The position numbers and the translations under genes were made by a program. A DNA stretch of 64,000 bases from Geothrix sp. 21YS21S-4 (lineage in GTDB: Bacteria; Acidobacteriota; Holophagae; Holophagales; Holophagaceae), in assembly GCF_030845995.1 (NCBI RefSeq), contig NZ_CP132719.1, forward strand, positions 1,178,001 through 1,242,000, written 5' to 3'. This document shows positions 1 through 64,000 of this stretch, in pieces. The notes below the pieces were generated by a model. That model saw only the letters and a list, made by a program, of their open reading frames with translations. It did not search any database and was not told the DNA's origin. The number at the start of each line of letters is the position of its first letter. The stretch's first letter is position 1.

Positions 1-624
1 TTCGATCCCCTCCTGCGGGGCCTCGGCGGGAAGCGATTTCTGGAAGACCTCGTTCACCCAGTCGAAGTGCGCGTGGGCGCCGAGAACGCCGCGGAACGTC
101 CCCTGCGCATCGAGCACGGGCGCGGCGAAATCCACGAACCGCAGGGGCTCGTTGGGGTTGGGCGCCTTGAGGGACTTCGCCAGAAGGGCGGCCTCGTGGA
201 CGTCGCCCACGTGCGCGCCCAGGCGTCCGTGGGTGACCCAGGGGCGGGCGCTGGCGTCGACTCCCTCCAGCACGCCATCGGCGGCGGACACGATGCGGCC
301 CCTGGCGTCGGTGACGCCCAGCCAGGCGTAGTGGCGGTAGGAGCGCTTGGTCTGGTCGAGCCCGTTGCGGATGTCGGCGCTGTCGAGGGAGCCCCGGATG
401 AACTGGGGGCTCTGGCTGAGGAGGAGGATCTCCCGCTCCCGCTCCTGGAGGTTCTCCGACAGGGCGTGGGCGATGGCCTTCGTGACGCCGTGGAGCTTGT
501 CGCCGCTGGCCGCAGTCATCCGCTCCGAAGCGACCCGGCTGACGTACTGGGCCAGAGCGAGGCCCATCAGGACGGAAAGACCCCCGAAGAAGATGGTCAA
601 GCGGAGGCGAAGGCTGTTGAACAT
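1..624 (-). CDS. Membrane-anchored Cache-type sensor protein, C-terminus outside window
   Basis: Translating the complement from the ATG at 624 gives an N-terminal membrane segment (about residues 8-27) followed by an extracytoplasmic region of about 180 residues. That region has the look of a Cache sensor: a YRHYAWLGVTDARGRI stretch, then RFVDFAAPVLD and GVLGAHAHFDWV. Such domains head histidine kinases, diguanylate cyclases and chemoreceptors; the output domain lies beyond base 1, so the signalling type cannot be told. The frame stays open to the window edge. No strong ribosome binding site is seen before the ATG. The Cache assignment is from sequence flavour, not a search. Confidence 0.7.
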   Translation of the reverse strand, partial: MFNSLRLRLTIFFGGLSVLMGLALAQYVSRVASERMTAASGDKLHGVTKAIAHALSENLQEREREILLLSQSPQFIRGSLDSADIRNGLDQTKRSYRHYAWLGVTDARGRIVSAADGVLEGVDASARPWVTHGRLGAHVGDVHEAALLAKSLKAPNPNEPLRFVDFAAPVLDAQGTFRGVLGAHAHFDWVNEVFQKSLPAEAPQEGIE

Positions 625-775
625 GGGCGATCGGGGGAAAGGTTAGAAAACCACAGGGGCTTCGGAGAGGTCCGCAGAGCAGGCGCGGGGGAAGGCTTTT
701 TCCGGCCTTCCCTCGCTGTTTCGGAGAAGCGGAAAGCCTTCTCAAACTTTGGGGGATTGCGTGGCCCTTCACTGA

Positions 776-813
776 AAAGACCAGGCCGGCTCTGGAAGGC
801 CGACCTGGTCTTT
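776..813 (-). terminator. Hairpin terminator after the small Cys-rich gene
   Basis: AAAGACCAGG and CCTGGTCTTT arms enclose a further GGC/GCC pairing and a short loop, giving a stem with A and T tails on both strands. It lies about 20 bp past the stop of the minus-strand gene at 834-1097 and also faces the end of the intergenic gap, so it could stop transcription in either direction. Confidence 0.6.
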
Positions 814-833
814 ATCAGGGTTTTCTTGGGGAA

Positions 834-1097
834 TCAGGCGGGGTCGGGGACCCGCGCGGCGAGTTCGTCGAGGACCTGCAGCATGTGCTGGCACTCTTCG
901 CAGCTGCTGTGGGGCGTCCCGCAGGGGAAGCCGTCGCTCTGCATGCCCAGACAGCGGGGCTGCTGGACGAAGCGCACCAGCTCTCCGAAGAGGCCCGAGA
1001 CCTTCGTCCGGAGCGGGCTCTCCGGAATCTCCCGGAGGGCCATGACGAGCTTCCATTCCTCGGCATTGAGGGTGACGTGGATCGCGGTGTCCGTCAT
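834..1097 (-). CDS. Small Cys-rich conserved hypothetical protein (87 aa)
   Basis: An 87-residue soluble protein with no signal or membrane segment. Four cysteines lie in the second half (RCLG, FPCG, and SSCEEC), with nearby histidines (PHSSC, CQHM), which could bind zinc or an iron-sulfur centre, though no known finger pattern is matched. It starts with ATG just upstream of the end of the ferredoxin oxidoreductase operon (30 bp gap, same strand) and may be its last gene. Followed by a clear hairpin terminator. Function unknown. Confidence 0.6.
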   Translation of the reverse strand: MTDTAIHVTLNAEEWKLVMALREIPESPLRTKVSGLFGELVRFVQQPRCLGMQSDGFPCGTPHSSCEECQHMLQVLDELAARVPDPA

Positions 1098-1126
1098 GGC
1101 TGCCTCCTTGGGAGATGCCGGGACTG

Positions 1127-2557
1127 CTATTTATCGAGCGCTTCCACCGACTTGACGCCCCAGGCGAAAGCCTCTTCGTTCAAGGGGATCAGCGCGCACT
1201 TGTCCTTCAGGGCCACGCGGATGGCGGTCAGGAAGGTGTCCTTGGGGAAGAGGTTCGTGGCGGCCTGGAGGGCGCCCAGAGCCACGATGTTCTTCACCAC
1301 GGCCTTGCCGAGGTCGGTGGCGATCCCGGTGAAGGGCACGGGGAAGACCTTGATGCTGGGATCCAGCACAGGAGCTTCGGTGACCACGGAGCTGTCGTAG
1401 ATCACGTAGCCGCCCTTGCGGACCGTGGGGCCGAACTTGGTGAGGCTCGGCGTGTTGAAGGCCAGCAGGATCTGGGGATCGGGGGAGCCCGGGTTCAGGA
1501 CCTCGTCCTTGGCCACGTGGACGTCCGCGTAGGACGTGCCGCCGCGGCTTTCGGGGCCGTAGCTCGGGATGTGGGTGGCGTCGAAGCCCTCGCTGATCGC
1601 CGCCCGGGCGATGAGCATGGCCGCGGTCTGGGCGCCGTCGCCGCCGGATCCCGCCAGCTTCAGGGAGATGTCCTGGGGATCGAGCTGCGCGGGGAAGCTC
1701 GCGCAGAAGCGCTCAGGGCGCTCGGTGCTGGCGCCGGCCAGGCTCAGGAGCTTCTCGCCCTTGAAGCTGGGCTCATTGCGCTTGAACCAGGGATCGACGG
1801 TGAGGTCCTTCTTCACGCCCAGGGGATACACGGGCTCCATGCACTCCTTGACCCACTTCTCCGTGTCCTCGGGGTTCATCTTCAGGTGGGTGGGACACTC
1901 GGCCAGCACCTCGATGAACGAGTAGCCGCGGCCTTCCATCTGGAGCTTGAGGCCCTTCTGGATGGCCTTCTTGGCCTTGATGCGCTGCTTGGCGTCGAAC
2001 AGCGCCACGCGCTCCACGTAGACCGGCCCGTCGAGGCCCGCGATGATCTCGGCCATCTTCATGGGCTGGCCGTTGTACTGGTCGCGGCCCGAGGGGCTGG
2101 TGGAACTGGTCTGGCCCATCAGGGTGGTGGGGGCCATCTGGCCGCCGGTCATCCCGTAGATGGCGTTGTTGATGAAGATGACGGTGATGGGCGCGCCGAG
2201 CTGGGCGGTGGCGATGGTTTCCGCCAGGCCGATGGAGGCGAGGTCGCCGTCGCCCTGGTAGCTGATCACCACGCTCTCGGGGTTGGCGAACTTGTGGCCG
2301 AGGGCGACCACGGGCGCGCGGCCGTGGGCGGCCTGGCTGTTGCCCACGTCGAAGTAGTAGTAGAGGAACACCGAGCAGCCCACGGGGCTGATGGCGATCG
2401 TGCGGTCCTGGATCCCCAGTTCGTCGATGGCTTCGGCCAGGTACTTGTGGGCCAGCCCGTGGCCGCAGCCGGGGCAGTAGTGGGTGGCGTGGCCCTTCAG
2501 GCCCTCGCCGTGGGAGTGGCGCTCGAACTTGTCGTAGAAGACGCTGGCCTGGCTCAT
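1127..2557 (-). CDS. 2-oxoacid:ferredoxin oxidoreductase, fused beta (TPP) and gamma subunits
   Basis: Residues 1 to about 250 are the thiamine-pyrophosphate beta subunit: HYCPGCGHG near the start, the TPP/Mg motif QGDGDLASIG (101-110) and NNAIYGMTGGQ (130-140). From about residue 290 a gamma-subunit domain follows (LAGSGGDGAQT, then PESRGGTSYADV). The family oxidatively decarboxylates 2-oxoacids to acyl-CoA with reduction of ferredoxin; the MTGGQ loop and gene pairing resemble 2-oxoisovalerate or 2-oxoglutarate enzymes, but substrate cannot be fixed from sequence. Start ATG overlaps the stop of the upstream alpha-subunit gene by 4 bp (ATGA), so the two are translationally coupled. Beta and gamma as one chain is a variant of the usual separate subunits. 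Confidence 0.9.
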   Translation of the reverse strand: MSQASVFYDKFERHSHGEGLKGHATHYCPGCGHGLAHKYLAEAIDELGIQDRTIAISPVGCSVFLYYYFDVGNSQAAHGRAPVVALGHKFANPESVVISYQGDGDLASIGLAETIATAQLGAPITVIFINNAIYGMTGGQMAPTTLMGQTSSTSPSGRDQYNGQPMKMAEIIAGLDGPVYVERVALFDAKQRIKAKKAIQKGLKLQMEGRGYSFIEVLAECPTHLKMNPEDTEKWVKECMEPVYPLGVKKDLTVDPWFKRNEPSFKGEKLLSLAGASTERPERFCASFPAQLDPQDISLKLAGSGGDGAQTAAMLIARAAISEGFDATHIPSYGPESRGGTSYADVHVAKDEVLNPGSPDPQILLAFNTPSLTKFGPTVRKGGYVIYDSSVVTEAPVLDPSIKVFPVPFTGIATDLGKAVVKNIVALGALQAATNLFPKDTFLTAIRVALKDKCALIPLNEEAFAWGVKSVEALDK

Positions 2558-3954
2558 GCGAGCACCTCCGTCTGACCCAGGACCCGGGTCATGATTTCGC
2601 TCTGCTGGGGCAGGACGCCGCCCATCCGGCGGACGGACTCGATGGCCGGGAAGTCGCGCACTCCCGCCTTGCTCAGCGCGAGGCGGATCTCATCCTCCAG
2701 CTGGCCGGCGCTGGCTTCCACCACCACGAGGCGCTGGGCGCCGCGGATGGCCTCCTGGAGCTGGTCGACGGGGAAGGGCCACAGGGTGATGGGCCGAAAC
2801 AGGCCTGCCTTGACGCCCTGGTTCCGCAGCTCCTGCACCGCGCCCTTGGCCGTGCGGGCCGGCGTGTTGCAGGCGATCAGCACCACCTCGGCGTCCTCGC
2901 ACAGGAAGGATTCCGCGCGGGCCTCGACCTGCATGGCCTCGTACTTGGCGTTCAGGTGGACGTTGTGGGCTTCCAGGTCGGATTCCGTGAGGAAGATCGA
3001 CGAGATGAGGTTCTTCCGGTGCATGGCATCGCCGTAGACGGCCCACTTGGGGATCCCGGGCTTGATCATGGCCTCGGGCAGCTGCACCTTGCCCGTCATC
3101 TGGCCCAGGTAGCCGTCGCCGAGGATGACCACGGGATTGCGGTACTTGAAGCTCAGCTCGAAGGCCAGGATGGTGAGGTCCAGCATTTCCTGGGGCGTGG
3201 AGGGCGCCAGGGTGATGGCCTGGGTGTTGCCGTGGCCCAGCCCGTGGCAGGCGAGCTTGATGTCGGACTGCTCGGGGGCGATGTTGCCGAGGCCCGGGCC
3301 GCCGCGCATCACGTCCACGAAGACGCCCGGCAGTTCCGCGCCGATCATGTAGGACACGCCCTCGAGCATCAGGCTGAAGCCCGGCGAGGAGGTGAAGGTC
3401 ATGGTGGGCAGGCCCGCGCCGGCGGTGCCGTACATCATGTTCACGGCGGCCACTTCGCTCACGGCCTGGATGAAGGTGCCGTCCAGCTTGGGCAGGAACT
3501 TCGCCATCAGCTCCGCGCCTTCGGTGGAGGGGGTGATGGGATAGCCGTAGACGTGGCGGCAGCCGGCCAGCAGGGCGCCCAGGGCCGACGCGTAGGTGCC
3601 CTTGATGACCAGGGGCTCGGTGCGGGGCAGGGGCAGCGTGGTGTCCGGGATGTCCGCGGGCTCCGGCGCGTCGCTGGGCTTCACGCCGAACAGCTTGGCG
3701 GGATCCTCCAGCTCGAAGTCCTGCACCTCGCCCTCGTGGGCGGGCCGCAGGCCGTAGGGCTCGGGGCAGGCGTCCATGCACAGCCCGCAGGCGTTGCAGT
3801 TGGCCAGATCCAGCGCCACGGGGACCAGGCCCGTCAGAGGATTGATCTGATCGCTGAGGGTGATGCAGTCCTTGGCGCAGGCATCGAGGCACCGGCCGCA
3901 GCCCTTGCAGTATTCAGGGAGGAGGAAGGGTTTCGGTCGTTCTTTGAGGGCCAT
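2554..3954 (-). CDS. 2-oxoacid:ferredoxin oxidoreductase, alpha subunit with N-terminal ferredoxin domain
   Basis: The 466-residue chain opens with a two-cluster [4Fe-4S] ferredoxin domain (Cys16, 19, 22, 26 and Cys53, 56, 59, 63), followed by the pyrimidine-binding alpha domain (GYPITPSTEGAE near residue 140, then AVSEVAAVNMMYGTAGAG) and the C-terminal transketolase-like domain. Together with the fused beta-gamma gene it makes a compact two-polypeptide enzyme in which delta (ferredoxin) is joined to alpha. The frame is open far upstream, but the ATG at 3954 is chosen because GGAGGCCCC sits just before it and homology begins there. It is the first gene of a minus-strand operon. Confidence 0.9.
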   Translation of the reverse strand: MALKERPKPFLLPEYCKGCGRCLDACAKDCITLSDQINPLTGLVPVALDLANCNACGLCMDACPEPYGLRPAHEGEVQDFELEDPAKLFGVKPSDAPEPADIPDTTLPLPRTEPLVIKGTYASALGALLAGCRHVYGYPITPSTEGAELMAKFLPKLDGTFIQAVSEVAAVNMMYGTAGAGLPTMTFTSSPGFSLMLEGVSYMIGAELPGVFVDVMRGGPGLGNIAPEQSDIKLACHGLGHGNTQAITLAPSTPQEMLDLTILAFELSFKYRNPVVILGDGYLGQMTGKVQLPEAMIKPGIPKWAVYGDAMHRKNLISSIFLTESDLEAHNVHLNAKYEAMQVEARAESFLCEDAEVVLIACNTPARTAKGAVQELRNQGVKAGLFRPITLWPFPVDQLQEAIRGAQRLVVVEASAGQLEDEIRLALSKAGVRDFPAIESVRRMGGVLPQQSEIMTRVLGQTEVLA

Positions 3955-4118
3955 GGGGCCTCCATGCAGGGACGCAGGTCCTACGTGGGGGAAGTGTCCG
4001 GCCCAGTCCATGTGCGCGCGGTCACAAGCGGGCCGGAGCGCAGACCACCGCCGACCAGAAGGTCGGGAATGAGCCGGGGGCGGGGCGGTCTGCGGGCGTC
4101 TCCCGGTTTCCCGGGTCC

Positions 4119-4997
4119 CTACCGGTCGCCCCAGTGCAGCTTCTGCTGGAGCAGGCCGAAGAAATCCAGCCCCGGCTTCTGCAGCAGCGTGATGCGGGTT
4201 CCCGCCTGGCGCAGGTGGACCTCGTCGCCGGGGAACAGCTGGTGGCCCACCTGGCCGTCCAGCGTGAGGTGGGCGTCCTCGGCGTCCTCCAGGCGGATGC
4301 GGATGGGGCGGTCCGCGGGGACGACGGAGGGGCGCAGCGTCAGCGTGTGGGGGCAGATGGGCGCGATGACGAAGGCTTCGAGGCTGGGATGCACGATGGG
4401 ACCGCCGGCGGACAGGGCGTAGGCGGTGGAGCCCGTCGGGGTTGCCACGATCAGCCCGTCGGCCTTGATGGGGCCGGCGTCCTGGTCGCCCACCCGCAGC
4501 CGCATGTCCATGATCCGGGCCAGCGCCCCCTTCGCCACCACGGCGTCGTTCAGGACGCAGTGGTGGGCGAGGCGCGCGCCATCCCGCCAGAGTTCCGCTT
4601 CCAGCATGGGCCGCCGGTCGGGGACCAGCGTGCCCGCGAAGAAGGCGCGGACCGCCTCCGCGGCTTCGGAGACGGGATGGGCCGTGAGGAAGCCCAGCGA
4701 GCCGAGGTTGATGCCGAGGATCGGCGTCCCCCGCAGCCCCACCCGGCGCGCGGCGTGAAGCAGGGTTCCGTCTCCGCCCAGCACCAGGCACAGGTCCGCG
4801 GGCGGCGCGGCCGCTCCGAGATCCGCGTCCACGCGAAGCGTCTCCGGCGCCAGCCCCGCCGCCTCCCACACCTCGCCCAGGGCGGGCTCGCCGGTGACGA
4901 TCCAGCCGCGATCGAGGAAGAGGGGCAGGGTCTCGCGGAGGGTCGTTCCCAGGTGCTGGGACTTGACCTTGGCCACGAGAGTGAGATGCGGGGACAT
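4119..4997 (-). CDS. nadK: NAD kinase
   Basis: Phosphorylates NAD to NADP with ATP in the cytoplasm. The 292-residue protein has the diagnostic GGDGT motif (74-78) with TLLHAAR after it, INLGSLGFLT, and the conserved TPTGSTAYALSAGGP loop. Length is normal for bacterial NadK. It lies upstream of and on the same strand as the ferredoxin oxidoreductase genes with a gap of about 160 bp, and is divergent from the PBP1A gene. Start ATG at 4997; no strong Shine-Dalgarno is seen. Confidence 0.95.
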   Translation of the reverse strand: MSPHLTLVAKVKSQHLGTTLRETLPLFLDRGWIVTGEPALGEVWEAAGLAPETLRVDADLGAAAPPADLCLVLGGDGTLLHAARRVGLRGTPILGINLGSLGFLTAHPVSEAAEAVRAFFAGTLVPDRRPMLEAELWRDGARLAHHCVLNDAVVAKGALARIMDMRLRVGDQDAGPIKADGLIVATPTGSTAYALSAGGPIVHPSLEAFVIAPICPHTLTLRPSVVPADRPIRIRLEDAEDAHLTLDGQVGHQLFPGDEVHLRQAGTRITLLQKPGLDFFGLLQQKLHWGDR

Positions 4998-5076
4998 GGG
5001 ATCACTGTAGGAGGCCGTTGCGGCAATTGGAATGGGCGGCCGCGGGCCGGAGGGGCCGAGGCGCTATCCTGGAGCC

Positions 5077-7554
5077 ATGGTCTCGAAGCTGGCTTCCTTC
5101 TCTTCCTCCCGCCGCTGGCTGGGTCGGGCGCTGTGGACCTTCGTGGCCCTCGTGGTCGCGGGTGGCGCGGCCCTGGCGGTGTCGTGGTCGGTGCTCTCGC
5201 GGGACGCCGACAGCTTCCTGACCCTCTTCGCCCTGCGGGTCCCCAAGACCATCACCAAGGTCCTGGACCAGAACGGCAACGTCATCGGGATCTTCGCGGA
5301 GGAGCACCGCGTCGTGATCCCCTATGGCGACATTCCCAAGGCCTTCGTCAACGCGCTGGTGGCCACGGAGGACGCGGATTTCTGGGAGCACAGCGGGATC
5401 TCGGGGCGCGGCTTCCTGCGCTCGGGCTGGAACTTCGTCAGCAGCTTCGGCCGTCGCCGCGAAGGCGGCTCCACGCTCACCATGCAGCTCATCCGCACCG
5501 TCACCGCCAAGCGCCAGAAGCGGCTGGACCGCAAGCTGAAGGAGATCATCCTCGCCCGCAAGCTGGAGAAGGCCTACAGCAAGAAGCAGATCATGGAGAT
5601 GTACGCGAACGAGGTCTACTTCGGCGGCGGGCGCTACGGAATCGAGGCCGCCGCGGAGTTCTACTTCGGCAAGAGCGCGCCGCAGCTGGCGCCGGAGGAG
5701 TGCGCCCTGCTCGCGGGGCTGGTCCAGAATCCCAACTGGTACAACCCCTACAATCCCGATCCCAAGGCCCGCGCCGCCGCCAAGACCCGCCGCAACCACG
5801 TCCTGATCCGGATGGTGAAGGAGGGCTACCTGAAGGCTCCCGAGGCCAGCCAGCTCGTGGAGCGGCCCATCCGCCTGGCGCGGGAGAACGCCCGCGAAGA
5901 GGCCGTGGCGCCCTACGTGGTGGAGGAGGTCCGCAAGTATCTCTATGAAAAGTACGGTCGGGAGCAGGTTCTGAACGGCGGGCTGGAGGTCACCACCACC
6001 GTGGACAGCTACTGGCAGGAGGCGGCCAACCAGGCCGTTCGCGCGGGCCTCAAGGCCGTGGACCGCCGCCGGGGCTTCCGCAAGGAGGGCGTCCAGTTCG
6101 TGAGCGATCCCGACACTGCGCAGCTCAGCGGGTGGAAGCGCTATTTCGAGGCCGGAGACAGCGTCCGCGGCGTGGTCCTCGGTTGGCGGGGCGGCAAGGC
6201 CCAGGTGCGCGTCGGCAAGGCCACCCTGGACGTGCCGGAGAGCGCCTTCGCGTGGGCCGGTCGAGACATCCAGAAGCTGCTCCCCCGCGGCGCCTCACCC
6301 CTGTTCACGGTGAAGACCGTGGAGGACGGCACCCCGAAGACGTTGGAGCTGGATCAGGAGCCGTCCGTGGAAGGCGCACTCCTGGCGGTGGATCCCAAGA
6401 CGGGCGAGATCCGCGCCCTGGTGGGCGGCTACGACTTCAACCGATCCAAGTTCAACCGCGCCATCCAGGCCCAGCGGCAGGTGGGCTCCACCATGAAGGC
6501 CTACGTGTACGGCGCGGCGTTCACCGCCGGGAAGACGCCGGCCACGATCGTCGAAGATGTGCCCACCCGCTTTGTGGACACGGCGGATTTCCTGACGATC
6601 TCGCATCCCGACGGCACCTCGGAGTACAAGCCGCTCCGCGCGAGCGTGAAGCCCTACGAGCCCAAGAACTACGAGCGCGATTTCTGGGGTCCCATTCCCA
6701 TCTGGGAGGCCCTCCGCGATTCCCGGAACGTGCCCGCGGTCCGCACTCTGGAGGAGGTGGGCCTCGCCGCGGCCATCGACTTCGCCCGCAAGTGCGGCGT
6801 CACCGGCACCATCCCGCCCTATCCCAGCATCGCTCTGGGCTCGCCGGACCTCACCCTGCGGGAAATGGTGCGGGGGTACGCGACCATCGCCAACGGCGGC
6901 CTCCAGTCCCCGGCGCCCTTTTTCATCAAGAAAGTGGCCGACCGCAACGGGAAGGTCCTGGAGAACCACGCCGCGGCGGCTTCGGAGCAGGTGCTGGATC
7001 CCATGAGCACCTTCCAGTTGATCCAGTGCCTCCAGGGCGTGGCCAACAGCGGGACCGGCGCGGCCACCAACGCGCTGGAGTGGCCCGTGGCGGGGAAGAC
7101 CGGCACCACCGACGACCACACCGACGGCTGGTTCATCGGGTTCTCCACCCGCGTCGCCTGTGGCGTATGGGTGGGCCTGGACGAGAAGAAGACCATCTTC
7201 CGGGGCGCCGACGGCGCCAAGGTGGCGGTCCCCATCTGGGTGGACTTCATGAAGGTGGCCCTGCCCACCACGCCCAAGGAGGAGTTCCAGGCCCCCGACG
7301 GGATGGAGTGGGCGGACATCGACCGCTACACCGGCCTGCTCGCCACCTCCGCCACCACGGACAGGGTGCTCCACCTGGCGTTCAAGCCGGGCACCGTGCC
7401 GCGTTCCGGAAGTGACGCCGACGCCATCCAGAAGATCCGCGAGGCCCGCGCCAAGGCGGCTTCCCAGCCGCTGGAAAACCGCGTGTGGGGGCGCTCCCAG
7501 CAGGTCGAGGAAACCAAGCCCACGGACCTCTCCTCCACGGATCCCAACGCGTAG
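5077..7554 (+). CDS. Penicillin-binding protein 1A, bifunctional glycosyltransferase/transpeptidase
   Basis: Class A PBP of 825 residues that polymerises and crosslinks peptidoglycan at the outer face of the inner membrane. One transmembrane anchor (about 20-40) is followed by a GT51 domain (EDADFWEHSGI with the catalytic Glu, GGSTLTMQLIRT, and NEVYFGGGRYGIEAA), an OB-like insert, and a transpeptidase with active-site STMK (Ser about 471), SRN and KTGTT (Lys about 674). The open frame extends 15 codons further upstream, but ATG 5077 is preceded by GGAGCC and places the anchor properly. The tail after residue 780 is low-complexity and polar. Divergent from nadK; the porin gene follows after 76 bp. 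Confidence 0.93.
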   Translation: MVSKLASFSSSRRWLGRALWTFVALVVAGGAALAVSWSVLSRDADSFLTLFALRVPKTITKVLDQNGNVIGIFAEEHRVVIPYGDIPKAFVNALVATEDADFWEHSGISGRGFLRSGWNFVSSFGRRREGGSTLTMQLIRTVTAKRQKRLDRKLKEIILARKLEKAYSKKQIMEMYANEVYFGGGRYGIEAAAEFYFGKSAPQLAPEECALLAGLVQNPNWYNPYNPDPKARAAAKTRRNHVLIRMVKEGYLKAPEASQLVERPIRLARENAREEAVAPYVVEEVRKYLYEKYGREQVLNGGLEVTTTVDSYWQEAANQAVRAGLKAVDRRRGFRKEGVQFVSDPDTAQLSGWKRYFEAGDSVRGVVLGWRGGKAQVRVGKATLDVPESAFAWAGRDIQKLLPRGASPLFTVKTVEDGTPKTLELDQEPSVEGALLAVDPKTGEIRALVGGYDFNRSKFNRAIQAQRQVGSTMKAYVYGAAFTAGKTPATIVEDVPTRFVDTADFLTISHPDGTSEYKPLRASVKPYEPKNYERDFWGPIPIWEALRDSRNVPAVRTLEEVGLAAAIDFARKCGVTGTIPPYPSIALGSPDLTLREMVRGYATIANGGLQSPAPFFIKKVADRNGKVLENHAAAASEQVLDPMSTFQLIQCLQGVANSGTGAATNALEWPVAGKTGTTDDHTDGWFIGFSTRVACGVWVGLDEKKTIFRGADGAKVAVPIWVDFMKVALPTTPKEEFQAPDGMEWADIDRYTGLLATSATTDRVLHLAFKPGTVPRSGSDADAIQKIREARAKAASQPLENRVWGRSQQVEETKPTDLSSTDPNA

Positions 7555-7630
7555 AGCTTCCAGCGAAAAGAGGCGCGTGACCCATGTCCGCCGCGTCTCC
7601 GCGGATCCTGGGGGCTCTCCGGAGCGTGCC

Positions 7631-8956
7631 GTGTCCTTCCGCAGGTCCCTGTGTCTTCTCTGTCTGGCGGCCGGCTTGTCCGCCCAGGATCCCTTTCCCA
7701 CCCAGGCTGAATTCGGGTTCCAGGAGCGGGTCCGGTCCGAGGCCTGGGACAACCTCGCCGACCACCGTGACGCCACGCCGGACCTCCGCACCCAGTACCG
7801 CTTCCGGACGCGGCTGTGGGCCACGCTGCCGCTGGGGAAGGACGTCGCCTTCAGCGCGGGATTGGTGAATGAGAACCGGAAGCTCGCCAAGCCGGACCAG
7901 GCGGCGAACGGGCGGGAGATCGCGTTCGAGACCTGCTTCGTGGACTGGCGGATGGGCGCGGGTTGGTCCCTGCGGGCGGGCCGCCAGAACCTGATGCGCG
8001 GCGACGGGTTCGTCCTGTGGGACGGCAGCGCCCTGGACGGCAGCCGATCGGCCTACGTCAACGCCCTGGACCTGGCCTGGACCGCGGCCGGCACCACCGT
8101 GGAGTTCCTGGCGATCTCGGATCCCTTCAAGGACCGCTACCTGCCGCGGTTCAACGAAGCCCGCGATCCCAAGGAGCGCCAGCTGCTCAACGAGCGAGAC
8201 GAGGCGGCCCTCGGGGTGTACGCCACCTGGCGGCAGGCGGGTCGGGATGTGCAGGCCTACGCCTTCCACAAGACCGAGCGGAACGACATCCGCGCCGCCG
8301 GCGATCCGCTGTTTCAGCCGGACCGCCGGGTGGAGACCCTGGGACTGCGCGCGGTGGAGGAGCTGATGCCCGGCCTGTCCGCCACGGCGGAAGGTGCCGT
8401 GCAGGGCGGGCACGAGGACGCCCGTCCCGGATCCACAGGCGCCGGCTCGCCGATCCGCGCCTGGGGCGCCCAAGCCCGCGTGGCGAAGACCTTCGCCGCG
8501 GAAGCCCAGCCGGTGCTGACCGTGGGCTGGACCGGACTGTCCGGCGACGACCCCGCCACTTCCGCGAAGGAGGGCTGGGATCCGCTGTTCAGCCGGTGGC
8601 CGAAGTGGAGCGAACTCTACGTCTACAGTCTGGTTCCCGAAGGGGGCGTGGCCGCGTGGTCGAACCTGCGCATGTGGGAGGCTACCGTCCAGGCCCGCCC
8701 ATGGTCGCGATTGGCGCTGCGGGGAAGCGCCTACTGGATGCGGGCCTGCCGCTCGGCCGTGGACAAGGGCGCGCTGTTCGCCCCGGGCCTGGGTCGCGGA
8801 CGGCTGCTGGAGCTGCGGGCGGACCTGACCCTGTCCGACCGCTGGCAGGGCCACGTCCTCTACGAACGCCTCGACCCCGGCACCTTCTACGCCGGAAGCG
8901 ACGCGGGCCGCTTCTTCCGCGTGGAAGCCGTCTACACCTTCCGCCGGAGGCTCTGA
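7631..8956 (+). CDS. Outer-membrane porin, alginate-export-like beta-barrel
   Basis: A 441-residue secreted protein. The GTG at 7631 is selected because GGAG lies 6 nt upstream and the product starts with a classical signal peptide (MSFRRSLCLLCLAAGLSA, cleavage near residue 18); the open frame runs about 73 codons further upstream inside the PBP gene. The mature chain alternates short hydrophobic and aromatic strands (RFRTRLWATLPLG, VFSAG-like turns, WRMGAGWSLRAGRQNL) and ends in an aromatic C-terminal strand (VEAVYTFRRRL), typical of an outer-membrane barrel. RAGRQNLMRGDGFVLWDGS resembles the alginate_exp porin family. Substrate unknown. Confidence 0.75.
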   Translation: MSFRRSLCLLCLAAGLSAQDPFPTQAEFGFQERVRSEAWDNLADHRDATPDLRTQYRFRTRLWATLPLGKDVAFSAGLVNENRKLAKPDQAANGREIAFETCFVDWRMGAGWSLRAGRQNLMRGDGFVLWDGSALDGSRSAYVNALDLAWTAAGTTVEFLAISDPFKDRYLPRFNEARDPKERQLLNERDEAALGVYATWRQAGRDVQAYAFHKTERNDIRAAGDPLFQPDRRVETLGLRAVEELMPGLSATAEGAVQGGHEDARPGSTGAGSPIRAWGAQARVAKTFAAEAQPVLTVGWTGLSGDDPATSAKEGWDPLFSRWPKWSELYVYSLVPEGGVAAWSNLRMWEATVQARPWSRLALRGSAYWMRACRSAVDKGALFAPGLGRGRLLELRADLTLSDRWQGHVLYERLDPGTFYAGSDAGRFFRVEAVYTFRRRL

Positions 8957-9052
8957 AAAGCTTTCACCCCCAAGACACCAAGGGCACCAAGTAAAAGCAG
9001 GAGCGATCTCCTGTCTTTCTTGGCGCCCTTGGTGTCTTGGTGGTGATCTTTC
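8957..9052. repeat. Palindromic CACCAAG-family element, copy 1 (convergent gap)
   Basis: Left arm AAGACACCAAGGGCACCAAG (8972-8991) and right arm CTTGGCGCCCTTGGTGTCTTGG (9019-9040) pair into a long stem around an AT-richer loop, ending in GGTGATCTTT. The element fills the gap between the convergent porin and helicase genes. Close copies occur at 17577, 35329 and 53540, each also between convergent genes. Likely a bidirectional terminator or REP-like palindrome; that role is inferred. Confidence 0.85.
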
Positions 9053-9064
9053 CGCCTTTCCTGC

Positions 9065-10624
9065 TCAGCCCTTCTTCTTCCACGGCCTGGCGGGACGGTC
9101 CTCCCAGGTGCGGGTCTCGGGGCGCTTGGCCCAGGGTTTGGCGGGGGTGCGGGGCTTTTCGTCCAGCTCGCGGCGGGGCTTGAAGCTGCCGTCGGTGCGG
9201 GTCTTGGAGGGGGTTTCGCTGGCCCGGGCAGCGGCGCGCTCGGCGTAGGAGCGCTGGGGGCGGGGACCGCCCTCCTTGCGCTCGCGGGGCGAGTCGTAGC
9301 GGGGCTTGGCGGTCTTCCGCTCAGCGGGTTCGGCGGGAATGTCGAAGCCCGCGGATTGGTCCGCCTGGACGAGGCTCAGCAGGCCCGCCACCAGGTGCGC
9401 CGCGTCCACGTCCTGCAGCATCCGCGTCGCCTGGGTCAGGGTGGCCGCGCTGGGGGCGGCGGCGATGCGCTCGGCCAGACGCTGGCTCTGGGTCTCGCGG
9501 ATTTCCGCGGGCGTCGGGACGGGGCGCCAGTCCAGCGTCAGCCCGCCGCGGCGGCTCCACGCCAGGAGGATGCGGCTCTCCTTCCAGTTCACCAGGGCGA
9601 GGCTGCTGCCCTTGGCCCCGGCGCGGCCCGTGCGGCCGCTGCGGTGGATGTAGTTCTCCAGCTGGGTGGGGATGCCCACGTGGACCACCAGCGGCAGGCC
9701 GCCGATGTCCAGGCCGCGGGCGGCCACGTCGGTGGCCACGAGGTAGCGCAGCTTGCCGTCCTTGAACTGGCCGAGGATCCGGGTGCGGGTGGCCTGGGCC
9801 AGGTCGCCGTGGAGGAACGCCGCGGGCAGGCCCGACACCGTCAGCTCCTCGGCCACTTCTTCGCTCTGGGCCTTGGTCTTGGTGAAGATCAGCGCGGCGC
9901 TGGGCTCGTCCTTCAGGAGGAGATTCACCAGGGCGCGCACCTGGAGGTGATCGGGAGCCAGGACGGGCGTATGGGCGATGTCGGCGTGGACGGCCTGTTC
10001 GCCGGCTTCCGCCAACTGGATCTGCACCGGGTCCTTCAGGAACCGCTTCGCCAGCCGGGCGATGGGGGCGGGCAGGGTGGCCGAGAACAGGTAGGTCTGC
10101 GGGCCCGCGGGCACCTTGGCCAGGATGGTCTCCACGTCCTCCAGGAAGCCCATGTTCAGCATCTCGTCGCACTCGTCGAGGACGACCATGCGGACGCGGC
10201 TCAGGTCGAGGGTGCCGCGCTCCAGGTGATCCATCACGCGGCCGGGCGTTCCCACCACCACGGGCGAGCCCATGGACAGGGCCCGGAGCTGGGGCGTGTA
10301 GCTGACGCCGCCCACGAGGGAGGCGATGGGCAGCTTGGGCACGAGGCTGTGCAGCTCCGCGCCCACCTGCTGGGCCAGCTCGCGGGTGGGCGCGAGGATC
10401 AGGGCCTGGGTGTGGCGCTCGTCGGACAGGCGGTGGAGCAGGGGCAGGCCGAAGGCCAGGGTCTTGCCCGAGCCGGTGCGGCTCTGCACCAGCAGGTCGC
10501 GCCCTTCGAGGCCGGGCTGGAAGGTGCGGGCCTGGACGGGCATGGGGGTCTCGAAGCCGCGCTTGGCGAGGGCCGCCAACAAGGCTTCGCTGCAGCCGAG
10601 GGCTGCGAAGGTCTGGTCGTTCAC
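9065..10624 (-). CDS. DEAD-box family ATP-dependent RNA helicase (DECD variant)
   Basis: A 519-residue RNA helicase. Visible motifs: Q motif region (FETPMPVQARTFQP), Walker A SRTGSGKT, PTRELAQQ, motif II written DECD rather than DEAD, SAT, and HRSGRTGRAG. A C-terminal tail from about residue 400 is rich in Arg, Lys, Pro and Glu and is probably a flexible RNA-binding extension. The start is taken as GTG 10624, with GGGAGA upstream and homology beginning directly after; the open frame continues 44 codons further. RhlE/DbpA/CsdA-like roles in ribosome assembly or mRNA turnover are likely, but the subfamily is not resolved. Divergent from the thioesterase gene. Confidence 0.9.
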   Translation of the reverse strand: MNDQTFAALGCSEALLAALAKRGFETPMPVQARTFQPGLEGRDLLVQSRTGSGKTLAFGLPLLHRLSDERHTQALILAPTRELAQQVGAELHSLVPKLPIASLVGGVSYTPQLRALSMGSPVVVGTPGRVMDHLERGTLDLSRVRMVVLDECDEMLNMGFLEDVETILAKVPAGPQTYLFSATLPAPIARLAKRFLKDPVQIQLAEAGEQAVHADIAHTPVLAPDHLQVRALVNLLLKDEPSAALIFTKTKAQSEEVAEELTVSGLPAAFLHGDLAQATRTRILGQFKDGKLRYLVATDVAARGLDIGGLPLVVHVGIPTQLENYIHRSGRTGRAGAKGSSLALVNWKESRILLAWSRRGGLTLDWRPVPTPAEIRETQSQRLAERIAAAPSAATLTQATRMLQDVDAAHLVAGLLSLVQADQSAGFDIPAEPAERKTAKPRYDSPRERKEGGPRPQRSYAERAAARASETPSKTRTDGSFKPRRELDEKPRTPAKPWAKRPETRTWEDRPARPWKKKG

Positions 10625-10764
10625 GATGTCTCCCGGGGCTGTCCCGCGAGAGATGGCAGACAGCGCCAGTCGGGAAGGGCCCAAACAATTAGTCTCGCAC
10701 AGAAGCCCTTGAATTTCCAGGAAGAATCCTGCAAAGAGGACCCTGGATTGGGACATACTCCTCC

Positions 10765-11847
10765 ATGGCCCTCCCCGACGATCGCGTCCTCGCGCTGCCC
10801 CTGAGTTCCGACCCCTCTCTCCGGCGGCGCTTCATGCTCCTGGACGAGGATCTCCCGGCCAACGTCCGCTTCGGGCTGGTGCTCGAAGTGCTCGACAAGG
10901 TGGCGGAGGAATGCGCCCTGGATTTCGTGCGCCGCGTCCATCCCCAGGCGCGGGTGGTGACGGCGGCCATCGACAACATCTACGTCCGCAGCGCGGCGGA
11001 CGTCCACCGCGACCTGGTCTTCCGCGCCCGGGTCAACTTCGTGGGCCGCACCAGCCTGGAGGTGGGCATCCGCGTGGAGCATCCCGAGGGCGGCGGCCTG
11101 CCCGCGGTCCACATTGCGTCCTGCTACTTCACGATGGTGGCCCGCACCACCGCGGGCGCCGGGGCGGAAAGCGTGGTCCTCCCCGCTTTCGAGCCCGATG
11201 GGCCGTTGGGCGACCGCCGCTGGGAGCGCGCCATCGCCCGCCGGGAGGGCTACCGCAAGCAGTTGGACCAGGCCCTGGAGCCGCCCAGCCGCGAGGAATA
11301 CGGCCTGCTGGCGGCCCTCCACGCGGCCCAGGACCGGGCGGATTTCCGCGGGTTGGTGGCCCGGGACTGCGTCACCAGCGGATGGGAGCGCACCTATCCC
11401 GAGCACGAGAACGTCCCGAGCAAGATCTTCGGCGGCCACCTGATCCGCCAGGCCTACGAGCAGTCGGCCATCTGCGCGGAGCAGGTGGCGCCGCACCGCC
11501 CGGTGATCGTGGCGGTGAACCGCATCAACTTCGTCCAGCCCGTGCGGATGGGCGACAAGCTCCAGTTCCTGAGCCGGGCCGTGTATTCCGGCCGCACCAG
11601 CGTCTGCGTGGAGACGGACATCATCCGCGTCAGCCGGGACCGCTCCCAGACGCACCTGTCCAACAGCTGCGTGTTCACCTTCGCCAACGTGGACGACGAC
11701 CTGCGCCTCCAGCCCGTGCCGCCGATCCACCCCACCACCTACGCCGAGGACGCCCGCTACCTGGCGGCCCACCGCCGCCACGCCGCCCAGCGGACCTGGA
11801 AGGCGACGCGGGGACGAAGCGGTGGCGCGGAACCCGCGGAGCGTTAG
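10765..11847 (+). CDS. Acyl-CoA thioesterase with two hotdog domains
   Basis: A 360-residue protein holding two tandem hotdog folds of the acyl-CoA hydrolase (ACOT) class. The first contains DNIYVRSAADVHRDLVFRA and VNFVGRTSLEVGI; the second contains KIFGGHLIRQAYE and VNRINFVQPVRMGD followed by VYSGRTSVCVETD. The internal pairing of IRVE-like strands suggests a duplication. The double-hotdog organisation resembles ACOT9/10-type enzymes that hydrolyse acyl-CoA esters to free acid and CoA. It is the first of three closely spaced plus-strand genes with sixA and an alpha/beta hydrolase. No good ribosome binding site is seen before ATG 10765. Confidence 0.82.
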   Translation: MALPDDRVLALPLSSDPSLRRRFMLLDEDLPANVRFGLVLEVLDKVAEECALDFVRRVHPQARVVTAAIDNIYVRSAADVHRDLVFRARVNFVGRTSLEVGIRVEHPEGGGLPAVHIASCYFTMVARTTAGAGAESVVLPAFEPDGPLGDRRWERAIARREGYRKQLDQALEPPSREEYGLLAALHAAQDRADFRGLVARDCVTSGWERTYPEHENVPSKIFGGHLIRQAYEQSAICAEQVAPHRPVIVAVNRINFVQPVRMGDKLQFLSRAVYSGRTSVCVETDIIRVSRDRSQTHLSNSCVFTFANVDDDLRLQPVPPIHPTTYAEDARYLAAHRRHAAQRTWKATRGRSGGAEPAER

Positions 11848-11857
11848 ACTCGGACCC

Positions 11858-12331
11858 GTGACGACTCTGCTGATCATCCGCCATGGCATCGCCGAAGACC
11901 CGCAGCCCGACCAGCGGGATGGGGAGCGGGCCCTCACGCCCGAGGGCTGGACGAAGACCCGCGCCGCCATGAAGGGCCTGGTGGACCGGGGCCATGTCCC
12001 CACCCGCGGCTTCACCAGCCCCTACCGCCGCGCCGTGGAGACCATGGCGTGCCTCCAGGAGGCCGCGGGCGCCTTTCCCACGGAGACCACCCTCAACCTG
12101 CTGCCGCAGTCCTCGCCCGCCCAGGCCGACCTGTGGCTGCGCGGGCTGATGATCGAAGCGGGCGAGGGCGTTCTGGCGGTGGTCAGCCACCAGCCCTTCC
12201 TCAGCGAGTTGGTATTCCATCTCCTGGGCCGCAGCCTCGACATGAAGAAGGCCGGGGTGGTGGTGGCGAAGTGGGAAGAGGGCGGCTGGCAGTTCGAGCG
12301 GCAGTACCAGCCCTCGGAACTGCGGGACTGA
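11858..12331 (+). CDS. sixA: SixA-type phosphohistidine phosphatase
   Basis: Histidine phosphatase superfamily member of 157 residues with the phosphohistidine-forming RHG motif (LLIIRHGIAED) at the N-terminus, TSPYRRAVET in the middle and the second catalytic histidine in VVSHQPFLSE. SixA dephosphorylates phosphohistidine domains, for example in HPt or phosphotransferase proteins. Start GTG 11858 is chosen so that homology begins at once; an ATG at 11822 would overlap the thioesterase gene by 26 bp. The alpha/beta hydrolase gene starts 1 bp after its stop codon. Confidence 0.88.
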   Translation: MTTLLIIRHGIAEDPQPDQRDGERALTPEGWTKTRAAMKGLVDRGHVPTRGFTSPYRRAVETMACLQEAAGAFPTETTLNLLPQSSPAQADLWLRGLMIEAGEGVLAVVSHQPFLSELVFHLLGRSLDMKKAGVVVAKWEEGGWQFERQYQPSELRD

Positions 12332-12332
12332 C

Positions 12333-13166
12333 GTGCGGGCCCAGCCGACCTTCGTCCGGCTCGCGTCGGGGGTGAAGCTCCACTACCGCGTCCAGGGACC
12401 GCCGGGCGCGCCGTGGGTGGTGCTGCTCAACGGCCTCCTGTCGGACACCACCATGTGGGCCGGCGTCCTCCCCGGGCTGACGGATCGCTGCCGCGTGTTG
12501 ACCTTCGACAGCCGCGGCCAGGGCCGCTCCGACGCGCCGGAGGAAGGCCCCTATCCCACGGCCCTGCTGGCGACGGAGGCCTGGGAGTTGTTTCGGGCGC
12601 TGGAGGTGGACCGCCCCTGGTTGATGGGCCTCTCCAACGGCAGCGCCATCAGCCTGGAACTGCTCAGCGCCCATCCCGGCGCCTTCGCCGGGGCCGTCCT
12701 CACCAGCGCCCTGTCGCGCATCGACTTCGCCATGGGGCTGAAGGCCGAGCACTGGGCCCGCTGCCTGGAGGTGGGCGGGCCGCTGATGCAGTTCGACGCC
12801 GTCGCGCCCTTCCTGTGGGGCGATGCCTTCCTGGAGGCCCGGCACGGCGTGCTGCGGGCCTACCACCAGGTGGTCACCGGCGCCGGGAAGCCCCTCCACG
12901 GCAACCTCCATCAGATCCGCGGGATCCTGGGCTGGGACATCCGGGATCGGTTGGGCGCTATGGATGCGCCGACGCTGCTGTTGTGCGGCGCCGAGGACCT
13001 GCTGACGCCGCCGTGGAAGTGCCTGGAGACCGCCCGCCTGATCGCCGGCAGCCGGTTCGAGACGGTGCCCGGCATCGGCCACGCCTACCCCGTGGAGGAC
13101 CCCAAGGGGTTCGCGGCCAGGGTTAAGCAGTTCATGGAGAAATCCGACGCGAGGTTTGGACAATAG
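12333..13166 (+). CDS. Alpha/beta hydrolase
   Basis: A 277-residue alpha/beta hydrolase with oxyanion region VLLNGLLSD, FDSRGQGRSDAP, a nucleophile elbow GLSNGS (Ser about 96) and the catalytic His in GIGHAYPVED. It looks like the 3-oxoadipate enol-lactonase/esterase branch, but substrate cannot be assigned. GTG start at 12333, 1 bp after the sixA stop, so the genes are co-transcribed and probably translationally coupled. The nucleophile GxSxG has Asn at the fourth position (GLSNGS). Confidence 0.8.
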   Translation: MRAQPTFVRLASGVKLHYRVQGPPGAPWVVLLNGLLSDTTMWAGVLPGLTDRCRVLTFDSRGQGRSDAPEEGPYPTALLATEAWELFRALEVDRPWLMGLSNGSAISLELLSAHPGAFAGAVLTSALSRIDFAMGLKAEHWARCLEVGGPLMQFDAVAPFLWGDAFLEARHGVLRAYHQVVTGAGKPLHGNLHQIRGILGWDIRDRLGAMDAPTLLLCGAEDLLTPPWKCLETARLIAGSRFETVPGIGHAYPVEDPKGFAARVKQFMEKSDARFGQ

Positions 13167-13232
13167 GGGAATCTGGCCTACCATACAGCCTTCCCCGAGC
13201 CACTTCCGACTCGCCCTGCCCCCAGGTGACCT

Positions 13233-14525
13233 ATGGCCACCCCTTCTCAGTCCCCGGTCGTCCTGAGCCTGCAAGAGCTCAAGGAACTCTCCATCGGCAA
13301 GCTCGCCGACCTGGCAAAGGGCCTGGAGATCGACAACCCGCTGTCCATGCGGAAGCAGGAACTGGTGTTCCGGGTGCTCCAGGCGCAGGCGGAGCGCGAG
13401 GGCCAGTTCTTCGCGGAGGGCGTGCTGGAGGTGCTGCCCGAGGGCTTCGGCTTCCTGCGGAGCCCCGACCAGAACTACCTCGCCGGGCCCGAGGACATCT
13501 ACGTCTCCCCCAGCCAGATCCGCAAGTTCAACCTCCGCACCGGCGACACGCTGTCCGGCATGATCCGCGCGCCGAAGGAGGGCGAGAAGTTCTTCGCCAT
13601 GCTACGGGTGGACGCCGTCAACTTCGATCCCCCGACGGTGGCGAAGGACCGCGCCCACTTCGACGACCTGGTGCCCCTCTATCCCAAGCACCACCTCCGC
13701 ATGGAGCGCGACGCCCAGGAGCTGAGCACCCGCGTCATGGACCTGATGACGCCCCTGGGCAAGGGCCAGCGCGCCCTGATCGTGGCGCCGCCGCGCACGG
13801 GCAAGACCGTGCTCCTCCAGAACATCGCCAACTCCATCACCGCCAACCATCCCGAAGTCTTCCTCATCGTCCTGCTCATCGACGAGCGGCCCGAGGAAGT
13901 CACGGACATGGAGCGCGGCGTGAAGGGCGAGGTGGTCTCCAGCACCTTCGACGAGCCCGCCACCCGCCACGTCCAGGTGGCCGAAATGGTCATCGAGAAG
14001 GCCAAGCGCCTGGTCGAGCACAAGAAGGACGTGGTGATCCTGCTGGATTCCATCACGCGCCTGGCCCGGGCCTACAACACCGTGGTCCCCCCCAGCGGCA
14101 AGGTGCTGTCCGGCGGCGTGGACAGCAACGCCCTCCAGCGCCCCAAGCGGTTCTTCGGCGCCGCGCGGAACATCGAAGCCGGCGGCAGCCTCACCATCAT
14201 CGCCACCGCCCTCATCGAGACCGGCAGCCGCATGGACGACGTGATCTTCGAGGAGTTCAAGGGCACCGGCAACAGCGAGATCGTCCTGGACCGCAAGCTC
14301 AGCGACAAGCGCATTTTCCCCGCCATGGACATCCAGAAGTCCGGCACCCGCAAGGAAGACCTGCTCATCGAACCCGCCAAGCTCGCCAAGATCTGGGTCC
14401 TCCGCAAAATCCTCAGCGCCAGCGGCCCCAGCGAAAGCATGGAGCTCCTCGTGGATCGCCTGGGTAAGGCCAAGACCAACGATGAGTTCCTGGCGAACTT
14501 GCAGGAGCCGACGCCGCGGCGGTGA
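13233..14525 (+). CDS. rho: Transcription termination factor Rho
   Basis: Hexameric RNA helicase that releases RNA polymerase at Rho-dependent terminators. The 430-residue protein has the N-terminal Rho_N helical domain ([18 protein letters not shown]), an OB-fold RNA-binding domain ([21 protein letters not shown]), Walker A PPRTGKT (Lys about 191), Walker B ([16 protein letters not shown]) and the Q/R loops ([20 protein letters not shown]). Length is close to the E. coli protein, with none of the long N-terminal insertion found in some phyla. A short leader separates it from the hydrolase gene. It is the last normal-composition gene before the AT-rich island. Confidence 0.97.
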
Positions 14526-14938
14526 GGGTAGGGTCCGTGCGGATAGGGGTGTTGTAGGGGGGTTGGTTCGAGAGGCTGAGCCTTGGATCAGGAGGGCTAG
14601 GCCATTAGAGCGGGAGCTTTAACTTCTTTCATGCAGAGGGAAGCAAAGCCTAAGGCCCTATTCGGGAATCGGCGGAGAGCCCTTCCGGCTCCAGAGCATC
14701 TCCCGCTCTCTGTCTATGTCCGAATCCGTGAGATTTCTCCGGGTGCTGAAGTAGAATCGATCATCCTCCCCTCCTTTTTCGGTCTGCCAAATTAGACGTC
14801 ATCAGTCTCACGGCTCTTCAACATTTAGGCCCTCCTTGCATTCCTTCCGTTCTCTCTCAACATCTCACTATCCCGGTTTCGCTCAGTGCCCGGTACAGGC
14901 GGTGTCGATTAACTCCATTCATCAGGCGACTCAATCCT
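14526..14938. other. Intergenic, left flank of AT-rich island, with overlapping small open frames
   Basis: No recognised gene. Composition falls from GC-rich to AT-rich along this stretch. Two overlapping small frames are open: a plus-strand frame from ATG 14631 to 14795 (54 aa, weak upstream GGGAGC) and a minus-strand frame 14798-14658 (46 residues, no start codon, hydrophilic, ending in SPPIPE). Either may be a remnant of a gene cut by the island insertion. The motif CCTTCCGTTCTCTC at 14843 recurs ahead of the second island gene. Confidence 0.5.
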
Positions 14939-15478
14939 ATGAATAACTTACTAACAACTATTATTACAAGTTCTCTTGTTGCTACTATTACGGGTGCGAT
15001 AATTAATGGATATATTGAAGATCGAAAATCAAAACAATCCGTTAGATTTGAGGCCCTCGCGATTGCTGTTGCTCTCGAGGGATATGCTATTATCTGCGCC
15101 AATAAAATTTCAGCCCACAATACCGCAGTCACATCAGAAGGAGCGGCCAGTTTATTGTTGAGAAGTGTACCAAAGTTTCCGCAATTCTCTGGAGTGATTA
15201 GATTTTTTGGTCCTCGGAAGATGTCATTAGCTAATAGAATAATGATGTTTTCTCAGGAAGTATATCAGGCAAATCAGAGTGTGGCATTTTGGTGGGAGGT
15301 AGTTGGTGATTTAGAGGCAATGTACCAAGAAGCAAAAATTCAAGGTGCTAAAATGGGCTTGCAAAGTCTTGATCTTGCCCGCGATATTCGAGAGGAATTT
15401 AAATTACCCCATCGGATCCTTATTTTTGGTGACTATGACATTCGCCAACTCCTTAAAGAGCAAAACCGTATGGTCTAA
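14939..15478 (+). CDS. Membrane-anchored hypothetical protein in AT-rich island
   Basis: A 179-residue protein with one N-terminal hydrophobic segment (about residues 4-24, TTIITSSLVATITGAII) and a mainly helical cytoplasmic part containing RFEALAIAVALEGYAIICA and a C-terminal amphipathic region. It resembles an orphan family of single-pass hypothetical proteins, from memory of sequence flavour only; no function is known. Codon use is strongly AT-biased compared with every flanking gene, which indicates recent acquisition. No clear Shine-Dalgarno precedes ATG 14939. The second island gene follows after 125 bp on the same strand. Confidence 0.7.
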   Translation: MNNLLTTIITSSLVATITGAIINGYIEDRKSKQSVRFEALAIAVALEGYAIICANKISAHNTAVTSEGAASLLLRSVPKFPQFSGVIRFFGPRKMSLANRIMMFSQEVYQANQSVAFWWEVVGDLEAMYQEAKIQGAKMGLQSLDLARDIREEFKLPHRILIFGDYDIRQLLKEQNRMV

Positions 15479-15603
15479 GCTATGTTCCAGAACTGCCTAT
15501 CCTTCCGTTCTCTCAATTTCTCATTTTCTGATTTCCATTGGTCATCTGTGGGCACCGGCGCCAGTTAGCTTCCATTGATAGACTCCTCCTAATAGGAGAA
15601 CAC

Positions 15604-16134
15604 ATGAAAAAAATTATATCAGCAGCAATTGGTGGAATATTGTCATTTATGTTATTCCTATCTCTTGCTATATTGATAGACTTCCTATTTTTTGATAACA
15701 TTAATCGCGCAGGACCTGGGTTCATTCAAGTTGCGACATATGCGGTATTAGGGGGGGTAATCACTGCGACTTCAGGGGCATATCGCAACCCGGAGCCCAT
15801 ATTTCGAGTTATATACTTTTTTAGAAAATTATTTTCCCTAAGCCAGCTTACTACTGGTCTTAAAAGAACAATGTTTTTAGTGTTAATTATGGGTATAAGT
15901 CTTTGGGGACTCAATATTGGCACTTATTATATCAACCATTGGAATGATTTTTATGGATTCTTTGAGCTTGTGCCTTTTAATTATGGGAAAGATTACACGT
16001 TATATTGGTTTTTCTTTTGGCTGAGTATGGTATTGATTGTTGCGGGAATTGCTGGTTCATTTCTCTACGATGCAACCATCGGTCATGTGATCGCTTGGAT
16101 TAGAAATGGAAATAAAAGTGATTCTAATCTTTAG
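15604..16134 (+). CDS. Four-TM hypothetical membrane protein in AT-rich island
   Basis: A 176-residue inner-membrane protein with four predicted spanning segments (about residues 5-30, 43-60, 95-116 and 139-163). The first begins right after MKK and the fourth is WFFFWLSMVLIVAGIAGSFL. The start ATG 15604 has a good AGGAGA site 6 nt upstream; the frame opens 22 codons earlier. It shares with the preceding gene an AT-rich composition and a common leader motif CCTTCCGTTCTCTC about 100 bp before the start. No family is recognised. Likely a partner of the single-pass protein encoded upstream; role unknown. Confidence 0.7.
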   Translation: MKKIISAAIGGILSFMLFLSLAILIDFLFFDNINRAGPGFIQVATYAVLGGVITATSGAYRNPEPIFRVIYFFRKLFSLSQLTTGLKRTMFLVLIMGISLWGLNIGTYYINHWNDFYGFFELVPFNYGKDYTLYWFFFWLSMVLIVAGIAGSFLYDATIGHVIAWIRNGNKSDSNL

Positions 16135-16564
16135 CTCAATAAGTCATTGGGGAGGATCTAAGAACTAAGTAGCGGCATTAGGGAGAAAGGGTCGCATCGG
16201 AAAGAGGGATCAGAAGATGAGTAATGCTTGAAGCCCCCTCAATACCTGTAACGCTTCCAGGGAGAAAAGCCATTCGCCTTGCTTAGAACGTTCCTAGCAC
16301 ATGCCATCAATACAATAGATAGTCTCATAACTTACAACCAAAAATTGACGTTTGTATCCCAACCACAACAATCGTGGGAAGTGTCGAGATTGCGCGCTAA
16401 GATTGCGCGCTAAGCGGAGCAAATTCGTTCTCTTCGCAAACAGCCGGAGACCTACTAGCACTGTGAGTATTGGTCACCTCCACAGTCTACTCTTTATTCA
16501 ACGCTTTGCTTTAGAGCTTTGCCACTCCCTCGGCTAAACTGAAAGGTCATCCGGAAGCCCGCCC
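16135..16564. other. Intergenic, right flank of AT-rich island
   Basis: No gene is supported. A 13-bp sequence, GATTGCGCGCTAA, is directly duplicated in tandem at 16388-16413. A 61-codon plus frame at 16352-16537 is open but has no ribosome site and a random-looking composition. The GC content returns to normal at the start of the dihydrouridine synthase gene. No integrase, attachment site or tRNA was recognised. Confidence 0.5.
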
Positions 16565-17548
16565 GTGACCTTTCCCCACACCCCTTTCCACATCGGTCCC
16601 GTCGAGGTGCCCAACCGCCTCGTGATGGCGCCGCTGCACGAGATCACGGACCAGCCGTTCCGGCGGTTCATCCGCGAGATCGGGGGGGTGGGGCTGACGG
16701 TGTCGGAGATGATCAGCAGCGAGGCGCTGATCCGGCATGCGGTGAAGGCGGAGCGGATGATGGCGGGGACGGAGGAGCGGCCGCTGTCTATGCAGATCTC
16801 CGGGGGGCGGCCGGAGGCGCTGGCGGAGGGGGCGCAGCTGTGCGAGGCGGCGGGGGCGGACCTGGTGGACCTGAACATGGGGTGCCCGGCGAGCAACGTC
16901 ACCAAGGGCGGGGCGGGGTCGGCGCTGCTGAAGGACATCCGGCTGGCGGAGCGTTGCGTCACGGCGATGGTGAAGGCCGTGAAGGTGCCGGTGACGGTGA
17001 AGATGCGCGCCGGCTGGGACGCATCCCAGAAGGACCGGGGCGAGTTCCTGGACTTCCTGCGGATGTTCGACGCGGCGGGCGTGAAGGCCCTGGCCATCCA
17101 CCCGCGCACCCGCGCCCAGCAGTACGAGGGTCACGCCGACTGGAGCATCATCGCCCGCGCGGTGGAGGCCGGCACGTCGTATCCCATCCTCGGAAACGGC
17201 GACGTGAACGCGCGGGAGGACGCCTTCCGCATGGTGGAAGAGACGGGCTGCGCGGCGGTGATGATCGGCCGCGGCGCCCTCTACAACCCCTTCCTGTTTC
17301 GGCAGATCCTGGAGCCGGAGCTGGGAGTGACCACCGAGATGCGGATCGATGCCACGCTACGGCTGTTCCGGATCCTGCTGGATCTGCTGGAGCCGCGCGA
17401 GGCCCTGCACAAGATCAAGAAGATCGGCGCCTGGTTCACCAAGGGCGTGCCGGGCGGCCACGGGTTCCGCCAGAACCTGCACGCCGCGGGCGATCCGCAG
17501 GCGCTGATGGCGGCCATCGACGCCCTGCGCCATGCGGGCGCGGCCTGA
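16565..17548 (+). CDS. tRNA-dihydrouridine synthase
   Basis: FMN enzyme reducing specific uridines in tRNA D-loops with NADPH. The 327-residue protein carries VMAPLHEITDQPFRR at the start, the catalytic-cysteine motif NMGCPASNVTKGGAGSAL, VKMRAGWD, HPRTRAQQYEGHADW, GNGDVN and IGRGALYNP, all typical of DusB-like enzymes. Starts with GTG at 16565, directly at the right edge of the AT-rich island, so its own promoter may have been supplied by or disturbed by the island. Converges with the CDF transporter gene across a CACCAAG palindrome. Confidence 0.93.
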   Translation: MTFPHTPFHIGPVEVPNRLVMAPLHEITDQPFRRFIREIGGVGLTVSEMISSEALIRHAVKAERMMAGTEERPLSMQISGGRPEALAEGAQLCEAAGADLVDLNMGCPASNVTKGGAGSALLKDIRLAERCVTAMVKAVKVPVTVKMRAGWDASQKDRGEFLDFLRMFDAAGVKALAIHPRTRAQQYEGHADWSIIARAVEAGTSYPILGNGDVNAREDAFRMVEETGCAAVMIGRGALYNPFLFRQILEPELGVTTEMRIDATLRLFRILLDLLEPREALHKIKKIGAWFTKGVPGGHGFRQNLHAAGDPQALMAAIDALRHAGAA

Positions 17549-17576
17549 TACCTAGACGACCAGGGCCTAAGGTTTT

Positions 17577-17672
17577 CTTTTCACCACCAAGACACCAAGA
17601 CACCAAGAAAAGCTCTACCACTGGGTATGCAGTTCTTGGTGCCCTTTGCGTCTTGGTGGTGATCTTTTCTTT
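17577..17672. repeat. Palindromic CACCAAG-family element, copy 2 (convergent gap)
   Basis: CACCACCAAGACACCAAG (17582-17599), with a further CACCAAG, pairs with CTTGGTGCCC...CTTGGTGGTGA (17635-17662) around a loop of about 30 nt; TTTTCTTTTC and GATCTTTTCTTTC flank the two sides. It lies between the convergent dihydrouridine synthase and CDF genes. A-rich and T-rich tails on both sides would allow termination in both directions. Confidence 0.85.
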
Positions 17673-18685
17673 CAGCGCGAATCCGCCGTATCCCGGGACG
17701 GTCCCGCCACGACGGCCTCCTCCTGGGTGAAGGCAGGCGTGTCCATCCACGGCCGCTCGCGAATGGGGCAGGCTTCCGCCGCGCAGCGCCCGCAGACGAG
17801 GTGGCCGCAGGGGTCCAGGTGGACGTGCATCTCGCCTTCGATTCCCGCCTCATCCAGGACGCGCTGGCCGAAGGTTTCGCACAGGTCGTGGGCCTGCCGG
17901 AGCGGGTAGTACTCGGGCACCACCAGGTGGACGTCCACGTGGGTGTGGCGGCCCGTGCGGAAGGTGCGCAGCTCGTGGACGGCGAGGATGTCCCAGGGGC
18001 GAAGCCGGTTCATGGCGCCCACCAGCCGCTCCACCACGGCGGGATCCTCCTCGTCCAGGAGGGCGCGGGCGGCGCGCCTCACCAGGCGGAAGCCGGTGCG
18101 GGCCAGCAGCAGGCCGACGGCCAGGGCGAGGACGGGATCCAGCCAGCGGAGGCCGGTTGCCTTCACAGCCAGCAGGCCCGCGCAGAGGCCCAGGGTGGTC
18201 CAGAAGTCCGACAGCACGTGGTGGCCGTCGGCCTCCAGCGCCTGGGAGTGGGTCTTCCGGCCCTGGCGGACGAGATACCAGCCCAGCGCGCCGTTCAGCG
18301 CTCCCGCGACCACGTTCACCGCCAGGCCGAGGCCCAGGTCTTTCAGCGGACTGCCGTGGAGGAGGGCCGCCCCGGCCTCCAGGATGATGTACGCGGCCGC
18401 GAGGGAGACCAGTCCGCCCTCGAAGGCGGCGCTGAAGTGCTCGATCTTTCCGTGGCCGTAGGGATGATCCCGATCCGCGGGCTTTCCCGCGAAGATCACC
18501 GCGCCCAGGGCGAAGGCGGCGGCCCCGACGTTCACCACGCCCTCGACAGCGTCGGATTTCAGGGCGACGGAACCCGATAGGGCATAGGCCACCACCTTCA
18601 GCCCGAGGATGCCGGCGCCCGCCGTCAGGGACAGGAGGGCGACGCGCAGTCTCGAGCGCTGCTCGGCGGAGCGGGAGGGTTCCAC
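17672..18685 (-). CDS. Cation diffusion facilitator (CDF) family metal transporter
   Basis: A 337-residue proton/metal antiporter of the inner membrane, exporting zinc, iron or a similar divalent ion. Six hydrophobic segments are visible; the TM2 site reads SDAVEGVVN, the loop HPYGHGKIEH is typical, and the TM5 site is DGHHVLSD. The cytoplasmic ferredoxin-like domain carries HTHVDVHLVV. A C-terminal tail adds a four-cysteine cluster (DPCGHLVCGRC and EACP), possibly an extra metal site. GTG 18685 is used because it follows directly on the stop of the upstream gene; longer in-frame starts run inside that gene. Confidence 0.88.
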   Translation of the reverse strand: MEPSRSAEQRSRLRVALLSLTAGAGILGLKVVAYALSGSVALKSDAVEGVVNVGAAAFALGAVIFAGKPADRDHPYGHGKIEHFSAAFEGGLVSLAAAYIILEAGAALLHGSPLKDLGLGLAVNVVAGALNGALGWYLVRQGRKTHSQALEADGHHVLSDFWTTLGLCAGLLAVKATGLRWLDPVLALAVGLLLARTGFRLVRRAARALLDEEDPAVVERLVGAMNRLRPWDILAVHELRTFRTGRHTHVDVHLVVPEYYPLRQAHDLCETFGQRVLDEAGIEGEMHVHLDPCGHLVCGRCAAEACPIRERPWMDTPAFTQEEAVVAGPSRDTADSR

Positions 18686-18686
18686 C

Positions 18687-19877
18687 CTAGCCGCCGAATT
18701 CCTCGAACAGCCCGCGCTGGAGGCCGCTGCCCGGATCCGCGGGGAAGGGGAAGGCGGCGGCGGGCGCCCAGGGCAACTCGGGATCGAAGGGGGAAGGCGG
18801 CGCGAGGTCGGGGGGGAGCCACCGGACGGCAGGCGGCGGCTGGATCTGGGCGAGGACGGCGTGGGCTCCCGCTTCCGCCGGGACGGCGGGAACGCGGAGC
18901 AGGACCGTCGGCGGATGGTCGAGGAGGGCACTCCAGCCGGCGGGCTGGAGGGCGCGCGCTTCCAGCGGCGCGGGTTCGCGGGGATCCGCCGCCAGGCCCG
19001 CCGTGAAGGCACCCGGAGCGGGAGGAAGGGGCAGGCTGGCCCGCCAGGGCAATCCCTCGCGGAGGGCCTGGCGGCCGAGGAGGCCGGCGACCCGCCGGTC
19101 GCCCGAGGCGCCCACGTGGACGATGCTCCGGAGGCGCTCCTGGAGCATGGTTTTCAGGGCCGTGAGGTGGGCGAAGGCCGCGGCCCAGTCGCCTCCGGCC
19201 CGCTGGAACTCCGCGCCCCCGGTCACCGCCAGCCGCCAGCCCGCGGCCCGGCGCGAAAAGGGAAGGTCGCCCCAGGCGCCCGCGGCCATGCGCTGGGCGA
19301 GCCCGCGCTCCACCGCGCCCTGGGCCTCGATCATGGCGCTCACCAGGCTTTCGCCGGCGGCGAGGGACGCGAGGGCGCCCACGGGCAGGATGAGTTCGCC
19401 CCACAGCCAGCCGGGCTGGACCTCCTCGCCCGGGGCGGACACGCCCAGATCCGGGAGCCCCCAGACCTTTTCCGGCCGGGGCGCCCAGCCCAGGACTCCC
19501 TGCCGCCACGCTTCGCCAGCCGCGCCTTCGGGCGGCTCGGGACTGTGCACCCACGCGCGGAAGGCGCCGCCCGGCAGCTGGGCGGCGGTGCCGGGTTCCA
19601 GGTGCAGGCTCAGCCCGGGGACGGCGGAGATGGCCTCCCACCAGCCCAGGCGAGATTCGGAGGGCTGGGCTTCCATCCATGCGGGCGGATGGTCCCACAC
19701 CAGGCCGAAGCCGCCGGGCAGGAGGGCCGCGAGGGTCATCAGCCGGGCCAGGGCGCGGCAGGGCGCGGCGTGGACGGAGGCCAGGCCCTCCTCCAGGAAG
19801 CGGGAGCCGGACCAGCCGGCCCAGGGGCCGTCCTCGGCCGTGCGCAGCAGGAATCCGCGGCCTTCCGTTTCCGTCAC
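18687..19877 (-). CDS. Hypothetical protein (396 aa) translationally coupled to ThiD-like kinase
   Basis: No family recognised. The chain is mostly soluble, rich in Ala, Pro, Leu and Trp, with no signal peptide; it contains repeated aromatic patches (LVWDHPPAWMEA, GWWEAI, VQPGWLWGELILPVGA) and a Pro-rich C-terminus. The GTG start overlaps the stop of the upstream thiD-like gene by 4 bp (GTGA), and the CDF gene begins immediately after its stop, so all three are one transcription unit. Composition matches neighbours. Compositional bias toward Ala/Pro could inflate chance reading frames, but the tight coupling on both sides supports it as real. Confidence 0.7.
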   Translation of the reverse strand: MTETEGRGFLLRTAEDGPWAGWSGSRFLEEGLASVHAAPCRALARLMTLAALLPGGFGLVWDHPPAWMEAQPSESRLGWWEAISAVPGLSLHLEPGTAAQLPGGAFRAWVHSPEPPEGAAGEAWRQGVLGWAPRPEKVWGLPDLGVSAPGEEVQPGWLWGELILPVGALASLAAGESLVSAMIEAQGAVERGLAQRMAAGAWGDLPFSRRAAGWRLAVTGGAEFQRAGGDWAAAFAHLTALKTMLQERLRSIVHVGASGDRRVAGLLGRQALREGLPWRASLPLPPAPGAFTAGLAADPREPAPLEARALQPAGWSALLDHPPTVLLRVPAVPAEAGAHAVLAQIQPPPAVRWLPPDLAPPSPFDPELPWAPAAAFPFPADPGSGLQRGLFEEFGG

Positions 19878-20719
19878 CGGACCTCCGCGGCGGGGCAGGG
19901 AGCGCTTGTCAGGGGCGCGAACATGGGGCGGCCCACGCCGCCGGGGGCGAAGGCGCGGTCCCAGCGCTCCCGCAGGCGCCGGGCGGCTTCCCGGGCGGCG
20001 TCGGGGCCTTCCCATCCGAGCAGCCGCAGGCCCAGCCACGTGGCGGACAGGAGGCAGCCCGTCCCGCGGCGCTCCCCGGGCAGCCGGGGCGCGGAGCCGA
20101 GGGGAAGGACCTCCGCTCTCGTGATCCACAGATCCTCGACTTGGCCCCCCTCCGCATGGCCGCCCTTCAGCCACACCGCGGCCGCTCCGGCCTCCAGCCA
20201 CGGGCGGGCCAGGGTCTCGGCACTCGCGGCGCGGATGGCCTCCGACGGCAGTCCCGCGAAGGCAGCGGCCTCGCCCCGGTTGGGGCTCACGATCCAGCCA
20301 CCCAGGGGAAACAGGTCCGCCGCCATCCGGCGGAGGTCGCCTCCGTCATGAAGCCCCACACCCGCGGTCGGAGCGAGGATGGGATCCCAGATCCGGACCG
20401 GCGGCGCCAGGTGGCGGAGGGTGGCGCACAGTCGCCGGAAATCCTTCGCGTCGAGGGCACACAGGCTGAGCTTCACGCCCCACCGGCCCGACAGATGCGG
20501 CGCCAGATTCTCCACCCGCTGGACGGGATCCAGGGAAGGGGCCTCGATCCGCGCGCAGGCCAGGCCGTTCTGGAGGGTCTCCGCCAGGCTGACCGCCATG
20601 GGCTGGCACCCCAGCTCCGAAAGGGCCAGGGCGTCGCGGAGGAGGCCGGCGCCGGCGGACGGGTCCATTCCGCCCAAGCAAAGGGCGACCGGCGGAATGA
20701 AGGGGCGGGGGGCATCCAT
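19874..20719 (-). CDS. thiD: Hydroxymethylpyrimidine/phosphomethylpyrimidine kinase-like protein
   Basis: Ribokinase-fold kinase of about 281 residues, probably making HMP-PP for thiamine synthesis. Motifs: GGMDPSAGAGLLRD (normally GxDPSGGAG), DPILAPTAGVGL, SPNRGEA, KGGHAEG and the anion hole RRGTGCLLSA. All are present but divergent from standard ThiD, so a related sugar or pyrimidine substrate is possible. ATG 20719 is chosen with GGAA 7 nt upstream; an in-frame GTG at 20740 is possible. Sits downstream of fliN on the same strand and overlaps the next gene by 4 bp. No other thi gene is in the window. Confidence 0.75.
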   Translation of the reverse strand: MDAPRPFIPPVALCLGGMDPSAGAGLLRDALALSELGCQPMAVSLAETLQNGLACARIEAPSLDPVQRVENLAPHLSGRWGVKLSLCALDAKDFRRLCATLRHLAPPVRIWDPILAPTAGVGLHDGGDLRRMAADLFPLGGWIVSPNRGEAAAFAGLPSEAIRAASAETLARPWLEAGAAAVWLKGGHAEGGQVEDLWITRAEVLPLGSAPRLPGERRGTGCLLSATWLGLRLLGWEGPDAAREAARRLRERWDRAFAPGGVGRPMFAPLTSAPCPAAEVR

Positions 20720-20759
20720 GGCGAAATTCCAGAATGCCACAGAGCGGGGAAAGGCCCTG

Positions 20760-21068
20760 CTACACCCTGCGTTCGGGATCCACGATCTCGGTGACGCGCA
20801 GGCCCAGGCTGTCCTCCAGCACCGTGACCTCGCCCCGGATGATGACGCGGTTCTTGCACAGGACGTCCATGGGTTCGCCCGCGCTCTTCTTCAGCTCCAC
20901 CAGCGAACCGGGCTCCAGGTCCAGCAGTTCCCGGATGGTCATGCGCGCCTGGCCGAGCTGGATCTCGAGCTGGAGGGGCGTCTCGATGAAGGGCATCACC
21001 TCGGCCACGACCTGCTCGAAGCTGAGCACGCGGTCGTTCTCCAGCCGATCTCCCCGCTTGATGCTCAT
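20760..21068 (-). CDS. fliN: Flagellar motor switch protein FliN
   Basis: A 102-residue SpoA/FliN domain protein of the flagellar C-ring. The typical core is visible: TPLQLEIQLGQARMTIRELL, LEPGSLVELKKSAGEP, VLCKNRVIIRGEVTVLED and GLRVTEIVD. Short length equals the SpoA domain plus a small N-terminal part. It follows fliL on the same strand after a 91-bp gap; fliM, which usually stands between or beside them, is not in this window. This marks the organism as flagellated and chemotactic together with the chemoreceptor near the window end. Confidence 0.93.
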   Translation of the reverse strand: MSIKRGDRLENDRVLSFEQVVAEVMPFIETPLQLEIQLGQARMTIRELLDLEPGSLVELKKSAGEPMDVLCKNRVIIRGEVTVLEDSLGLRVTEIVDPERRV

Positions 21069-21159
21069 GTCCCTCCCGCGACCCCGTGAAGCGGGCCTGT
21101 CAAAGCATGGACCCGCGCTTCCGCCGCAGCAACGGCCGTGCCACGGGGAAGCGTGGAGG

Positions 21160-21789
21160 TTACTGCTGGATGGCCCAATCCACGATCAGCACGCTCTTGA
21201 TGGGCCGCTTGGGCTTCTTGTGCTTGGGATCCTCCTTCTCACCGGCCTTGGGAGGATGGGGCTTGAACTGCTCGTTGAGCTTGTCCTTGATCTCCTTCCG
21301 CAGGGATTCGCGGGATTCGGGATCGGTGGCCTCCTCCACGCTCTTGCCGGAGAGGGCGGCCAGGACGATGGACTGGATCAGGCTCTTCTCGGGCGAGGCC
21401 TTGTCCCCGGCCACGAGCTTGCCCAGCTCGCCGTCGCAGAACAGGATGTTCAGCTCGCAGCGGAGGAAGGCGTTGCGCCGCGGGCCCGTGAGGTTGACCG
21501 TGCGGGTGAGGACCATGACGGGCGCGGCCTCCGGGCCGCCGTGGCCACCGCTCTCCTTCTTCTCCTCGCCGGTGCTCTCGCAGTCCTCGGAATCGCCCTC
21601 GTCGTGCCCGGCTTCGGGCTCGGCGGCGGCCTCGGGTGGTGCGGCTGCCGCGGCGGCCTTGGCGGCCTGCCGCTTCTTGAGGAAGAGCATGGCGCCCGCC
21701 CCGCCGCCGCCCAGGACGACCAGAGCGGCCACGATGATGATGATCAGCTTCATGGGGCTTTTCTTGGGGGCCGGAGCCTCATCGGACAT
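21160..21789 (-). CDS. fliL: Flagellar basal body-associated protein FliL
   Basis: A 209-residue inner-membrane protein that surrounds the stator and supports motor torque. Short cytoplasmic N-terminus, one transmembrane helix (about 14-37, LIIIIVAALVVLGGGGAGAM), a linker rich in Ala, Glu and Gly with acidic DEGDSED and basic KK runs, then the periplasmic FliL domain (VLTRTVNLTGPRRNAFLRCEL to SVLIVDWAIQQ). The C-terminal motif fits FliL. An unusual extra segment of about 20 Lys/Pro-rich residues (PHPPKAGEKEDPKHKKPK) interrupts the domain before its last strand. Confidence 0.88.
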   Translation of the reverse strand: MSDEAPAPKKSPMKLIIIIVAALVVLGGGGAGAMLFLKKRQAAKAAAAAAPPEAAAEPEAGHDEGDSEDCESTGEEKKESGGHGGPEAAPVMVLTRTVNLTGPRRNAFLRCELNILFCDGELGKLVAGDKASPEKSLIQSIVLAALSGKSVEEATDPESRESLRKEIKDKLNEQFKPHPPKAGEKEDPKHKKPKRPIKSVLIVDWAIQQ

Positions 21790-21999
21790 GGGAACCTCTC
21801 ACAGAACATCTCCTCATCGTAATCCCGAGCCGGCGGCCTGAATTGCGGACGGATGGCAGATTTCCGACCCGGGGCGGCTCCTGGGTCTCCTGGATCCGGG
21901 GTTTACGGAGGGGAAAAGGGTGGAAACCAAAAGGGAGGGCCCTTCGCCGCTTCTGCTTTCCCGGACTCCCCTAGGAGCCGAAAAAGATGCTTTGACAGG

Positions 22000-22029
22000 A
22001 AAAGGGGCCCGCCGAAGCGGGCCCCTTTT
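22000..22029 (-). terminator. Strong intrinsic terminator downstream of HU gene
   Basis: Perfect inverted repeat of 13 bp, AAAAGGGGCCCGC and GCGGGCCCCTTTT, with a 4-nt CGAA loop (TTCG on the minus strand). It lies about 40 bp past the HU stop. The A and T ends of the stem make it work on either strand. Confidence 0.85.
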
Positions 22030-22067
22030 CTTCTTCAGGCAGGGGACCAGATGCGGCCCCGGTGCTC

Positions 22068-22364
22068 CTACTTGCGCTTCTTGCCGCCCTTGCCGTTGAC
22101 TTCGTCAGCCAGCTTCTTGCCGGGCTTGAACTTGGCGACCTTCTTGGCAGCGATCTTGATGGGCTTGTTGTCGCGGGGGTTGCGGCCGGTGCGGGCGCCG
22201 CGGTTGGCGACGGAGAAGGTGCCGAAGCCGACGAGGGTCACCTTGTCGCCAGCGCGCAGGGCGGAGGCGATACCGCTGAGGACCTGATCCAGAGCGGCAG
22301 CGGCCTGGGCCTTGGTGATGCCGGACTTCTCGGAGACGGCTTGGACCAGTTCAGCCTTGTTCAT
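22068..22364 (-). CDS. hup: DNA-binding protein HU
   Basis: Nucleoid protein of 98 residues; dimeric, bends DNA without strong sequence specificity. MNKAELVQAVSEKSGITKAQA starts the helical part, GDKVTLVGFGTFSV the sheet, and ARTGRNPRDNKPIKI the DNA-clasping arm. The C-terminus has a Lys-rich extension (GKGGKKRK). Start ATG 22364 has GGAGGT 5-6 nt upstream; the longer open frame upstream is untranslated leader. Preceded by a good promoter and followed by a strong terminator, so it is a single-gene transcript. Confidence 0.95.
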   Translation of the reverse strand: MNKAELVQAVSEKSGITKAQAAAALDQVLSGIASALRAGDKVTLVGFGTFSVANRGARTGRNPRDNKPIKIAAKKVAKFKPGKKLADEVNGKGGKKRK

Positions 22365-22713
22365 GGAAACCTCCAAATTTGGGGAGATAGGTCCCCGGGT
22401 TAAGAAAAAGAAGCTGCGCTCATTCTTGGATGGCCGCCTCTGTTGGTTCTGCAAACGCCATGGGTCCGTAGAAGCCCATGAACACTGGATTTACTAAACT
22501 GCCCAAAAGCTACGCCGCAGATGCAGCGTGGTCAAGGCTTTTCTTCGAAAAAAAACGGGAGATCCGCTTCCCCGGGGGATTCCGCAGCCCATGGAACATC
22601 GGGAAGGCCGAAAACACTGCCGTCTAAGTCGCGTAGATATCGCAGATCCCCGTAGAACGGAGCGGCGCGGGCGCCCCATCGGCGGAAGCTCCCGCCGGTC
22701 CTATGATGGAGCC
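22365..22713. other. Divergent intergenic region, HU leader and promoter
   Basis: About 350 bp between the HU start and the truA start with no gene. It carries the HU promoter (22507-22535) and a roughly 135-nt leader for HU that contains an AT-rich stretch with an A-run (TTCTTCGAAAAAAAA on the plus strand near 22540). Nothing clear is seen for truA; a weak GGAG lies 3 nt from its ATG. Confidence 0.6.
22507..22535 (-). promoter_or_regulatory. Sigma-70-type promoter for the HU gene
   Basis: On the minus strand TTGACC (22535-22530) and TAGCTT (22512-22507) are separated by exactly 17 bp. The start point would fall near 22500, giving a leader of about 135 nt before the HU ATG. Confidence 0.55.
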
Positions 22714-23505
22714 ATGACGCATCCCTACTTCCTCACCGTGGCCTATGCGGGCGCGGGTTTCCACGGCTGGCAGATCCAGACGGAGCTGCGGAGCGGGCAG
22801 GGGGACCTGTGGGCCGCCCTCCGCGCCCTCGATCCGGAAGCGCCGATGCCGCAGGGGACCGGGCGGACGGACGCGGGCGTCCATGCCAGGGCCCAGGGCA
22901 CGCTGGTCCGCACCTCGCGGGCCTGGGAGCCCTATCGCCTGCTGGCGGCCCTGAACGCCCACCTGCGGGACGACATCCGCGTGATGGCCGCCCAGCCCGC
23001 ACCGGAGGCCTTCTTCCCCCGCCAGCACGCGGTGGCGAAGCGGTACGTCTATCGCCTGGGACAGGGGCCCGCGGCGGATCCCCTCGCCGCGGCGTTCCGG
23101 TGGCACGTCCGCGGCGCGGCGCCCCTGGATCTGGAGGCGATGGCGGCGGCCGCGGCTCCGCTCCTGGGCACCCACGACTTCACCAGCTTCCGCTGCGCCG
23201 AATGCGTGGCCAAGACGCCGATCCGCACCCTCTACGGCCTGCGATGCGAAGCCCATGAGGGGGGCGTGGACCTGGTGTTCGAGGGCACGAGCTTCCTGAT
23301 GCACCAGGTGCGGATCATGGCGGGCACGTTGGTGGAGGTGGGAAGGGGCCGCCGCCGGCCGGATTCGCTGGGGGCCCTGGTCGCCGTGCGCGACCGGAGC
23401 TTGGCCGGTCCCACGGCCCCGCCCCACGGGCTCTGCCTGGAACGGGTGTGGTACGAGGCGCAGTGGGGGATCGGCGAGCCCAGCCCCTGGGGCGAACGGA
23501 GCTGA
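22714..23505 (+). CDS. truA: tRNA pseudouridine(38-40) synthase TruA
   Basis: Modifies U38-U40 in the tRNA anticodon stem. The 263-residue protein has VAYAGAGFHGWQIQ near the N-terminus, the catalytic-Asp motif GTGRTDAGVHA, KRYVYRL and DFTSFRC, and the C-terminal FLMHQVRIMAGTLVEVG. Length is typical. ATG 22714 is chosen because homology begins there; the frame is open 62 codons upstream. Downstream, a weak inverted repeat CTCTCGA/TCGAGAG (23532-23565) may end its transcript before the ahpC regulatory patch. Confidence 0.95.
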   Translation: MTHPYFLTVAYAGAGFHGWQIQTELRSGQGDLWAALRALDPEAPMPQGTGRTDAGVHARAQGTLVRTSRAWEPYRLLAALNAHLRDDIRVMAAQPAPEAFFPRQHAVAKRYVYRLGQGPAADPLAAAFRWHVRGAAPLDLEAMAAAAAPLLGTHDFTSFRCAECVAKTPIRTLYGLRCEAHEGGVDLVFEGTSFLMHQVRIMAGTLVEVGRGRRRPDSLGALVAVRDRSLAGPTAPPHGLCLERVWYEAQWGIGEPSPWGERS

Positions 23506-23576
23506 GGTCTCTCGGGATATCGCCAAATGGCTCTCGAAATGCCGGGAATCGCGGCGCGTCGAGAGTCGTGTTTTTA

Positions 23577-23591
23577 TTTTAATTATTTAAA
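23577..23591. promoter_or_regulatory. PerR/Fur-like AT-rich palindrome upstream of ahpC
   Basis: TTTTAATTATTTAAA is close to the 7-1-7 PerR box (TTATAAT-N-ATTATAA), with three mismatches, in a sharply AT-rich patch 76 bp before ahpC. Given the peroxide-defence genes that follow, a peroxide-responsive repressor site is a reasonable guess. Confidence 0.35.
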
Positions 23592-23608
23592 ATGAACGAC
23601 TTGAATAA

Positions 23609-23625
23609 TTGGCACGGGACTGGCT
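23609..23625 (+). promoter_or_regulatory. Sigma-54-like promoter upstream of ahpC
   Basis: TGGCACGGGACTGGCT matches the -24/-12 pattern TGGCACG-N4-TTGCW with one mismatch (TGGC for TTGC) and correct spacing. It lies about 40 bp before the ahpC ATG. It could also be fortuitous, since no enhancer-binding protein gene is near. Confidence 0.35.
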
Positions 23626-23666
23626 GTTAATGGGAACCGCCGCATGCGGTCACCGGGAGAAACTTC

Positions 23667-24236
<570 letters not shown>

Positions 24237-24250
24237 ACCTGCGCCTTTCC

Positions 24251-24283
24251 TGGCCCCGTTCCGGCCCGTCCGGGCGGGGCCAG
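24251..24283 (+). terminator. Hairpin between ahpC and ahpF
   Basis: TGGCCCCG and CGGGGCCA flank an inner pairing CGGCCCG/CGGGC, making a GC-rich stem-loop 14 bp after the ahpC stop. There is no strong T-run, so it looks like an attenuator or mRNA-stabilising hairpin that would leave ahpC more abundant than ahpF. Confidence 0.55.
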
Positions 24284-24317
24284 CTCCTTTCCCTCGTTCC
24301 TCCTCCGGAGAAAGCCC

Positions 24318-25880
24318 ATGCTCGCCCCCGATCTCAAAGCCCAGTTGAAGGTCTACCTCGAAAAGCTCGTCCAGCCGATCGATCTGGTGGCCTCGCTCGA
24401 TGACGGGGCGAAGTCGCGGGAGCTCCAGGAGCTGCTGGAGGAGATCGCCACCCTGTCGGACAAGGTGGGCCTGCGGCTCGACGGCGGAAGGACGCGGCGG
24501 CCCTCCTTCGGCATCGCCCTGGCGGGCGAAACCCCGCGGGTGCACTTCGCGGGCCTTCCCATGGGGCACGAGTTCACCTCGCTGGTGCTCGCCCTGCTGC
24601 AGGTGAGCGGCCATCCGCCGCGGCTGGAGGGCGGGACGCCGGACCAGATCCGGAGCCTGCGCGGGCCCTTCCGGTTCGAGACCTTCGTCTCTCTTTCCTG
24701 CCACAACTGCCCGGACGTGGTGCAGGCCCTCAACGCCATGGCCGCCCTCAACCCCGCCCTCGAGGTCGAGATGATCGACGGGGGCCTGTTCCAGGAGGAG
24801 GTCGATGCCCGCCGGATCATGGGCGTGCCGTCGGTCTGGCTGAACGACGAAGCCTTCGCGCAGGGACGCATCAGCCTGGAGGAGATCCTCGCCAAGCTCG
24901 ATACGGGAGCGGTGGAGCGCGAGGCGGAGGAACTGGCCCACAAGGAGCCCTTCGACGTGCTGGTGGTGGGCGGCGGCCCCGCGGGCTCCGCAGCGGCCAT
25001 CTACGCGGCCCGGAAGGGCATCCGCACCGGCGTGGTGGCGGAGCGCTTCGGCGGCCAGGTGCTGGACACCCTCGGCATCCAGAACTTCATCTCCGTGAAG
25101 GAGACCGAGGGCCGGAAGCTGGCCATGGCCTTGGAACAGCACGTCCGCGACTACGAGGTGGACGTGATCAACCTCCAGCGGGCGGAGGCCCTCCTGCCCG
25201 AAGTCGGCGACGGGTTCGTGGGGGTGCGCCTGGCGAGCGGGGCGACGCTGCGCAGCCGCGCCGTGATCCTCGCCACCGGCGCGCGGTGGCGCGAGATGGG
25301 CGTTCCGGGGGAACAGCAGTACCGGAGCAAGGGCGTCGCCTACTGCCCCCACTGCGACGGCCCGCTGTTCAAGGGCAAGCGCGTGGCGGTGGTCGGCGGC
25401 GGGAATTCCGGCGTGGAGGCGGCCATCGACCTCGCCGGGATCGTGGCCCACGTGACGCTGCTGGAATTCGACCGGGACCTGCGGGCCGACGCGGTGCTCC
25501 AGAAGAAGCTCTACAGCCTGCCCAACGTCACGGTGATCAAGTCCGCCCAGACGACGGAAGTCCTCGGCGACGGGCAGCAGGTGAACGGGCTGGTCTACCG
25601 CGACCGAGCCAGCGACGGGATCCACACGCTCGAACTCGAGGGCATCTTCGTCCAGATCGGCCTGCTGCCCAACACCGACTGGCTGAAGGGCTCCGTGGCG
25701 CTTTCCCCCCGCGGCGAGATCGAGGTGGATGCCCGGGGCCAGACCTCCGTGGCCGGGGTTTTCGCCGCCGGCGACGCCACGACGGTGCCCTTCAAGCAGA
25801 TCATCATCGCCATGGGCGAAGGCGCCAAGGCCAGCCTCGGCGCCTTCGACCACCTGATCCGGGCGTCGGTGACCGTCTAG
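24318..25880 (+). CDS. ahpF: Alkyl hydroperoxide reductase flavoprotein subunit AhpF
   Basis: FAD/NADH disulfide reductase of 520 residues that recycles AhpC. The N-terminal double-thioredoxin domain carries CHNC (Cys128, Cys131). The thioredoxin-reductase half has the FAD motif [17 protein letters not shown], the redox pair CPHC (Cys343, Cys346), the NADH-binding [15 protein letters not shown] and the C-terminal [13 protein letters not shown] precedes ATG 24318. Ends 1 bp before the end of the convergent TonB-like gene, with no terminator between. Confidence 0.96.
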
Positions 25881-25881
25881 G

Positions 25882-26601
25882 TCAGTCGAGGAAGAACCCC
25901 ACGCCCTGCCACACCTTCAGCCGGGTCTTGCCGTCCGGCGAGGTGGCGGGGTCGAACACCAGTTTCTTGGCGGCTTCCACGCAGGCCTCTCCCGCGTCCT
26001 TCACGTCGGCGCCCTCGCCGGGCAGGCCCTGGAGGAGGCGGGAGGCCACCACCTCGCCCTTCTCGTTGACCAGGACGTTGACCACCACCACGCCCCGGGG
26101 ACGCAGGGAGAAGAGGCTGGAGGATTTCAGGTGGGGCGTCACGCGGGTCAGATTCAAGGGCCGCGCGGGAAGGATGTCCTCGCCGAGGATCACCAGATCG
26201 CCCTCGGCGGGGCCGGAACTGGCCTTGGTCCGGAAGGTCTCGTTTTCCGCCTTGAGCTTCGCCGCCTCCGCTTTGGCGGCCGCGGCTTCGTCCTTGGCGG
26301 TCTGCATTTCCTGGAGGATGGCGTCGCCCCCGCCCTGGTTCTCCTGGAGCGCGGCGCGGACCTGGGCGGTCTCCCGGCGGGCGGCTTCAGCCTCCGCCTG
26401 GGCGCGGTCGCGGGCCTGCTGGGCGGCGGCCAGCTCCTGCTGGAAGCTCTCCGTGGCGGCGAGCCGCTGCTTGAGGTCGTCCCGTTCCTCCGTCAACCGG
26501 CGGACCTGGGCCGTCAACTGGGCGGGCGTGGGCTTCTTCGGCGCGGCGGCCAGCGCAAAGGACAGGGGCAGGGCGAACAGCAGGGGAAGGACAATGCGCA
26601 T
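25882..26601 (-). CDS. Secreted coiled-coil protein with TonB-like C-terminal domain
   Basis: A 239-residue exported protein: signal peptide (MRIVLPLLFALPLSFALAAA), a long Ala/Glu/Gln coiled coil (about residues 30-130) and a C-terminal region with a TonB-like fold signature (VVVVNVLVNEKGEVVASRLL and KLVFDPATSPDGKTRLKVW). It lacks the usual TonB N-terminal membrane anchor and Pro-rich linker, so it is not a normal energy transducer. ATG 26601 has GGAGGC upstream. Its neighbour 22 bp upstream on the same strand is the DUF4388 protein. Confidence 0.72.
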   Translation of the reverse strand: MRIVLPLLFALPLSFALAAAPKKPTPAQLTAQVRRLTEERDDLKQRLAATESFQQELAAAQQARDRAQAEAEAARRETAQVRAALQENQGGGDAILQEMQTAKDEAAAAKAEAAKLKAENETFRTKASSGPAEGDLVILGEDILPARPLNLTRVTPHLKSSSLFSLRPRGVVVVNVLVNEKGEVVASRLLQGLPGEGADVKDAGEACVEAAKKLVFDPATSPDGKTRLKVWQGVGFFLD

Positions 26602-26623
26602 GGCGCCTCCGGATGCGGAGGGC

Positions 26624-27748
26624 TCAGCGCGTCGGGACCGGCTGGTCACCCCCCTGGGCGGGTTTGTTCGTCTTGAGAATCCCACGCTTGATGAGCTTGG
26701 AGAAGATGGCGAGGCACTCGTCGGGTTCGAAGGGCGCGATGGTGAGGATGTCGCGGATGGTCCACAGGCCGTTGACGCGGCTGGCCAGGAACGCCTCGTT
26801 GGGCCCCAGGTTGGTGGTCATCAGCTCGTCGAGGCCCACGGCCAGTTCGGGCACCAGGTCCTGGTCCGGCTTCTTGTCCTCCATCAGGTCCTGGACCACC
26901 GCCATCATGCGGCTGGCGTCGACGTGGCGGGGCTGGTCCTTGAGGATGCGGCGCAGCTCCTCCTGGGCTTCCTGCAGCTTCTGCTTTTCCACCAGGGCGC
27001 GGGCCCGCTGGAGCTGGAGGCTGGGATTGTCGCCCAGGTTGCCGCCGGAATTGACGATGCGCACCAGGCCCTTCTCGTGGAGGTCGAACAGCAGCTTGTT
27101 GATCTTGTATTCCGGGAGGCGCATGTCGAGGACCAGCTGGTCCACGCGCTTGTAGCCGTCCAGCCGCGCCAGGATGTCGGCGTCGTCCGACGCGAGGGGC
27201 AGCCGCTCGGCGATGGCTTCGGGGATGGGCGCCAGGACGGCGTCGCCGCCCTTGATGACCTTGCGGATCCGCTTCCAGTCGTCGAGGCGGCGGGCGCCTT
27301 CCAGGACGATGCCGGTGACGTCGAGGCCCAGCAGCATGGACTTCTGGTGGGAGGCGGCCCCGTCGTGGAACTCGAAGCTGCCGACGTTCCAGAGGAACGT
27401 GTCGTAGAGGCTCTCCTCCACCTTGAGTTGGACGATGCGCCGGATCTCGGCCTCGGTCACCAGCTGGCGGTTGACGAGAATCCGACCCAGGAGCTGCTGC
27501 TCATCCTCCTGCGTGGCCAGGGCTTCCCGCAGCTGATCCTCGGTGATCCGGTTGAAGGCGAGGAGGTACTGGCCGAGGTACTCGCGGGGATCGGAGGACC
27601 AGATGCTGGTGATGCGCCCCTCGTGGAAGGCCACGCGCTTGGTGTGCAGGGGGCCGCGCAACTCCAGCACGCCCGTCTTCTTGCCCACGGCGAGCCACTG
27701 GAAGATGTCCTCCAGCCCCATCGTCGCCAGATCACCGCTCAGCGCCAA
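26624..27748 (-). CDS. DUF4388 (PATAN-like) domain protein
   Basis: A 374-residue cytoplasmic protein. The N-terminus (LSGDLATMGLEDIFQWLA, KKTGVLELRG, VAFHEGRITSIWSSDP) matches the DUF4388/PATAN fold often fused to response regulators or found near gliding and polarity systems in Myxococcota and Acidobacteriota. A second region (ILVNRQLVTEAEIRRIVQLKVEESL) resembles a GspE N-terminal-like helical domain, followed by a winged-helix-like part and TPR-like helices. Start is TTG 27748, preceded by GGAGGGGGC. Function is unknown; a signalling scaffold is likely. Confidence 0.72.
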   Translation of the reverse strand: MALSGDLATMGLEDIFQWLAVGKKTGVLELRGPLHTKRVAFHEGRITSIWSSDPREYLGQYLLAFNRITEDQLREALATQEDEQQLLGRILVNRQLVTEAEIRRIVQLKVEESLYDTFLWNVGSFEFHDGAASHQKSMLLGLDVTGIVLEGARRLDDWKRIRKVIKGGDAVLAPIPEAIAERLPLASDDADILARLDGYKRVDQLVLDMRLPEYKINKLLFDLHEKGLVRIVNSGGNLGDNPSLQLQRARALVEKQKLQEAQEELRRILKDQPRHVDASRMMAVVQDLMEDKKPDQDLVPELAVGLDELMTTNLGPNEAFLASRVNGLWTIRDILTIAPFEPDECLAIFSKLIKRGILKTNKPAQGGDQPVPTR

Positions 27749-27836
27749 ACCGCCCCCTCCGTGAGTGCCATTCTACCGGGGCGCACCGGCGCCTCCGTCA
27801 CTCTTCGGCAGCCGGAGGCCGTTTGGATAGAAGGCG

Positions 27837-28838
27837 TCACAGCCGGCTGAGGGTCTCCCGGATGGCCTGGTTCAGCAGGTCGGGATGGTGCCGGGCCATG
27901 GGTGCCTCGGGATCCAGCAGGGGAAAACAGTGGATGGGGATGTCCAGAACCCGTTCGCTCCGGGCCAGGAGCGGCTCTCCGCCCTCCTCCCGGTAGCGCG
28001 CGAGCATGTCCGGGCGCAGGGGCGTGGAATTGGCGATCACGGCCGACATGCGCACCCGCCCGAAGGCGGAGATCGCCGCCACGTGGGTCTCCAGGTCGAG
28101 TCCCGACGTTTCCCCGGGTTCGGTCATCAGGTTGGCGACGTAGACCACGGGCGCGCCCGAGATGGCCACGGCTTCCTGCAGCTCCGGCAGGAGCAGGTTG
28201 GAGATGGTCGACGAATAGAGGCTCCCCGGCGACAGGAGCACCAGGTCGGCCCGCAGGAGGGCCAGGACCGCCTCGGGCAGGGGCTCGGCGCCGGGCGGTT
28301 CCAGCCACAGGCGAGCCAGGGGAGGGCGGCAGGAGCCCACCGCGGTCTCGCCGACGTACAGCGCGCCCGCCATGTCCTCGGCGCAGAGGGTCACCGGCAC
28401 CACCGTGGACGGGAACAGCCGCCCCACCGTCACCAGGACGCTGGAGAGCTGCCGGATGGCCCGCACCCAGTCGCCGGAGAGGTCGGCCAGGGCCCACAGC
28501 ATGAGGTTGCCCAGCGAGTGGCCCGAGAGGCTGCCGTCGCCCTTGAAGCGGTAATTGAGGAGCTCGGAAAGGGCCGAGTCCTCCATCGTGAGCGCCGAAA
28601 GGCAGTTCCGCAGGTCCCCGGGCGGGATTCCGCCCAGCTCGTCGCGCAGGCGACCGGAGGAGCCCCCGTTGTCGGAGACCGTGACGATGCCCGTCAGCTT
28701 CCAGGGATCGCGGCTCCGGCCCGCCTCCCGCTTGAGGGCGCGGAGCAGCGCCGCCAGGCCCGTGCCGCCTCCCAGCGCCACCACCCGCAGGGGCTGGTCG
28801 GCGTGGAGCCCCAGGGGGCCTGGCAGGGAAGGCGCCAT
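27837..28838 (-). CDS. yvcK: YvcK/CofD-family gluconeogenesis factor
   Basis: A 333-residue protein of the UPF0052/YvcK family, which binds UDP-sugars and links carbon metabolism to cell-wall synthesis and shape. Visible: VVALGGGTGLAALLRALK, VTVSDNGGSSGRLRDE, PPGDLRNCLSAL, LSGHSLGNLML and LLSPGSLYSSTISNLL. Length and motifs are standard. It is followed by an 88-bp gap to the DUF4388 gene. Distinct from CofD because the F420-lactyl signature context is absent and no F420 genes are near. Confidence 0.9.
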   Translation of the reverse strand: MAPSLPGPLGLHADQPLRVVALGGGTGLAALLRALKREAGRSRDPWKLTGIVTVSDNGGSSGRLRDELGGIPPGDLRNCLSALTMEDSALSELLNYRFKGDGSLSGHSLGNLMLWALADLSGDWVRAIRQLSSVLVTVGRLFPSTVVPVTLCAEDMAGALYVGETAVGSCRPPLARLWLEPPGAEPLPEAVLALLRADLVLLSPGSLYSSTISNLLLPELQEAVAISGAPVVYVANLMTEPGETSGLDLETHVAAISAFGRVRMSAVIANSTPLRPDMLARYREEGGEPLLARSERVLDIPIHCFPLLDPEAPMARHHPDLLNQAIRETLSRL

Positions 28839-28851
28839 TCCGTTTCGGGGC

Positions 28852-29382
28852 CTAGCGGCCCTCGGTGAAGCCGAACAGCGGCGACTTCCGGATGGGGTTG
28901 AAATCGGGCTCCATGTGCCACTGGAAGACGAGGTCGCCGTTCAGCTCCAGCGCCTTCTTCAGGCATTCGGCGGAGGCTTCGACGTTGTCGTTCTGGGCGA
29001 AGGCCACCGCCCGCAGGTAGTGGAGCGTGCCTTTCGAGGGGGCGGCCTTGAGGGCCTTCTCCACGAGGTCCAGGGCTTCGGCCGTGGCCCTGCGGTTGAG
29101 GCAGGCCTGAATCTCGCTGACGGGATCCGTCACGGCGACCTGATGGGGGTGGACCTTGGAGTCGGCCAGGGCCAAGTAGACCTGGGCGCGGCGCTTCATG
29201 GGCCAGTCGCCGGCGGCCTGAGCCTCCTGCATCAAGGACTCCAGCTTCTTCACCGCGTCGGCGTATTTGCCCGAATCCACCAGCTTCACCGCCTGGGAGA
29301 AGCTCTCCGCCAGGGGGGCGCCCTGGCCGGTGGAAGCGGGGATGGACTTGGGGTCGAGCTCGGTCTTGGCTTTTGTCGCCAT
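28852..29382 (-). CDS. TPR-like conserved hypothetical protein
   Basis: A 176-residue soluble protein with helical repeat character: FSQAVKLVDSGKYADAVKKLESLM, MKRRAQVYLALADSKV and LVEKALKAAPSKGTLHYLRAVA each look like tetratricopeptide helices. The end (WHMEPDFNPIRKSPLFGF) matches a short motif common after TPR domains. ATG 29382 has GAGGA upstream. It sits 13 bp before yvcK on the same strand. Probably a protein-protein adaptor; partner unknown. Confidence 0.7.
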   Translation of the reverse strand: MATKAKTELDPKSIPASTGQGAPLAESFSQAVKLVDSGKYADAVKKLESLMQEAQAAGDWPMKRRAQVYLALADSKVHPHQVAVTDPVSEIQACLNRRATAEALDLVEKALKAAPSKGTLHYLRAVAFAQNDNVEASAECLKKALELNGDLVFQWHMEPDFNPIRKSPLFGFTEGR

Positions 29383-29462
29383 GGGTGGATCCTCGGGAAG
29401 CCTTTTGGAAACTATAGGACGACAAGGTTTCCCGAGCAAATTACGGAGCCCGGACTCGGCGC

Positions 29463-30653
29463 TCAGGCCTTGAAGAGCGCCTTCTCCCGATTGAGGACCC
29501 GGGTGGAAACGAGGGTCATCACCGCCGCCAGGCCCACCGTCATGGCGAAGGCCACCAGGTATTCCCCCCAGCTGAACTGCTGGCTGAACAATTTCCGCAG
29601 CGCCAGGCAGACGTTCACCACGGGCACGTAGGAGAGGAAGGCCATCTTGTCCACGCCCGGCGCGCTGGTGAACATCCCGAGGAAGATCACCAGGAAGATG
29701 CCCGGCGTGACGGCGCTGCCGGCCTCGATGGTGTTCTTGGCCTGGATGCCCATCAGCAGGATGAAGTTCGAGAAGAAGAGGCCCAGCGGCACCATGATCA
29801 TGAACGTCAGCCCGAGCGTCATGGGGTTCGCGATGGCGGCCATGCTCTGCATGGAACCCGTGGATCCGTCGCTGATGAAGGGGATGGAGAGGCCCATGCT
29901 CAGCAGGTTCAGGAGCGCCGCGATCACGCCCATGCAGAAGATGTAGAGCAGCTTGCCCAGGATGATCTGGGTGCGGGGCAGGCGGGTGGCCATCAGGCTG
30001 AGCAGGGTCTGGCGCTCCTTCTCGCCGGCGGTCGCGTAGATGCCGTGCTGCATGGCGCCCGTGTACATCATGATCATCAGCAGGTAGGGCAGGATCCGGC
30101 CCATGACCTTGCCCACTTCCAGGGCCGTGTCGGCGGCGTTGACCACGTCCACCTTCACCGGCTCCGCCAGTTGGGGGGAGGCGCCCAGCGTCTGGAGCCG
30201 GCCCTGGACCCAGGCCTTCTCCTGATCCTTCAGGACCTCGCGCAGCCGCTTCAGCGCCAGGTTGGAGGTGCGCTCGCTCTCGTCCACGGTGACGGCCAGG
30301 GTGAAGGTCTGGTGCTTCTTCAGGGCGTCCGCCGCGTCGGGATCCACGTCCACGGCGAGGTCCAGCTTCTGGTCGCGCAGCGCCTGCTTGAGATCGCCCT
30401 CGGGACGGGGCACCAGTTCGAAGCGGCGGGGGTCGTTCTGGAGGAGGGCGCCGAGGCTCCCCGAAGGGTCCGCCACGAAGACGCGGCTGGCCTTGTTGCG
30501 GTTCTGGGCCTCGTCCCGCTTGGACATCTTGGCCATCATCCCGAAGATGGCGGGGTAGAGGAGGAAGGGCAGCACGAAGGCGAAGAACAGGGTCTTCCGG
30601 TCCTTCGACAGCTCCAGGAATTCCTTCTTCATGATGAGCAGGGCGCCGCGCAT
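29463..30653 (-). CDS. ABC-2 type transporter permease, NatB-like
   Basis: A 396-residue permease of the ABC-2/NatB class. It has one N-terminal membrane segment (LFFAFVLPFLLYPAIFGMM), a large extracytoplasmic domain (about residues 45-190) and five to six C-terminal membrane segments, with the typical ATAGEKERQTLLSLMATRL loop. NatB proteins export sodium or other small substrates with NatA. Its ATG overlaps the last base of the NatA stop (TGATG), so the pair is coupled. Confidence 0.85.
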   Translation of the reverse strand: MRGALLIMKKEFLELSKDRKTLFFAFVLPFLLYPAIFGMMAKMSKRDEAQNRNKASRVFVADPSGSLGALLQNDPRRFELVPRPEGDLKQALRDQKLDLAVDVDPDAADALKKHQTFTLAVTVDESERTSNLALKRLREVLKDQEKAWVQGRLQTLGASPQLAEPVKVDVVNAADTALEVGKVMGRILPYLLMIMMYTGAMQHGIYATAGEKERQTLLSLMATRLPRTQIILGKLLYIFCMGVIAALLNLLSMGLSIPFISDGSTGSMQSMAAIANPMTLGLTFMIMVPLGLFFSNFILLMGIQAKNTIEAGSAVTPGIFLVIFLGMFTSAPGVDKMAFLSYVPVVNVCLALRKLFSQQFSWGEYLVAFAMTVGLAAVMTLVSTRVLNREKALFKA

Positions 30654-31414
30654 CAGTGGATCTCCTCAGACTGGGCCGCGAGTTGGAAGAAGACCTCGTC
30701 CAGCGTCCGGGCGCGCCGGGATTGCAGCAGTTCGCGGGGCGGAGCGTCCCCGTGGAGCTTGCCGTCGAAGATGATCCCCACCCGGTCGCAGATGTCCTCG
30801 ACCATGGGCATCACGTGGGTGGACACGATGACCGTCCGGCCCTCCTCGCGCATGATGCGGAGCAGGTCGAGGACGGTCTTGGCCGTGAGCACGTCGAGGC
30901 CGGTGGTGGGCTCGTCGAAGATCACCACCTTGGGATCGTGCAGCAGGGCGCGGGCGATGCTCACCTTCTGCTTCTGGCCCGAGGAGAACCCCTCCATCTT
31001 CACGTCGGCGAAATCCGCCAGCTGGAGCTTCTCGAGGAGGTGCATCCCCCGCCGCTCCGCGACGGTGGGATCGACGTCCTGGAACTCCCCGAACAGCCGC
31101 AGCAGTTCCCGCGGGGTGAAGCGGGCGTAGACGCCCATGTCGGTGCTGAGGTAGCCCAGGCAGCCGCGGACCGCCTCCGCCTTCTCGCGGGTATCCATCC
31201 CGCAGACGGTGATGGAGCCCTGGTCCGGCTCCATCAGCCCCGCGATCATCCGCAGCGTGGTGGACTTGCCGGCGCCGTTGGGGCCGAGCAGCCCGTAGAT
31301 CTCGCCCGGCCGGACCTGCAGCGAGATGCCGCGCACGGCATCGATCCGCTTGGTCACGCGGGTCTTCTTGTCCTTCACGACGAAGGATTTGTGGACCTCG
31401 TTCAACTGGATCAC
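30653..31414 (-). CDS. ABC transporter ATP-binding protein, NatA-like
   Basis: A 253-residue ATPase with Walker A GPNGAGKST, signature FSSGQKQKVSIARAL (a variant with K in place of R) and Walker B VVIFDEPTTGLD, followed by the switch His in VSTH. Partner of the NatB-like permease. GTG 31414 has GGAGG upstream. The unit lies downstream of uppP on the same strand; the 120-bp gap holds a direct repeat GGCGAACGGA but no clear terminator. Confidence 0.92.
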   Translation of the reverse strand: MIQLNEVHKSFVVKDKKTRVTKRIDAVRGISLQVRPGEIYGLLGPNGAGKSTTLRMIAGLMEPDQGSITVCGMDTREKAEAVRGCLGYLSTDMGVYARFTPRELLRLFGEFQDVDPTVAERRGMHLLEKLQLADFADVKMEGFSSGQKQKVSIARALLHDPKVVIFDEPTTGLDVLTAKTVLDLLRIMREEGRTVIVSTHVMPMVEDICDRVGIIFDGKLHGDAPPRELLQSRRARTLDEVFFQLAAQSEEIH

Positions 31415-31537
31415 CGGGCCTCCGGAGTGGGAAAGCCCAGTCTAGGCGGCGACGACGGTTCACTCCGCCGGGGATCGGCGAACGGAAGGGGCCGACCGGC
31501 GAACGGAGGCCGGAGCTGCTTCAGCGGGCAGGGCGCC

Positions 31538-32419
31538 CTAGGGGTGCCCCAGGACGCCCGTGACGCCCAGGACCAGCATCACCGCGCCCATTCCCAGGCA
31601 GTAGACGGCGAAGCCGTTGAGGCGGGGCTTCCGCGTGAAGCGGTCCAGCAGTCCGATGGCCAGGTAGCCCGACACGGCGGCGGTGAGGACCCCCGCGACG
31701 CACAGCAGGCCGGGGGCGGCGGAGCCGGCGGGGAAGGCCAGTTCCGGCGGCAGCGGCTGGTGCCGCAGCAGCGGCTTGAGCAGGCCGCGGAGCTCCAGCG
31801 TCGCCGCGGCGGCGATGGTGGGCATCCCGAGGAGGAAGCTGAACCGCGCGGAGGCCGGCAGGCGCAGGCCCTGGAAGACGCCCATGGCGATGGTGGAGCC
31901 GGAGCGCGACAGCCCGAAGCCCCCGCCGATGCCCTGGATGGTGCCGATGGCGAGGGCGTCGGAGGCCCGCAGGTCCCCGATACCGCGGCCCGCGCGGTCC
32001 TCGCTCAGGAGGTTGTTCCGTTCGCGGCTCAGCCGGTTGGCCAGGAACAGCAGGCCCGCGGTGCAGAGCAGGCCGATCCCGTAGACCCACAGGTGATCCT
32101 TCGCCGCTTCCTTCACCCCGCGGGTCGCCAGGCCGAAGATTCCCGTGGGGATCATCGCCACCACCAGCCACAGGGCCAGCTTGCGGCCTTCCGCGTCCCG
32201 GCCGACGCAGCCCATCGCCAACTGCAGCAGCTCCCGGCGGAAGTAGACGAACAGGGCGAGCAGCGTGCCCACGTGGAGCAGCACGTCGAAAGCCAGCGGC
32301 ATCGGCCGCCCCCGGAACATGATGTGTTCCGCCAGCGTCAGGTGCGCCGTGGAGGATACCGGGAGGAATTCCGTCAGGCCCTGGACCAGGCCCAGGAGGA
32401 TGGCGTGCAGCAGGTTCAT
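31538..32419 (-). CDS. uppP: Undecaprenyl-diphosphate phosphatase
   Basis: Integral inner-membrane enzyme (293 aa) that dephosphorylates undecaprenyl-PP to recycle the lipid carrier of peptidoglycan synthesis; gives bacitracin resistance. The catalytic motifs GLTEFLPVSSTAHL and GGGFGLSRSGSTIA are present, with about eight hydrophobic segments. ATG 32419 has GAGG upstream; the frame opens further inside the divergent threonine aldolase gene. Co-occurs with a wall-rich region (PBP1A, dcw) in the window. Confidence 0.93.
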   Translation of the reverse strand: MNLLHAILLGLVQGLTEFLPVSSTAHLTLAEHIMFRGRPMPLAFDVLLHVGTLLALFVYFRRELLQLAMGCVGRDAEGRKLALWLVVAMIPTGIFGLATRGVKEAAKDHLWVYGIGLLCTAGLLFLANRLSRERNNLLSEDRAGRGIGDLRASDALAIGTIQGIGGGFGLSRSGSTIAMGVFQGLRLPASARFSFLLGMPTIAAAATLELRGLLKPLLRHQPLPPELAFPAGSAAPGLLCVAGVLTAAVSGYLAIGLLDRFTRKPRLNGFAVYCLGMGAVMLVLGVTGVLGHP

Positions 32420-32504
32420 TCGGCCCTCGGCGTAAAGAGACAGTGTGCCAGAGGGGCGGGAACCTCCGGTGGGCGGCGGCTCCCGCCCGTGATTGAATCT
32501 CCCC

Positions 32505-33533
32505 ATGCGACCCATCGATCTCCGCTCCGACACCGTGACCCAGCCTTCAAAGGAGATGCGCGCCGCCATGGCGTCCGCGGAGGTGGGCGACGACGTCCTG
32601 GAGCGCGATCCCACGCTGGCCCGGCTGGAGGCCCGGGTGGCGGAGCTGCTGGGAATGGAGGCCGCCCTCTGGGTGCCCTCGGGCTGCATGGGCAACCTCA
32701 TTGCCCTGATGCTCCACCTCAAGCGGGGGGACCGCTTCCTCGCGCCTGCTCAGGCGCACGTTTTGGGAGCGGAACTGGGCACCGGCGCCTGGCTGGCGGG
32801 CGGAATGCCGGAGGCTCTGGCCTGGGAGGGCGGCCCCGGCCGACCGACGCCCGCCCAGGTGACGCGGGCCGCGGGCTCTCCCGGGCCCTACTACACGCTG
32901 ACCACCACGCTGCTCTGCCTGGAGAACACCCACAATTTCGCGGGGGGAGCCGTCACGCCCCTCGACGAGCACCGGGCCCTGGTGGCCGCCGCCAAGGGGG
33001 TGGGGCTGAGGGTGCATCTGGACGGCGCGCGGATCTGGCACGCCGCCGCGGCGCTGGGCCTTCCTCCGGGCGCCCTGACCGAGGGCGTGGACACGGTGCA
33101 GGTCTGCCTCAGCAAGGGGCTCGGTGCCCCCATGGGCTCGCTCTTCTGCGGCTCCGCGCCCACCGTGATCGAGGCCCGGCGCCTGCGGAAGATGCTGGGC
33201 GGCGGCGTGCGCCAGGGCGGCGTGATGGGCGCAGCGGGGCTGGTGGCCCTGGACCATCTCCCGCGCCTTCCCGAGGACCATGCCAAGGCGCGGCGCCTGG
33301 CGGAGGGCCTGCGGGCCTTCGGCGTCGCGGCACCGATTCCCGAGACGAACATCCTCCTGATTCCCGTGCCCGACGCGGGAGGCGCCGCGGCCGCCCTGGA
33401 GACGGCGGGCGTCCGGCCTTCCGTGGTGGGTTCCGCTTTGCGCTTCATTCCCCACCGCGATCTGGAGCTGGCCGACATCGAGGAGGCCCTGCGGCGCGCG
33501 GAACCCCTGGCCCACCTCCTGCGTTCGGCCTGA
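32505..33533 (+). CDS. ltaE: Low-specificity L-threonine aldolase
   Basis: PLP enzyme that cleaves threonine and allo-threonine to glycine and acetaldehyde. The 342-residue protein has [42 protein letters not shown] and the PLP-lysine motif [16 protein letters not shown] 32505 (MRPIDLRSD) is used; an in-frame TTG 12 nt upstream is possible. Divergent from uppP. A signal-anchored protein gene follows 10 bp later. Confidence 0.93.
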
Positions 33534-33543
33534 GAAGGATCCG

Positions 33544-34401
33544 ATGAAGGCGCGGGTTCTCCTCGGCGCCCTGCTGCTTCTCGCGGCGGGAACCAGCGGC
33601 TACCTGCTGTACCGCGATGCCCTCGTTCCCGTTCCCCTGCAATCCGGACGGGACCTGTTCGTGCCGGCCCAGCCGGCCTTCGGCGAGGATGAGGCGGTGG
33701 TCGAATCGGTTCTGCCGGCGGGCCCGGGCCTGGAGGCCTTCCTCGCCGCGCAGTCCGACCTCGCGCTCCTGGAGAAAGGGGAGGAGGGCCAGTGGACGGG
33801 TCAGCTCCTCGCCGGCCTCCAGCGCAGCCGCCATGGCCGCCGTTGGCGCCTGACGTTGGTATCCGGCTGGCGGATGCAGGACGGAACTTTGCTCGACGCG
33901 CACCGCCTTGTGGCCAGCCTCGCATCGGCCTGGGCGCGGGAGGGTTGCGTCGCCCGGATCATCGATCCTGCCACCGTGGAACTCCGCTTTCCCGCCGCGC
34001 CGGCGGATCTGCCCGCGCGGCTCGCGACGTGGCGCGTTCCCGGTAGCGGCCCCTTCATCCGGCAGGGCTCGGCCCTCATCCGCTTCGAGGGATTCAGCCG
34101 GGGCCGCGCGGGCCTTGCCGGGTTGCGGATCCTGTCGGAGCCGGCCGTTCTTTCCAGCCGCGCCTGGGCCGAGGGACTGGCGTCGGGGCGGTGGGCCTGG
34201 GCGGCGTTTCCGGGTTCCGTGGCGCCGGAGGACATGGCTCGGGTCCGCCGCGCTCCCTACGATGAACTCCGGCTGAAGGACGGGTCCGTGTGGTTCCTGT
34301 CGCGCCGGATGCGCCGCCTGCGGCCGAACCCCGAGGACTGGACCCGCACCCGCCTGTTCGGCGCCTGGAAGGGCGCCGTGGACCTGCTCTACGAACCCTG
34401 A
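33544..34401 (+). CDS. Signal-anchored protein resembling a fragment of a peptide-binding protein
   Basis: A 285-residue protein with an N-terminal signal or anchor (ARVLLGALLLLAAGTSGYLLY). Two short stretches resemble family-5 solute-binding proteins: GWRMQDGTLLDAHRLVASL (compare DGTPLTADDVVFSL) and VPGSGPFI (compare GTGPF). It is about half the length of such proteins, so it may be a degenerate or specialised relative. No lipobox. The downstream DUF1684 gene starts 11 bp after its stop. Function unknown. Confidence 0.55.
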   Translation: MKARVLLGALLLLAAGTSGYLLYRDALVPVPLQSGRDLFVPAQPAFGEDEAVVESVLPAGPGLEAFLAAQSDLALLEKGEEGQWTGQLLAGLQRSRHGRRWRLTLVSGWRMQDGTLLDAHRLVASLASAWAREGCVARIIDPATVELRFPAAPADLPARLATWRVPGSGPFIRQGSALIRFEGFSRGRAGLAGLRILSEPAVLSSRAWAEGLASGRWAWAAFPGSVAPEDMARVRRAPYDELRLKDGSVWFLSRRMRRLRPNPEDWTRTRLFGAWKGAVDLLYEP

Positions 34402-34412
34402 CCGGAGCCCCC

Positions 34413-35300
34413 ATGCCCGCCGCGCGCGTTCCCTCCGTCATTCTCCTGTTGCTGGCCGGAACGCTCTCGGCCCAGCCCCCCGCGGATTTCCTGGCGGCCC
34501 ACGGGGCCTGGCGGGCCCAGCGCCACCGCTCCCTCGCGGCCAAGGACGGGTGGCTCAGCCTCGTGGGCCTCTCGTTCCTCCAGGAGGGCGACAATCCGGC
34601 GGGTTCCCTCCCGGGGTTGCCCGTGAGCCTGCCGGGCGGTCCGCCCCGCGCCGGCGTGTTCCATCTGGCGCAGGGCCGCGTGAGCTTCCGGCCGGAACCC
34701 GGCGCGGACGTGACGCTTCGCGGCGAACCCGCGGGAGAGGCCGTGCTGCGGACGGACGCGGAGGAGCGGCCCGATATCCTGGAAGCGGGCAGCCTCCGCT
34801 TCCACGTCATCCGCCGGGGCGACCGCTTTGCCGTGCGGGTGAAGGACACCGCAAGCCCGCTGCTCGCGGCCTTCAAAGGGGTGGACGGCTTCCCGCCGGA
34901 TCCCGCCTACCGCGTGACGGCGACCTTCGAGCCCTATCCTTCGCCGCGCACAGTCGCCATTCCCACCGTCCTGGGCACCACCGAAGACATGCCCGCGCCG
35001 GGGCTTGTGCGCTTCACGCTGAAGGGGCGGTCCTACACCCTGGAACCCGTGCAGGAGGACGGGCCGGAGTCGAAGTTCTTCTTCATCTTCCGGGACGCCA
35101 CCGCCGGGAAGGAGACCTATCCCGCCGGCCGCTTCCTCTACGCGGACCCGCCCAAGGACGGGAAGCTGATCCTCGACTTCAACCGCGCCGTGAACCCGCC
35201 CTGCGCCTTCACGCCCTTCGCCACCTGCCCCCTCCCGCCCAAGCAGAACCGCCTGAACGTGCGGATCCCGGCGGGGGAGAAGACTTTCGGCGAGCACTAA
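34413..35300 (+). CDS. Secreted DUF1684 family protein
   Basis: A 295-residue exported protein: signal peptide (ARVPSVILLLLAGTLSAQ), then the DUF1684 core with SLAAKDGWLSLVGLSFLQEG, RTVAIPTVLGTTEDMPAPG, DATAGKETYPAGRFLY and the hallmark end LDFNRAVNPPCAFTPFATCPLPPKQN read as consecutive short blocks. The family is common in diderms; its biochemical role is unknown. GGAG lies upstream of ATG 34413. Converges with yicC across a CACCAAG palindrome. Confidence 0.85.
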   Translation: MPAARVPSVILLLLAGTLSAQPPADFLAAHGAWRAQRHRSLAAKDGWLSLVGLSFLQEGDNPAGSLPGLPVSLPGGPPRAGVFHLAQGRVSFRPEPGADVTLRGEPAGEAVLRTDAEERPDILEAGSLRFHVIRRGDRFAVRVKDTASPLLAAFKGVDGFPPDPAYRVTATFEPYPSPRTVAIPTVLGTTEDMPAPGLVRFTLKGRSYTLEPVQEDGPESKFFFIFRDATAGKETYPAGRFLYADPPKDGKLILDFNRAVNPPCAFTPFATCPLPPKQNRLNVRIPAGEKTFGEH

Positions 35301-35328
35301 CTCCCACAGGTCTTCAAAGACAACTGCT

Positions 35329-35414
35329 CACCACCAAGACACCAAGGGCACCAAGAACAGAAAAAGGCCTTCCTTGGCTTTTCTTGGCGTCTTGGTGTCT
35401 TGGTGGTGATCTTT
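35329..35414. repeat. Palindromic CACCAAG-family element, copy 3 (convergent gap)
   Basis: CACCACCAAGACACCAAGGG (35329-35348), extended by CACCAAG, pairs with CTTGGCGTCTTGGTGTC and TTGGTGGTGATCTTTA (35383-35415). A short CAGAAAAAGGCC/GGCTTTTCTTG inner arm extends the stem. It lies between the convergent DUF1684 and yicC genes. Confidence 0.85.
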
Positions 35415-35434
35415 AAGCTCCGTCGAGCATTCCA

Positions 35435-36310
35435 TCACTCCAGGTTCGCCGACTGCTCGCGGAGCTGGTCCAGGACGCCCTTGGCTTCCATGACGGCGCG
35501 GGTCATGGCGAGGCGCTTGCACTTGCTGCCGGTGGTGTTCAGCTCGCGCAGGACCTCCTGGCACCACACGTCCACGGCCTTGCCTTCCAGGCGGTTCGCG
35601 GCGAGCCGCTCCGCGAAGTCGTCGAGGTGGGCGGCCAGGCGCGTCAGTTCCTCGCGCACATCCTGGCGCTCGGCCAGGATGCCAGCCTCGGCCAGCAGGC
35701 GCTCCGCGGGCAGTTGGCCGGCGAGGCGCGCGTCCTCCAATAGTTGCTCGATCCGCTGGCGGTACTGGTCCGGCAGGTCGGCGGCCTGCTGGGCGGCTTC
35801 CGCCCCCAGGCGCTCCGCCAGCGCCCGCAGCTTCGCCAGGCTGGTCTCGAAAAAGGGCCGGAGCCGCTCGGCCTCCCGCGCCCGGCCGGCGTTCCAGGCC
35901 TCCAGGAGGGCCGCGACGGCCTCGCGGATGGGGGCCTCCAGCCGCGAGGCCAGGTCCGAATCGGGGGCCTGGAAGGCGCCGGGCAGGCGGAAGAAGGCCT
36001 CGGCGGTGAGGGGCGGCAGGTGCAGCCACTCGGCCTCCTCATGCCAGCCCTTGGCGACGGCGCGGAGGAGGGCGCGGTTCACCCGGGGCTCCAGGGCCGG
36101 CTCGTCCTGGACTTCCACCGTCAGGTCGAGCTTCCCGCGCAGGGCGGTTTCCCGCACCTGGGCGCGCAGGGCGGCTTCCAGGGGAAAGAGGGCGGGGGGC
36201 AGGCGCATGCCCAGGTCCAGGGCTTTGTGGTTGACGCTGCGGAGGGTGAGCCGGAGCTGCCCTGCGGCCAGGGGTCGGACGAGCTCGGCGAAGGCGGTCA
36301 TGGAACGCAT
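35435..36310 (-). CDS. yicC: YicC/YloC family endoribonuclease
   Basis: A 291-residue protein of the YicC family, members of which are endoribonucleases affecting small-RNA and mRNA turnover. MRSMTAFAE at the start, LRSVNHKALDLGMRLP, the central helical domain (YRQRIEQLLED) and the C-terminal RLEGKAVDVWCQEVLRELNT and GSKCKRLAMTRAVMEAK motifs are conserved. ATG 36310 has AGGAG upstream. Divergent from the nitronate monooxygenase family gene. Confidence 0.9.
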   Translation of the reverse strand: MRSMTAFAELVRPLAAGQLRLTLRSVNHKALDLGMRLPPALFPLEAALRAQVRETALRGKLDLTVEVQDEPALEPRVNRALLRAVAKGWHEEAEWLHLPPLTAEAFFRLPGAFQAPDSDLASRLEAPIREAVAALLEAWNAGRAREAERLRPFFETSLAKLRALAERLGAEAAQQAADLPDQYRQRIEQLLEDARLAGQLPAERLLAEAGILAERQDVREELTRLAAHLDDFAERLAANRLEGKAVDVWCQEVLRELNTTGSKCKRLAMTRAVMEAKGVLDQLREQSANLE

Positions 36311-36425
36311 GGAAACTCCTCCTCGGATTGTGGCGTGGAAAATCCAAACGGCGCCATTCCAGAACTTGGGGGATGTCTTACCTAGGGTAGGATTCTTGCT
36401 ATCCATCACATCCTGTTCAGACGAC

Positions 36426-36460
36426 AATGGGGGACGGTTGGGATCCCGCGTCCCCCGTGT
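36426..36460 (+). promoter_or_regulatory. GC-rich hairpin in leader of the nitronate monooxygenase family gene
   Basis: GGGGGACG (36429-36436) and CGTCCCCC (36449-36456) form a perfect 8-bp stem. Flanking GACGAC on the left and GTCGTC on the right pair further across a small internal mismatch. The hairpin ends about 12 bp before the ribosome site GGGAGG, so it could control translation or bind a regulator. Confidence 0.45.
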
Positions 36461-36478
36461 CGTCGCCGGGAGGCCGCC

Positions 36479-38215
36479 ATGGCCGAATCCTTCTTCTCCT
36501 CCTCCACCCCCAATCCCACCCTTCAGGGGTGGCAGGCCCCGGGCTCCCTGGACTTCCAGGCCGCCTTCCTCCGCGCCGGAGGCTGGGCGCTGACCCGCAC
36601 CGAGGCGTTCCCGGATGCCGCGCGCCTGCGGGAGCGGCTGCAGGAACTCAAGGCGTCCATGCGGGAGGGCGGCAAGCTCGGCCTGGATCTGCGCGGCCTG
36701 CGCGACAGCGCCGACAGCGTGATGGCCGCCGCCCGCGAAGCCGGGGTCGCCTTCCTGCTGCACACCGCCGAACTCCCGCCTTCCCTGGCCCTGCTGCGCC
36801 AGTCAAACCTGCCCCGCATGGTGGCGGTCCAGAATTCCGAGGAGGCGGCCCAGGCCAAGGCCCACGGCGCGTCCGCGCTTCTGGCCCGGGCGGGGCTGGT
36901 GGGGGCGCTGCGTTCGCTCGGCCTGCCCGTCATGGCGACGGCCGATACCGAAGCCGAGGCTCGGCAGGCCATGGCGGAAGGCGCGCTGGGGCTTCAGCCC
37001 CGCACCCCTTCGATGCTCGACGCTTCCCCCCTGGCTTCCTTCCGGTCGCGGCTGATGGCCGGCCTGGACGCGGTGGCCCAGGCGCTGGTGCGCCGCGGCG
37101 CCTGCACGCTGCCCCGGCTGCGGATCCGCAACCTCGACATGGCCTATCCCATCCAGCAGGGCGGTATGGGCGTGGGGATCTCCTGGGAGGGCCTGGCCGG
37201 GGCGGTCGCGCGGGAGGGCTGCGTGGGCCTGGTCTCGGCCATCGGCACCGGATACCACGGATCCGCCAGCCCCAAGATGCGCCTGGGGCGGCCCGACGGC
37301 ACCGATTCGCTGAATCCCCCTAAGGCGCTGGAGTGGATCGTCCGGGCCGCGCGCGAGCGGGCCGAGGGCCGCGGCGCCGTGGGCGTGAACATCCTGTGCG
37401 CCATCGAGGGCTACGAGGCCGCGGTGCGGGCCTCCCTGGCGGGCGGCGCCCAGATGATCGTCTCCGGGGCGGGCCTGCCCCTGGCCCTGCCGGACTACGT
37501 GGGCGACGCCGACGTGGCGCTGGTGCCCATCGTGTCCTCCGCCCGGGCCCTGAACGTGATCTGCAAGCAGTGGCAGCGGAAGTACAGCCGCCTGCCGGAC
37601 GCCGTGGTGCTGGAGGGTCCCGAGAGCGGCGGCCACCAGGGCTTCAGCCACGACGGCTGCCTGGATCCGGCCCACACCCTGGAGAACATTCTCCCCTCGA
37701 TCATCGAGGAGCGGGACAAGTGGGGCGACTTCCCCATCCTGGTGGCGGGCGGCGTGTGGGACCACGCGGACATCCAGCGCTTCCTGGCCTTGGGCGCCTC
37801 CGGCGTGCAGATGGGGACGCGCTTCATCGGTACCTTCGAGTGCGACGCCTCGCCCATCTTCAAGGAGGTCATCCTCCGCGCCCGGGCCGAGGACATCGGC
37901 CTGATGAAGTCCCCCGTGGGCTTGCCGGCCCGCGGCGTGCGCACCAGCCTCCACCACCGCATCGAGGCCGGCACCGCGCCCCAGGTGCGCTGCGTCAGCA
38001 ACTGCCTCCAGCCCTGCGGCCACGGGAAGGGCGCCGCCGCCGTCGGCTACTGCATCGCCGACCGCCTGGCCGACGCCATGAAGGGGGACCGCGAGAACGG
38101 CCTGTTCTTCACCGGCAGCAACGGCGCCAAGCTCCGGGACCTGATCAGCGTCCGCGACCTCATCGAGGAGCTGACCGAGGATCCCGGATTGCAGCGGGTC
38201 TACGCCCCGGCCTGA
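36479..38215 (+). CDS. Nitronate monooxygenase/FabK-like flavoprotein with N-terminal extension
   Basis: A 578-residue protein. From about residue 215 it is a full NMO/FabK-type TIM barrel with FMN: YPIQQGGMGVGISWEG, AIGTGYHG, VGVNIL, SGAGLP, EGPESGGHQGF with the key His, LVAGGVWDHADIQRFLALGASGVQMGTRF. The N-terminal 210 residues look like a degenerate half barrel (GLDLRGLRDSADSVMAAA, LPVMATADTEAEARQAM). It may oxidise nitronates or reduce enoyl chains. GGGAGG precedes ATG 36479. A GC-rich hairpin lies in the leader. Confidence 0.8.
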   Translation: MAESFFSSSTPNPTLQGWQAPGSLDFQAAFLRAGGWALTRTEAFPDAARLRERLQELKASMREGGKLGLDLRGLRDSADSVMAAAREAGVAFLLHTAELPPSLALLRQSNLPRMVAVQNSEEAAQAKAHGASALLARAGLVGALRSLGLPVMATADTEAEARQAMAEGALGLQPRTPSMLDASPLASFRSRLMAGLDAVAQALVRRGACTLPRLRIRNLDMAYPIQQGGMGVGISWEGLAGAVAREGCVGLVSAIGTGYHGSASPKMRLGRPDGTDSLNPPKALEWIVRAARERAEGRGAVGVNILCAIEGYEAAVRASLAGGAQMIVSGAGLPLALPDYVGDADVALVPIVSSARALNVICKQWQRKYSRLPDAVVLEGPESGGHQGFSHDGCLDPAHTLENILPSIIEERDKWGDFPILVAGGVWDHADIQRFLALGASGVQMGTRFIGTFECDASPIFKEVILRARAEDIGLMKSPVGLPARGVRTSLHHRIEAGTAPQVRCVSNCLQPCGHGKGAAAVGYCIADRLADAMKGDRENGLFFTGSNGAKLRDLISVRDLIEELTEDPGLQRVYAPA

Positions 38216-38224
38216 AGCCGCAGC

Positions 38225-39049
38225 TCAGGCCCGCCGTTCGGCCACGATCTCCAGCACCATCGGCGTGATCATCACGGTGCCGGGCGTGGTCGCGGCTTCG
38301 CGCAGGCCCGTCCGGACGGACTCGACCCAGTCCCGGTCCACGCGCCCCAGTTCCAGCAGGCGCTGGAGGTTGTTCTCCACGAAGCTGGATGGCCACTTCC
38401 AGATGAAGTCCGTGGGCGGGACCACGAAGACCTTGGGTTCCAGCTTCTTCACGGAGAGGCCCGCGGCCTCCAGCAGGCTCGGGAGGGAGAGGGCCACGTC
38501 CGGCTCGCCGCCGGAGGCGCGCCAGCTCGCCATGACTTCGGCCACGAAGGATTCCAAAGGCGGGCAGGGCGGGGCCAGGCGCCAAGTGCGGTAGTCCAGG
38601 TACTCGTGGAAGATGGCGACGCCGCCGGGCTTCAGCGCCCGCGCCACGGTGGCCACGAGCCGCGCGGGATCGGGCACGAAGGAGGCCACCCAGCGGCACC
38701 AGGTGGCATCCATTCCCTGAATGTCCAGGGGCTCGCCCATCAGGTCGTGCTCGTGGATGCGGACGTGCTCCAGGCCGCGGGCCGCGCAGGCGGCGCGGGC
38801 GTGCTGCACGAAGTTTCCGGAGCGCTCCACGGCGTGGACCTCGCCGCTGGGACCCACGATCTCCGCCAGGTCCAGCGTGGCGTAGCCGGGACCCGCGCCC
38901 ACGTCGAAGACCTTCGATCCCGTCGTGATGCCCGCGCGGCGCCAGCATTCCAGGACGTGGGGCCGCCAGACCCGGTGCTGGAGCCCCAGCCGCTCGATCT
39001 CCTCGCGGTGCGTTCCGAGGACGTAGTCGCGCTCATTCGTAGCGGCCAT
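38225..39049 (-). CDS. Class I SAM-dependent methyltransferase
   Basis: A 274-residue methyltransferase with the SAM-binding motif VFDVGAGPGYATLDLA, the second acidic VHAVERS, and LKPGGVAIFHEYLDY. The acceptor is unknown; the C-terminal half (FIWKWPSSFVENNLQRLLELG) resembles small-molecule methyltransferases. The start ATG 39049 has GGAGGA upstream and the frame runs on within radA in the open track of the same strand. Ends 10 bp from the convergent NMO-family gene without a palindrome. Confidence 0.82.
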   Translation of the reverse strand: MAATNERDYVLGTHREEIERLGLQHRVWRPHVLECWRRAGITTGSKVFDVGAGPGYATLDLAEIVGPSGEVHAVERSGNFVQHARAACAARGLEHVRIHEHDLMGEPLDIQGMDATWCRWVASFVPDPARLVATVARALKPGGVAIFHEYLDYRTWRLAPPCPPLESFVAEVMASWRASGGEPDVALSLPSLLEAAGLSVKKLEPKVFVVPPTDFIWKWPSSFVENNLQRLLELGRVDRDWVESVRTGLREAATTPGTVMITPMVLEIVAERRA

Positions 39050-39105
39050 CCGGCTTCCTCCATGGGTGGGAAGCTCCCAGTCTAGCGGGCGCGAGCGGAG
39101 GCCGC

Positions 39106-40470
39106 CTATTCCTCCACGACGCCCTTCAGCCACGCTTTGCCGCGCAACCGCTCGACGCTGATCTCGGGGAAGAGGTCGAGCGGGCTCTTGCCCTCCAGGC
39201 CCAGGCGGGGCACGGCGGCGCAGGCGAAGCCCAGGCGGGCGCCTTCCTGGAGGCGAAGGGGAAGCTGCGCCACGGGGCGGACTTCGCCGGTGAGTCCCAC
39301 TTCGCCCATGAACAGGCTCTTCTCGGCGAGGAGGCGGCCCGTGGCGCTGCTGCACAGGGCGGCGATCACGGCCAGGTCGGCGGCGGGATCCTCGATTTCC
39401 AGGCCCCCCGCCACGTTCACGTAGACGTCGCGGTCGTGGAGCTGGACGCCGCCCCGCCGCTCGGCCACGGCGCACAGCATGGACAGTCGCTGTCCATCGA
39501 TCCCCAGCGCCGTGCGGCGGGGGATGCCCAGACCCGCGGCGGCCACAAGGGCCTGGATCTCCACCACCATGGGCCGGGTGCCGCTGAGGACCACGGTGGC
39601 GGCGCACCCGGGGCGGGGCTCGGCGTCCAGGAAGAAGGGATTGCCTTCGGCGGGCACCAAGCCCTTCTCCGTCATGGCGAACACGCCCAGCTCGAAGGCG
39701 GCGCCGAAGCGGTTCTTCAGGGCGCGGAGAAGCCGGTGGTGGTGATGGCGGTCGCCCTCGAAGGCCAGAACGGTGTCCACGAGGTGCTCCAGGACCTTGG
39801 GGCCCGCGAGCCCGCCGTCCTTGGTGACGTGGCCCACCAGGACCAGGGGCGTGCCCGTGGCCTTGGCCCAGCGGGTGAGGAGGGCGGCGCAGCCGCGCAC
39901 CTGGCTGACGCTCCCCGCGCTGCTCTCGAACTCCGGATCGAACAGGGTCTGGATGCTGTCCACCATCAGGAGCGCGGGCTTCATGCGCTCGGCCTCTTCG
40001 AGGATGCGGCGGACGTCCGTCTCGGCCAGGAGGTGGATGCCGGGGCTTTCCGCGCCGAGGCGCTGGGCGCGCAGCTTGATCTGGCGCTCGCTCTCCTCGC
40101 CGCTGGCGTAGAGCACCTGGCCTTCCGCCGTGGCCGCCCACTGGAGGAGCAGCGTGGATTTCCCGATGCCCGGCTCGCCGCCGAGGAGGGCGACCATCCC
40201 CGGCACCACGCCGCCACCGAGCACGCGGTCCAGTTCGGCGAGGCCCGTGGGCGTGCGCTGGTTATCGGTGACTTCCACGTCCGGCAGCGCCACGGGGCCC
40301 GCGTAGTGGCTCTTGGCATAGGCGGAGCCGGCCCGCTGGAGGTCGCGCTTGAGGCTGCCGCGCACCTCATGGACGGACTCCCAGGCGCCGCAGGCGGTGC
40401 ACTTTCCCAGGGCTTTGGGATGGCGCGCGCCGCAGGCCGTGCATTCGAAAAGGGGCGAAGTCTTGGCCAT
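39106..40470 (-). CDS. radA: DNA repair protein RadA
   Basis: RecA-like branch-migration ATPase (454 aa). N-terminal zinc finger with CTACG and CTACG pairs, Walker A GGEPGIGKST, the RadA-specific KNRFG motif (LLRALKNRFGAA), and a C-terminal Lon-protease-like domain (MGEVGLTGEVRPV). The stop/start overlap TGATG with the upstream B12-binding protein shows translational coupling, a pairing not expected from function. Confidence 0.95.
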   Translation of the reverse strand: MAKTSPLFECTACGARHPKALGKCTACGAWESVHEVRGSLKRDLQRAGSAYAKSHYAGPVALPDVEVTDNQRTPTGLAELDRVLGGGVVPGMVALLGGEPGIGKSTLLLQWAATAEGQVLYASGEESERQIKLRAQRLGAESPGIHLLAETDVRRILEEAERMKPALLMVDSIQTLFDPEFESSAGSVSQVRGCAALLTRWAKATGTPLVLVGHVTKDGGLAGPKVLEHLVDTVLAFEGDRHHHHRLLRALKNRFGAAFELGVFAMTEKGLVPAEGNPFFLDAEPRPGCAATVVLSGTRPMVVEIQALVAAAGLGIPRRTALGIDGQRLSMLCAVAERRGGVQLHDRDVYVNVAGGLEIEDPAADLAVIAALCSSATGRLLAEKSLFMGEVGLTGEVRPVAQLPLRLQEGARLGFACAAVPRLGLEGKSPLDLFPEISVERLRGKAWLKGVVEE

Positions 40471-40868
40471 CAGTCGCGGACTTCCCGCTGGATGAAGGCC
40501 ACGATGTCGTCGGTGTTCGTGCCGGGCTGGAAGATCTCACGGATGCCCTGGGCCTTCAGCCCCGGCACGTCGGCGTCGGGGATGATCCCGCCGGCGAACA
40601 CCAGGACGTCGTCCGCGCCCTGCTCTTTCAGGAGGCGCAGCACCTCCGGGAAGATCTGGTTGTGCGCGCCGCTCAGGATGCTCATCCCCAGCACGCGGGC
40701 GTCCTCCTGCACCACGGCGGCGGCGATCTGCTGGGGCGTCTGGCGGAGGCCCGTGTAGATGACCTCCATCCCCGCGTCCCGCAGGGCCCGCGCCACGACC
40801 TTCGCGCCGCGGTCGTGCCCGTCGAGGCCGGGCTTGGCGATGACGACGCGGATGGGCGCTGGATTCAT
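40470..40868 (-). CDS. Cobalamin-binding domain protein (methylmalonyl-CoA mutase small-domain type)
   Basis: A stand-alone B12-binding domain of 132 residues. The DxHxxG lower-ligand motif is in [20 protein letters not shown], with [10 protein letters not shown] and the [10 protein letters not shown] loop typical of methylmalonyl-CoA or isobutyryl-CoA mutase alpha chains. It would pair with a separate catalytic subunit, not in the window. Stop overlaps the radA start (TGATG). The family is common in propionate and branched-chain acid metabolism, which fits the ferredoxin-linked 2-oxoacid oxidation seen at the window start. Confidence 0.9.
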
Positions 40869-40885
40869 GGAAGGCTCCCCGGGGG

Positions 40886-41341
40886 CTACCAGCCCTCAGT
40901 CTGCCGCAGGCCCTCGTAAAGGCCAATGGCCGCGGCCTGCGCGAGGTTCAGGCTGCGGTGGTGAGCGCCCAGCATGGGGATCCGTACCAGGTTGTCGGGG
41001 TGCGCGGCGACGAGCTCCTCCGGCAGACCGGCGGTCTCCCGCCCGAACACGAGCCCGTCCTCCGGGGCCCAGGGCACCTCCGTGTGGCGACGCCCGCCCT
41101 TCGTGGTGAAGAACCACAGGCGCTTCGCGGGGCAGCGGGCGGTGAAGTCCGCCCAGTCTTCGTAGTGGGTGGGGTCCAGCTTCTCCCAGTAGTCCAGCCC
41201 GGCGCGGCGCAGGTAGTAGTCGCTGGTGTCGAAGCCCAGGGGATGAATGAGGTGGAGGCGCGCGCCGTTGTTCACGCAGAGGCGGCCGATGCTTCCGGTA
41301 TTCTGCGGAATCTCGGGCTGGTGGAGGATGATGTGGAACAT
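40886..41341 (-). CDS. trmL: tRNA (cytidine(34)-2'-O)-methyltransferase TrmL
   Basis: SPOUT-family 2'-O-methyltransferase of 151 residues acting on the wobble base of tRNA-Leu. [18 protein letters not shown] at the start, [23 protein letters not shown] and the knot [19 protein letters not shown] are all diagnostic. Divergent from the HIT gene with an 11-bp gap between starts; upstream on the same strand as the B12-binding protein (17-bp gap). Confidence 0.94.
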
Positions 41342-41352
41342 GGAGGATCCCG

Positions 41353-41712
41353 ATGAGCGCGCCGGCGAGCGAGTGCCTGTTCTGCAAGATCGCGAGGAAG
41401 GAGGTCCCAGCCGCTCTCGTCTACGAGGATGAGGAGGTGCTGGCCTTCAAGGACATCTTCCCCCAGGCGCCCGTGCATCTGCTGATCATTCCGAAAGCCC
41501 ACTGCCCGGGGCTGGGCGACGTGACGCCCGAAGCCGCCGCCGCGGTGGGGCGGATTCCGCAGGTCGCCGCGCAGCTGGCCAAGGACCACGGCGTGGCCAC
41601 GGGGGGATGGCGGCTGCTGAGCAACTGCGGCCCCGATGCCGGGCAGACCGTCTTCCACCTCCACTTCCACCTCCTGGGCGGCAAACCCCTCGGAGCGAAA
41701 CTGTGCGTCTGA
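41353..41712 (+). CDS. HIT family protein, HinT-like
   Basis: A 119-residue nucleotide-binding hydrolase of the histidine triad family: CLFCKIARKEVPAALVYED, HLLIIPKAH, and the triad motif HLHFHLLGGKPLG. HinT enzymes hydrolyse nucleoside phosphoramidates. A strong intrinsic terminator 24 bp after the stop separates it from the mraZ promoter. Confidence 0.92.
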   Translation: MSAPASECLFCKIARKEVPAALVYEDEEVLAFKDIFPQAPVHLLIIPKAHCPGLGDVTPEAAAAVGRIPQVAAQLAKDHGVATGGWRLLSNCGPDAGQTVFHLHFHLLGGKPLGAKLCV

Positions 41713-41735
41713 GCTGAAACGCCTTTCGTTTCGCC

Positions 41736-41763
41736 AAAAAGACACGCTTCGGCGTGTCTTTTT
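41736..41763 (+). terminator. Intrinsic terminator between HIT gene and dcw cluster
   Basis: AAAAAGACACGC, loop TTCG, GCGTGTCTTTTT: a perfect 7-bp GC-containing stem with A and T runs. The T-run continues after a CG (TTTCGTTTTTATTT), just before the mraZ promoter, so it insulates the cluster from read-through. Confidence 0.9.
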
Positions 41764-41778
41764 CGTTTTTATTTCCGC

Positions 41779-41806
41779 TTGTGGCCTCCCCCCGTCTTTC
41801 TAGACT
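41779..41806 (+). promoter_or_regulatory. Promoter of the dcw cluster (mraZ)
   Basis: TTGTGG (41779-41784) and TAGACT (41801-41806) with 16 bp between. The start point would fall at the first MraZ box, about 95 bp before the mraZ GTG. Confidence 0.5.
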
Positions 41807-41810
41807 CAGG

Positions 41811-41861
41811 AAGTGGTTTCCAGTGGAGAAAAGTGGTCTGAAGTGGATTGAAGTGGTCCAC
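41811..41861 (+). promoter_or_regulatory. MraZ operator: five AGTGG boxes at 10-bp pitch
   Basis: AGTGG occurs at 41812, 41822, 41832, 41842 and 41852, each exactly one 10-bp step from the last and so on the same face of the helix. MraZ proteins bind short direct repeats with GTGG or TGGG cores just upstream of their own gene, and repress the dcw operon. Five boxes is more than the three or so usually reported. Confidence 0.85.
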
Positions 41862-41908
41862 CTCTTCCCTCCTCCCCTTCTCTGGAAGCCGCTTGAAAGG
41901 CGACATCG

Positions 41909-42373
41909 GTGCTGCGACTCCGCGGAAACTCACCGGCCACGGTGGACGAGAAGGGACGGCTGAAGCTCCCCTCCTCCTTCAAGGCCGAGCTGGAGACCTT
42001 CGCCCAGGGCGAAGGGGGCGGAAGTCCGCGCCACTACCTGACTTCGCTGGACGGCCGCTCCGCGCGGCTCTACCCCCTGCCGGTGTGGGAGGCCATTGAG
42101 GCCCGTCTGGCGGCGCTCCCGTCCACCAGCCCCGCCAAGCGCAAGTTCCTGGAGACCACCGCCTACTTCGGCAGCGAAGTGGAGCCCGACGCCCAGGGCC
42201 GCTTCGTCATTCCCCCCATCCTGCGCGAAGCGGCGCAGCTCGTGGGCGAGGTGGCCGTGCTCGGGCAGATGGATCACCTGGCGCTCTGGAACCGCGCCGG
42301 CTTCGAGCGCCGCATGGCCGCCGAGCCCCTCAACGCGGACGACCTGGCGCAGCTCGCGGACCTGGGGATCTAG
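41909..42373 (+). CDS. mraZ: Transcriptional regulator MraZ
   Basis: First gene of the dcw cluster; a 154-residue protein with two AbrB-like SpoVT domains. The first starts NSPATVDEKGRLKLPSSFK, the second GSEVEPDAQGRFVIPPILRE; both hold the DxxGR motif. It autorepresses by binding the operator just upstream. GTG start at 41909. The rsmH ATG follows the stop at once. Confidence 0.93.
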   Translation: MLRLRGNSPATVDEKGRLKLPSSFKAELETFAQGEGGGSPRHYLTSLDGRSARLYPLPVWEAIEARLAALPSTSPAKRKFLETTAYFGSEVEPDAQGRFVIPPILREAAQLVGEVAVLGQMDHLALWNRAGFERRMAAEPLNADDLAQLADLGI

Positions 42374-43333
42374 ATGATGACGACCCCCATCCACGTCCCC
42401 GTCCTCCTCCAGGAAGTCCTCGACAACCTGATCCTGCCGCCCGCGGCGCGGATCCTCGACCTCACCCTGGGGCTCGGCGGCCACGCCGAGGCCCTTCTGG
42501 AGCGCTGCGGCAAAGGCGCCCGCTACCTGGGCGTGGACCGCGATCCGGAGGCCCGCTACCTGGCCCGCCGTCGCCTGGGCGACGACAGCCGCCTGGAGAT
42601 CCTCCCCGTGGCCTACGAGGACCTGTGGGACGATCCCCGGTTCCTGGCCTGGAAGGCCGAATCCGCGCCCGAGGGGTTTGACGCGATTCTCGCCGACCTC
42701 GGCGTCTCCACCCTCCAGCTCCGCACCCCGGAGCGGGGGTTCAGCTTCCGGGACGAAGGTCCCCTCGACATGCGGATGGATACCACCTCCGGCCCCACCG
42801 CCCTGGAGTGGATCGCCGAACAGACCGACGACAGCCTGGCCGACGCGATCTACCAGTTCGGCGAGGAGCGGGCCAGCCGGCCCATCGCCCGGGCCATCCT
42901 CAAGGCGCAGCGCGAGGGCCGACTGGCCACCACCCGGGACCTGGCCGCGGCCGTCTACACGGTGATCCCCCGGGAACCCGCCAAGCGCAAGGGCCAGAGC
43001 GATCCCGCCACCCGCACCTTCCAGGCCGTCCGGATCGCCGTCAACGGCGAGCTGGAGCGCCTGGCCGCCGCCCTGGAATCCGCCGTCCGCCAGCTCCGTC
43101 CCGGCGGGCGCCTGGCGGTCATCAGCTTCCACAGCCTGGAGGATCGCATCGTCAAGCAGACGCTGCGCCGCCTCGCGGGCATCTACGACGGTCCGGGCCG
43201 CACCGCCCCCGTCGAACTCCCCAAGGTCGTGAAGCTCGTCCATCCCGGTGGCCTCGCTCCCAGCGAGGCCGAGGCCGCCGCCAACCCCCCCTCCCGGTCC
43301 GCCCGCCTGCGCGTGGCGGAGCGGCTTCCCTGA
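42374..43333 (+). CDS. rsmH: 16S rRNA (cytosine(1402)-N4)-methyltransferase RsmH
   Basis: A 319-residue SAM methyltransferase modifying C1402 of 16S rRNA. HVPVLLQEVLDNL, LDLTLGLGGHAEALLER (motif I), GVDRDPEARYLA, DAILADLGVSTLQL, and the C-terminal GGRLAVISFHSLEDRIVKQ are typical. Two ATGs (42374, 42377) are possible. In the expected position after mraZ in the dcw cluster. Confidence 0.95.
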   Translation: MMTTPIHVPVLLQEVLDNLILPPAARILDLTLGLGGHAEALLERCGKGARYLGVDRDPEARYLARRRLGDDSRLEILPVAYEDLWDDPRFLAWKAESAPEGFDAILADLGVSTLQLRTPERGFSFRDEGPLDMRMDTTSGPTALEWIAEQTDDSLADAIYQFGEERASRPIARAILKAQREGRLATTRDLAAAVYTVIPREPAKRKGQSDPATRTFQAVRIAVNGELERLAAALESAVRQLRPGGRLAVISFHSLEDRIVKQTLRRLAGIYDGPGRTAPVELPKVVKLVHPGGLAPSEAEAAANPPSRSARLRVAERLP

Positions 43334-43344
43334 GCGAGGTCTCC

Positions 43345-43713
43345 ATGGCCGCCGGAACCCTGCCGAACCCCGCCGCTCCCGTCCGCATGGTCGAGAGCGA
43401 GGGCATCCTGCGCATGCTCCTGCTGGTGCTGGCGCTCGCCATGCCCTTGGGAACGCTCGCCTACCTCAAGATCCAGAGCACTCGGATGAGCTACGCCATG
43501 GGCGAGATCAAGGAGCGCATCCGCAAGGAAGAGGAGCTCCAGCGCAAGCTGATGCTGGAGCGCAGCCGCTACCAGCGCGGCGAGGAAGTGCAGGTCTACG
43601 CCGAGCGGGCCGGCCTCCAGCCCCGGAAGCAGGGCCACCTGATCCGCCGGACCTTCACCGCCGAGGACCAGCGCCTGGCCAAGCTCCGCCCGGTGTCGTC
43701 GGATGGGCTGTAG
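43345..43713 (+). CDS. ftsL: FtsL-like cell division protein
   Basis: A 122-residue bitopic protein: one membrane helix (about residues 24-42, MLLLVLALAMPLGTLAYL) followed by a coiled coil (MGEIKERIRKEEELQRKLMLE). FtsL sequences are poorly conserved; the call rests on size, topology and location between rsmH and ftsI. FtsL forms the FtsQLB activator of septal synthesis. ATG 43345 lies 11 bp after the rsmH stop. Confidence 0.8.
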   Translation: MAAGTLPNPAAPVRMVESEGILRMLLLVLALAMPLGTLAYLKIQSTRMSYAMGEIKERIRKEEELQRKLMLERSRYQRGEEVQVYAERAGLQPRKQGHLIRRTFTAEDQRLAKLRPVSSDGL

Positions 43714-43767
43714 GCTATAGCTGGGCTGCGGCCCTCCGCCCTCGCCCCGTCCAGCCCCGGTCCGCCC

Positions 43768-45909
43768 GTGCCCCTTCGCTTCGCTCCAGATCCCCCCGCT
43801 TCCCGCCGCGTGCTGGGCCGGCAGGCTCCCCAGGACCTGCTGGACCGGCGGCTGCCCTGGATCTTGGGCGGGATGGCCCTGTGGGCGCTGTTCATCCTGC
43901 TGAGGCTCGTGTGGCTCCAGGGGGTGGAGCAGAAGCGCTACCGCGCCAAGGCCGCGCAGCAGCACACCACGGTGGTTCCCGTCCCGCCCATCCGCGGGGA
44001 GCTGCGGGACCGCCGCGGCGAGCCCCTGGCCATTTCCATCAAAGTGGAGAGCCTGTTCGCCGATCCCCGCGTGTTCTATCCCGACTACCGGCCGGGAAGG
44101 GGGGATGAGCGCCAGTGGGGGGAGCCGGACCGCAAGGCCGCCGGCGACGTGGCCGTTAAGCTGGCGCCCATCCTGGAGCAGACCCGGGCCCAGGTGCTGG
44201 AGAAGCTCCTGCGGAAGAAGACCTTCGTCTACCTGGAGCGCCACCTGCCGCCCCTCAAGACCGCGGCCATCCGCGCCCTCAACCTGGACGGGATCGAGTT
44301 CCAGCCCGAGAGCCGCCGCTTCTACCCGCGGGGAAGCCTGGCGGCGCAGCTCATCGGGTTCACCAACATCGACGGCCTGGGCCAGCTCGGCATCGAGCAG
44401 GCCTACGACAAGCAGCTGGCCGGCGTGAAGGGCGAACTGATCGCCCCCCGCGACGCCCACGGCAAGCTGCTGATCCTCCAGGAGAACTACAGCCAGATCC
44501 CCGTGAACGGCGCGTCGCTTCAACTCAGCCTCGACGCGTCCATCCAGCACATCGTGGAGGACACGCTGGAGGAAGGCATGCGCCTGTGCCGCCCGCGTAC
44601 CGCCTACGCCGTGGTGGTGGATCCCCAGACCGGCGAGATCCTCGCCATGGCGGGCACGCCGACCTTCGATCCCAACCACATCCTGCCCAAGAAGTTCCGC
44701 AACCGCGGCGAGGCCGATCTGACGCCCGCCGAGCGCGACGAACTGCGCCGCGAGCTGGAGCGGCAGAAGGCGGCCCGTAAGGTGCATCCGGTGGAGGACG
44801 TGTACGAGCCGGGTTCCACCATGAAGATCTTCACGGCAGCCATCGCCCTGGAGGAGCGCAAGGTCCACCTGGGCGAGCGGATCGACTGCCTCGCCGGGCG
44901 CTGGCAGTACAGCCCCAAGGTCCCGCCCATCACCGACACCCACCGGCACGGCGTGCTGACCTTCGAGGAGATCCTCTGGCAGAGCTCGAACATCGGCGCC
45001 GCCAAGATGGGCATCCGCCTCGACCCCGCCGTCCACTACCAGTACCTGCGCAGGTTCGGGTTCGGCGACGCCACCGGCCTCAACTTTCCCGGCGAGAGCC
45101 CCGGGCGGATGATCGCCCCCGACCGCTGGAGCGTGCCCACCCAGTACACCCTGTCCTACGGCTACGGCCTGAGCACCACGCCCCTCCAGATCCTGATGGC
45201 GGGCTGCTCCATGGCCAACGGCGGCAAGCTGATGCAGCCGATCCTCGTCCAGCGGATCTACAACGACAAGGGCCTCCTGCTGAAGGAGTTCAAGCCCACG
45301 GTGCGGGGCCAGGTCCTCAGCGAGGAGACCGCCGGCCTGATGAAGGAGACCCTGAAGGGCGTCCTCACGCAGGGCACGGGCAAGAAGGCGCGGCTGGAGG
45401 GCGGCGTGGAGGCCTTCGGCAAGACCGGCACCAGCCGCAAGCTCATCGACGGGAAATACGATCCCAAGCGCCACTTCGCCTCGTTCATGGGGTTCTTCCC
45501 CGCGGACAAGCCCCAGTACGGCGTGCTGGTGATGCTCGACGATCCCGCGGGCGACACCACCGGCGGCGACGTGGCGGCGCCCCTCTTCAAGCGCATCGGC
45601 GACGGCATCCTTCGCTACCGGCAGACCGCGCCGGACGCGGGCCGGGACGAGGACCTGAAGCTGTCGCTCCGCGATTGGCCCGTGAGCGAGACGGACGAGG
45701 CCGCCGTCCACGTCGAGCGCGGCCGGGTGCCCGAACTCCGGGGGCTCAGCCTCAAGGCCGCCATCCACCGGGTGGTGCTGGTGGGCGGCAGCCCGCGCGT
45801 GGACGCCGCGCCGGGCGGCACCGCCACCCGGGTGATTGGACAGAGTCCGGACCCGGGCGCGCCCCTGGAAGCCGGCGCTCCGGTGAAGATCAAAGCGGGG
45901 GGCCCATGA
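43768..45909 (+). CDS. ftsI: Septal peptidoglycan transpeptidase FtsI/PBP3 with PASTA domain
   Basis: Monofunctional class B PBP of 713 residues that crosslinks septal wall. A transmembrane anchor (about 31-50), the pedestal domain (PIRGELRDRRGEPLA, RRFYPRGSLAAQLIGFTN), and the transpeptidase with STMK (Ser350), SSN and KTGTS (Lys552). A single C-terminal PASTA domain (VPELRGLSLKAAIHRVVL) is present, as in many non-proteobacterial FtsI. GTG start at 43768; ATGA overlap with murE. Confidence 0.94.
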   Translation: MPLRFAPDPPASRRVLGRQAPQDLLDRRLPWILGGMALWALFILLRLVWLQGVEQKRYRAKAAQQHTTVVPVPPIRGELRDRRGEPLAISIKVESLFADPRVFYPDYRPGRGDERQWGEPDRKAAGDVAVKLAPILEQTRAQVLEKLLRKKTFVYLERHLPPLKTAAIRALNLDGIEFQPESRRFYPRGSLAAQLIGFTNIDGLGQLGIEQAYDKQLAGVKGELIAPRDAHGKLLILQENYSQIPVNGASLQLSLDASIQHIVEDTLEEGMRLCRPRTAYAVVVDPQTGEILAMAGTPTFDPNHILPKKFRNRGEADLTPAERDELRRELERQKAARKVHPVEDVYEPGSTMKIFTAAIALEERKVHLGERIDCLAGRWQYSPKVPPITDTHRHGVLTFEEILWQSSNIGAAKMGIRLDPAVHYQYLRRFGFGDATGLNFPGESPGRMIAPDRWSVPTQYTLSYGYGLSTTPLQILMAGCSMANGGKLMQPILVQRIYNDKGLLLKEFKPTVRGQVLSEETAGLMKETLKGVLTQGTGKKARLEGGVEAFGKTGTSRKLIDGKYDPKRHFASFMGFFPADKPQYGVLVMLDDPAGDTTGGDVAAPLFKRIGDGILRYRQTAPDAGRDEDLKLSLRDWPVSETDEAAVHVERGRVPELRGLSLKAAIHRVVLVGGSPRVDAAPGGTATRVIGQSPDPGAPLEAGAPVKIKAGGP

Positions 45910-47363
45910 AACTGGACGCGCTGATCGACGGGATCGCCCGGAGGTACTCGGGGCCGGACGCGGAGGTCACGGACCTCTCCTCCGACAGCCGCGATATTCG
46001 GCCCGGCTGGGCCTTCCTGGCGCTGAAGGGCGAGAAGGCCGACGGGGCCGCCTTCGTGCCCCAGGCCCTGGCCCTCGGCGCCACCGCCGTCATTTCGGAA
46101 GCGCCGCTGAGCCTGCCGGAGGGCATCGCGGGAGGCACCTTCACCGGCGATCCCCGCCTTCGGATGGCGGAGGCGGCCCGGCGCCTGCACGGCGCGCCGG
46201 ATGATCGGTTGGCCCTGATCGGCGTCACGGGCACCAACGGCAAGACCACCACCACCACCCTGATCCGCCAGCTCCTGCGCGGCGCGGGCATCGGCTGCGG
46301 ACTGGTGGGCACAGTCCTGAACGCCGCGGGCGACGCGGAGGAGGAGGCCGTCCGCACCACGCCGGAGAGCCCCGCCTTCTACCGTTGGCTGAGGCGCAGC
46401 GTGGAAGCCGGCGACGCGGCCTCCGCGGTGGAAGTGAGCAGCCACGCCCTTTCGCTGGGGCGCGTCCACGGCGCCCGGTTCAAGGTGGGCGTGTTCACCA
46501 ACCTCACCCAGGATCACCTCGACTACCACGGCACGCTGGAGGCGTATTTCGAGGCCAAGCGCCACCTCGCGGATCAATCCGCGCGCTTCCTCGCCAATGC
46601 CGACGACCGGTGGGGACGCATCCTCCTGAAGGCGGACGGCCGGGCCAGCTACGCGGTGGACCGCCCCGCGGATTACCGGGCGGAGCACGTGGCTCTGGGG
46701 CCCACGGGCACGCGCTTCGTCCTTCGCACCGCGGCGGGAACCTGGGATATCCACAGTCCCCTCCTCGGCCGCTTCAACGTCTACAACCTCCTCGCGGCCC
46801 TGGCGGCCTGCGCGGAGGCGGGGTTCGACCTGGACCGCCTGGCGCCCGCGGTGCCCGGCGTCAGCGGCGCCCCCGGCCGGCTGGAGCGGGTGGATTGCGG
46901 CCAGCCCTTCGGCGTGATGGTGGACTACGCCCACACGCCGGACGCCCTGGAGAAGCTCCTGGCCGAGGGCCGGCGCCTGCTTCCGGCTGGGGCGCGGCTC
47001 CACGTCCTGTTCGGCTGCGGCGGGGGCCGGGACCGCGCCAAGCGACCTCTGATGGCCGCGGCGGTGGCGGCGGGCGCCGACGTGCTCTGGCACACCAGCG
47101 ACAACCCCCGGAGCGAGGATCCCGAGCGGATCCTGGATGACGCCGCCCCCGGAATTCCCGCGGACCTCCGCGCCGATCCGGCGCGCTACCACCGCGATGC
47201 GGACCGCCGCGCCGCCGTGCGCGGGGCGCTCGCCGACTGTCGGCCCGGCGACCTGCTGCTGCTGGCGGGCAAGGGGCACGAGCCCTACCAGGAGATCCAC
47301 GGCGTGAAGCACCCCTACAGCGATCGGGCCGCCGTGGAAGCGGTCCTCGGGAACGGCCGGTGA
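45906..47363 (+). CDS. murE: UDP-N-acetylmuramoyl-tripeptide synthetase MurE (meso-DAP type)
   Basis: Adds the third amino acid to the peptidoglycan stem peptide. The 485-residue Mur ligase has GVTGTNGKTTTT (ATP site), TNLTQDHLDYHGT, MVDYAHTPDALE and the substrate-specificity motif DNPR (SDNPRSEDP), which marks meso-diaminopimelate rather than lysine. ATG 45906 overlaps the ftsI stop (ATGA); its own stop overlaps the next start (GTGA). Confidence 0.95.
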   Translation: MKLDALIDGIARRYSGPDAEVTDLSSDSRDIRPGWAFLALKGEKADGAAFVPQALALGATAVISEAPLSLPEGIAGGTFTGDPRLRMAEAARRLHGAPDDRLALIGVTGTNGKTTTTTLIRQLLRGAGIGCGLVGTVLNAAGDAEEEAVRTTPESPAFYRWLRRSVEAGDAASAVEVSSHALSLGRVHGARFKVGVFTNLTQDHLDYHGTLEAYFEAKRHLADQSARFLANADDRWGRILLKADGRASYAVDRPADYRAEHVALGPTGTRFVLRTAAGTWDIHSPLLGRFNVYNLLAALAACAEAGFDLDRLAPAVPGVSGAPGRLERVDCGQPFGVMVDYAHTPDALEKLLAEGRRLLPAGARLHVLFGCGGGRDRAKRPLMAAAVAAGADVLWHTSDNPRSEDPERILDDAAPGIPADLRADPARYHRDADRRAAVRGALADCRPGDLLLLAGKGHEPYQEIHGVKHPYSDRAAVEAVLGNGR

Positions 47364-48346
47364 CCCGCATCCGTCCCGTGACGGGCCCTGCCGATCCGGC
47401 GGTCCTGGAGGCCGCGGCGATCCTGCGGGGCGGCGGGCTGGTGGCCTTTCCCACGGAGACGGTCTACGGCCTGGGGGCGGATGGTCTCAATTCCGAAGCC
47501 GTGGCGCGGATCTACGCCGCCAAGGGGCGGCCCGCCACGAATCCGGTGATCCTCCACGTGGACGGTCCCGACGCGGCGCGCGCGCTGGTGGCGACTTGGC
47601 CGGAAGTGGCTGCCGTTCTTGCGGCGCGGTTCTGGCCGGGGCCGCTCACCCTGGTCCTTCCCGCCTCGGAAGCCGTGCCCTCCATCGTTCGCGCAGGCGG
47701 TCCCTCCGTGGCCCTCCGCTGCCCGGCCCATCCCGTGGCCCTGGCCCTCATCCGCGCGGCGGGCCGTCCCCTGGCGGCGCCCAGCGCCAACCGCAGCCAG
47801 CATCTGTCGCCCACCCTCGCCGCCCACGTCGCCTCCAGCCTGGGGGACGCGGTGGACCTGATCCTGGACGGCGGTCCCACCGAGGCGGGCCTGGAATCCA
47901 CGATCCTGGACCTCTCCGGTCCCCGCCCGCGGATCCTGCGCCCCGGCCCCATCGCTCCCGCGGACCTGGTGGCGGTGGTGGGACCCGTGGAGCTGTGGGA
48001 GGGCGCGGTGGCGGCGGGCGAGATCCAGGCGGCGCCCGGCATGGCCGAGCGGCACTACGCGCCCCGGGCCCGGCTGGAGCTGGTGGTGCCGGGCGCGGGC
48101 CTGTCCCGCCCGCAGGGGCGTTCGGCCTACGTGGGCCTGGGCAGCCTGCCGGCACTTCCGGAAGGCGTGCGCGGCGTCCTCCTTCCCTTGGACGCGGAGG
48201 TTGTGGGCGCGCGGCTCTACGCCCTCCTCCACGACCTCGACGACGCCGGCTGCGAATGGATTCTGATGGAGCGCCCGCCCGAGGACGAGGCGTGGCTGGC
48301 CGTGCGGGACCGCCTGCGGCGGGCTTCCGCCAAGGAGACGCCATGA
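47360..48346 (+). CDS. Threonylcarbamoyl-AMP synthase (Sua5/TsaC, long form)
   Basis: Makes threonylcarbamoyl-AMP for t6A in tRNAs that read ANN codons. The 328-residue protein has the YrdC domain (GLVAFPTETVYGLGADG, KGRPATNPVILHV, LAAPSANRSQHLSPT, GGPTEAGLESTILDL) and a C-terminal Sua5 domain (PGMAERHYAPRARLELV). Its place between murE and murF is unusual. It is joined to both by 4-bp overlaps (GTGA, ATGA), so it is fully built into the dcw operon. Confidence 0.93.
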   Translation: MTRIRPVTGPADPAVLEAAAILRGGGLVAFPTETVYGLGADGLNSEAVARIYAAKGRPATNPVILHVDGPDAARALVATWPEVAAVLAARFWPGPLTLVLPASEAVPSIVRAGGPSVALRCPAHPVALALIRAAGRPLAAPSANRSQHLSPTLAAHVASSLGDAVDLILDGGPTEAGLESTILDLSGPRPRILRPGPIAPADLVAVVGPVELWEGAVAAGEIQAAPGMAERHYAPRARLELVVPGAGLSRPQGRSAYVGLGSLPALPEGVRGVLLPLDAEVVGARLYALLHDLDDAGCEWILMERPPEDEAWLAVRDRLRRASAKETP

Positions 48347-49692
48347 GCCTGTGGTCCCTGTCCGAAGCCACCGCCGCCGTCGGCGGGGAACTCCTGGGAA
48401 GCGGGGACGCGCGGCCTTCCTCCCTCTCCATCGATACCCGCACCCTCCAGCCGGGGGCCTGTTTCGTGGCGCTGCGGGCGGAACGGGACGGCCACGATTT
48501 CGCAGCCGAAGCGGTACGGAAGGGCGCCGCGGCGCTCCTGGTGGACCACGTTCTGGACATCGACTGTCCCCAACTCGTCGTGGCCGACACCCTGGCCGCG
48601 CTCCAGCGCTGGGGGCAGGCCCGCCTCGAAGCCGCGCGTCCCGCCGCCGTCTTCGCCGTGACCGGAAGCGTGGGCAAGACCAGCACCAAGGAGCTCCTGG
48701 CCGCGGCCACCGGCGGGTGGAAGACGCCCGGCAACCGGAACAACACTCTGGGCCTGCCGGAGGCGCTGGCCACTCTGCCGGAGGGCCTGGGCGCCGCTGT
48801 GCTGGAGATGGGCATGAGCGGGCCCGGCGAGATCAAGCGCCTGACGGAGATCGCGCCCCCCGACTTCGGCGTCGTCACGCTGGTGGGGACCGCCCACATC
48901 GAGAACTTCCCCGACGGCCAGCAGGGCATCGCCGCGGCCAAGGGCGAACTGGTGGCGGGGCTCGTCCCCGGCGGCGCCTGGGCGCACCTGGCTTCCGATC
49001 GTTGGGCCCGCTGGATCGCGGATCAGCCCTGGGCGGCGCCCGCCGAACCCCTGCCCGTGGGCGAGGGTGAGGCTTACGGATGGGAGGGCGCGGAGTCCCG
49101 GGGTGCCGCCGGCGGCGCCTTCTGGATGCGCACGCCGAAGGGCACCTTCCCCGTGCGGATCCAGCTTCCGGGCGAGCACCAGGTGCGGAACGCCGCCCTC
49201 GCCGCCGCCATCGCCATCCACGCGGGCGCGGACCCGGAGCGGGTGGCCGCGGGTCTCGCCACCGTCGCGCCGGAGCCGGGGCGGGGGCGGCTACATTCCC
49301 TGGCGGGCGGCGGCTGCCTGCTCGATGAGACCTACAACGCCAGCCCCGATTCCATCCTGGCCTGCGCCCGCGCCCTGCTCCAGCTCCCCGGCGGCGAGGC
49401 GGTGGCGGTCCTCGGCTCCATGCGGGAACTGGGGCCGGAGGCGGCGGAGATCCACCGGGCCACGGGCGCGGCCCTGGGGGAACTGGGGCTCTCCCGCCTC
49501 TGGGCCTACGGTGAGTTCGCCCGCGACTGCGCCGAGGGTTTCGGCCTGCGGGCCCGGGCCTTCCCCGATTTCGAGGCGCTGCGCGACGACGAGGCGGGCC
49601 TCTCCGCAATCCCGCCGGGAGCCCGTATCCTGGTCAAGGGCAGCCGGTTCTGGCGCGCGGAGCGCGCCGTGGACTGGCTCCTGGCCCGCTGA
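48343..49692 (+). CDS. murF: UDP-N-acetylmuramoyl-tripeptide--D-alanyl-D-alanine ligase MurF
   Basis: Adds D-Ala-D-Ala to the stem peptide. The 449-residue Mur ligase has SIDTRTLQPGACFVALR at the N-terminus, the ATP site AVTGSVGKTSTKE, GNRNNTLGLPEA, MGMSGPGEIKRL and the C-terminal DETYNASPDS and VLGSMRELG. ATG overlaps the tsaC stop (ATGA). mraY follows after 39 bp. Confidence 0.95.
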   Translation: MSLWSLSEATAAVGGELLGSGDARPSSLSIDTRTLQPGACFVALRAERDGHDFAAEAVRKGAAALLVDHVLDIDCPQLVVADTLAALQRWGQARLEAARPAAVFAVTGSVGKTSTKELLAAATGGWKTPGNRNNTLGLPEALATLPEGLGAAVLEMGMSGPGEIKRLTEIAPPDFGVVTLVGTAHIENFPDGQQGIAAAKGELVAGLVPGGAWAHLASDRWARWIADQPWAAPAEPLPVGEGEAYGWEGAESRGAAGGAFWMRTPKGTFPVRIQLPGEHQVRNAALAAAIAIHAGADPERVAAGLATVAPEPGRGRLHSLAGGGCLLDETYNASPDSILACARALLQLPGGEAVAVLGSMRELGPEAAEIHRATGAALGELGLSRLWAYGEFARDCAEGFGLRARAFPDFEALRDDEAGLSAIPPGARILVKGSRFWRAERAVDWLLAR

Positions 49693-49731
49693 CGCCGACT
49701 TCCGCCACCGACCCTCCGCTTCCGGATCCCC

Positions 49732-50820
49732 ATGCTGCCTTGGCTCCTCTACCCCTTCCGCGACGTGGTGCCGGGCTTCTCGGTGTTCCGCTACGTCACC
49801 TTCCGCGCCGCCCTCGCGGCGGCCACGGCGATGGTGCTCAGCCTGCTGCTGGGCCCCTGGGTGATCCGCACCCTCACGGCGCTGAAGATGGGCCAGCACA
49901 TCCGCGGCGAAGGTCCCGAGCACCACCAGAAGAAGGCGGGGACGCCCACCATGGGCGGGATCCTGATCCTGCTGGTGATCACGGTGTCCACGCTGCTGTG
50001 GTGCGACCTCAAGAACGGCGCCATCTGGGTGGCCCTGCTGGCGCTGCTGGGCTTCGGCCTGGTGGGTGCCTTCGACGACGCGCAGAAGCTGCTCAAGAAG
50101 CAGAACCTGGGGCTCACCAGCTGGCAGAAGATGGCGCTGCTGACGGGCATCTCGCTCGTCGTCGCCTGGCTGATCCTGCACTTCGGGCTGCGGGGCGCCG
50201 CCACCAGCCACCTGTCCGTGCCCTTCTTCAAGAACTTCCGTCCCGACGTGGGGATCTTCCTCATCCCCTGGATCTGGCTGGTGATGGTGGGGACGAGCAA
50301 CGCCGTGAACCTGACGGACGGTCTGGACGGATTGGCGACGGGCGGAACGCTCGTGGTGTCGCTCACCTACGCGATCCTGGCCTACGTCGCGGGCCACGCG
50401 AAGATCGCCACCTACCTGGCCGTTCCCCACGTCGCGGGCGGCGCGGAGCTGTCGGTCTTCATGGGCGCCATGGCGGGGGCCTGCATGGGCTTCCTGTGGT
50501 TCAACGCCCATCCCGCCGAGGTCTTCATGGGGGATACCGGTTCGCTGGGTCTGGGCGGCGCGCTGGGCACCGTGGCCGTGATGATCAAGCAGGAAGTGCT
50601 GCTGGTGATCGCCGGCGGGCTGTTCGTGCTGGAGGCGGTGAGCGTGATCCTCCAGGTGGGCAGCTTCAAGCTCCGCGGCGGGAAGCGCATCTTCCGGATG
50701 GCGCCCTTCCACCACCACCTGGAACTAGGCGGGCTCCAGGAGACCAAGGTCGTGATCCGGATGTGGATCACCGCCATCATCTGTTCGATCCTGGCCCTCA
50801 GCTCCCTCAAGCTGCGCTGA
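49732..50820 (+). CDS. mraY: Phospho-N-acetylmuramoyl-pentapeptide-transferase MraY
   Basis: Integral inner-membrane enzyme (362 aa, about ten helices) that makes lipid I. Diagnostic motifs: KKAGTPTMGGILI, GAFDDAQKLLKKQNLGL, NAVNLTDGLDGLATG, FMGDTGSLGLGG and MAPFHHHLEL. Transcription of the plus strand is interrupted after it by the antisense EAL gene; murD resumes 0.85 kb later. Confidence 0.96.
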   Translation: MLPWLLYPFRDVVPGFSVFRYVTFRAALAAATAMVLSLLLGPWVIRTLTALKMGQHIRGEGPEHHQKKAGTPTMGGILILLVITVSTLLWCDLKNGAIWVALLALLGFGLVGAFDDAQKLLKKQNLGLTSWQKMALLTGISLVVAWLILHFGLRGAATSHLSVPFFKNFRPDVGIFLIPWIWLVMVGTSNAVNLTDGLDGLATGGTLVVSLTYAILAYVAGHAKIATYLAVPHVAGGAELSVFMGAMAGACMGFLWFNAHPAEVFMGDTGSLGLGGALGTVAVMIKQEVLLVIAGGLFVLEAVSVILQVGSFKLRGGKRIFRMAPFHHHLELGGLQETKVVIRMWITAIICSILALSSLKLR

Positions 50821-50841
50821 GCGCAGAGAACCTCGCCGAAC

Positions 50842-51600
50842 CTACTTTTGGAGGAGGCCCGCCAGGGGTTTTGGCCGCGTCGGCCACGGCTGGGCCAGGA
50901 TGTAGCCCTGGCCCCAGGGGACGTCCGCGTCCATCACGGATTCCAGTTCCTCCAGAGTCTCGATGCCCTCGGCGATGAACCCGATCCGCATCCGCTCGGC
51001 GAAGTGGGCGAGGGCGTTGAGGAGGGCGGCCTGGTAGGGGCGGCGGTGGACCTGCTCCACGAGGCTGCGGTCCGCCTTGATGAAGTCCGGCGCCAGGCGG
51101 GCCATGTGCGTCAGGCTGGCGACGCCCGCGCCCAGGTCGTCCACCGCGACGCGCAGCCCCGCATCCCGCAGCCGCTGCGCGTAGCCCTGGAGGGCCTCCA
51201 GTCCGTGCATGCTCTGGGATTCGGTGAACTCCATCACCACCCGGTGCCGGGGGAAGGGGAGGGCCTCCAGCCAGCGGGGCAGGGCCTCCCAGAAGCCGGG
51301 CGCCTCCAGGCTGACGGGCTCCAGGTTCACGAAGTGGAGGTGGCCGCTCTCGGCCTGCTGCGACAGGGCTGCGAAGGTGGCCTCCAGAAATCGCAGGTCC
51401 AGGGCCAGCCGGTGCGCGGGCGCGAGGTCCGGGTCCTGGAGGAGGGTTCCCACGGGGTGGAGGACGCCCGCGTCGTCCAGGTGCCGCGCCAGGTACTCCT
51501 GCGCCACCATCCGGTTGTCGCGGAGGCGGTAGATGGACTGGACGTGGGGGACGATCGCCCCCTCCCCGCTCAATAGACGTTCCAGGATGCCCTTCGGCAT
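50842..51600 (-). CDS. EAL-domain protein, probable cyclic-di-GMP phosphodiesterase
   Basis: A 252-residue single-domain EAL protein lying antisense inside the dcw cluster. The EAL signature reads QEYL (Glu35 kept), then FVNLEP, VMEFTES, VDDLGAG, IKADRS and EGIET, so most of the metal-binding and catalytic residues are present and activity is possible. No sensor domain. GAGGTGATC precedes ATG 51600. Ends 21 bp after the mraY stop, convergent without a palindrome. Confidence 0.85.
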   Translation of the reverse strand: MPKGILERLLSGEGAIVPHVQSIYRLRDNRMVAQEYLARHLDDAGVLHPVGTLLQDPDLAPAHRLALDLRFLEATFAALSQQAESGHLHFVNLEPVSLEAPGFWEALPRWLEALPFPRHRVVMEFTESQSMHGLEALQGYAQRLRDAGLRVAVDDLGAGVASLTHMARLAPDFIKADRSLVEQVHRRPYQAALLNALAHFAERMRIGFIAEGIETLEELESVMDADVPWGQGYILAQPWPTRPKPLAGLLQK

Positions 51601-51675
51601 GATCACCTCTGACAGGGCCCGGGGCCAGTGTACCCATCGGCGCGCCCGCCCCGCTACGCTGGAGCGGGAGGCGAC

Positions 51676-52998
51676 ATGAGAACCGTCGTGATGGGGGCGG
51701 GACGATCGGGCCTGGCGGCGGCCCGCTTCCTGGCCGCGGAGGGCCGGCCGGTGGTGCTCACGGACAGCCGTCCGGAGCCGGACCTGGCGCTGGAAGTCGC
51801 CCTGGCGAAGGCGGGCATCCCCGGCGTGTGGGGAACCCATCCCGAGGCCCTCCTCGACGAATGCGAAGCGCTCATCGTCAGCCCGGGGATCCCCCGGACC
51901 GCGCCCTTCGTGGCGGCGGCGCTGGGCCGCGGCATCCCCGCGATCGGCGAAGTGGAACTGGCCCACCGCGTCCTCCGGGCGCGGAACGACGGGAGCCGCG
52001 TCCTGGCGGTGACCGGGACCAACGGCAAGAGCACCACCACGGACCTCGCCGCCCACCTGCTCCGCGCCGGAGGCCTGTCCGCCGTCGCCTGCGGCAACCT
52101 GGGCACGCCCGTCATCGAAGCCGTGGCCGCGGCGCCCCGCGACACAGCCTTCGTGGTGGAGCTGAGCAGCTACCAGCTGGAATCCCTGGACACCTTTCAC
52201 GCGGAAGCCGCCGCTTTCCTCAACCTCACGCCGGATCACCTGGCGCGCCACGGGACGCTGGACGCCTACCGCCGGGCCAAGCTCCGGATCTTCGAGGGGC
52301 AGGGCGAGGATGATCTGCGGGTCGTGCCTGCCGCGCATCCGGAATGGTGGGAGGACGCGCCCGGGAAGGGCCGCGCCGCGCGCTTCGGGTGGGAGCCCTG
52401 CGAAGCCTGGTGCGACGCGGACGGCCGGCTGCGCCTGGGCGGGGAGATCCTCCTGCACCGGAGCGAGCTGCGGATCCCCGGCGACCACAACGTCGAGAAC
52501 GCCCTGGCGGCGGCGCTTCTGGCTGCCCACGGCGGCGCTTCGGTGGAGGCCCTCCGCGAAGGGCTGCGGACCTATCCCGGTCTGGCCCACCGCATCGCCT
52601 TCTGCGGCGAGAAGAACGGCGTCCGCGCCTACAACGATTCCAAGGGCACCAACGTGGACGCGACCCTCACGGCCATTAAGGCGCTGCCCGGGCCGCTGGT
52701 GCTCCTCCTCGGCGGGACGGACAAGGGTGCCAGCTACGAGCCCCTGCGGGCGGCCCTGGAGGGCAAGCTCCGCCGCCTGATCTTCCTCGGCGACGCCATC
52801 CCCCAGCTCGCCCGCGACCTCGGCGACCTGCCCCACGAGGTCGTACGGCCCTTCGACGAGGCCGTCGCCACCGCCCTGTCCCTCGCCGAGCCCGGGGACC
52901 AGGTCCTCCTCAGCCCTGCCTGCGCCAGCTTCGATCAGTTCGACAACTTCGAGCAGCGGGGCGAGCGGTTCGAGGCCCTGGTCCGCGCCTGGGCCTGA
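51676..52998 (+). CDS. murD: UDP-N-acetylmuramoylalanine--D-glutamate ligase MurD
   Basis: Adds D-Glu to UDP-MurNAc-L-Ala. The 440-residue Mur ligase has an N-terminal Rossmann part (VVMGAGRSGLAAARFLA), VSPGIPRTAP, VTGTNGKSTTTDL, ELSSYQLES, NLTPDHLARHGT, YNDSKGTNVDAT and SPACASFDQFDNFEQRG. GGAGGCGAC precedes ATG 51676. It has its own start region, divergent from the EAL gene, and is the last recognisable dcw gene; ftsW, murG, murC, ftsQAZ do not follow. Confidence 0.95.
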   Translation: MRTVVMGAGRSGLAAARFLAAEGRPVVLTDSRPEPDLALEVALAKAGIPGVWGTHPEALLDECEALIVSPGIPRTAPFVAAALGRGIPAIGEVELAHRVLRARNDGSRVLAVTGTNGKSTTTDLAAHLLRAGGLSAVACGNLGTPVIEAVAAAPRDTAFVVELSSYQLESLDTFHAEAAAFLNLTPDHLARHGTLDAYRRAKLRIFEGQGEDDLRVVPAAHPEWWEDAPGKGRAARFGWEPCEAWCDADGRLRLGGEILLHRSELRIPGDHNVENALAAALLAAHGGASVEALREGLRTYPGLAHRIAFCGEKNGVRAYNDSKGTNVDATLTAIKALPGPLVLLLGGTDKGASYEPLRAALEGKLRRLIFLGDAIPQLARDLGDLPHEVVRPFDEAVATALSLAEPGDQVLLSPACASFDQFDNFEQRGERFEALVRAWA

Positions 52999-53021
52999 CC
53001 CTGTTTCCCGAAGGAGGCTCC

Positions 53022-53513
53022 ATGAAAAGGATGCTCTTCCCGCTGCTGGCCGTGCCCCTGGTGGTCCAGGCGACGCCGCCCGTTCCCCAGCCGGATCCCT
53101 TCGCCGCCGTCCGGTTCCTGGAAGGCACCTGGCGGGGCGAGGGCGAAGGGCGGCCCGGCCCGTCTCTCGGCGCGTCCACCTTCCGGTTCGAGCTGGGCGG
53201 CCAGGCCCTGATCCTCCGCAGCTACGCGGACTCGGCGGCTTCCCGCCACGAGGACCTGATGGCGACCTTCGTGGAAGGCGGCGTGCTGAAGGCGTTCTAC
53301 CTGGACAGCGAAGGCCACGTCATCCGTTACCGCGTGACGGCCGCCGCCGACGGCGCCGTGTTCGAAAGCGAAGCGGGGCCTGGCCCCCGCTTCCGCCTCA
53401 CCTATCGCCGCACCGCGAAGGACCGCCTGGGCCTCACTTTCGAGATGGCGGCGCCCGATGCGCCCAGCGCCTACAAACCCTACCTCCAGGCGACCCTGCG
53501 TCGGGGGGAGTGA
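53022..53513 (+). CDS. Secreted hypothetical protein, beta-barrel-like
   Basis: A 163-residue exported protein with a signal peptide (MKRMLFPLLAVPLVVQA) and a compact all-beta pattern: FLEGTWRGEGEG, FRFELGGQALILRSYA, HVIRYRVTAAADGAVFES, FRLTYRRTAKDRLGLTFE. This resembles DUF1579 or lipocalin-like fold proteins, but no family can be fixed. GGAGG lies upstream of ATG 53022, 23 bp after murD, so it may be read with murD. Followed by the repeat array. Confidence 0.65.
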   Translation: MKRMLFPLLAVPLVVQATPPVPQPDPFAAVRFLEGTWRGEGEGRPGPSLGASTFRFELGGQALILRSYADSAASRHEDLMATFVEGGVLKAFYLDSEGHVIRYRVTAAADGAVFESEAGPGPRFRLTYRRTAKDRLGLTFEMAAPDAPSAYKPYLQATLRRGE

Positions 53514-53539
53514 GACCTCCGGCATTCAAAAGATTGAAA

Positions 53540-53626
53540 GATCACCACCAAGACACCAAGGCACCAAGAATGGCCGAAGAAAGAGGCTGCTTTTCTTGGC
53601 GCGCTTGTTGTCTTGGCGGTGAAAAG
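53540..53626. repeat. Palindromic CACCAAG-family element, copy 4
   Basis: GATCACCACCAAGACACCAA (53540-53559), extended by GGCACCAAG, pairs with CTTGGCGCGCTTG and TTGTCTTGGCGGTGA (53595-53622). The right arm is more diverged than in the other copies (CGCGCTTGTTG), and this variant is the one repeated in the adjacent tandem array. Confidence 0.8.
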
Positions 53627-53653
53627 GACCTGGGATCTTGTCGCCGATTTCTA

Positions 53654-54275
53654 AGCTGCTCGGTGCTTGCATCGCCAAATCAAAAAGCAGAGGAGAGCCG
53701 AGGAAGCGAGGAAAGCGGAGAAATTTCTTCTCCGCTTTCCTCAGCCGCTCTGCGTTCCTCCGCTTTGGAGATGTTTTTTCCTGGATCGCTCGGGACCGGT
53801 GTTCAAGTAACGGCGAAAGAAGGACTCGGTTTTCTTGGCGCGCTTGGTGCCTTGGCGGTGAAAGAGCCTCGGGTCCTGATCGCTCCCCTGGGTCTCAGCT
53901 GCCCGATGCTCGCATCGCCAAATCAAAAAGCAGAGGAGGGCCGAGGAACGGAGGAGATCGGAGGGATTCTTTCTCTGCTTTCCTCAGCCACTCTGCGTTC
54001 CTCCGCTTTGGAGATGTTTTTTCCTGGATCGCTCGGGACCGGTGTTCAAGTAACGGCGAAAGAAGGACTCGGTTTTCTTGGCGCGCTTGGTGCCTTGGCA
54101 GTGAAAGAACCTCGGATCCTGATCGCTCTCCCCTGGGTCTCAGCTGCCCGGTGCTCGCATCGCCAAATCAATAAGCAGAGGAGAGCCGAGGAGCGGAGGA
54201 GACCGGAGAGGTTTCTTCTCCGCTTTCCTCGGCCACTCTGTACCCTCCGCTTTGGAGATGCTTTTTCCTGGATCT
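53654..54275. repeat. Tandem array, about 2.5 copies of a 243-245 bp unit
   Basis: AGCTGC...ATCGCCAAATCAA marks the start of each unit at 53654, 53897 and 54142 (periods 243 and 245). Each unit has an imperfect inverted repeat (left arm AGCAGAGGAGAGCCGAGGA, right arm with CTCTGCGTTCCTCCGC; in unit 1 with a core GCGGAGAA...TTCTCCGC), a block TTTTTCCTGGATCGCTCGG, and in units 1 and 2 a right half-arm of the CACCAAG palindrome (53830 and 54072). Unit 3 stops after the inverted repeat. Confidence 0.85.
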
Positions 54276-54339
54276 CCCGGCCCTTCGACCTGCGGCCTCC
54301 GCGACGAGCGATGATGGATCTATGGATGGCCGCTTACCC

Positions 54340-56103
54340 CTACGCGCCGGTCTGCCTCCAGAACTTCGCGGGGGCGTAGCACACGGCCATCAGGACGAGC
54401 TGGCTGGCGATGAAGCCGGTGAGGGCCCAGAAGGCCTGGTCCATGAAGCCGTAGGAGTGGAGGCCCACGCCGAGCATGTTCACGCCGAACCAGGAGCAGG
54501 CGGTGATGATGTTGCCGAAGATGGCCATCACCATCGTGCCGCGCTGGCGGACGTAGCCCGCCCAGCGGGCGTGGAGGATGATGGCGTTCCACAGCACGAT
54601 GAGCAGGGCGCCGTTCTCCTTGGGATCCCAGCCCCAGAAGCGGCCCCAGGATTGGTCGGCCCAGATGCCGCCCAGGACGGTGCCCACGAAGCTGAAGAAC
54701 AGGGCGAAGCAGATGACGCCGTAGGCCATATCCACCAGGGCCTTGTCCGTCTCGGCGTCCTGCACGGCGACGACGTGCTTGCGGATGGCGTAGGCGATGG
54801 CGATGGCTCCAGCGAGGAAGGTGCCGGAGTAGCCGATGGTGATGGTCACGACGTGGGTGGCCAGCCAGAAGTTGGAGTCCAGCACGGCGCGCATCATCTC
54901 CATCGTGTCGCCCTCGGTGCCCAGGTTCTGGGCCACGATCAGGGACGCGAAGCCCGCCAGGGACGCCACGGCGGTGCCGAAGCCCTTGCGGTACATCCGC
55001 TCCACGATGAGCCCCAGCACCACGGCCCCCCAGCCCACGAACACGGCGGAGGAGTAGAGGTTGGTGACGGGCGGGCGGCCCTGGAGGATGATCCGCGCGG
55101 CCAGGCCCAGGGTGTGGACGATGGCGCCGGAGGCCAGCAGGGCGTAGGCGGTGGGACGGAGGATCTCCGGCTTCCAGGCCCAGGAGACGGCCAGCACGAG
55201 GAAGGCCACGAAGTAGATGGTCAGGCCCGCGAAGAAGGGCTGGGCGCGGTTGAAGATGACTTCGTTGGAGGCATGGCTGGCGGCCTCCGGCTTGAGGGTG
55301 GCCACGGCGGTCTTCAGGTCCGCGAGGGCTTGATTGAAGGTGGCGGCGTCGCTGGCGGCGTAGGCCGCGTTCAGCTTGGCGAGGGGCACCAGGCCCGGGT
55401 GGAGGTGGGCGCCGGCCTGGGCGGCGCTGAGGGCTTGGCCCACGCTCTGCCACGCGTCGGGGCCGTTTCCGGGCGGGGGCGGCAGGATGCGGAACTGGGC
55501 GAACTGGATCAGGTCCTGGTGGCGGGCCGCGGCTTCGGCGGTGCCCAGGGACTGGATCTCCCAGCCCAGGCCGGGGGAGCCGGCGAGCTGGAGGGTGTTC
55601 CGCAGCTTGTAGTAGAGGTAGACGCGGTCGAACAGGTTGACGACGGCGCTCTGGAAGCGGGTGCGCTTCTGGGGCGGTATGGACTGGGCCGCCATGGCCT
55701 GTTTCTGGACCTCCTGCAGGTAGGGCGAGAGGTCGGCGAAGCTGAAGTAGTTGCGGCTCTTGGTCTGGCGCGCGCCGATGAGGCTCAGCACTTCCAGATC
55801 GTCGATCACGAAGATGGCCTGGGTATCGGCCACCTGGGGACGGAACATCACGTCGAGAATCCACTCGTCCGGTCCCACCATCCGCCCGTCGTGGCGGAAG
55901 CTCTGGCGGCTGTGGATCACCAGGAGGGCGTTGCGGGCCACGGAATCCAGCGGCTTGACGCGCCCGCCTTCCAGGATGGGCAGGCTGCCGAAGCCCCCCA
56001 CGTCGAAGCCCCGGGCCTTCCCGGGAGGCAGGGCGAAGGTGAGGGCGACCAGCAGGGCGAGGGCCCCGGCCCCCCAGGCGACGAGCTTGGCGAGGTTCTT
56101 CAT
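54340..56103 (-). CDS. ccsA: Cytochrome c biogenesis protein CcsA/ResC type
   Basis: Large inner-membrane heme-handling protein of System II cytochrome c assembly (587 aa). It has an N-terminal membrane helix, an extracytoplasmic domain of about 270 residues, and about eight C-terminal helices carrying the tryptophan-rich heme motif WGRFWGWDPKENGAL and conserved histidines (ATHVVTITIGYSG, LHARWAGY). ResB is encoded just upstream on the same strand; the pair forms the heme lyase complex. Confidence 0.92.
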   Translation of the reverse strand: MKNLAKLVAWGAGALALLVALTFALPPGKARGFDVGGFGSLPILEGGRVKPLDSVARNALLVIHSRQSFRHDGRMVGPDEWILDVMFRPQVADTQAIFVIDDLEVLSLIGARQTKSRNYFSFADLSPYLQEVQKQAMAAQSIPPQKRTRFQSAVVNLFDRVYLYYKLRNTLQLAGSPGLGWEIQSLGTAEAAARHQDLIQFAQFRILPPPPGNGPDAWQSVGQALSAAQAGAHLHPGLVPLAKLNAAYAASDAATFNQALADLKTAVATLKPEAASHASNEVIFNRAQPFFAGLTIYFVAFLVLAVSWAWKPEILRPTAYALLASGAIVHTLGLAARIILQGRPPVTNLYSSAVFVGWGAVVLGLIVERMYRKGFGTAVASLAGFASLIVAQNLGTEGDTMEMMRAVLDSNFWLATHVVTITIGYSGTFLAGAIAIAYAIRKHVVAVQDAETDKALVDMAYGVICFALFFSFVGTVLGGIWADQSWGRFWGWDPKENGALLIVLWNAIILHARWAGYVRQRGTMVMAIFGNIITACSWFGVNMLGVGLHSYGFMDQAFWALTGFIASQLVLMAVCYAPAKFWRQTGA

Positions 56104-56104
56104 G

Positions 56105-57259
56105 TCAGGCCTCCTTCTCCTGCCGCCGCTTGAGGGAGCGGCGGAGGACGATGGCGAAGTGGACGAGGAGGCCCGCGGAGATCAGCACGCAGGAGACGTA
56201 GGGGAGCAGCCAGCCCGGGTTCTCCACCACGGACAGGATCGACAGGGTGTCGTTCTTCCCGAAGCTCGCCTGGTAGAAGGTCTTCCCCTCGTAGCGGAGC
56301 GGCTGGTTCATGTAGATCAGCACGTCGCGCGACTCGTTGCGCTGGGGGTTCACCACCTGCACGAGGCTGGAGAAGTTCTTGGGGATGTCGGTGCCGGGAT
56401 ACACGTCGTGGCGGAACTGCTTGAGCGTGAACGCGTAGGGCAGGTACTGGCGCCGCAGGCGCATGGACAGCGCGTAGGTGCGGCCCTCGTGCACGAAGGT
56501 CTGGGGCACGCCGATGGACATGGACGCCAGCCAGGTGCCGTAGCTCCGGCCGCCGGCCACGGGCTCGACGATGGCGGTGGTCTGGTTCAGCTCGTTGTCG
56601 GCGCTGACGACGGGCCGTTCCACGACCTGCGCGCCCTGGCCCACGCCGGCGGTGACGGGCGCGGGGGCCCCATCGGGCAACTGGCTCAGTTCCGCATTGG
56701 CGTAGAACCGCTTCACGTTCAGGGTGAGGGGCGTTCCCGGCAGCGCGATGGCGCCGCCCTTGGACAGCAGCGTGTCCGGCACGGAATAGACCTCGTCCCA
56801 GGCCGGATCGGTGATGTCGATGACCGCCAGCTCGGCGTTCTTGTAGCTCTGGACGTAGTTGACGGTCTGGCCCACCTCGATGGACATGTTGGTGTCCACC
56901 TGGAGCATCCCGGCCACGAACTCCCCCGCGAACAGGATCACCAGCCCGGCGTGGACCAGCCACATCCCGGCCTTGGCCCAGGTGCGCTGGATGTCCAGGG
57001 TCTTGGCGATGAGGTTGAAGGTGAGGAGCAGGCCCACCAGGGCGCCGCCGGGGAACACCGGAATGGCGAAGGGCAGCCCCGCGAATTGCTTCTTCACGAG
57101 GAAGCTGCGCATGTAGGCGTTCACCGCGCCGGCGGTGCCCATCTCCACCTGGGCCAGGGTGCAGAGCACCACCAGGGCCATCAGGAGGGCGAGCAGGACG
57201 ATGGTGAGCTGGAAGGACTTCAGGAAGCGCACGGTGCGGGAGGCGAGGGCGTTAATCAA
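56105..57259 (-). CDS. resB: Cytochrome c biogenesis protein ResB-like
   Basis: A 384-residue membrane protein of the ResB/Ccs1 family. Three N-terminal membrane segments (LTIVLLALLMALVVLCTLAQ, GGALVGLLLTFNLIA, MWLVHAGLVILFAGEF), a large periplasmic domain with HDVYPGTDIPKNFSSLVQV and YMNQPLRYEGKTFYQASF, and a C-terminal helix. WLVHAGLV holds the likely heme histidine. The ccsA ATG follows its stop by 1 bp, and its own start overlaps the lipoprotein gene by 8 bp. Confidence 0.9.
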   Translation of the reverse strand: MINALASRTVRFLKSFQLTIVLLALLMALVVLCTLAQVEMGTAGAVNAYMRSFLVKKQFAGLPFAIPVFPGGALVGLLLTFNLIAKTLDIQRTWAKAGMWLVHAGLVILFAGEFVAGMLQVDTNMSIEVGQTVNYVQSYKNAELAVIDITDPAWDEVYSVPDTLLSKGGAIALPGTPLTLNVKRFYANAELSQLPDGAPAPVTAGVGQGAQVVERPVVSADNELNQTTAIVEPVAGGRSYGTWLASMSIGVPQTFVHEGRTYALSMRLRRQYLPYAFTLKQFRHDVYPGTDIPKNFSSLVQVVNPQRNESRDVLIYMNQPLRYEGKTFYQASFGKNDTLSILSVVENPGWLLPYVSCVLISAGLLVHFAIVLRRSLKRRQEKEA

Positions 57260-57851
57260 GGCGGAGGCTCTCCAGGATGCGCAGGAAGTCGGGGCGGGCC
57301 TGGGCGACGGGACCGGCGTCGCCCGTCAGCTTCAGGAACCAGGTGTTGCCGTCCGGCGTGGCGACGAGCCCGGCCAGCATCCGGCTGCGCTGCGCCTCGT
57401 TGGTGAAGTCGTAGAGGTTCACGGCGCCGGCCTTGGATTTGACCGTGGCGCGCGCCGCCGCCAGGGCGGCCTCGTCGAGGGGCGCCAGCTGGATCTGGCC
57501 CCGCCAGCGGTTGACGTTGGCCAGCTCGCCGCCCGCGGGACCCGGCAGGACCACCACCGTGGCCTCCAGGCGGCCGGCGATGGGCGTCTTGAAGGTGGCG
57601 AAGCGCATCCCGTCGCCGGGAGCCTCGCTCCAGCCCTTGGGAAGGGACCACGTCAGCCGGGGCGCGGCGGCTCCGGCCTCGGCGGCGTGGTCGTGACCGG
57701 CCTGGCCGTCGCCGTGATCATGGCCGTCATCGGCGGGCGCCAGCGCCTCCTTGGGCACTTTGAAGTGGGATACGCCCTCCGATCGGCAACCCAGGAGGCC
57801 GAGGGAGAGGAGGGCGGTCAGAAGAGGAATGGAACGTCGCAGGTTCGGCAA
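57252..57851 (-). CDS. His-rich lipoprotein coupled to the Ccs genes
   Basis: A 199-residue lipoprotein: signal peptide with lipobox LGLLGC (Cys about 19), then a His/Asp-rich segment (DDGHDHGDGQAGHDHAAEA) that could hold copper, zinc or iron, then a globular domain (LTWSLPKGWSEAPGDGMRFA, FLKLTGDAGPV, FLRILESLRLD). TTG 57851 is chosen because GAGG lies 5 nt upstream and the signal peptide then starts correctly; an ATG further up would add a non-signal leader. Its last 8 bp overlap resB. Confidence 0.72.
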   Translation of the reverse strand: MPNLRRSIPLLTALLSLGLLGCRSEGVSHFKVPKEALAPADDGHDHGDGQAGHDHAAEAGAAAPRLTWSLPKGWSEAPGDGMRFATFKTPIAGRLEATVVVLPGPAGGELANVNRWRGQIQLAPLDEAALAAARATVKSKAGAVNLYDFTNEAQRSRMLAGLVATPDGNTWFLKLTGDAGPVAQARPDFLRILESLRLD

Positions 57852-57923
57852 GGGATCCTCGATGGACCCTCCAGAATAGCGGACCTGTCCATGCCTAGAC
57901 AGCGAATGGAAATGGAACATCCC

Positions 57924-58166
57924 TCATTCAAAAGGCTTAACTGCTTCATCGATCAGTTCCGCCAGCCGTCGGTCCAGGTCGGTGATCCCACCCGCGTCGT
58001 GGGTGGTGAGGGCGATCCGCACGTAGCCCCACCCGAAGGCCAGGTCGGGGTGGTGGTTCAGCGCTTCCGCCGGGGCGACCACGGCGCCCACGAGGCGGTA
58101 GGCGGTCAGGAAGTCCGGGGTGCGGAAGGTCCGCACCAGGCTGCCGTTCTCTTCGATCCAGGTCAT
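57924..58166 (-). CDS. phhB: 4a-hydroxytetrahydrobiopterin dehydratase (pterin carbinolamine dehydratase)
   Basis: An 80-residue PCD fold protein that regenerates the tetrahydropterin cofactor after aromatic amino acid hydroxylation. Conserved core AEALNHHPDLAFGWGYVRIALTTHDAGGIT is visible as HHPD and the later HDAGGIT. Its ATG overlaps the stop of the hydroxylase gene by 4 bp (ATGA), which supports the functional pairing. Confidence 0.92.
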   Translation of the reverse strand: MTWIEENGSLVRTFRTPDFLTAYRLVGAVVAPAEALNHHPDLAFGWGYVRIALTTHDAGGITDLDRRLAELIDEAVKPFE

Positions 58167-59731
58167 CGCGCCTCCAGTTCGGCCAGTTCCGCCTGCAGCA
58201 GCCATTCCTCGGGGTGGTTCGCGGCGCGGCGGGCGAGGTCCCGCAGGTCCGCGCCAGCCCCTTCCTCCCGGTGGGTCCGGATCTGCCGGTAGAGTTCCGC
58301 GGCCTCCGGCGCCAGGGACGCGGCCTTGCGGTCCCGCGCCCGGGATTCGGCTTCTCCCTCGGCAAGTCCGCCATCCCCGAACCAGCGGTCCCAGGCGCCC
58401 GGATCCGCGGGACCGCCCGCCACGGACGGCAGCTCTCTGCTCAGGAACAGGAGGGCCCAGCGGGGCAGGTCCAGGGGCCGGCCGTCCAGGCTGCCCCGGA
58501 GGTCGATCACCTCGTGCGCGCCCACGCGGAAGCCCGTGAGCGAGAGGCCCGACGCCAGGTCCAGGCTGAAGGCGCCGGAGGGAGGCAGGGCGCCGGATCC
58601 GAAGGCCACCACCGCCTCGCCGGACCAGGGCCGCCCTTCCGCCTTTCCCTCCCGGGACAGGAGGATGGGCCCGGCCAGCCGCGCCAGGGCAGTGGCCAGC
58701 CCGGGCGCCGTTTCGCGCCGGGCGGGGATGCGCTCCGCCACGCGCCCGGTGAGTTCCAGGCCGCCTTCCAGCCGCAGGTGATTTACCGTGCGGGCCCGGA
58801 GGGCCTCCTCCAGGCCGTGGTCCCCGCCGCGGCGCCAGCTCAGGGTGGCCTCGAAGGCCTCCAGCACCTCGAACAGGTGATCGAAATCCCGGGCCACGAA
58901 GAGCTGGGGCTGCATCCGGGTGATGTCGTACTCCACGTCCGCGCAGGCGGGGCTGAGGGGCATCTTCTCCACGGCGGAGGTAAGGCAGTGGGCGGCCTCA
59001 CCCAGGCTGCTGAGCAGGCCGGCGCCATAGAGTTTCGGAGCGTCCAGGGAACCCACCAGGCCGTACTCGGCGGTCCACCAGTAGAGGCGGCTGGCGCGGG
59101 TGCTCTCGCTGACGTAGCGCCGGCTGGCGGAGGCGGCGCGGAGGCGCTCGCCCGCGAGGCGCAGTTCCTCCTCGGTGGCGGACGGATCCTCCTTCACCAC
59201 GCTGAGGTGCCGGATGGCCTCGTACACGGCCTGGTCCTCCAGGGACGCGATGGCGCGGAAGCCCACCTCGCCGCACCGCTTCAGGTAGTCCGCGTAGCGC
59301 CGGTCGGCGAGGATGGGCGCGTGCCCGGCGCTCTCGTGGACGATGTCGGGGGCCGGCGTGTACTCGATGTGCTCGTGACTGCGGATGTCCGCGGCGATGG
59401 CCAGGACGCCCAGGGACTGGAGTTCCGTGAACACCGCGGGAGGGATGAACCCCCGGACGCCCACCGCCGACCAGCCCAGGGCTTCCAGCCGCTCGTTCAT
59501 CTCGTCCAGGGTGGGGATGCGCTCCAGCCCGATGCCGGTAGCCGCGAGGCCCGACAGGTAGCTCGGGTGGGCCGTGTCCTTCAGCCGCTCGGCCAGGCGG
59601 TGGAGGATGTGGCGCCACACTGCGTGATCCCGGGGCGTGTAGGCGCCCGGCTCCTGGTCCGCCACGTAGCTGCGGAGGTGGGCGGGAAGGCGGTCGATGG
59701 CGCGCTGGGTGGGGGAAGGACTGAGGGTCAT
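58163..59731 (-). CDS. Aromatic amino acid hydroxylase (phenylalanine 4-hydroxylase family) with long C-terminal extension
   Basis: Iron- and pterin-dependent monooxygenase. The catalytic core (about residues 20-290) keeps the iron ligands His132 and His137 (DIVHESAGHAPIL) and Glu222 (WWTAEYGLVG), plus KLYGAGLLSSLGEA. The protein is 522 residues long, against about 260-300 for bacterial PhhA; the C-terminal 230 residues (TGRVAERIPARR onward, ending in an Arg/Glu-rich helical part) match no domain I know. Coupled to the pterin dehydratase by ATGA. The Tyr/Phe/Trp preference cannot be fixed. Confidence 0.85.
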   Translation of the reverse strand: MTLSPSPTQRAIDRLPAHLRSYVADQEPGAYTPRDHAVWRHILHRLAERLKDTAHPSYLSGLAATGIGLERIPTLDEMNERLEALGWSAVGVRGFIPPAVFTELQSLGVLAIAADIRSHEHIEYTPAPDIVHESAGHAPILADRRYADYLKRCGEVGFRAIASLEDQAVYEAIRHLSVVKEDPSATEEELRLAGERLRAASASRRYVSESTRASRLYWWTAEYGLVGSLDAPKLYGAGLLSSLGEAAHCLTSAVEKMPLSPACADVEYDITRMQPQLFVARDFDHLFEVLEAFEATLSWRRGGDHGLEEALRARTVNHLRLEGGLELTGRVAERIPARRETAPGLATALARLAGPILLSREGKAEGRPWSGEAVVAFGSGALPPSGAFSLDLASGLSLTGFRVGAHEVIDLRGSLDGRPLDLPRWALLFLSRELPSVAGGPADPGAWDRWFGDGGLAEGEAESRARDRKAASLAPEAAELYRQIRTHREEGAGADLRDLARRAANHPEEWLLQAELAELEAR

Positions 59732-59797
59732 GGGAGAACTCCCGGGGCACCCCAAGGCTAATGTCGGGACAGATAGCCGGAAATCCAAAAATAAGGA

Positions 59798-59811
59798 ATC
59801 AAACGTCGGAT
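59798..59811. promoter_or_regulatory. Possible LysR-type box upstream of the hydroxylase gene
   Basis: ATCAAACGTCGGAT is an interrupted dyad (ATC-N8-GAT) of the T-N11-A type, in an AT-rich 79-bp gap between the lysR stop and the hydroxylase start. A local operator for the adjacent LysR protein is possible. Confidence 0.3.
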
Positions 59812-60719
59812 TATCGCCGTTTGTGGAGATGAGCCGTGAGCGCGGCGAGGCAGCGTTCCGCGGCGGCGGATGCGCCGCCCGCGGGCCAGAGGGCCACCAC
59901 CTCCACGGCCTGGGCCTTCCGCTCCTTCAGGGGCCAGATCCGGAGGTCGGCGGGGAAGGGCCCCAGCAGGCGCAGATCCGGCGCGATGGCGCAGGCGCCG
60001 AAGGCCCGCAGGGCGGCGTAGAGCTGGAGGAAGCTCTCCACCCGCGCGGCTTCGCGGACCTGGATCTTCGCGTCCGCAAACCGCGCCGAATTGGCGCCGC
60101 CGTAGGGATCGTCCCGCAGCCAGTCCACGAAGGGCCGGTCCGCCAGGTCCTTCACCCGGAGGAAGGGCACGTCGGGGGGAAGGTCGCACTCCGGCGCCGC
60201 CAGTACGACGAAGGGCAGCCGGGCGAGGACGCGGTGCTCCACGCCCCGGTGGGGCGGAAGCGGCGTGAAGCCCAGCGCCAGATCCAACTGGCGGTTCTGG
60301 ACCTGGCGCACCAGTTCGTGGGCGCCGCCGAAGACCGCCTCCAGCTTGAGGCCGGTCCGGGCCGCGGCCCGCGCCAGGGGATCCAGCAGCAGCGTCGACA
60401 ACGTGGGATTCAGCCCCAGCCGCAAGCCCGGTTCCGCCGAGGCCAGGTCGCGCAGGCGCTTCAGGTCCAGCTGGTGGAAGGAGGCCTGTGCGCCGGCGAA
60501 TAGGCGCTCGCCCCGCGGCGTCAGGCGCAGGCGGCGGCCCGGCCCCCGCTCCACCAGCGCCTCGCCCTCCGCCAAGGATTCCTCCAGCGCCCGGAGGTGC
60601 TCGCTCACCACGGACCGAGCCACGCCCAGGTGCTGCGCCGCCGCCTCCAGCGAGCCCGTCTCCACCGCGGCCACGAACGCTTCGAGCCAGGTGAGGTGGC
60701 GGGGGAGTTTGCGGGGCAT
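59811..60719 (-). CDS. LysR family transcriptional regulator
   Basis: A 302-residue LTTR with an N-terminal winged helix-turn-helix (LTWLEAFVAAVETGSLEAAAQ, VARSVVSEHLRALEESL) and a two-lobe effector domain (LRLGLNPTLSTLLLDPLA, DLALGF, FVDWLRDDP). ATG 60719 is used; an in-frame start at 60752 would overlap the divergent SpoU gene. It lies directly upstream of the hydroxylase gene on the same strand, and so probably controls it. Confidence 0.88.
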   Translation of the reverse strand: MPRKLPRHLTWLEAFVAAVETGSLEAAAQHLGVARSVVSEHLRALEESLAEGEALVERGPGRRLRLTPRGERLFAGAQASFHQLDLKRLRDLASAEPGLRLGLNPTLSTLLLDPLARAAARTGLKLEAVFGGAHELVRQVQNRQLDLALGFTPLPPHRGVEHRVLARLPFVVLAAPECDLPPDVPFLRVKDLADRPFVDWLRDDPYGGANSARFADAKIQVREAARVESFLQLYAALRAFGACAIAPDLRLLGPFPADLRIWPLKERKAQAVEVVALWPAGGASAAAERCLAALTAHLHKRR

Positions 60720-60750
60720 GGATGGAGGGTACAGCCGGTAGGCTCGATCC

Positions 60751-61530
60751 ATGGCCTTCGATCCCTGGACCCCCTACAAGGACCTGCGCTTCGCGGGTAC
60801 GCGGGAACATCCCGACTTCGGGGCGTGCTTCGTGGCCGAGGGGCGGATCCTGGTGGAGGATCTGCTTGAGGCCGCGCGGGCGGGCCGCATGAAGGTGGTC
60901 TCGGTGGCGGCGACGTCGGCGGCCGCGGAGCAGGTCCGGGACCGGCTGCCCAGCGGGACGGAGCTGCTGACGGCGGAGCCCGCGGTGCTGTCGGAACTGG
61001 CCGGGTTTCCCTTCCATCGCGGGCTGATGGCCTGCGCCCAGGTGCCGCCTCCGCCGCCGATCGAGGGCCTGGCGGCTGCACGGCGGCTGCTCGTCCTTCC
61101 GCGCCTCTACGATTCCGAGAACCTGGGCCTCCTCCTCCGCAGCGCCGCGGCGCTGGGGCTGGACGGCGTCCTGGCCGGACCCGGGCCGGGGCAGTGGACC
61201 CGGCGCACCGTGCGGGTCTCCATGGGCGCGGTGTGGCGAATCCCCGTGTGGCGGGCGGAGGATCCGTGGCCGCTCCTGGCGGATTGGAAAGCGGCCGAAG
61301 CGGGATCCGAGATCGCGGCCGCCGCCCTCGCGGCCGGCGCGGAGGACGCCCGGACCTGGCGTCCCGCCTCCCGCTGCGCGCTGGTGATGGGCCCCGAGGA
61401 CACGGGCCTGGCGCCGGAGCACCTGGCCCACTGCGACCGCGCGGTCGCCATCCCCATGGCCTCGGGGATGGACAGCCTGAACGTGGCCGCCGCGGGAGCG
61501 ATCCTGATGTTCCGGATGGCGGGCGGTTGA
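60751..61530 (+). CDS. SpoU-family RNA 2'-O-methyltransferase
   Basis: A 259-residue SPOUT/TrmH-type enzyme methylating rRNA or tRNA ribose. The N-terminal substrate-binding part (FVAEGRILVEDLLEAARAG) is followed by the knot with YDSENLGLLLRSAAALG, VMGPEDTGL and IPMASGMDSLNVAAAGAI. The exact target is unresolved. Divergent from lysR with 31 bp between starts; converges with the thioredoxin-like gene, leaving 1 bp. Confidence 0.9.
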   Translation: MAFDPWTPYKDLRFAGTREHPDFGACFVAEGRILVEDLLEAARAGRMKVVSVAATSAAAEQVRDRLPSGTELLTAEPAVLSELAGFPFHRGLMACAQVPPPPPIEGLAAARRLLVLPRLYDSENLGLLLRSAAALGLDGVLAGPGPGQWTRRTVRVSMGAVWRIPVWRAEDPWPLLADWKAAEAGSEIAAAALAAGAEDARTWRPASRCALVMGPEDTGLAPEHLAHCDRAVAIPMASGMDSLNVAAAGAILMFRMAGG

Positions 61531-61531
61531 G

Positions 61532-62101
61532 CTAGGGTTCGCGGCTCGCCGCCACGTCCACGAGATGCAGCAGTTCGGTCACCACGTCGCGGCGGGCGGC
61601 GTCCTGCTCGTAGCGGACGGCGATCTTCTTCCGGGCGGCGGCCACATCGCCACAGGCCTTGCCCCGGGCGATCAGTTCCCGGCAGGCGTCGGGCATGGGG
61701 CCCCAGTTTCCGCATTCCACGAAGCGGTCGCTGAGGAAGATGAACTTGGGGATGGCTTCGCCGCCGTTGGTGAGGAAGCGGACGAAGACCTCGGGGTGCT
61801 GCTCCCGGCTGATGTAGCGGATCTGGAGCCGCGCGCTGGCCTCGGCCATCCGCTGGAGCACGGGCACATGGCGGACCACGTCGCCGCACCAGTCCTCCGC
61901 GATGGCGACGACGTGGACGGGCCGCGGCAAAGCAGCGAGGAAGCCGGCGACGGGGGGGTCGAGGGTGAGGGCCGTCCGCTGGGCCTCGATCTTGTCCCGC
62001 TGTTCCGGGGACTCGGCGGCGGCGAGCCAGGCGGCATAGTCCAGGCCGGATTCGAAGACCGCCTTCCAATCGACGACGGGGAGGGTGGCGGGGCGGGGCA
62101 T
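61532..62101 (-). CDS. Thioredoxin-fold protein with single-cysteine WCGD site
   Basis: A 189-residue thioredoxin-like protein. The motif [10 protein letters not shown] stands where WCxxC is normal, so only one catalytic-position cysteine is present, as in the YbbN-unrelated thioredoxin-family subgroup with WCGD. Other cysteines ([14 protein letters not shown]) are distal. [11 protein letters not shown] contains the cis-Pro. Role unknown; it may bind a thiol or act as a monothiol redox protein. Divergent from the chemoreceptor. Confidence 0.75.
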
Positions 62102-62222
62102 GGGACCTCCAGAAATCAGGTCGGACGGGAGGCGTGCCGTAAGGGAAAGGTCTCGCCTCGGGCCAGACTCGATATCCTCCCACGGCTTCGCCGCTCGCGA
62201 TCACTGTCTCGAAGGGAGTTGT

Positions 62223-63818
62223 ATGCGCAGCTCTTGGTACGCCCACCTTTCTTTGAAGGGAAAGCTGGTTCTGACCTTCGCGTGCCTGCTTGCGGTGCTG
62301 GGCGGGATGGCGGCCTGGAGCCTGATGGCCCTTCGCCAGGAACACCAGCGGTTCGAAACGGCCTTCCGCGAGAACCTGCTCCCCATTTCCGCCCTGGCCC
62401 AGGCCAACTCGGCGCGGCTGCGCGCCCAGTACCGCGTGGTCCTCCACGTGGCGACCGCTAATCCGGCCACCATGGCCGAGCAGGAGTCGCGGTGCAAGGA
62501 GCTGGACCAGGAGTTCCAGCGGAAGATCGAGGGCTTCGAACAGGGCATCTCCCTGCCCATCGAGCGGGAGGTTTTCCCCAAGTTCAAGCAGGGCTATGCG
62601 GACCAGGTCGCCCTGCGCGAGAACGAGATCTTCCCGGCCTCCCGGAGCGGCCAGAAGGCCCGCGCCCTGGAGCTGATGACGTCCAAGCTGGTTCCTTTGA
62701 GCCTGGCGATGAACGGCATGGAGACGCAGCTCCGGGAGGCGAACCTGAAGGAGGCCGAGGACGGGACGCTCCGCGCGAGGGAGATCTACAACCGGACCTT
62801 CGCCCTCTTATCCGGCCTCACCTTGATCTCCGTCCTCGTCAGCATCGGGCTGGGCGTCCTCCTCTACCGCGCCACCCAGCGGCCCATCCAGGCGTTCACC
62901 CGCGTGCTGGAAGCCACGGCCAAGGGCGATCTCACCGCCCGCTGCGATCTAACCACCCGGGAGGAATTCGGGGCCATGGCCCGCACCCTCAATGGCATGG
63001 GCGAGAACCTGCGGGACACGGTGAGCGCCATCCAGCGGGCCGTGGAGCAGGTGGCCAGCGGCTCCCACGAGCTCTCCGCCGCGGCGGATCAGATGGCCCG
63101 GACCACGGCTTCCATCGCCCAGAGCTCCGACATCCAGCGCGAAGGGTCGGAACACATGGCGGCGGCCATCGCGGAGCTGAGCGCCAGCATCGCGGAAGTG
63201 GCCACGGGAGCCGCCCAGAGCCAGCGGCAGTTGCACGAGACCGAGCTGGCCACCGACCATGGCGTCTCTTCCGGCACCGCCACCACCCGGGCCATGGAGG
63301 ACATCACCCGCACCGCCGGCGAGATTTCCCGGGCGGTGGTGGTCATCCAGGAGATCGCCCGACAGACCAACCTGCTCTCCCTCAACGCCGCCATCGAGGC
63401 GGCCAAGGCCGGCGCCATGGGCAAGGGGTTCGCCGTCGTCGCGGAGGAGGTCCGCAAGCTGGCGGAGCGGTCCGGCGAAGCCGCCAAGGAGATCGGCGGC
63501 CTGCTCCAGGGCGCCCAGGACGCCGTGGCCCAGGGCGGCGCCACCGTGGAGGACACCGTCGGGGCGCTGGGCACCATCCAGCGGAATCTGGGGAGCTTTG
63601 CCCAGGCCGTCCGCCACATCACCGAGGCCACCGCCGAGCAGAACCGCACCGGGGAAGGCGCGGCCCGGCGGGTGGAGCAGGGCGTGTCCGAGGCCATGCA
63701 GACGGCTTCCGCCGCCACCCAGCTCGCTGCGACCACGGAGGAGATCGTCCGCACCGCCCGCGCCCTGGCCGAGCTGTCCCAGGACCTGGAGCGCCGGATG
63801 GCGGGTTTCCGCGTCTGA
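62223..63818 (+). CDS. Methyl-accepting chemotaxis protein
   Basis: A 531-residue inner-membrane receptor: TM1 (about 16-36), a periplasmic four-helix-bundle sensor ([18 protein letters not shown] to [12 protein letters not shown]), TM2 (about 196-218), HAMP ([21 protein letters not shown]), and the signalling domain with hairpin tip region [18 protein letters not shown] and [19 protein letters not shown] 62223 is used; no C-terminal CheR pentapeptide is seen (ends RMAGFRV). Ligand unknown. Confidence 0.92.
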
Positions 63819-63917
63819 CCCCGGCGAGAAGGCCCTGGGATGGCACGCACCCCGAGGTGCCTTCTGTCCCCGTGGAGCGCGGATGCCTAGAGTGGAATTC
63901 CGATCCGAGGAGCTTCC

Positions 63918-64000
63918 ATGGCCATCGCCAAAGCCTATGCCGCCACTTCCCCCTCCGCGCCCCTGGCGCCCTTCCAGATCGAGCGCCGGGAGGTCGGCCC
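63918..64000 (+). CDS. Zinc-type NAD(P)-dependent alcohol dehydrogenase, N-terminal fragment
   Basis: Only the first 27 codons are in the window: MAIAKAYAATSPSAPLAPFQ, then IERREVGP, matching the beginning of YahK/cinnamyl-alcohol-type MDR dehydrogenases (compare IxRREPGPNDV). GAGGAGC stands before ATG 63918. The catalytic cysteines would lie beyond the window edge. Confidence 0.7.
   Translation, partial: MAIAKAYAATSPSAPLAPFQIERREVG

Follow-up and report, generated by a model that had tools for sequence, protein, structure and literature searches.

An AT-rich island between rho and dus in a Geothrix genome, probably derived from integron gene cassettes

Clusters of attC sites without an integrase carry the term CALIN, for which a default threshold of two sites is given in PMC9024848. 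In PMC12444791, the CALINs of Xanthomonas are described as dispersed from the integron, with intI inactivated, and antiphage cassettes in the chromosomal integrons of Vibrio are discussed in PMC12409362. An acidobacterial attC model also exists (PMC8352920), and among the matches listed in a literature search combining integrons with Geothrix or Holophaga there was no title on integrons of these genera.

Here we describe an AT-rich island in Geothrix sp. 21YS21S-4, located between rho and the dihydrouridine synthase gene (dus) in a 64-kb stretch of DNA (the window, which refers to the whole stretch analysed), that is most likely a decayed CALIN. Like a CALIN, the island holds short orphan genes with no integron integrase in the window, and around these genes are two attC-like sites, the second of them weak by the attC model; unlike a CALIN, it shows strong erosion of both sites, and its second cassette is devoid of a recognisable 3' attC. 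Cassette clusters that lie away from the integron, and an integrase that is lost or broken while cassettes remain, are shared with Xanthomonas, although the host group there is other than Acidobacteriota. With the antiphage cassette libraries of Vibrio, the island shares small cassette genes, one of which falls here in a phage-defence candidate family, but in this strain the array is stranded, the integrase is broken and the gene in question (orf1) is a candidate by sequence. The analysis offers an explanation for a hitherto unexplained AT-rich island with orphan membrane genes, in a genus outside the usual integron models that carries many cassettes, some of them far from the integron. It also cautions that short, AT-rich islands of orphan genes within GC-rich genomes could be the remains of cassettes, with attC sites so far decayed that they escape the eye.

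Composition and gene content of the island

The GC content was 42.8% across positions 14600–16540 in comparison to 69.1% for the window as a whole. The five 1.94-kb stretches with the lowest GC content all started at 14561–14641 (sampling step of 20 bases) and the lowest such stretch starting outside 13000–17000 had 63.0% GC, making the island the sharpest of the window. GC3 was 0.32 in both island genes (orf1 and orf2) versus 0.94 in rho and dus, and these values bear out the sharp AT-rich island that an earlier note on this DNA had placed between the two flanking genes. A second and milder GC dip (55–61%) was observed at positions 53250–54500 of the window.

The island is flanked on the left by rho (13233–14525, plus strand; Pfam Rho_N, Rho_RNA_bind and ATP-synt_ab) and on the right by dus (16565–17548, plus strand; Pfam Dus), upstream of which GGCTAAACTGAAAGGTC resembles the pre-dus sequence of relatives at the short-gap junctions compared. 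Both genes of the island are on the plus strand, as previously noted, with orf1 (179 aa) at 14939–15478 and orf2 (176 aa) at 15604–16134, the latter followed by an AT-rich tail (16135–16530). The unassigned stretch between rho and the first attC-like site (14526–14804) gave a weak attC-like score that was reached by 24 of 500 shuffles; from its composition it is possibly a decayed upstream cassette, which is a guess. No Rfam family matched anywhere in the window at gathering thresholds. No transposase or integrase was seen inside the island, in agreement with the earlier note, which had overlooked two attC-like recombination sites.

attC-like sites and the broken integron integrase

The first clue to these sites was that the sequence immediately preceding orf1 has matches at three further positions of the strain's 3.08-Mb genome. 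Intact copies of this sequence consist of GCCTAAC, approximately 110 bases and GTTAGGC or GTTAGGT, in addition to a second, inner pair of complementary boxes. Complementary outer and inner boxes are the general plan of attC sites, and the intact copies follow this plan. A search with one intact copy yielded further copies in the genome. Ten complete sites, all from outside the window and comprising seven long and three shorter ones, served to build a covariance model, R1. In its consensus fold the outer boxes pair, as do the inner ones, through 24 pairs in all, and in seven of these one sequence or more differs on both sides.

Within the genome, R1 identified at least 14 sites at E ≤ 1e-6, distributed over seven places, a count that is a lower bound as 150 of 3530 first-look candidates were scored; ten of the 14 sites had been used to build R1 and four, including one at the island, were new. 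Three sites were found at 776–779 kb (span 776206–778593), two at 909–912 kb, one in the window, one on the opposite strand at 1591 kb, one at 2014 kb, three at 2290–2292 kb and three at 2519–2520 kb, while the fifteenth match had an E value of 0.03. Thirteen of the 14 sites read in one direction and these occur to either side of the point farthest from dnaA (itself at 8 kb), so that no tie to replication direction was seen. Open frames within the attC clusters were mostly GC-poorer than the genome.

Three further observations were made at such places in the genome. One pair of overlapping long open frames is present twice, at 910188–911570 (L043) and 2520582–2522159 (L046), in or beside two different cassette clusters; the two copies are alike where compared and are perhaps an insertion sequence. 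A partial attC-like site at 752423 (L041) adjoins a gene of 272 aa that is FRG-domain-like by eye. At about 1589.5–1591.6 kb (L128), an AT-rich island contains the opposite-strand attC match together with two overlapping long frames, one of which is HNH-like by eye.

At the island, the first degenerate site (site A, 14805–14927) was identified by R1 on the minus strand, the bottom strand being the strand modelled, with 48.6 bits and E values of 6.1e-12 in the 64-kb window and 2.9e-10 in the whole genome; orf1 starts 11 bases after it. The second degenerate site (site B, 15473–15583, minus strand) lies between orf1 and orf2, its first six bases overlapping the end of orf1, and was weak by R1 (15.8 bits, with E values of 0.024 in the 64 kb and, with filters off, 0.00076 over 2.1 kb). 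Site B was missing from the whole-genome R1 matches at E ≤ 1, and the next-best place in the 64 kb had an E value of 0.4. When stretches were scored by alignment to seven intact sites, with 500 dinucleotide shuffles of each stretch as a control, none of the shuffles reached the alignment score of either the site A stretch (14790–14938) or the gap between orf1 and orf2 (15479–15603). Sites A and B start 668 bp apart, have TCCTTCCGTTCTCTC in common and both align over their full length to positions 1–124 of R1, with several broken pairs in each; the outer GTCTA/TAGAC arms of site B still pair. In both, complementary R boxes on the outside and L boxes on the inside enclose a variable middle, which is the attC architecture.

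For an attC site to be recombination-competent, its R' box must contain the crossover triplet (GTT/AAC) intact. The GTT triplet of the 3' R box (R', top strand) is retained in nine of the ten sites used for R1; in its place site A has ATC and site B has GAT, so that both sites are expected to be dead. A third attC-like site proposed by eye after orf2, TTCTAATCTTTAGCTCAA, was rejected because 15 of 200 shuffles of its 5' arm did as well, as did 471 of 500 shuffles of 16135–16300 and 208 of 500 of 16300–16564. With no recognisable attC after orf2, the second cassette lacks a 3' site of its own.

The best match to the integron integrase model TIGR02249 in the genome was divided between two frames, as a pair of overlapping pieces (L042) of which the second contains a stop, at 774208–774561 (175 bits) and 774509–775153 (252 bits), both of them under the cut-off of 265. 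This broken integron integrase gene is located 418 kb from the island and has an attC array beside it (the three sites at 776–779 kb). In the window TIGR02249 gave no match at E ≤ 1e-5, as expected of a CALIN, and the island differs from a complete integron in having no intact intI next to its array. Weaker TIGR02249 matches (76 bits or less) at 1346, 1387, 1777 and 2517 kb are probably other tyrosine recombinases, as matches of this kind appeared in 14 of 14 control genomes.

At E ≤ 1e-40, TIGR02249 matched 42 of 61 family genomes, own genome included, with 40 over the cut-off, in comparison to none of the 14 controls, and within the genus 25 of 31 genomes matched, again including our own. 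Of 47 genus genomes, 45 (this strain's among them) had R1 sites at E ≤ 1e-6, in numbers reaching at least 75 per genome; the filters were stricter here, and 75 candidates were scored. Among the matches listed, one relative (G003) had the integrase at 582 kb with sites at 567–578 kb and another group at 1534–1547 kb, and a second (G043) had groups at 703–712 kb, next to an integrase at 714 kb, and at 1971–1976, 2166–2175 and 2600–2603 kb. Cassette clusters away from the integrase are therefore not special to this strain.

These distributions also bear on whether the repeats could instead be a MITE-like or other palindromic family unrelated to integrons, which the degenerate state of sites A and B, not recognisable by themselves, might suggest. 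The intact copies, however, pair GCCTAAC with GTTAGGC as outer boxes and have further complementary inner boxes, and copies adjoin integron integrase genes both in this genome and in relatives such as G043, making a palindromic family of this kind hardly credible. Our reading is that the island is very probably of cassette origin, as integron gene cassettes, and the estimate behind these words covers cassette origin by any route of arrival.

orf1, orf2 and a candidate phage-defence family

Searches with orf1 identified a match to the PADLOC model PDC-S67 (PDLC05063; E 3e-12, 44 bits), a model for which the PADLOC library gives no curated cut-off, and the match was near full-length, covering residues 9–175 of orf1 and profile positions 8–176 of 203. 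PDC designates a phage defence candidate, according to PMC11514479, and the literature search returned no mention of the name PDC-S67. No Pfam family exceeded its cut-off (best Bul1_N, E 0.022), NCBIfam gave no match and nothing else of note was found in the libraries. Hydropathy showed one clear N-terminal hydrophobic stretch (residues 4–22) and a borderline one at 35–57, and a single-sequence AlphaFold model was useless (mean pLDDT 41.5).

Relatives of orf1 were sought in several collections. Among 396 genomes of the phylum, the PDC-S67 profile at E ≤ 1e-6 recovered the strain's own copy only. An apparent relative in another genome (G204, E 7.6e-4) was discarded as a chance hit, its frame being a dus-like ORF by eye (L108, 1156–2169, minus strand), and scans of genome and viral contigs with peptide patterns yielded no confirmed relative. 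Plasmids gave nothing by tblastn at E 1e-3, and at E 10 one weak, near full-length match from Cupriavidus basilensis (25.5% identity, E 0.02; pairwise E 6e-11). Used in turn as the query, the Cupriavidus basilensis protein matched 32 plasmid records, its own included, and all six of the relatives tested from these records matched PDC-S67 at 49–135 bits, against 44 bits for the cassette gene orf1. A site-specific integrase is close to the plasmid gene in four of the six contexts, directly beside it in two (L133 and L134) and one gene away in two (L132 and L135), and toxin-antitoxin genes lie near the gene in two of the six.

We consider orf1 a PDC-S67 protein, of a family suspected of antiphage activity. 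The role that appears likeliest, and that we suggest tentatively, would be a small membrane-anchored accessory protein, possibly antiphage. An antiphage function of orf1 is to be regarded as a lead and not as a result, and orf1 is singled out as a cassette gene amenable to a direct test of phage protection.

orf2 is a hydrophobic membrane protein with no assigned family. Its coordinates refer to an inner ATG, preceded by an AGGAG ribosome-binding-like sequence (by eye), within a longer frame from a TTG at 15538. Kyte-Doolittle analysis gave three separate hydrophobic stretches (approximately residues 1–30, 89–107 and 136–154) and the single-sequence AlphaFold model was all helical at low confidence (pLDDT 62.8); the four transmembrane segments previously attributed to this protein are possible on this basis but not established. 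There was no match at E values up to 1 in Pfam, PADLOC or NCBIfam, marginal matches in PHROG (best E 0.031) and none in plasmids (E 1e-3), phages or the PDB. Among the 396 phylum genomes orf2 was found in its own genome only, and a peptide-pattern scan of viral contigs confirmed no relative.

The earlier note had proposed a recently acquired two-gene membrane module for phage defence, toxin or stress response, and its phage-defence part holds to a limited extent for orf1, through a match to a family that is itself a prediction, with no such support for orf2. A horizontally acquired defence or toxin module, in which orf1 and orf2 cooperate and were transferred as a single unit, would account for two adjacent genes of the same strand and composition, one of which matches a phage-defence candidate model. 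Against this, an attC-like site precedes each gene, plasmids harbour relatives of orf1 but gave no match to orf2 at E 1e-3, and orf2 was confined to one of the 396 phylum genomes with no relative in phages or viral contigs, so that the co-occurrence of the two families that had been proposed as a check was not observed. PDC-S, moreover, denotes a single-gene candidate. We regard such a module as very unlikely. As each gene follows an attC-like site of its own, the pairing of orf1 and orf2 looks like a chance neighbourhood in a cassette array, with orf2 a membrane protein of another cassette, unrelated to orf1.

The rho-dus junction in related genomes

The dus gene was matched in 42 of 47 genus genomes, own genome included. 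The junction sample consisted of the loci of 29 relatives and longer stretches of 17, nine of these being from the same genomes, giving 46 loci from 37 relatives. Both rho and dus could be placed in 33 relatives; the remaining eight of the 41 relatives with a dus match comprised four without rho in the stretch examined (two of them with about 9 kb upstream) and four outside the sample. The gap between the two genes in these 33 relatives was 141–200 bp in 13, 652–1395 bp in 11 and 1.8–8.7 kb in nine.

Neither orf1 nor orf2 was present at E 1e-3 in any of the 46 junction loci of the 37 relatives, and no R1 site occurred in the rho-dus region of any relative at these 46 loci, so that cassettes at this junction have been seen once only. 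The island was present in one of the 34 genomes resolved at the junction, own genome included, whereas CALIN positions in Xanthomonas are relatively conserved (PMC12444791). The exact insertion point of the island was not readable. The foreign origin suggested earlier is supported by the composition and by the absence of both genes from 33 of 33 resolved relatives of the same genus. A recent acquisition is doubtful in view of the erosion of both attC sites and the break in the integron integrase gene.

The lineage's own integrase is probably what placed the cassettes. An integron integrase would have set the cassette row, attC A, orf1, attC B and orf2, in an order that may be the original one, between rho and dus by acting at a place in the chromosome away from the integron. 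Erosion of the attC sites would have followed, with the crossover triplet lost in both, and the integrase gene of the genome would have broken; with eroded sites and a broken integrase gene, the cassettes would now be fixed.

Alternatively, the cassettes may be real while the island arrived by ordinary recombination at a variable junction, bringing attC-like sites from another integron with no placement by an integrase. The junction is indeed variable, with gaps from 141 bp to 8.7 kb in the 33 relatives, and it receives genes with no R1 site nearby. In one relative (G042), an AT-rich gene of 522 aa at L110:1160–2728 (minus strand) matches the defence reverse transcriptase Drt8 (E 1.5e-123), and in a second (G064) an ORF at L115:7258–8826 has the same length and a similar start, L110 being the one locus scanned against the Drt8 model. 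The same attC family, however, is found at six other places of the host genome, which makes a local source the simplest, and we consider arrival by ordinary recombination unlikely. Since this alternative shares the identification of cassettes, its estimate overlaps with the one given above for cassette origin.

Placement by the lineage's integrase can be set in a wider and more speculative scheme, which we think has a modest chance of being correct. The genus would keep a large cassette reservoir from which the integrase seeds many chromosomal places, and after the integrase broke a few cassettes, including the candidate antiphage PDC-S67 gene, would have been left under host control at core-gene junctions such as rho-dus. 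In this scheme, defence genes would arrive at the junction and settle there by various routes, with Drt8 in one relative, the like ORF in a second and the PDC-S67 cassette here. Other relatives have methyltransferase-like, sensor-like and other ORFs at the junction (names by eye), and given these ORFs the junction is not defence-specific. With its variable gap and different genes in different species, the rho-dus junction looks like an insertion hotspot.
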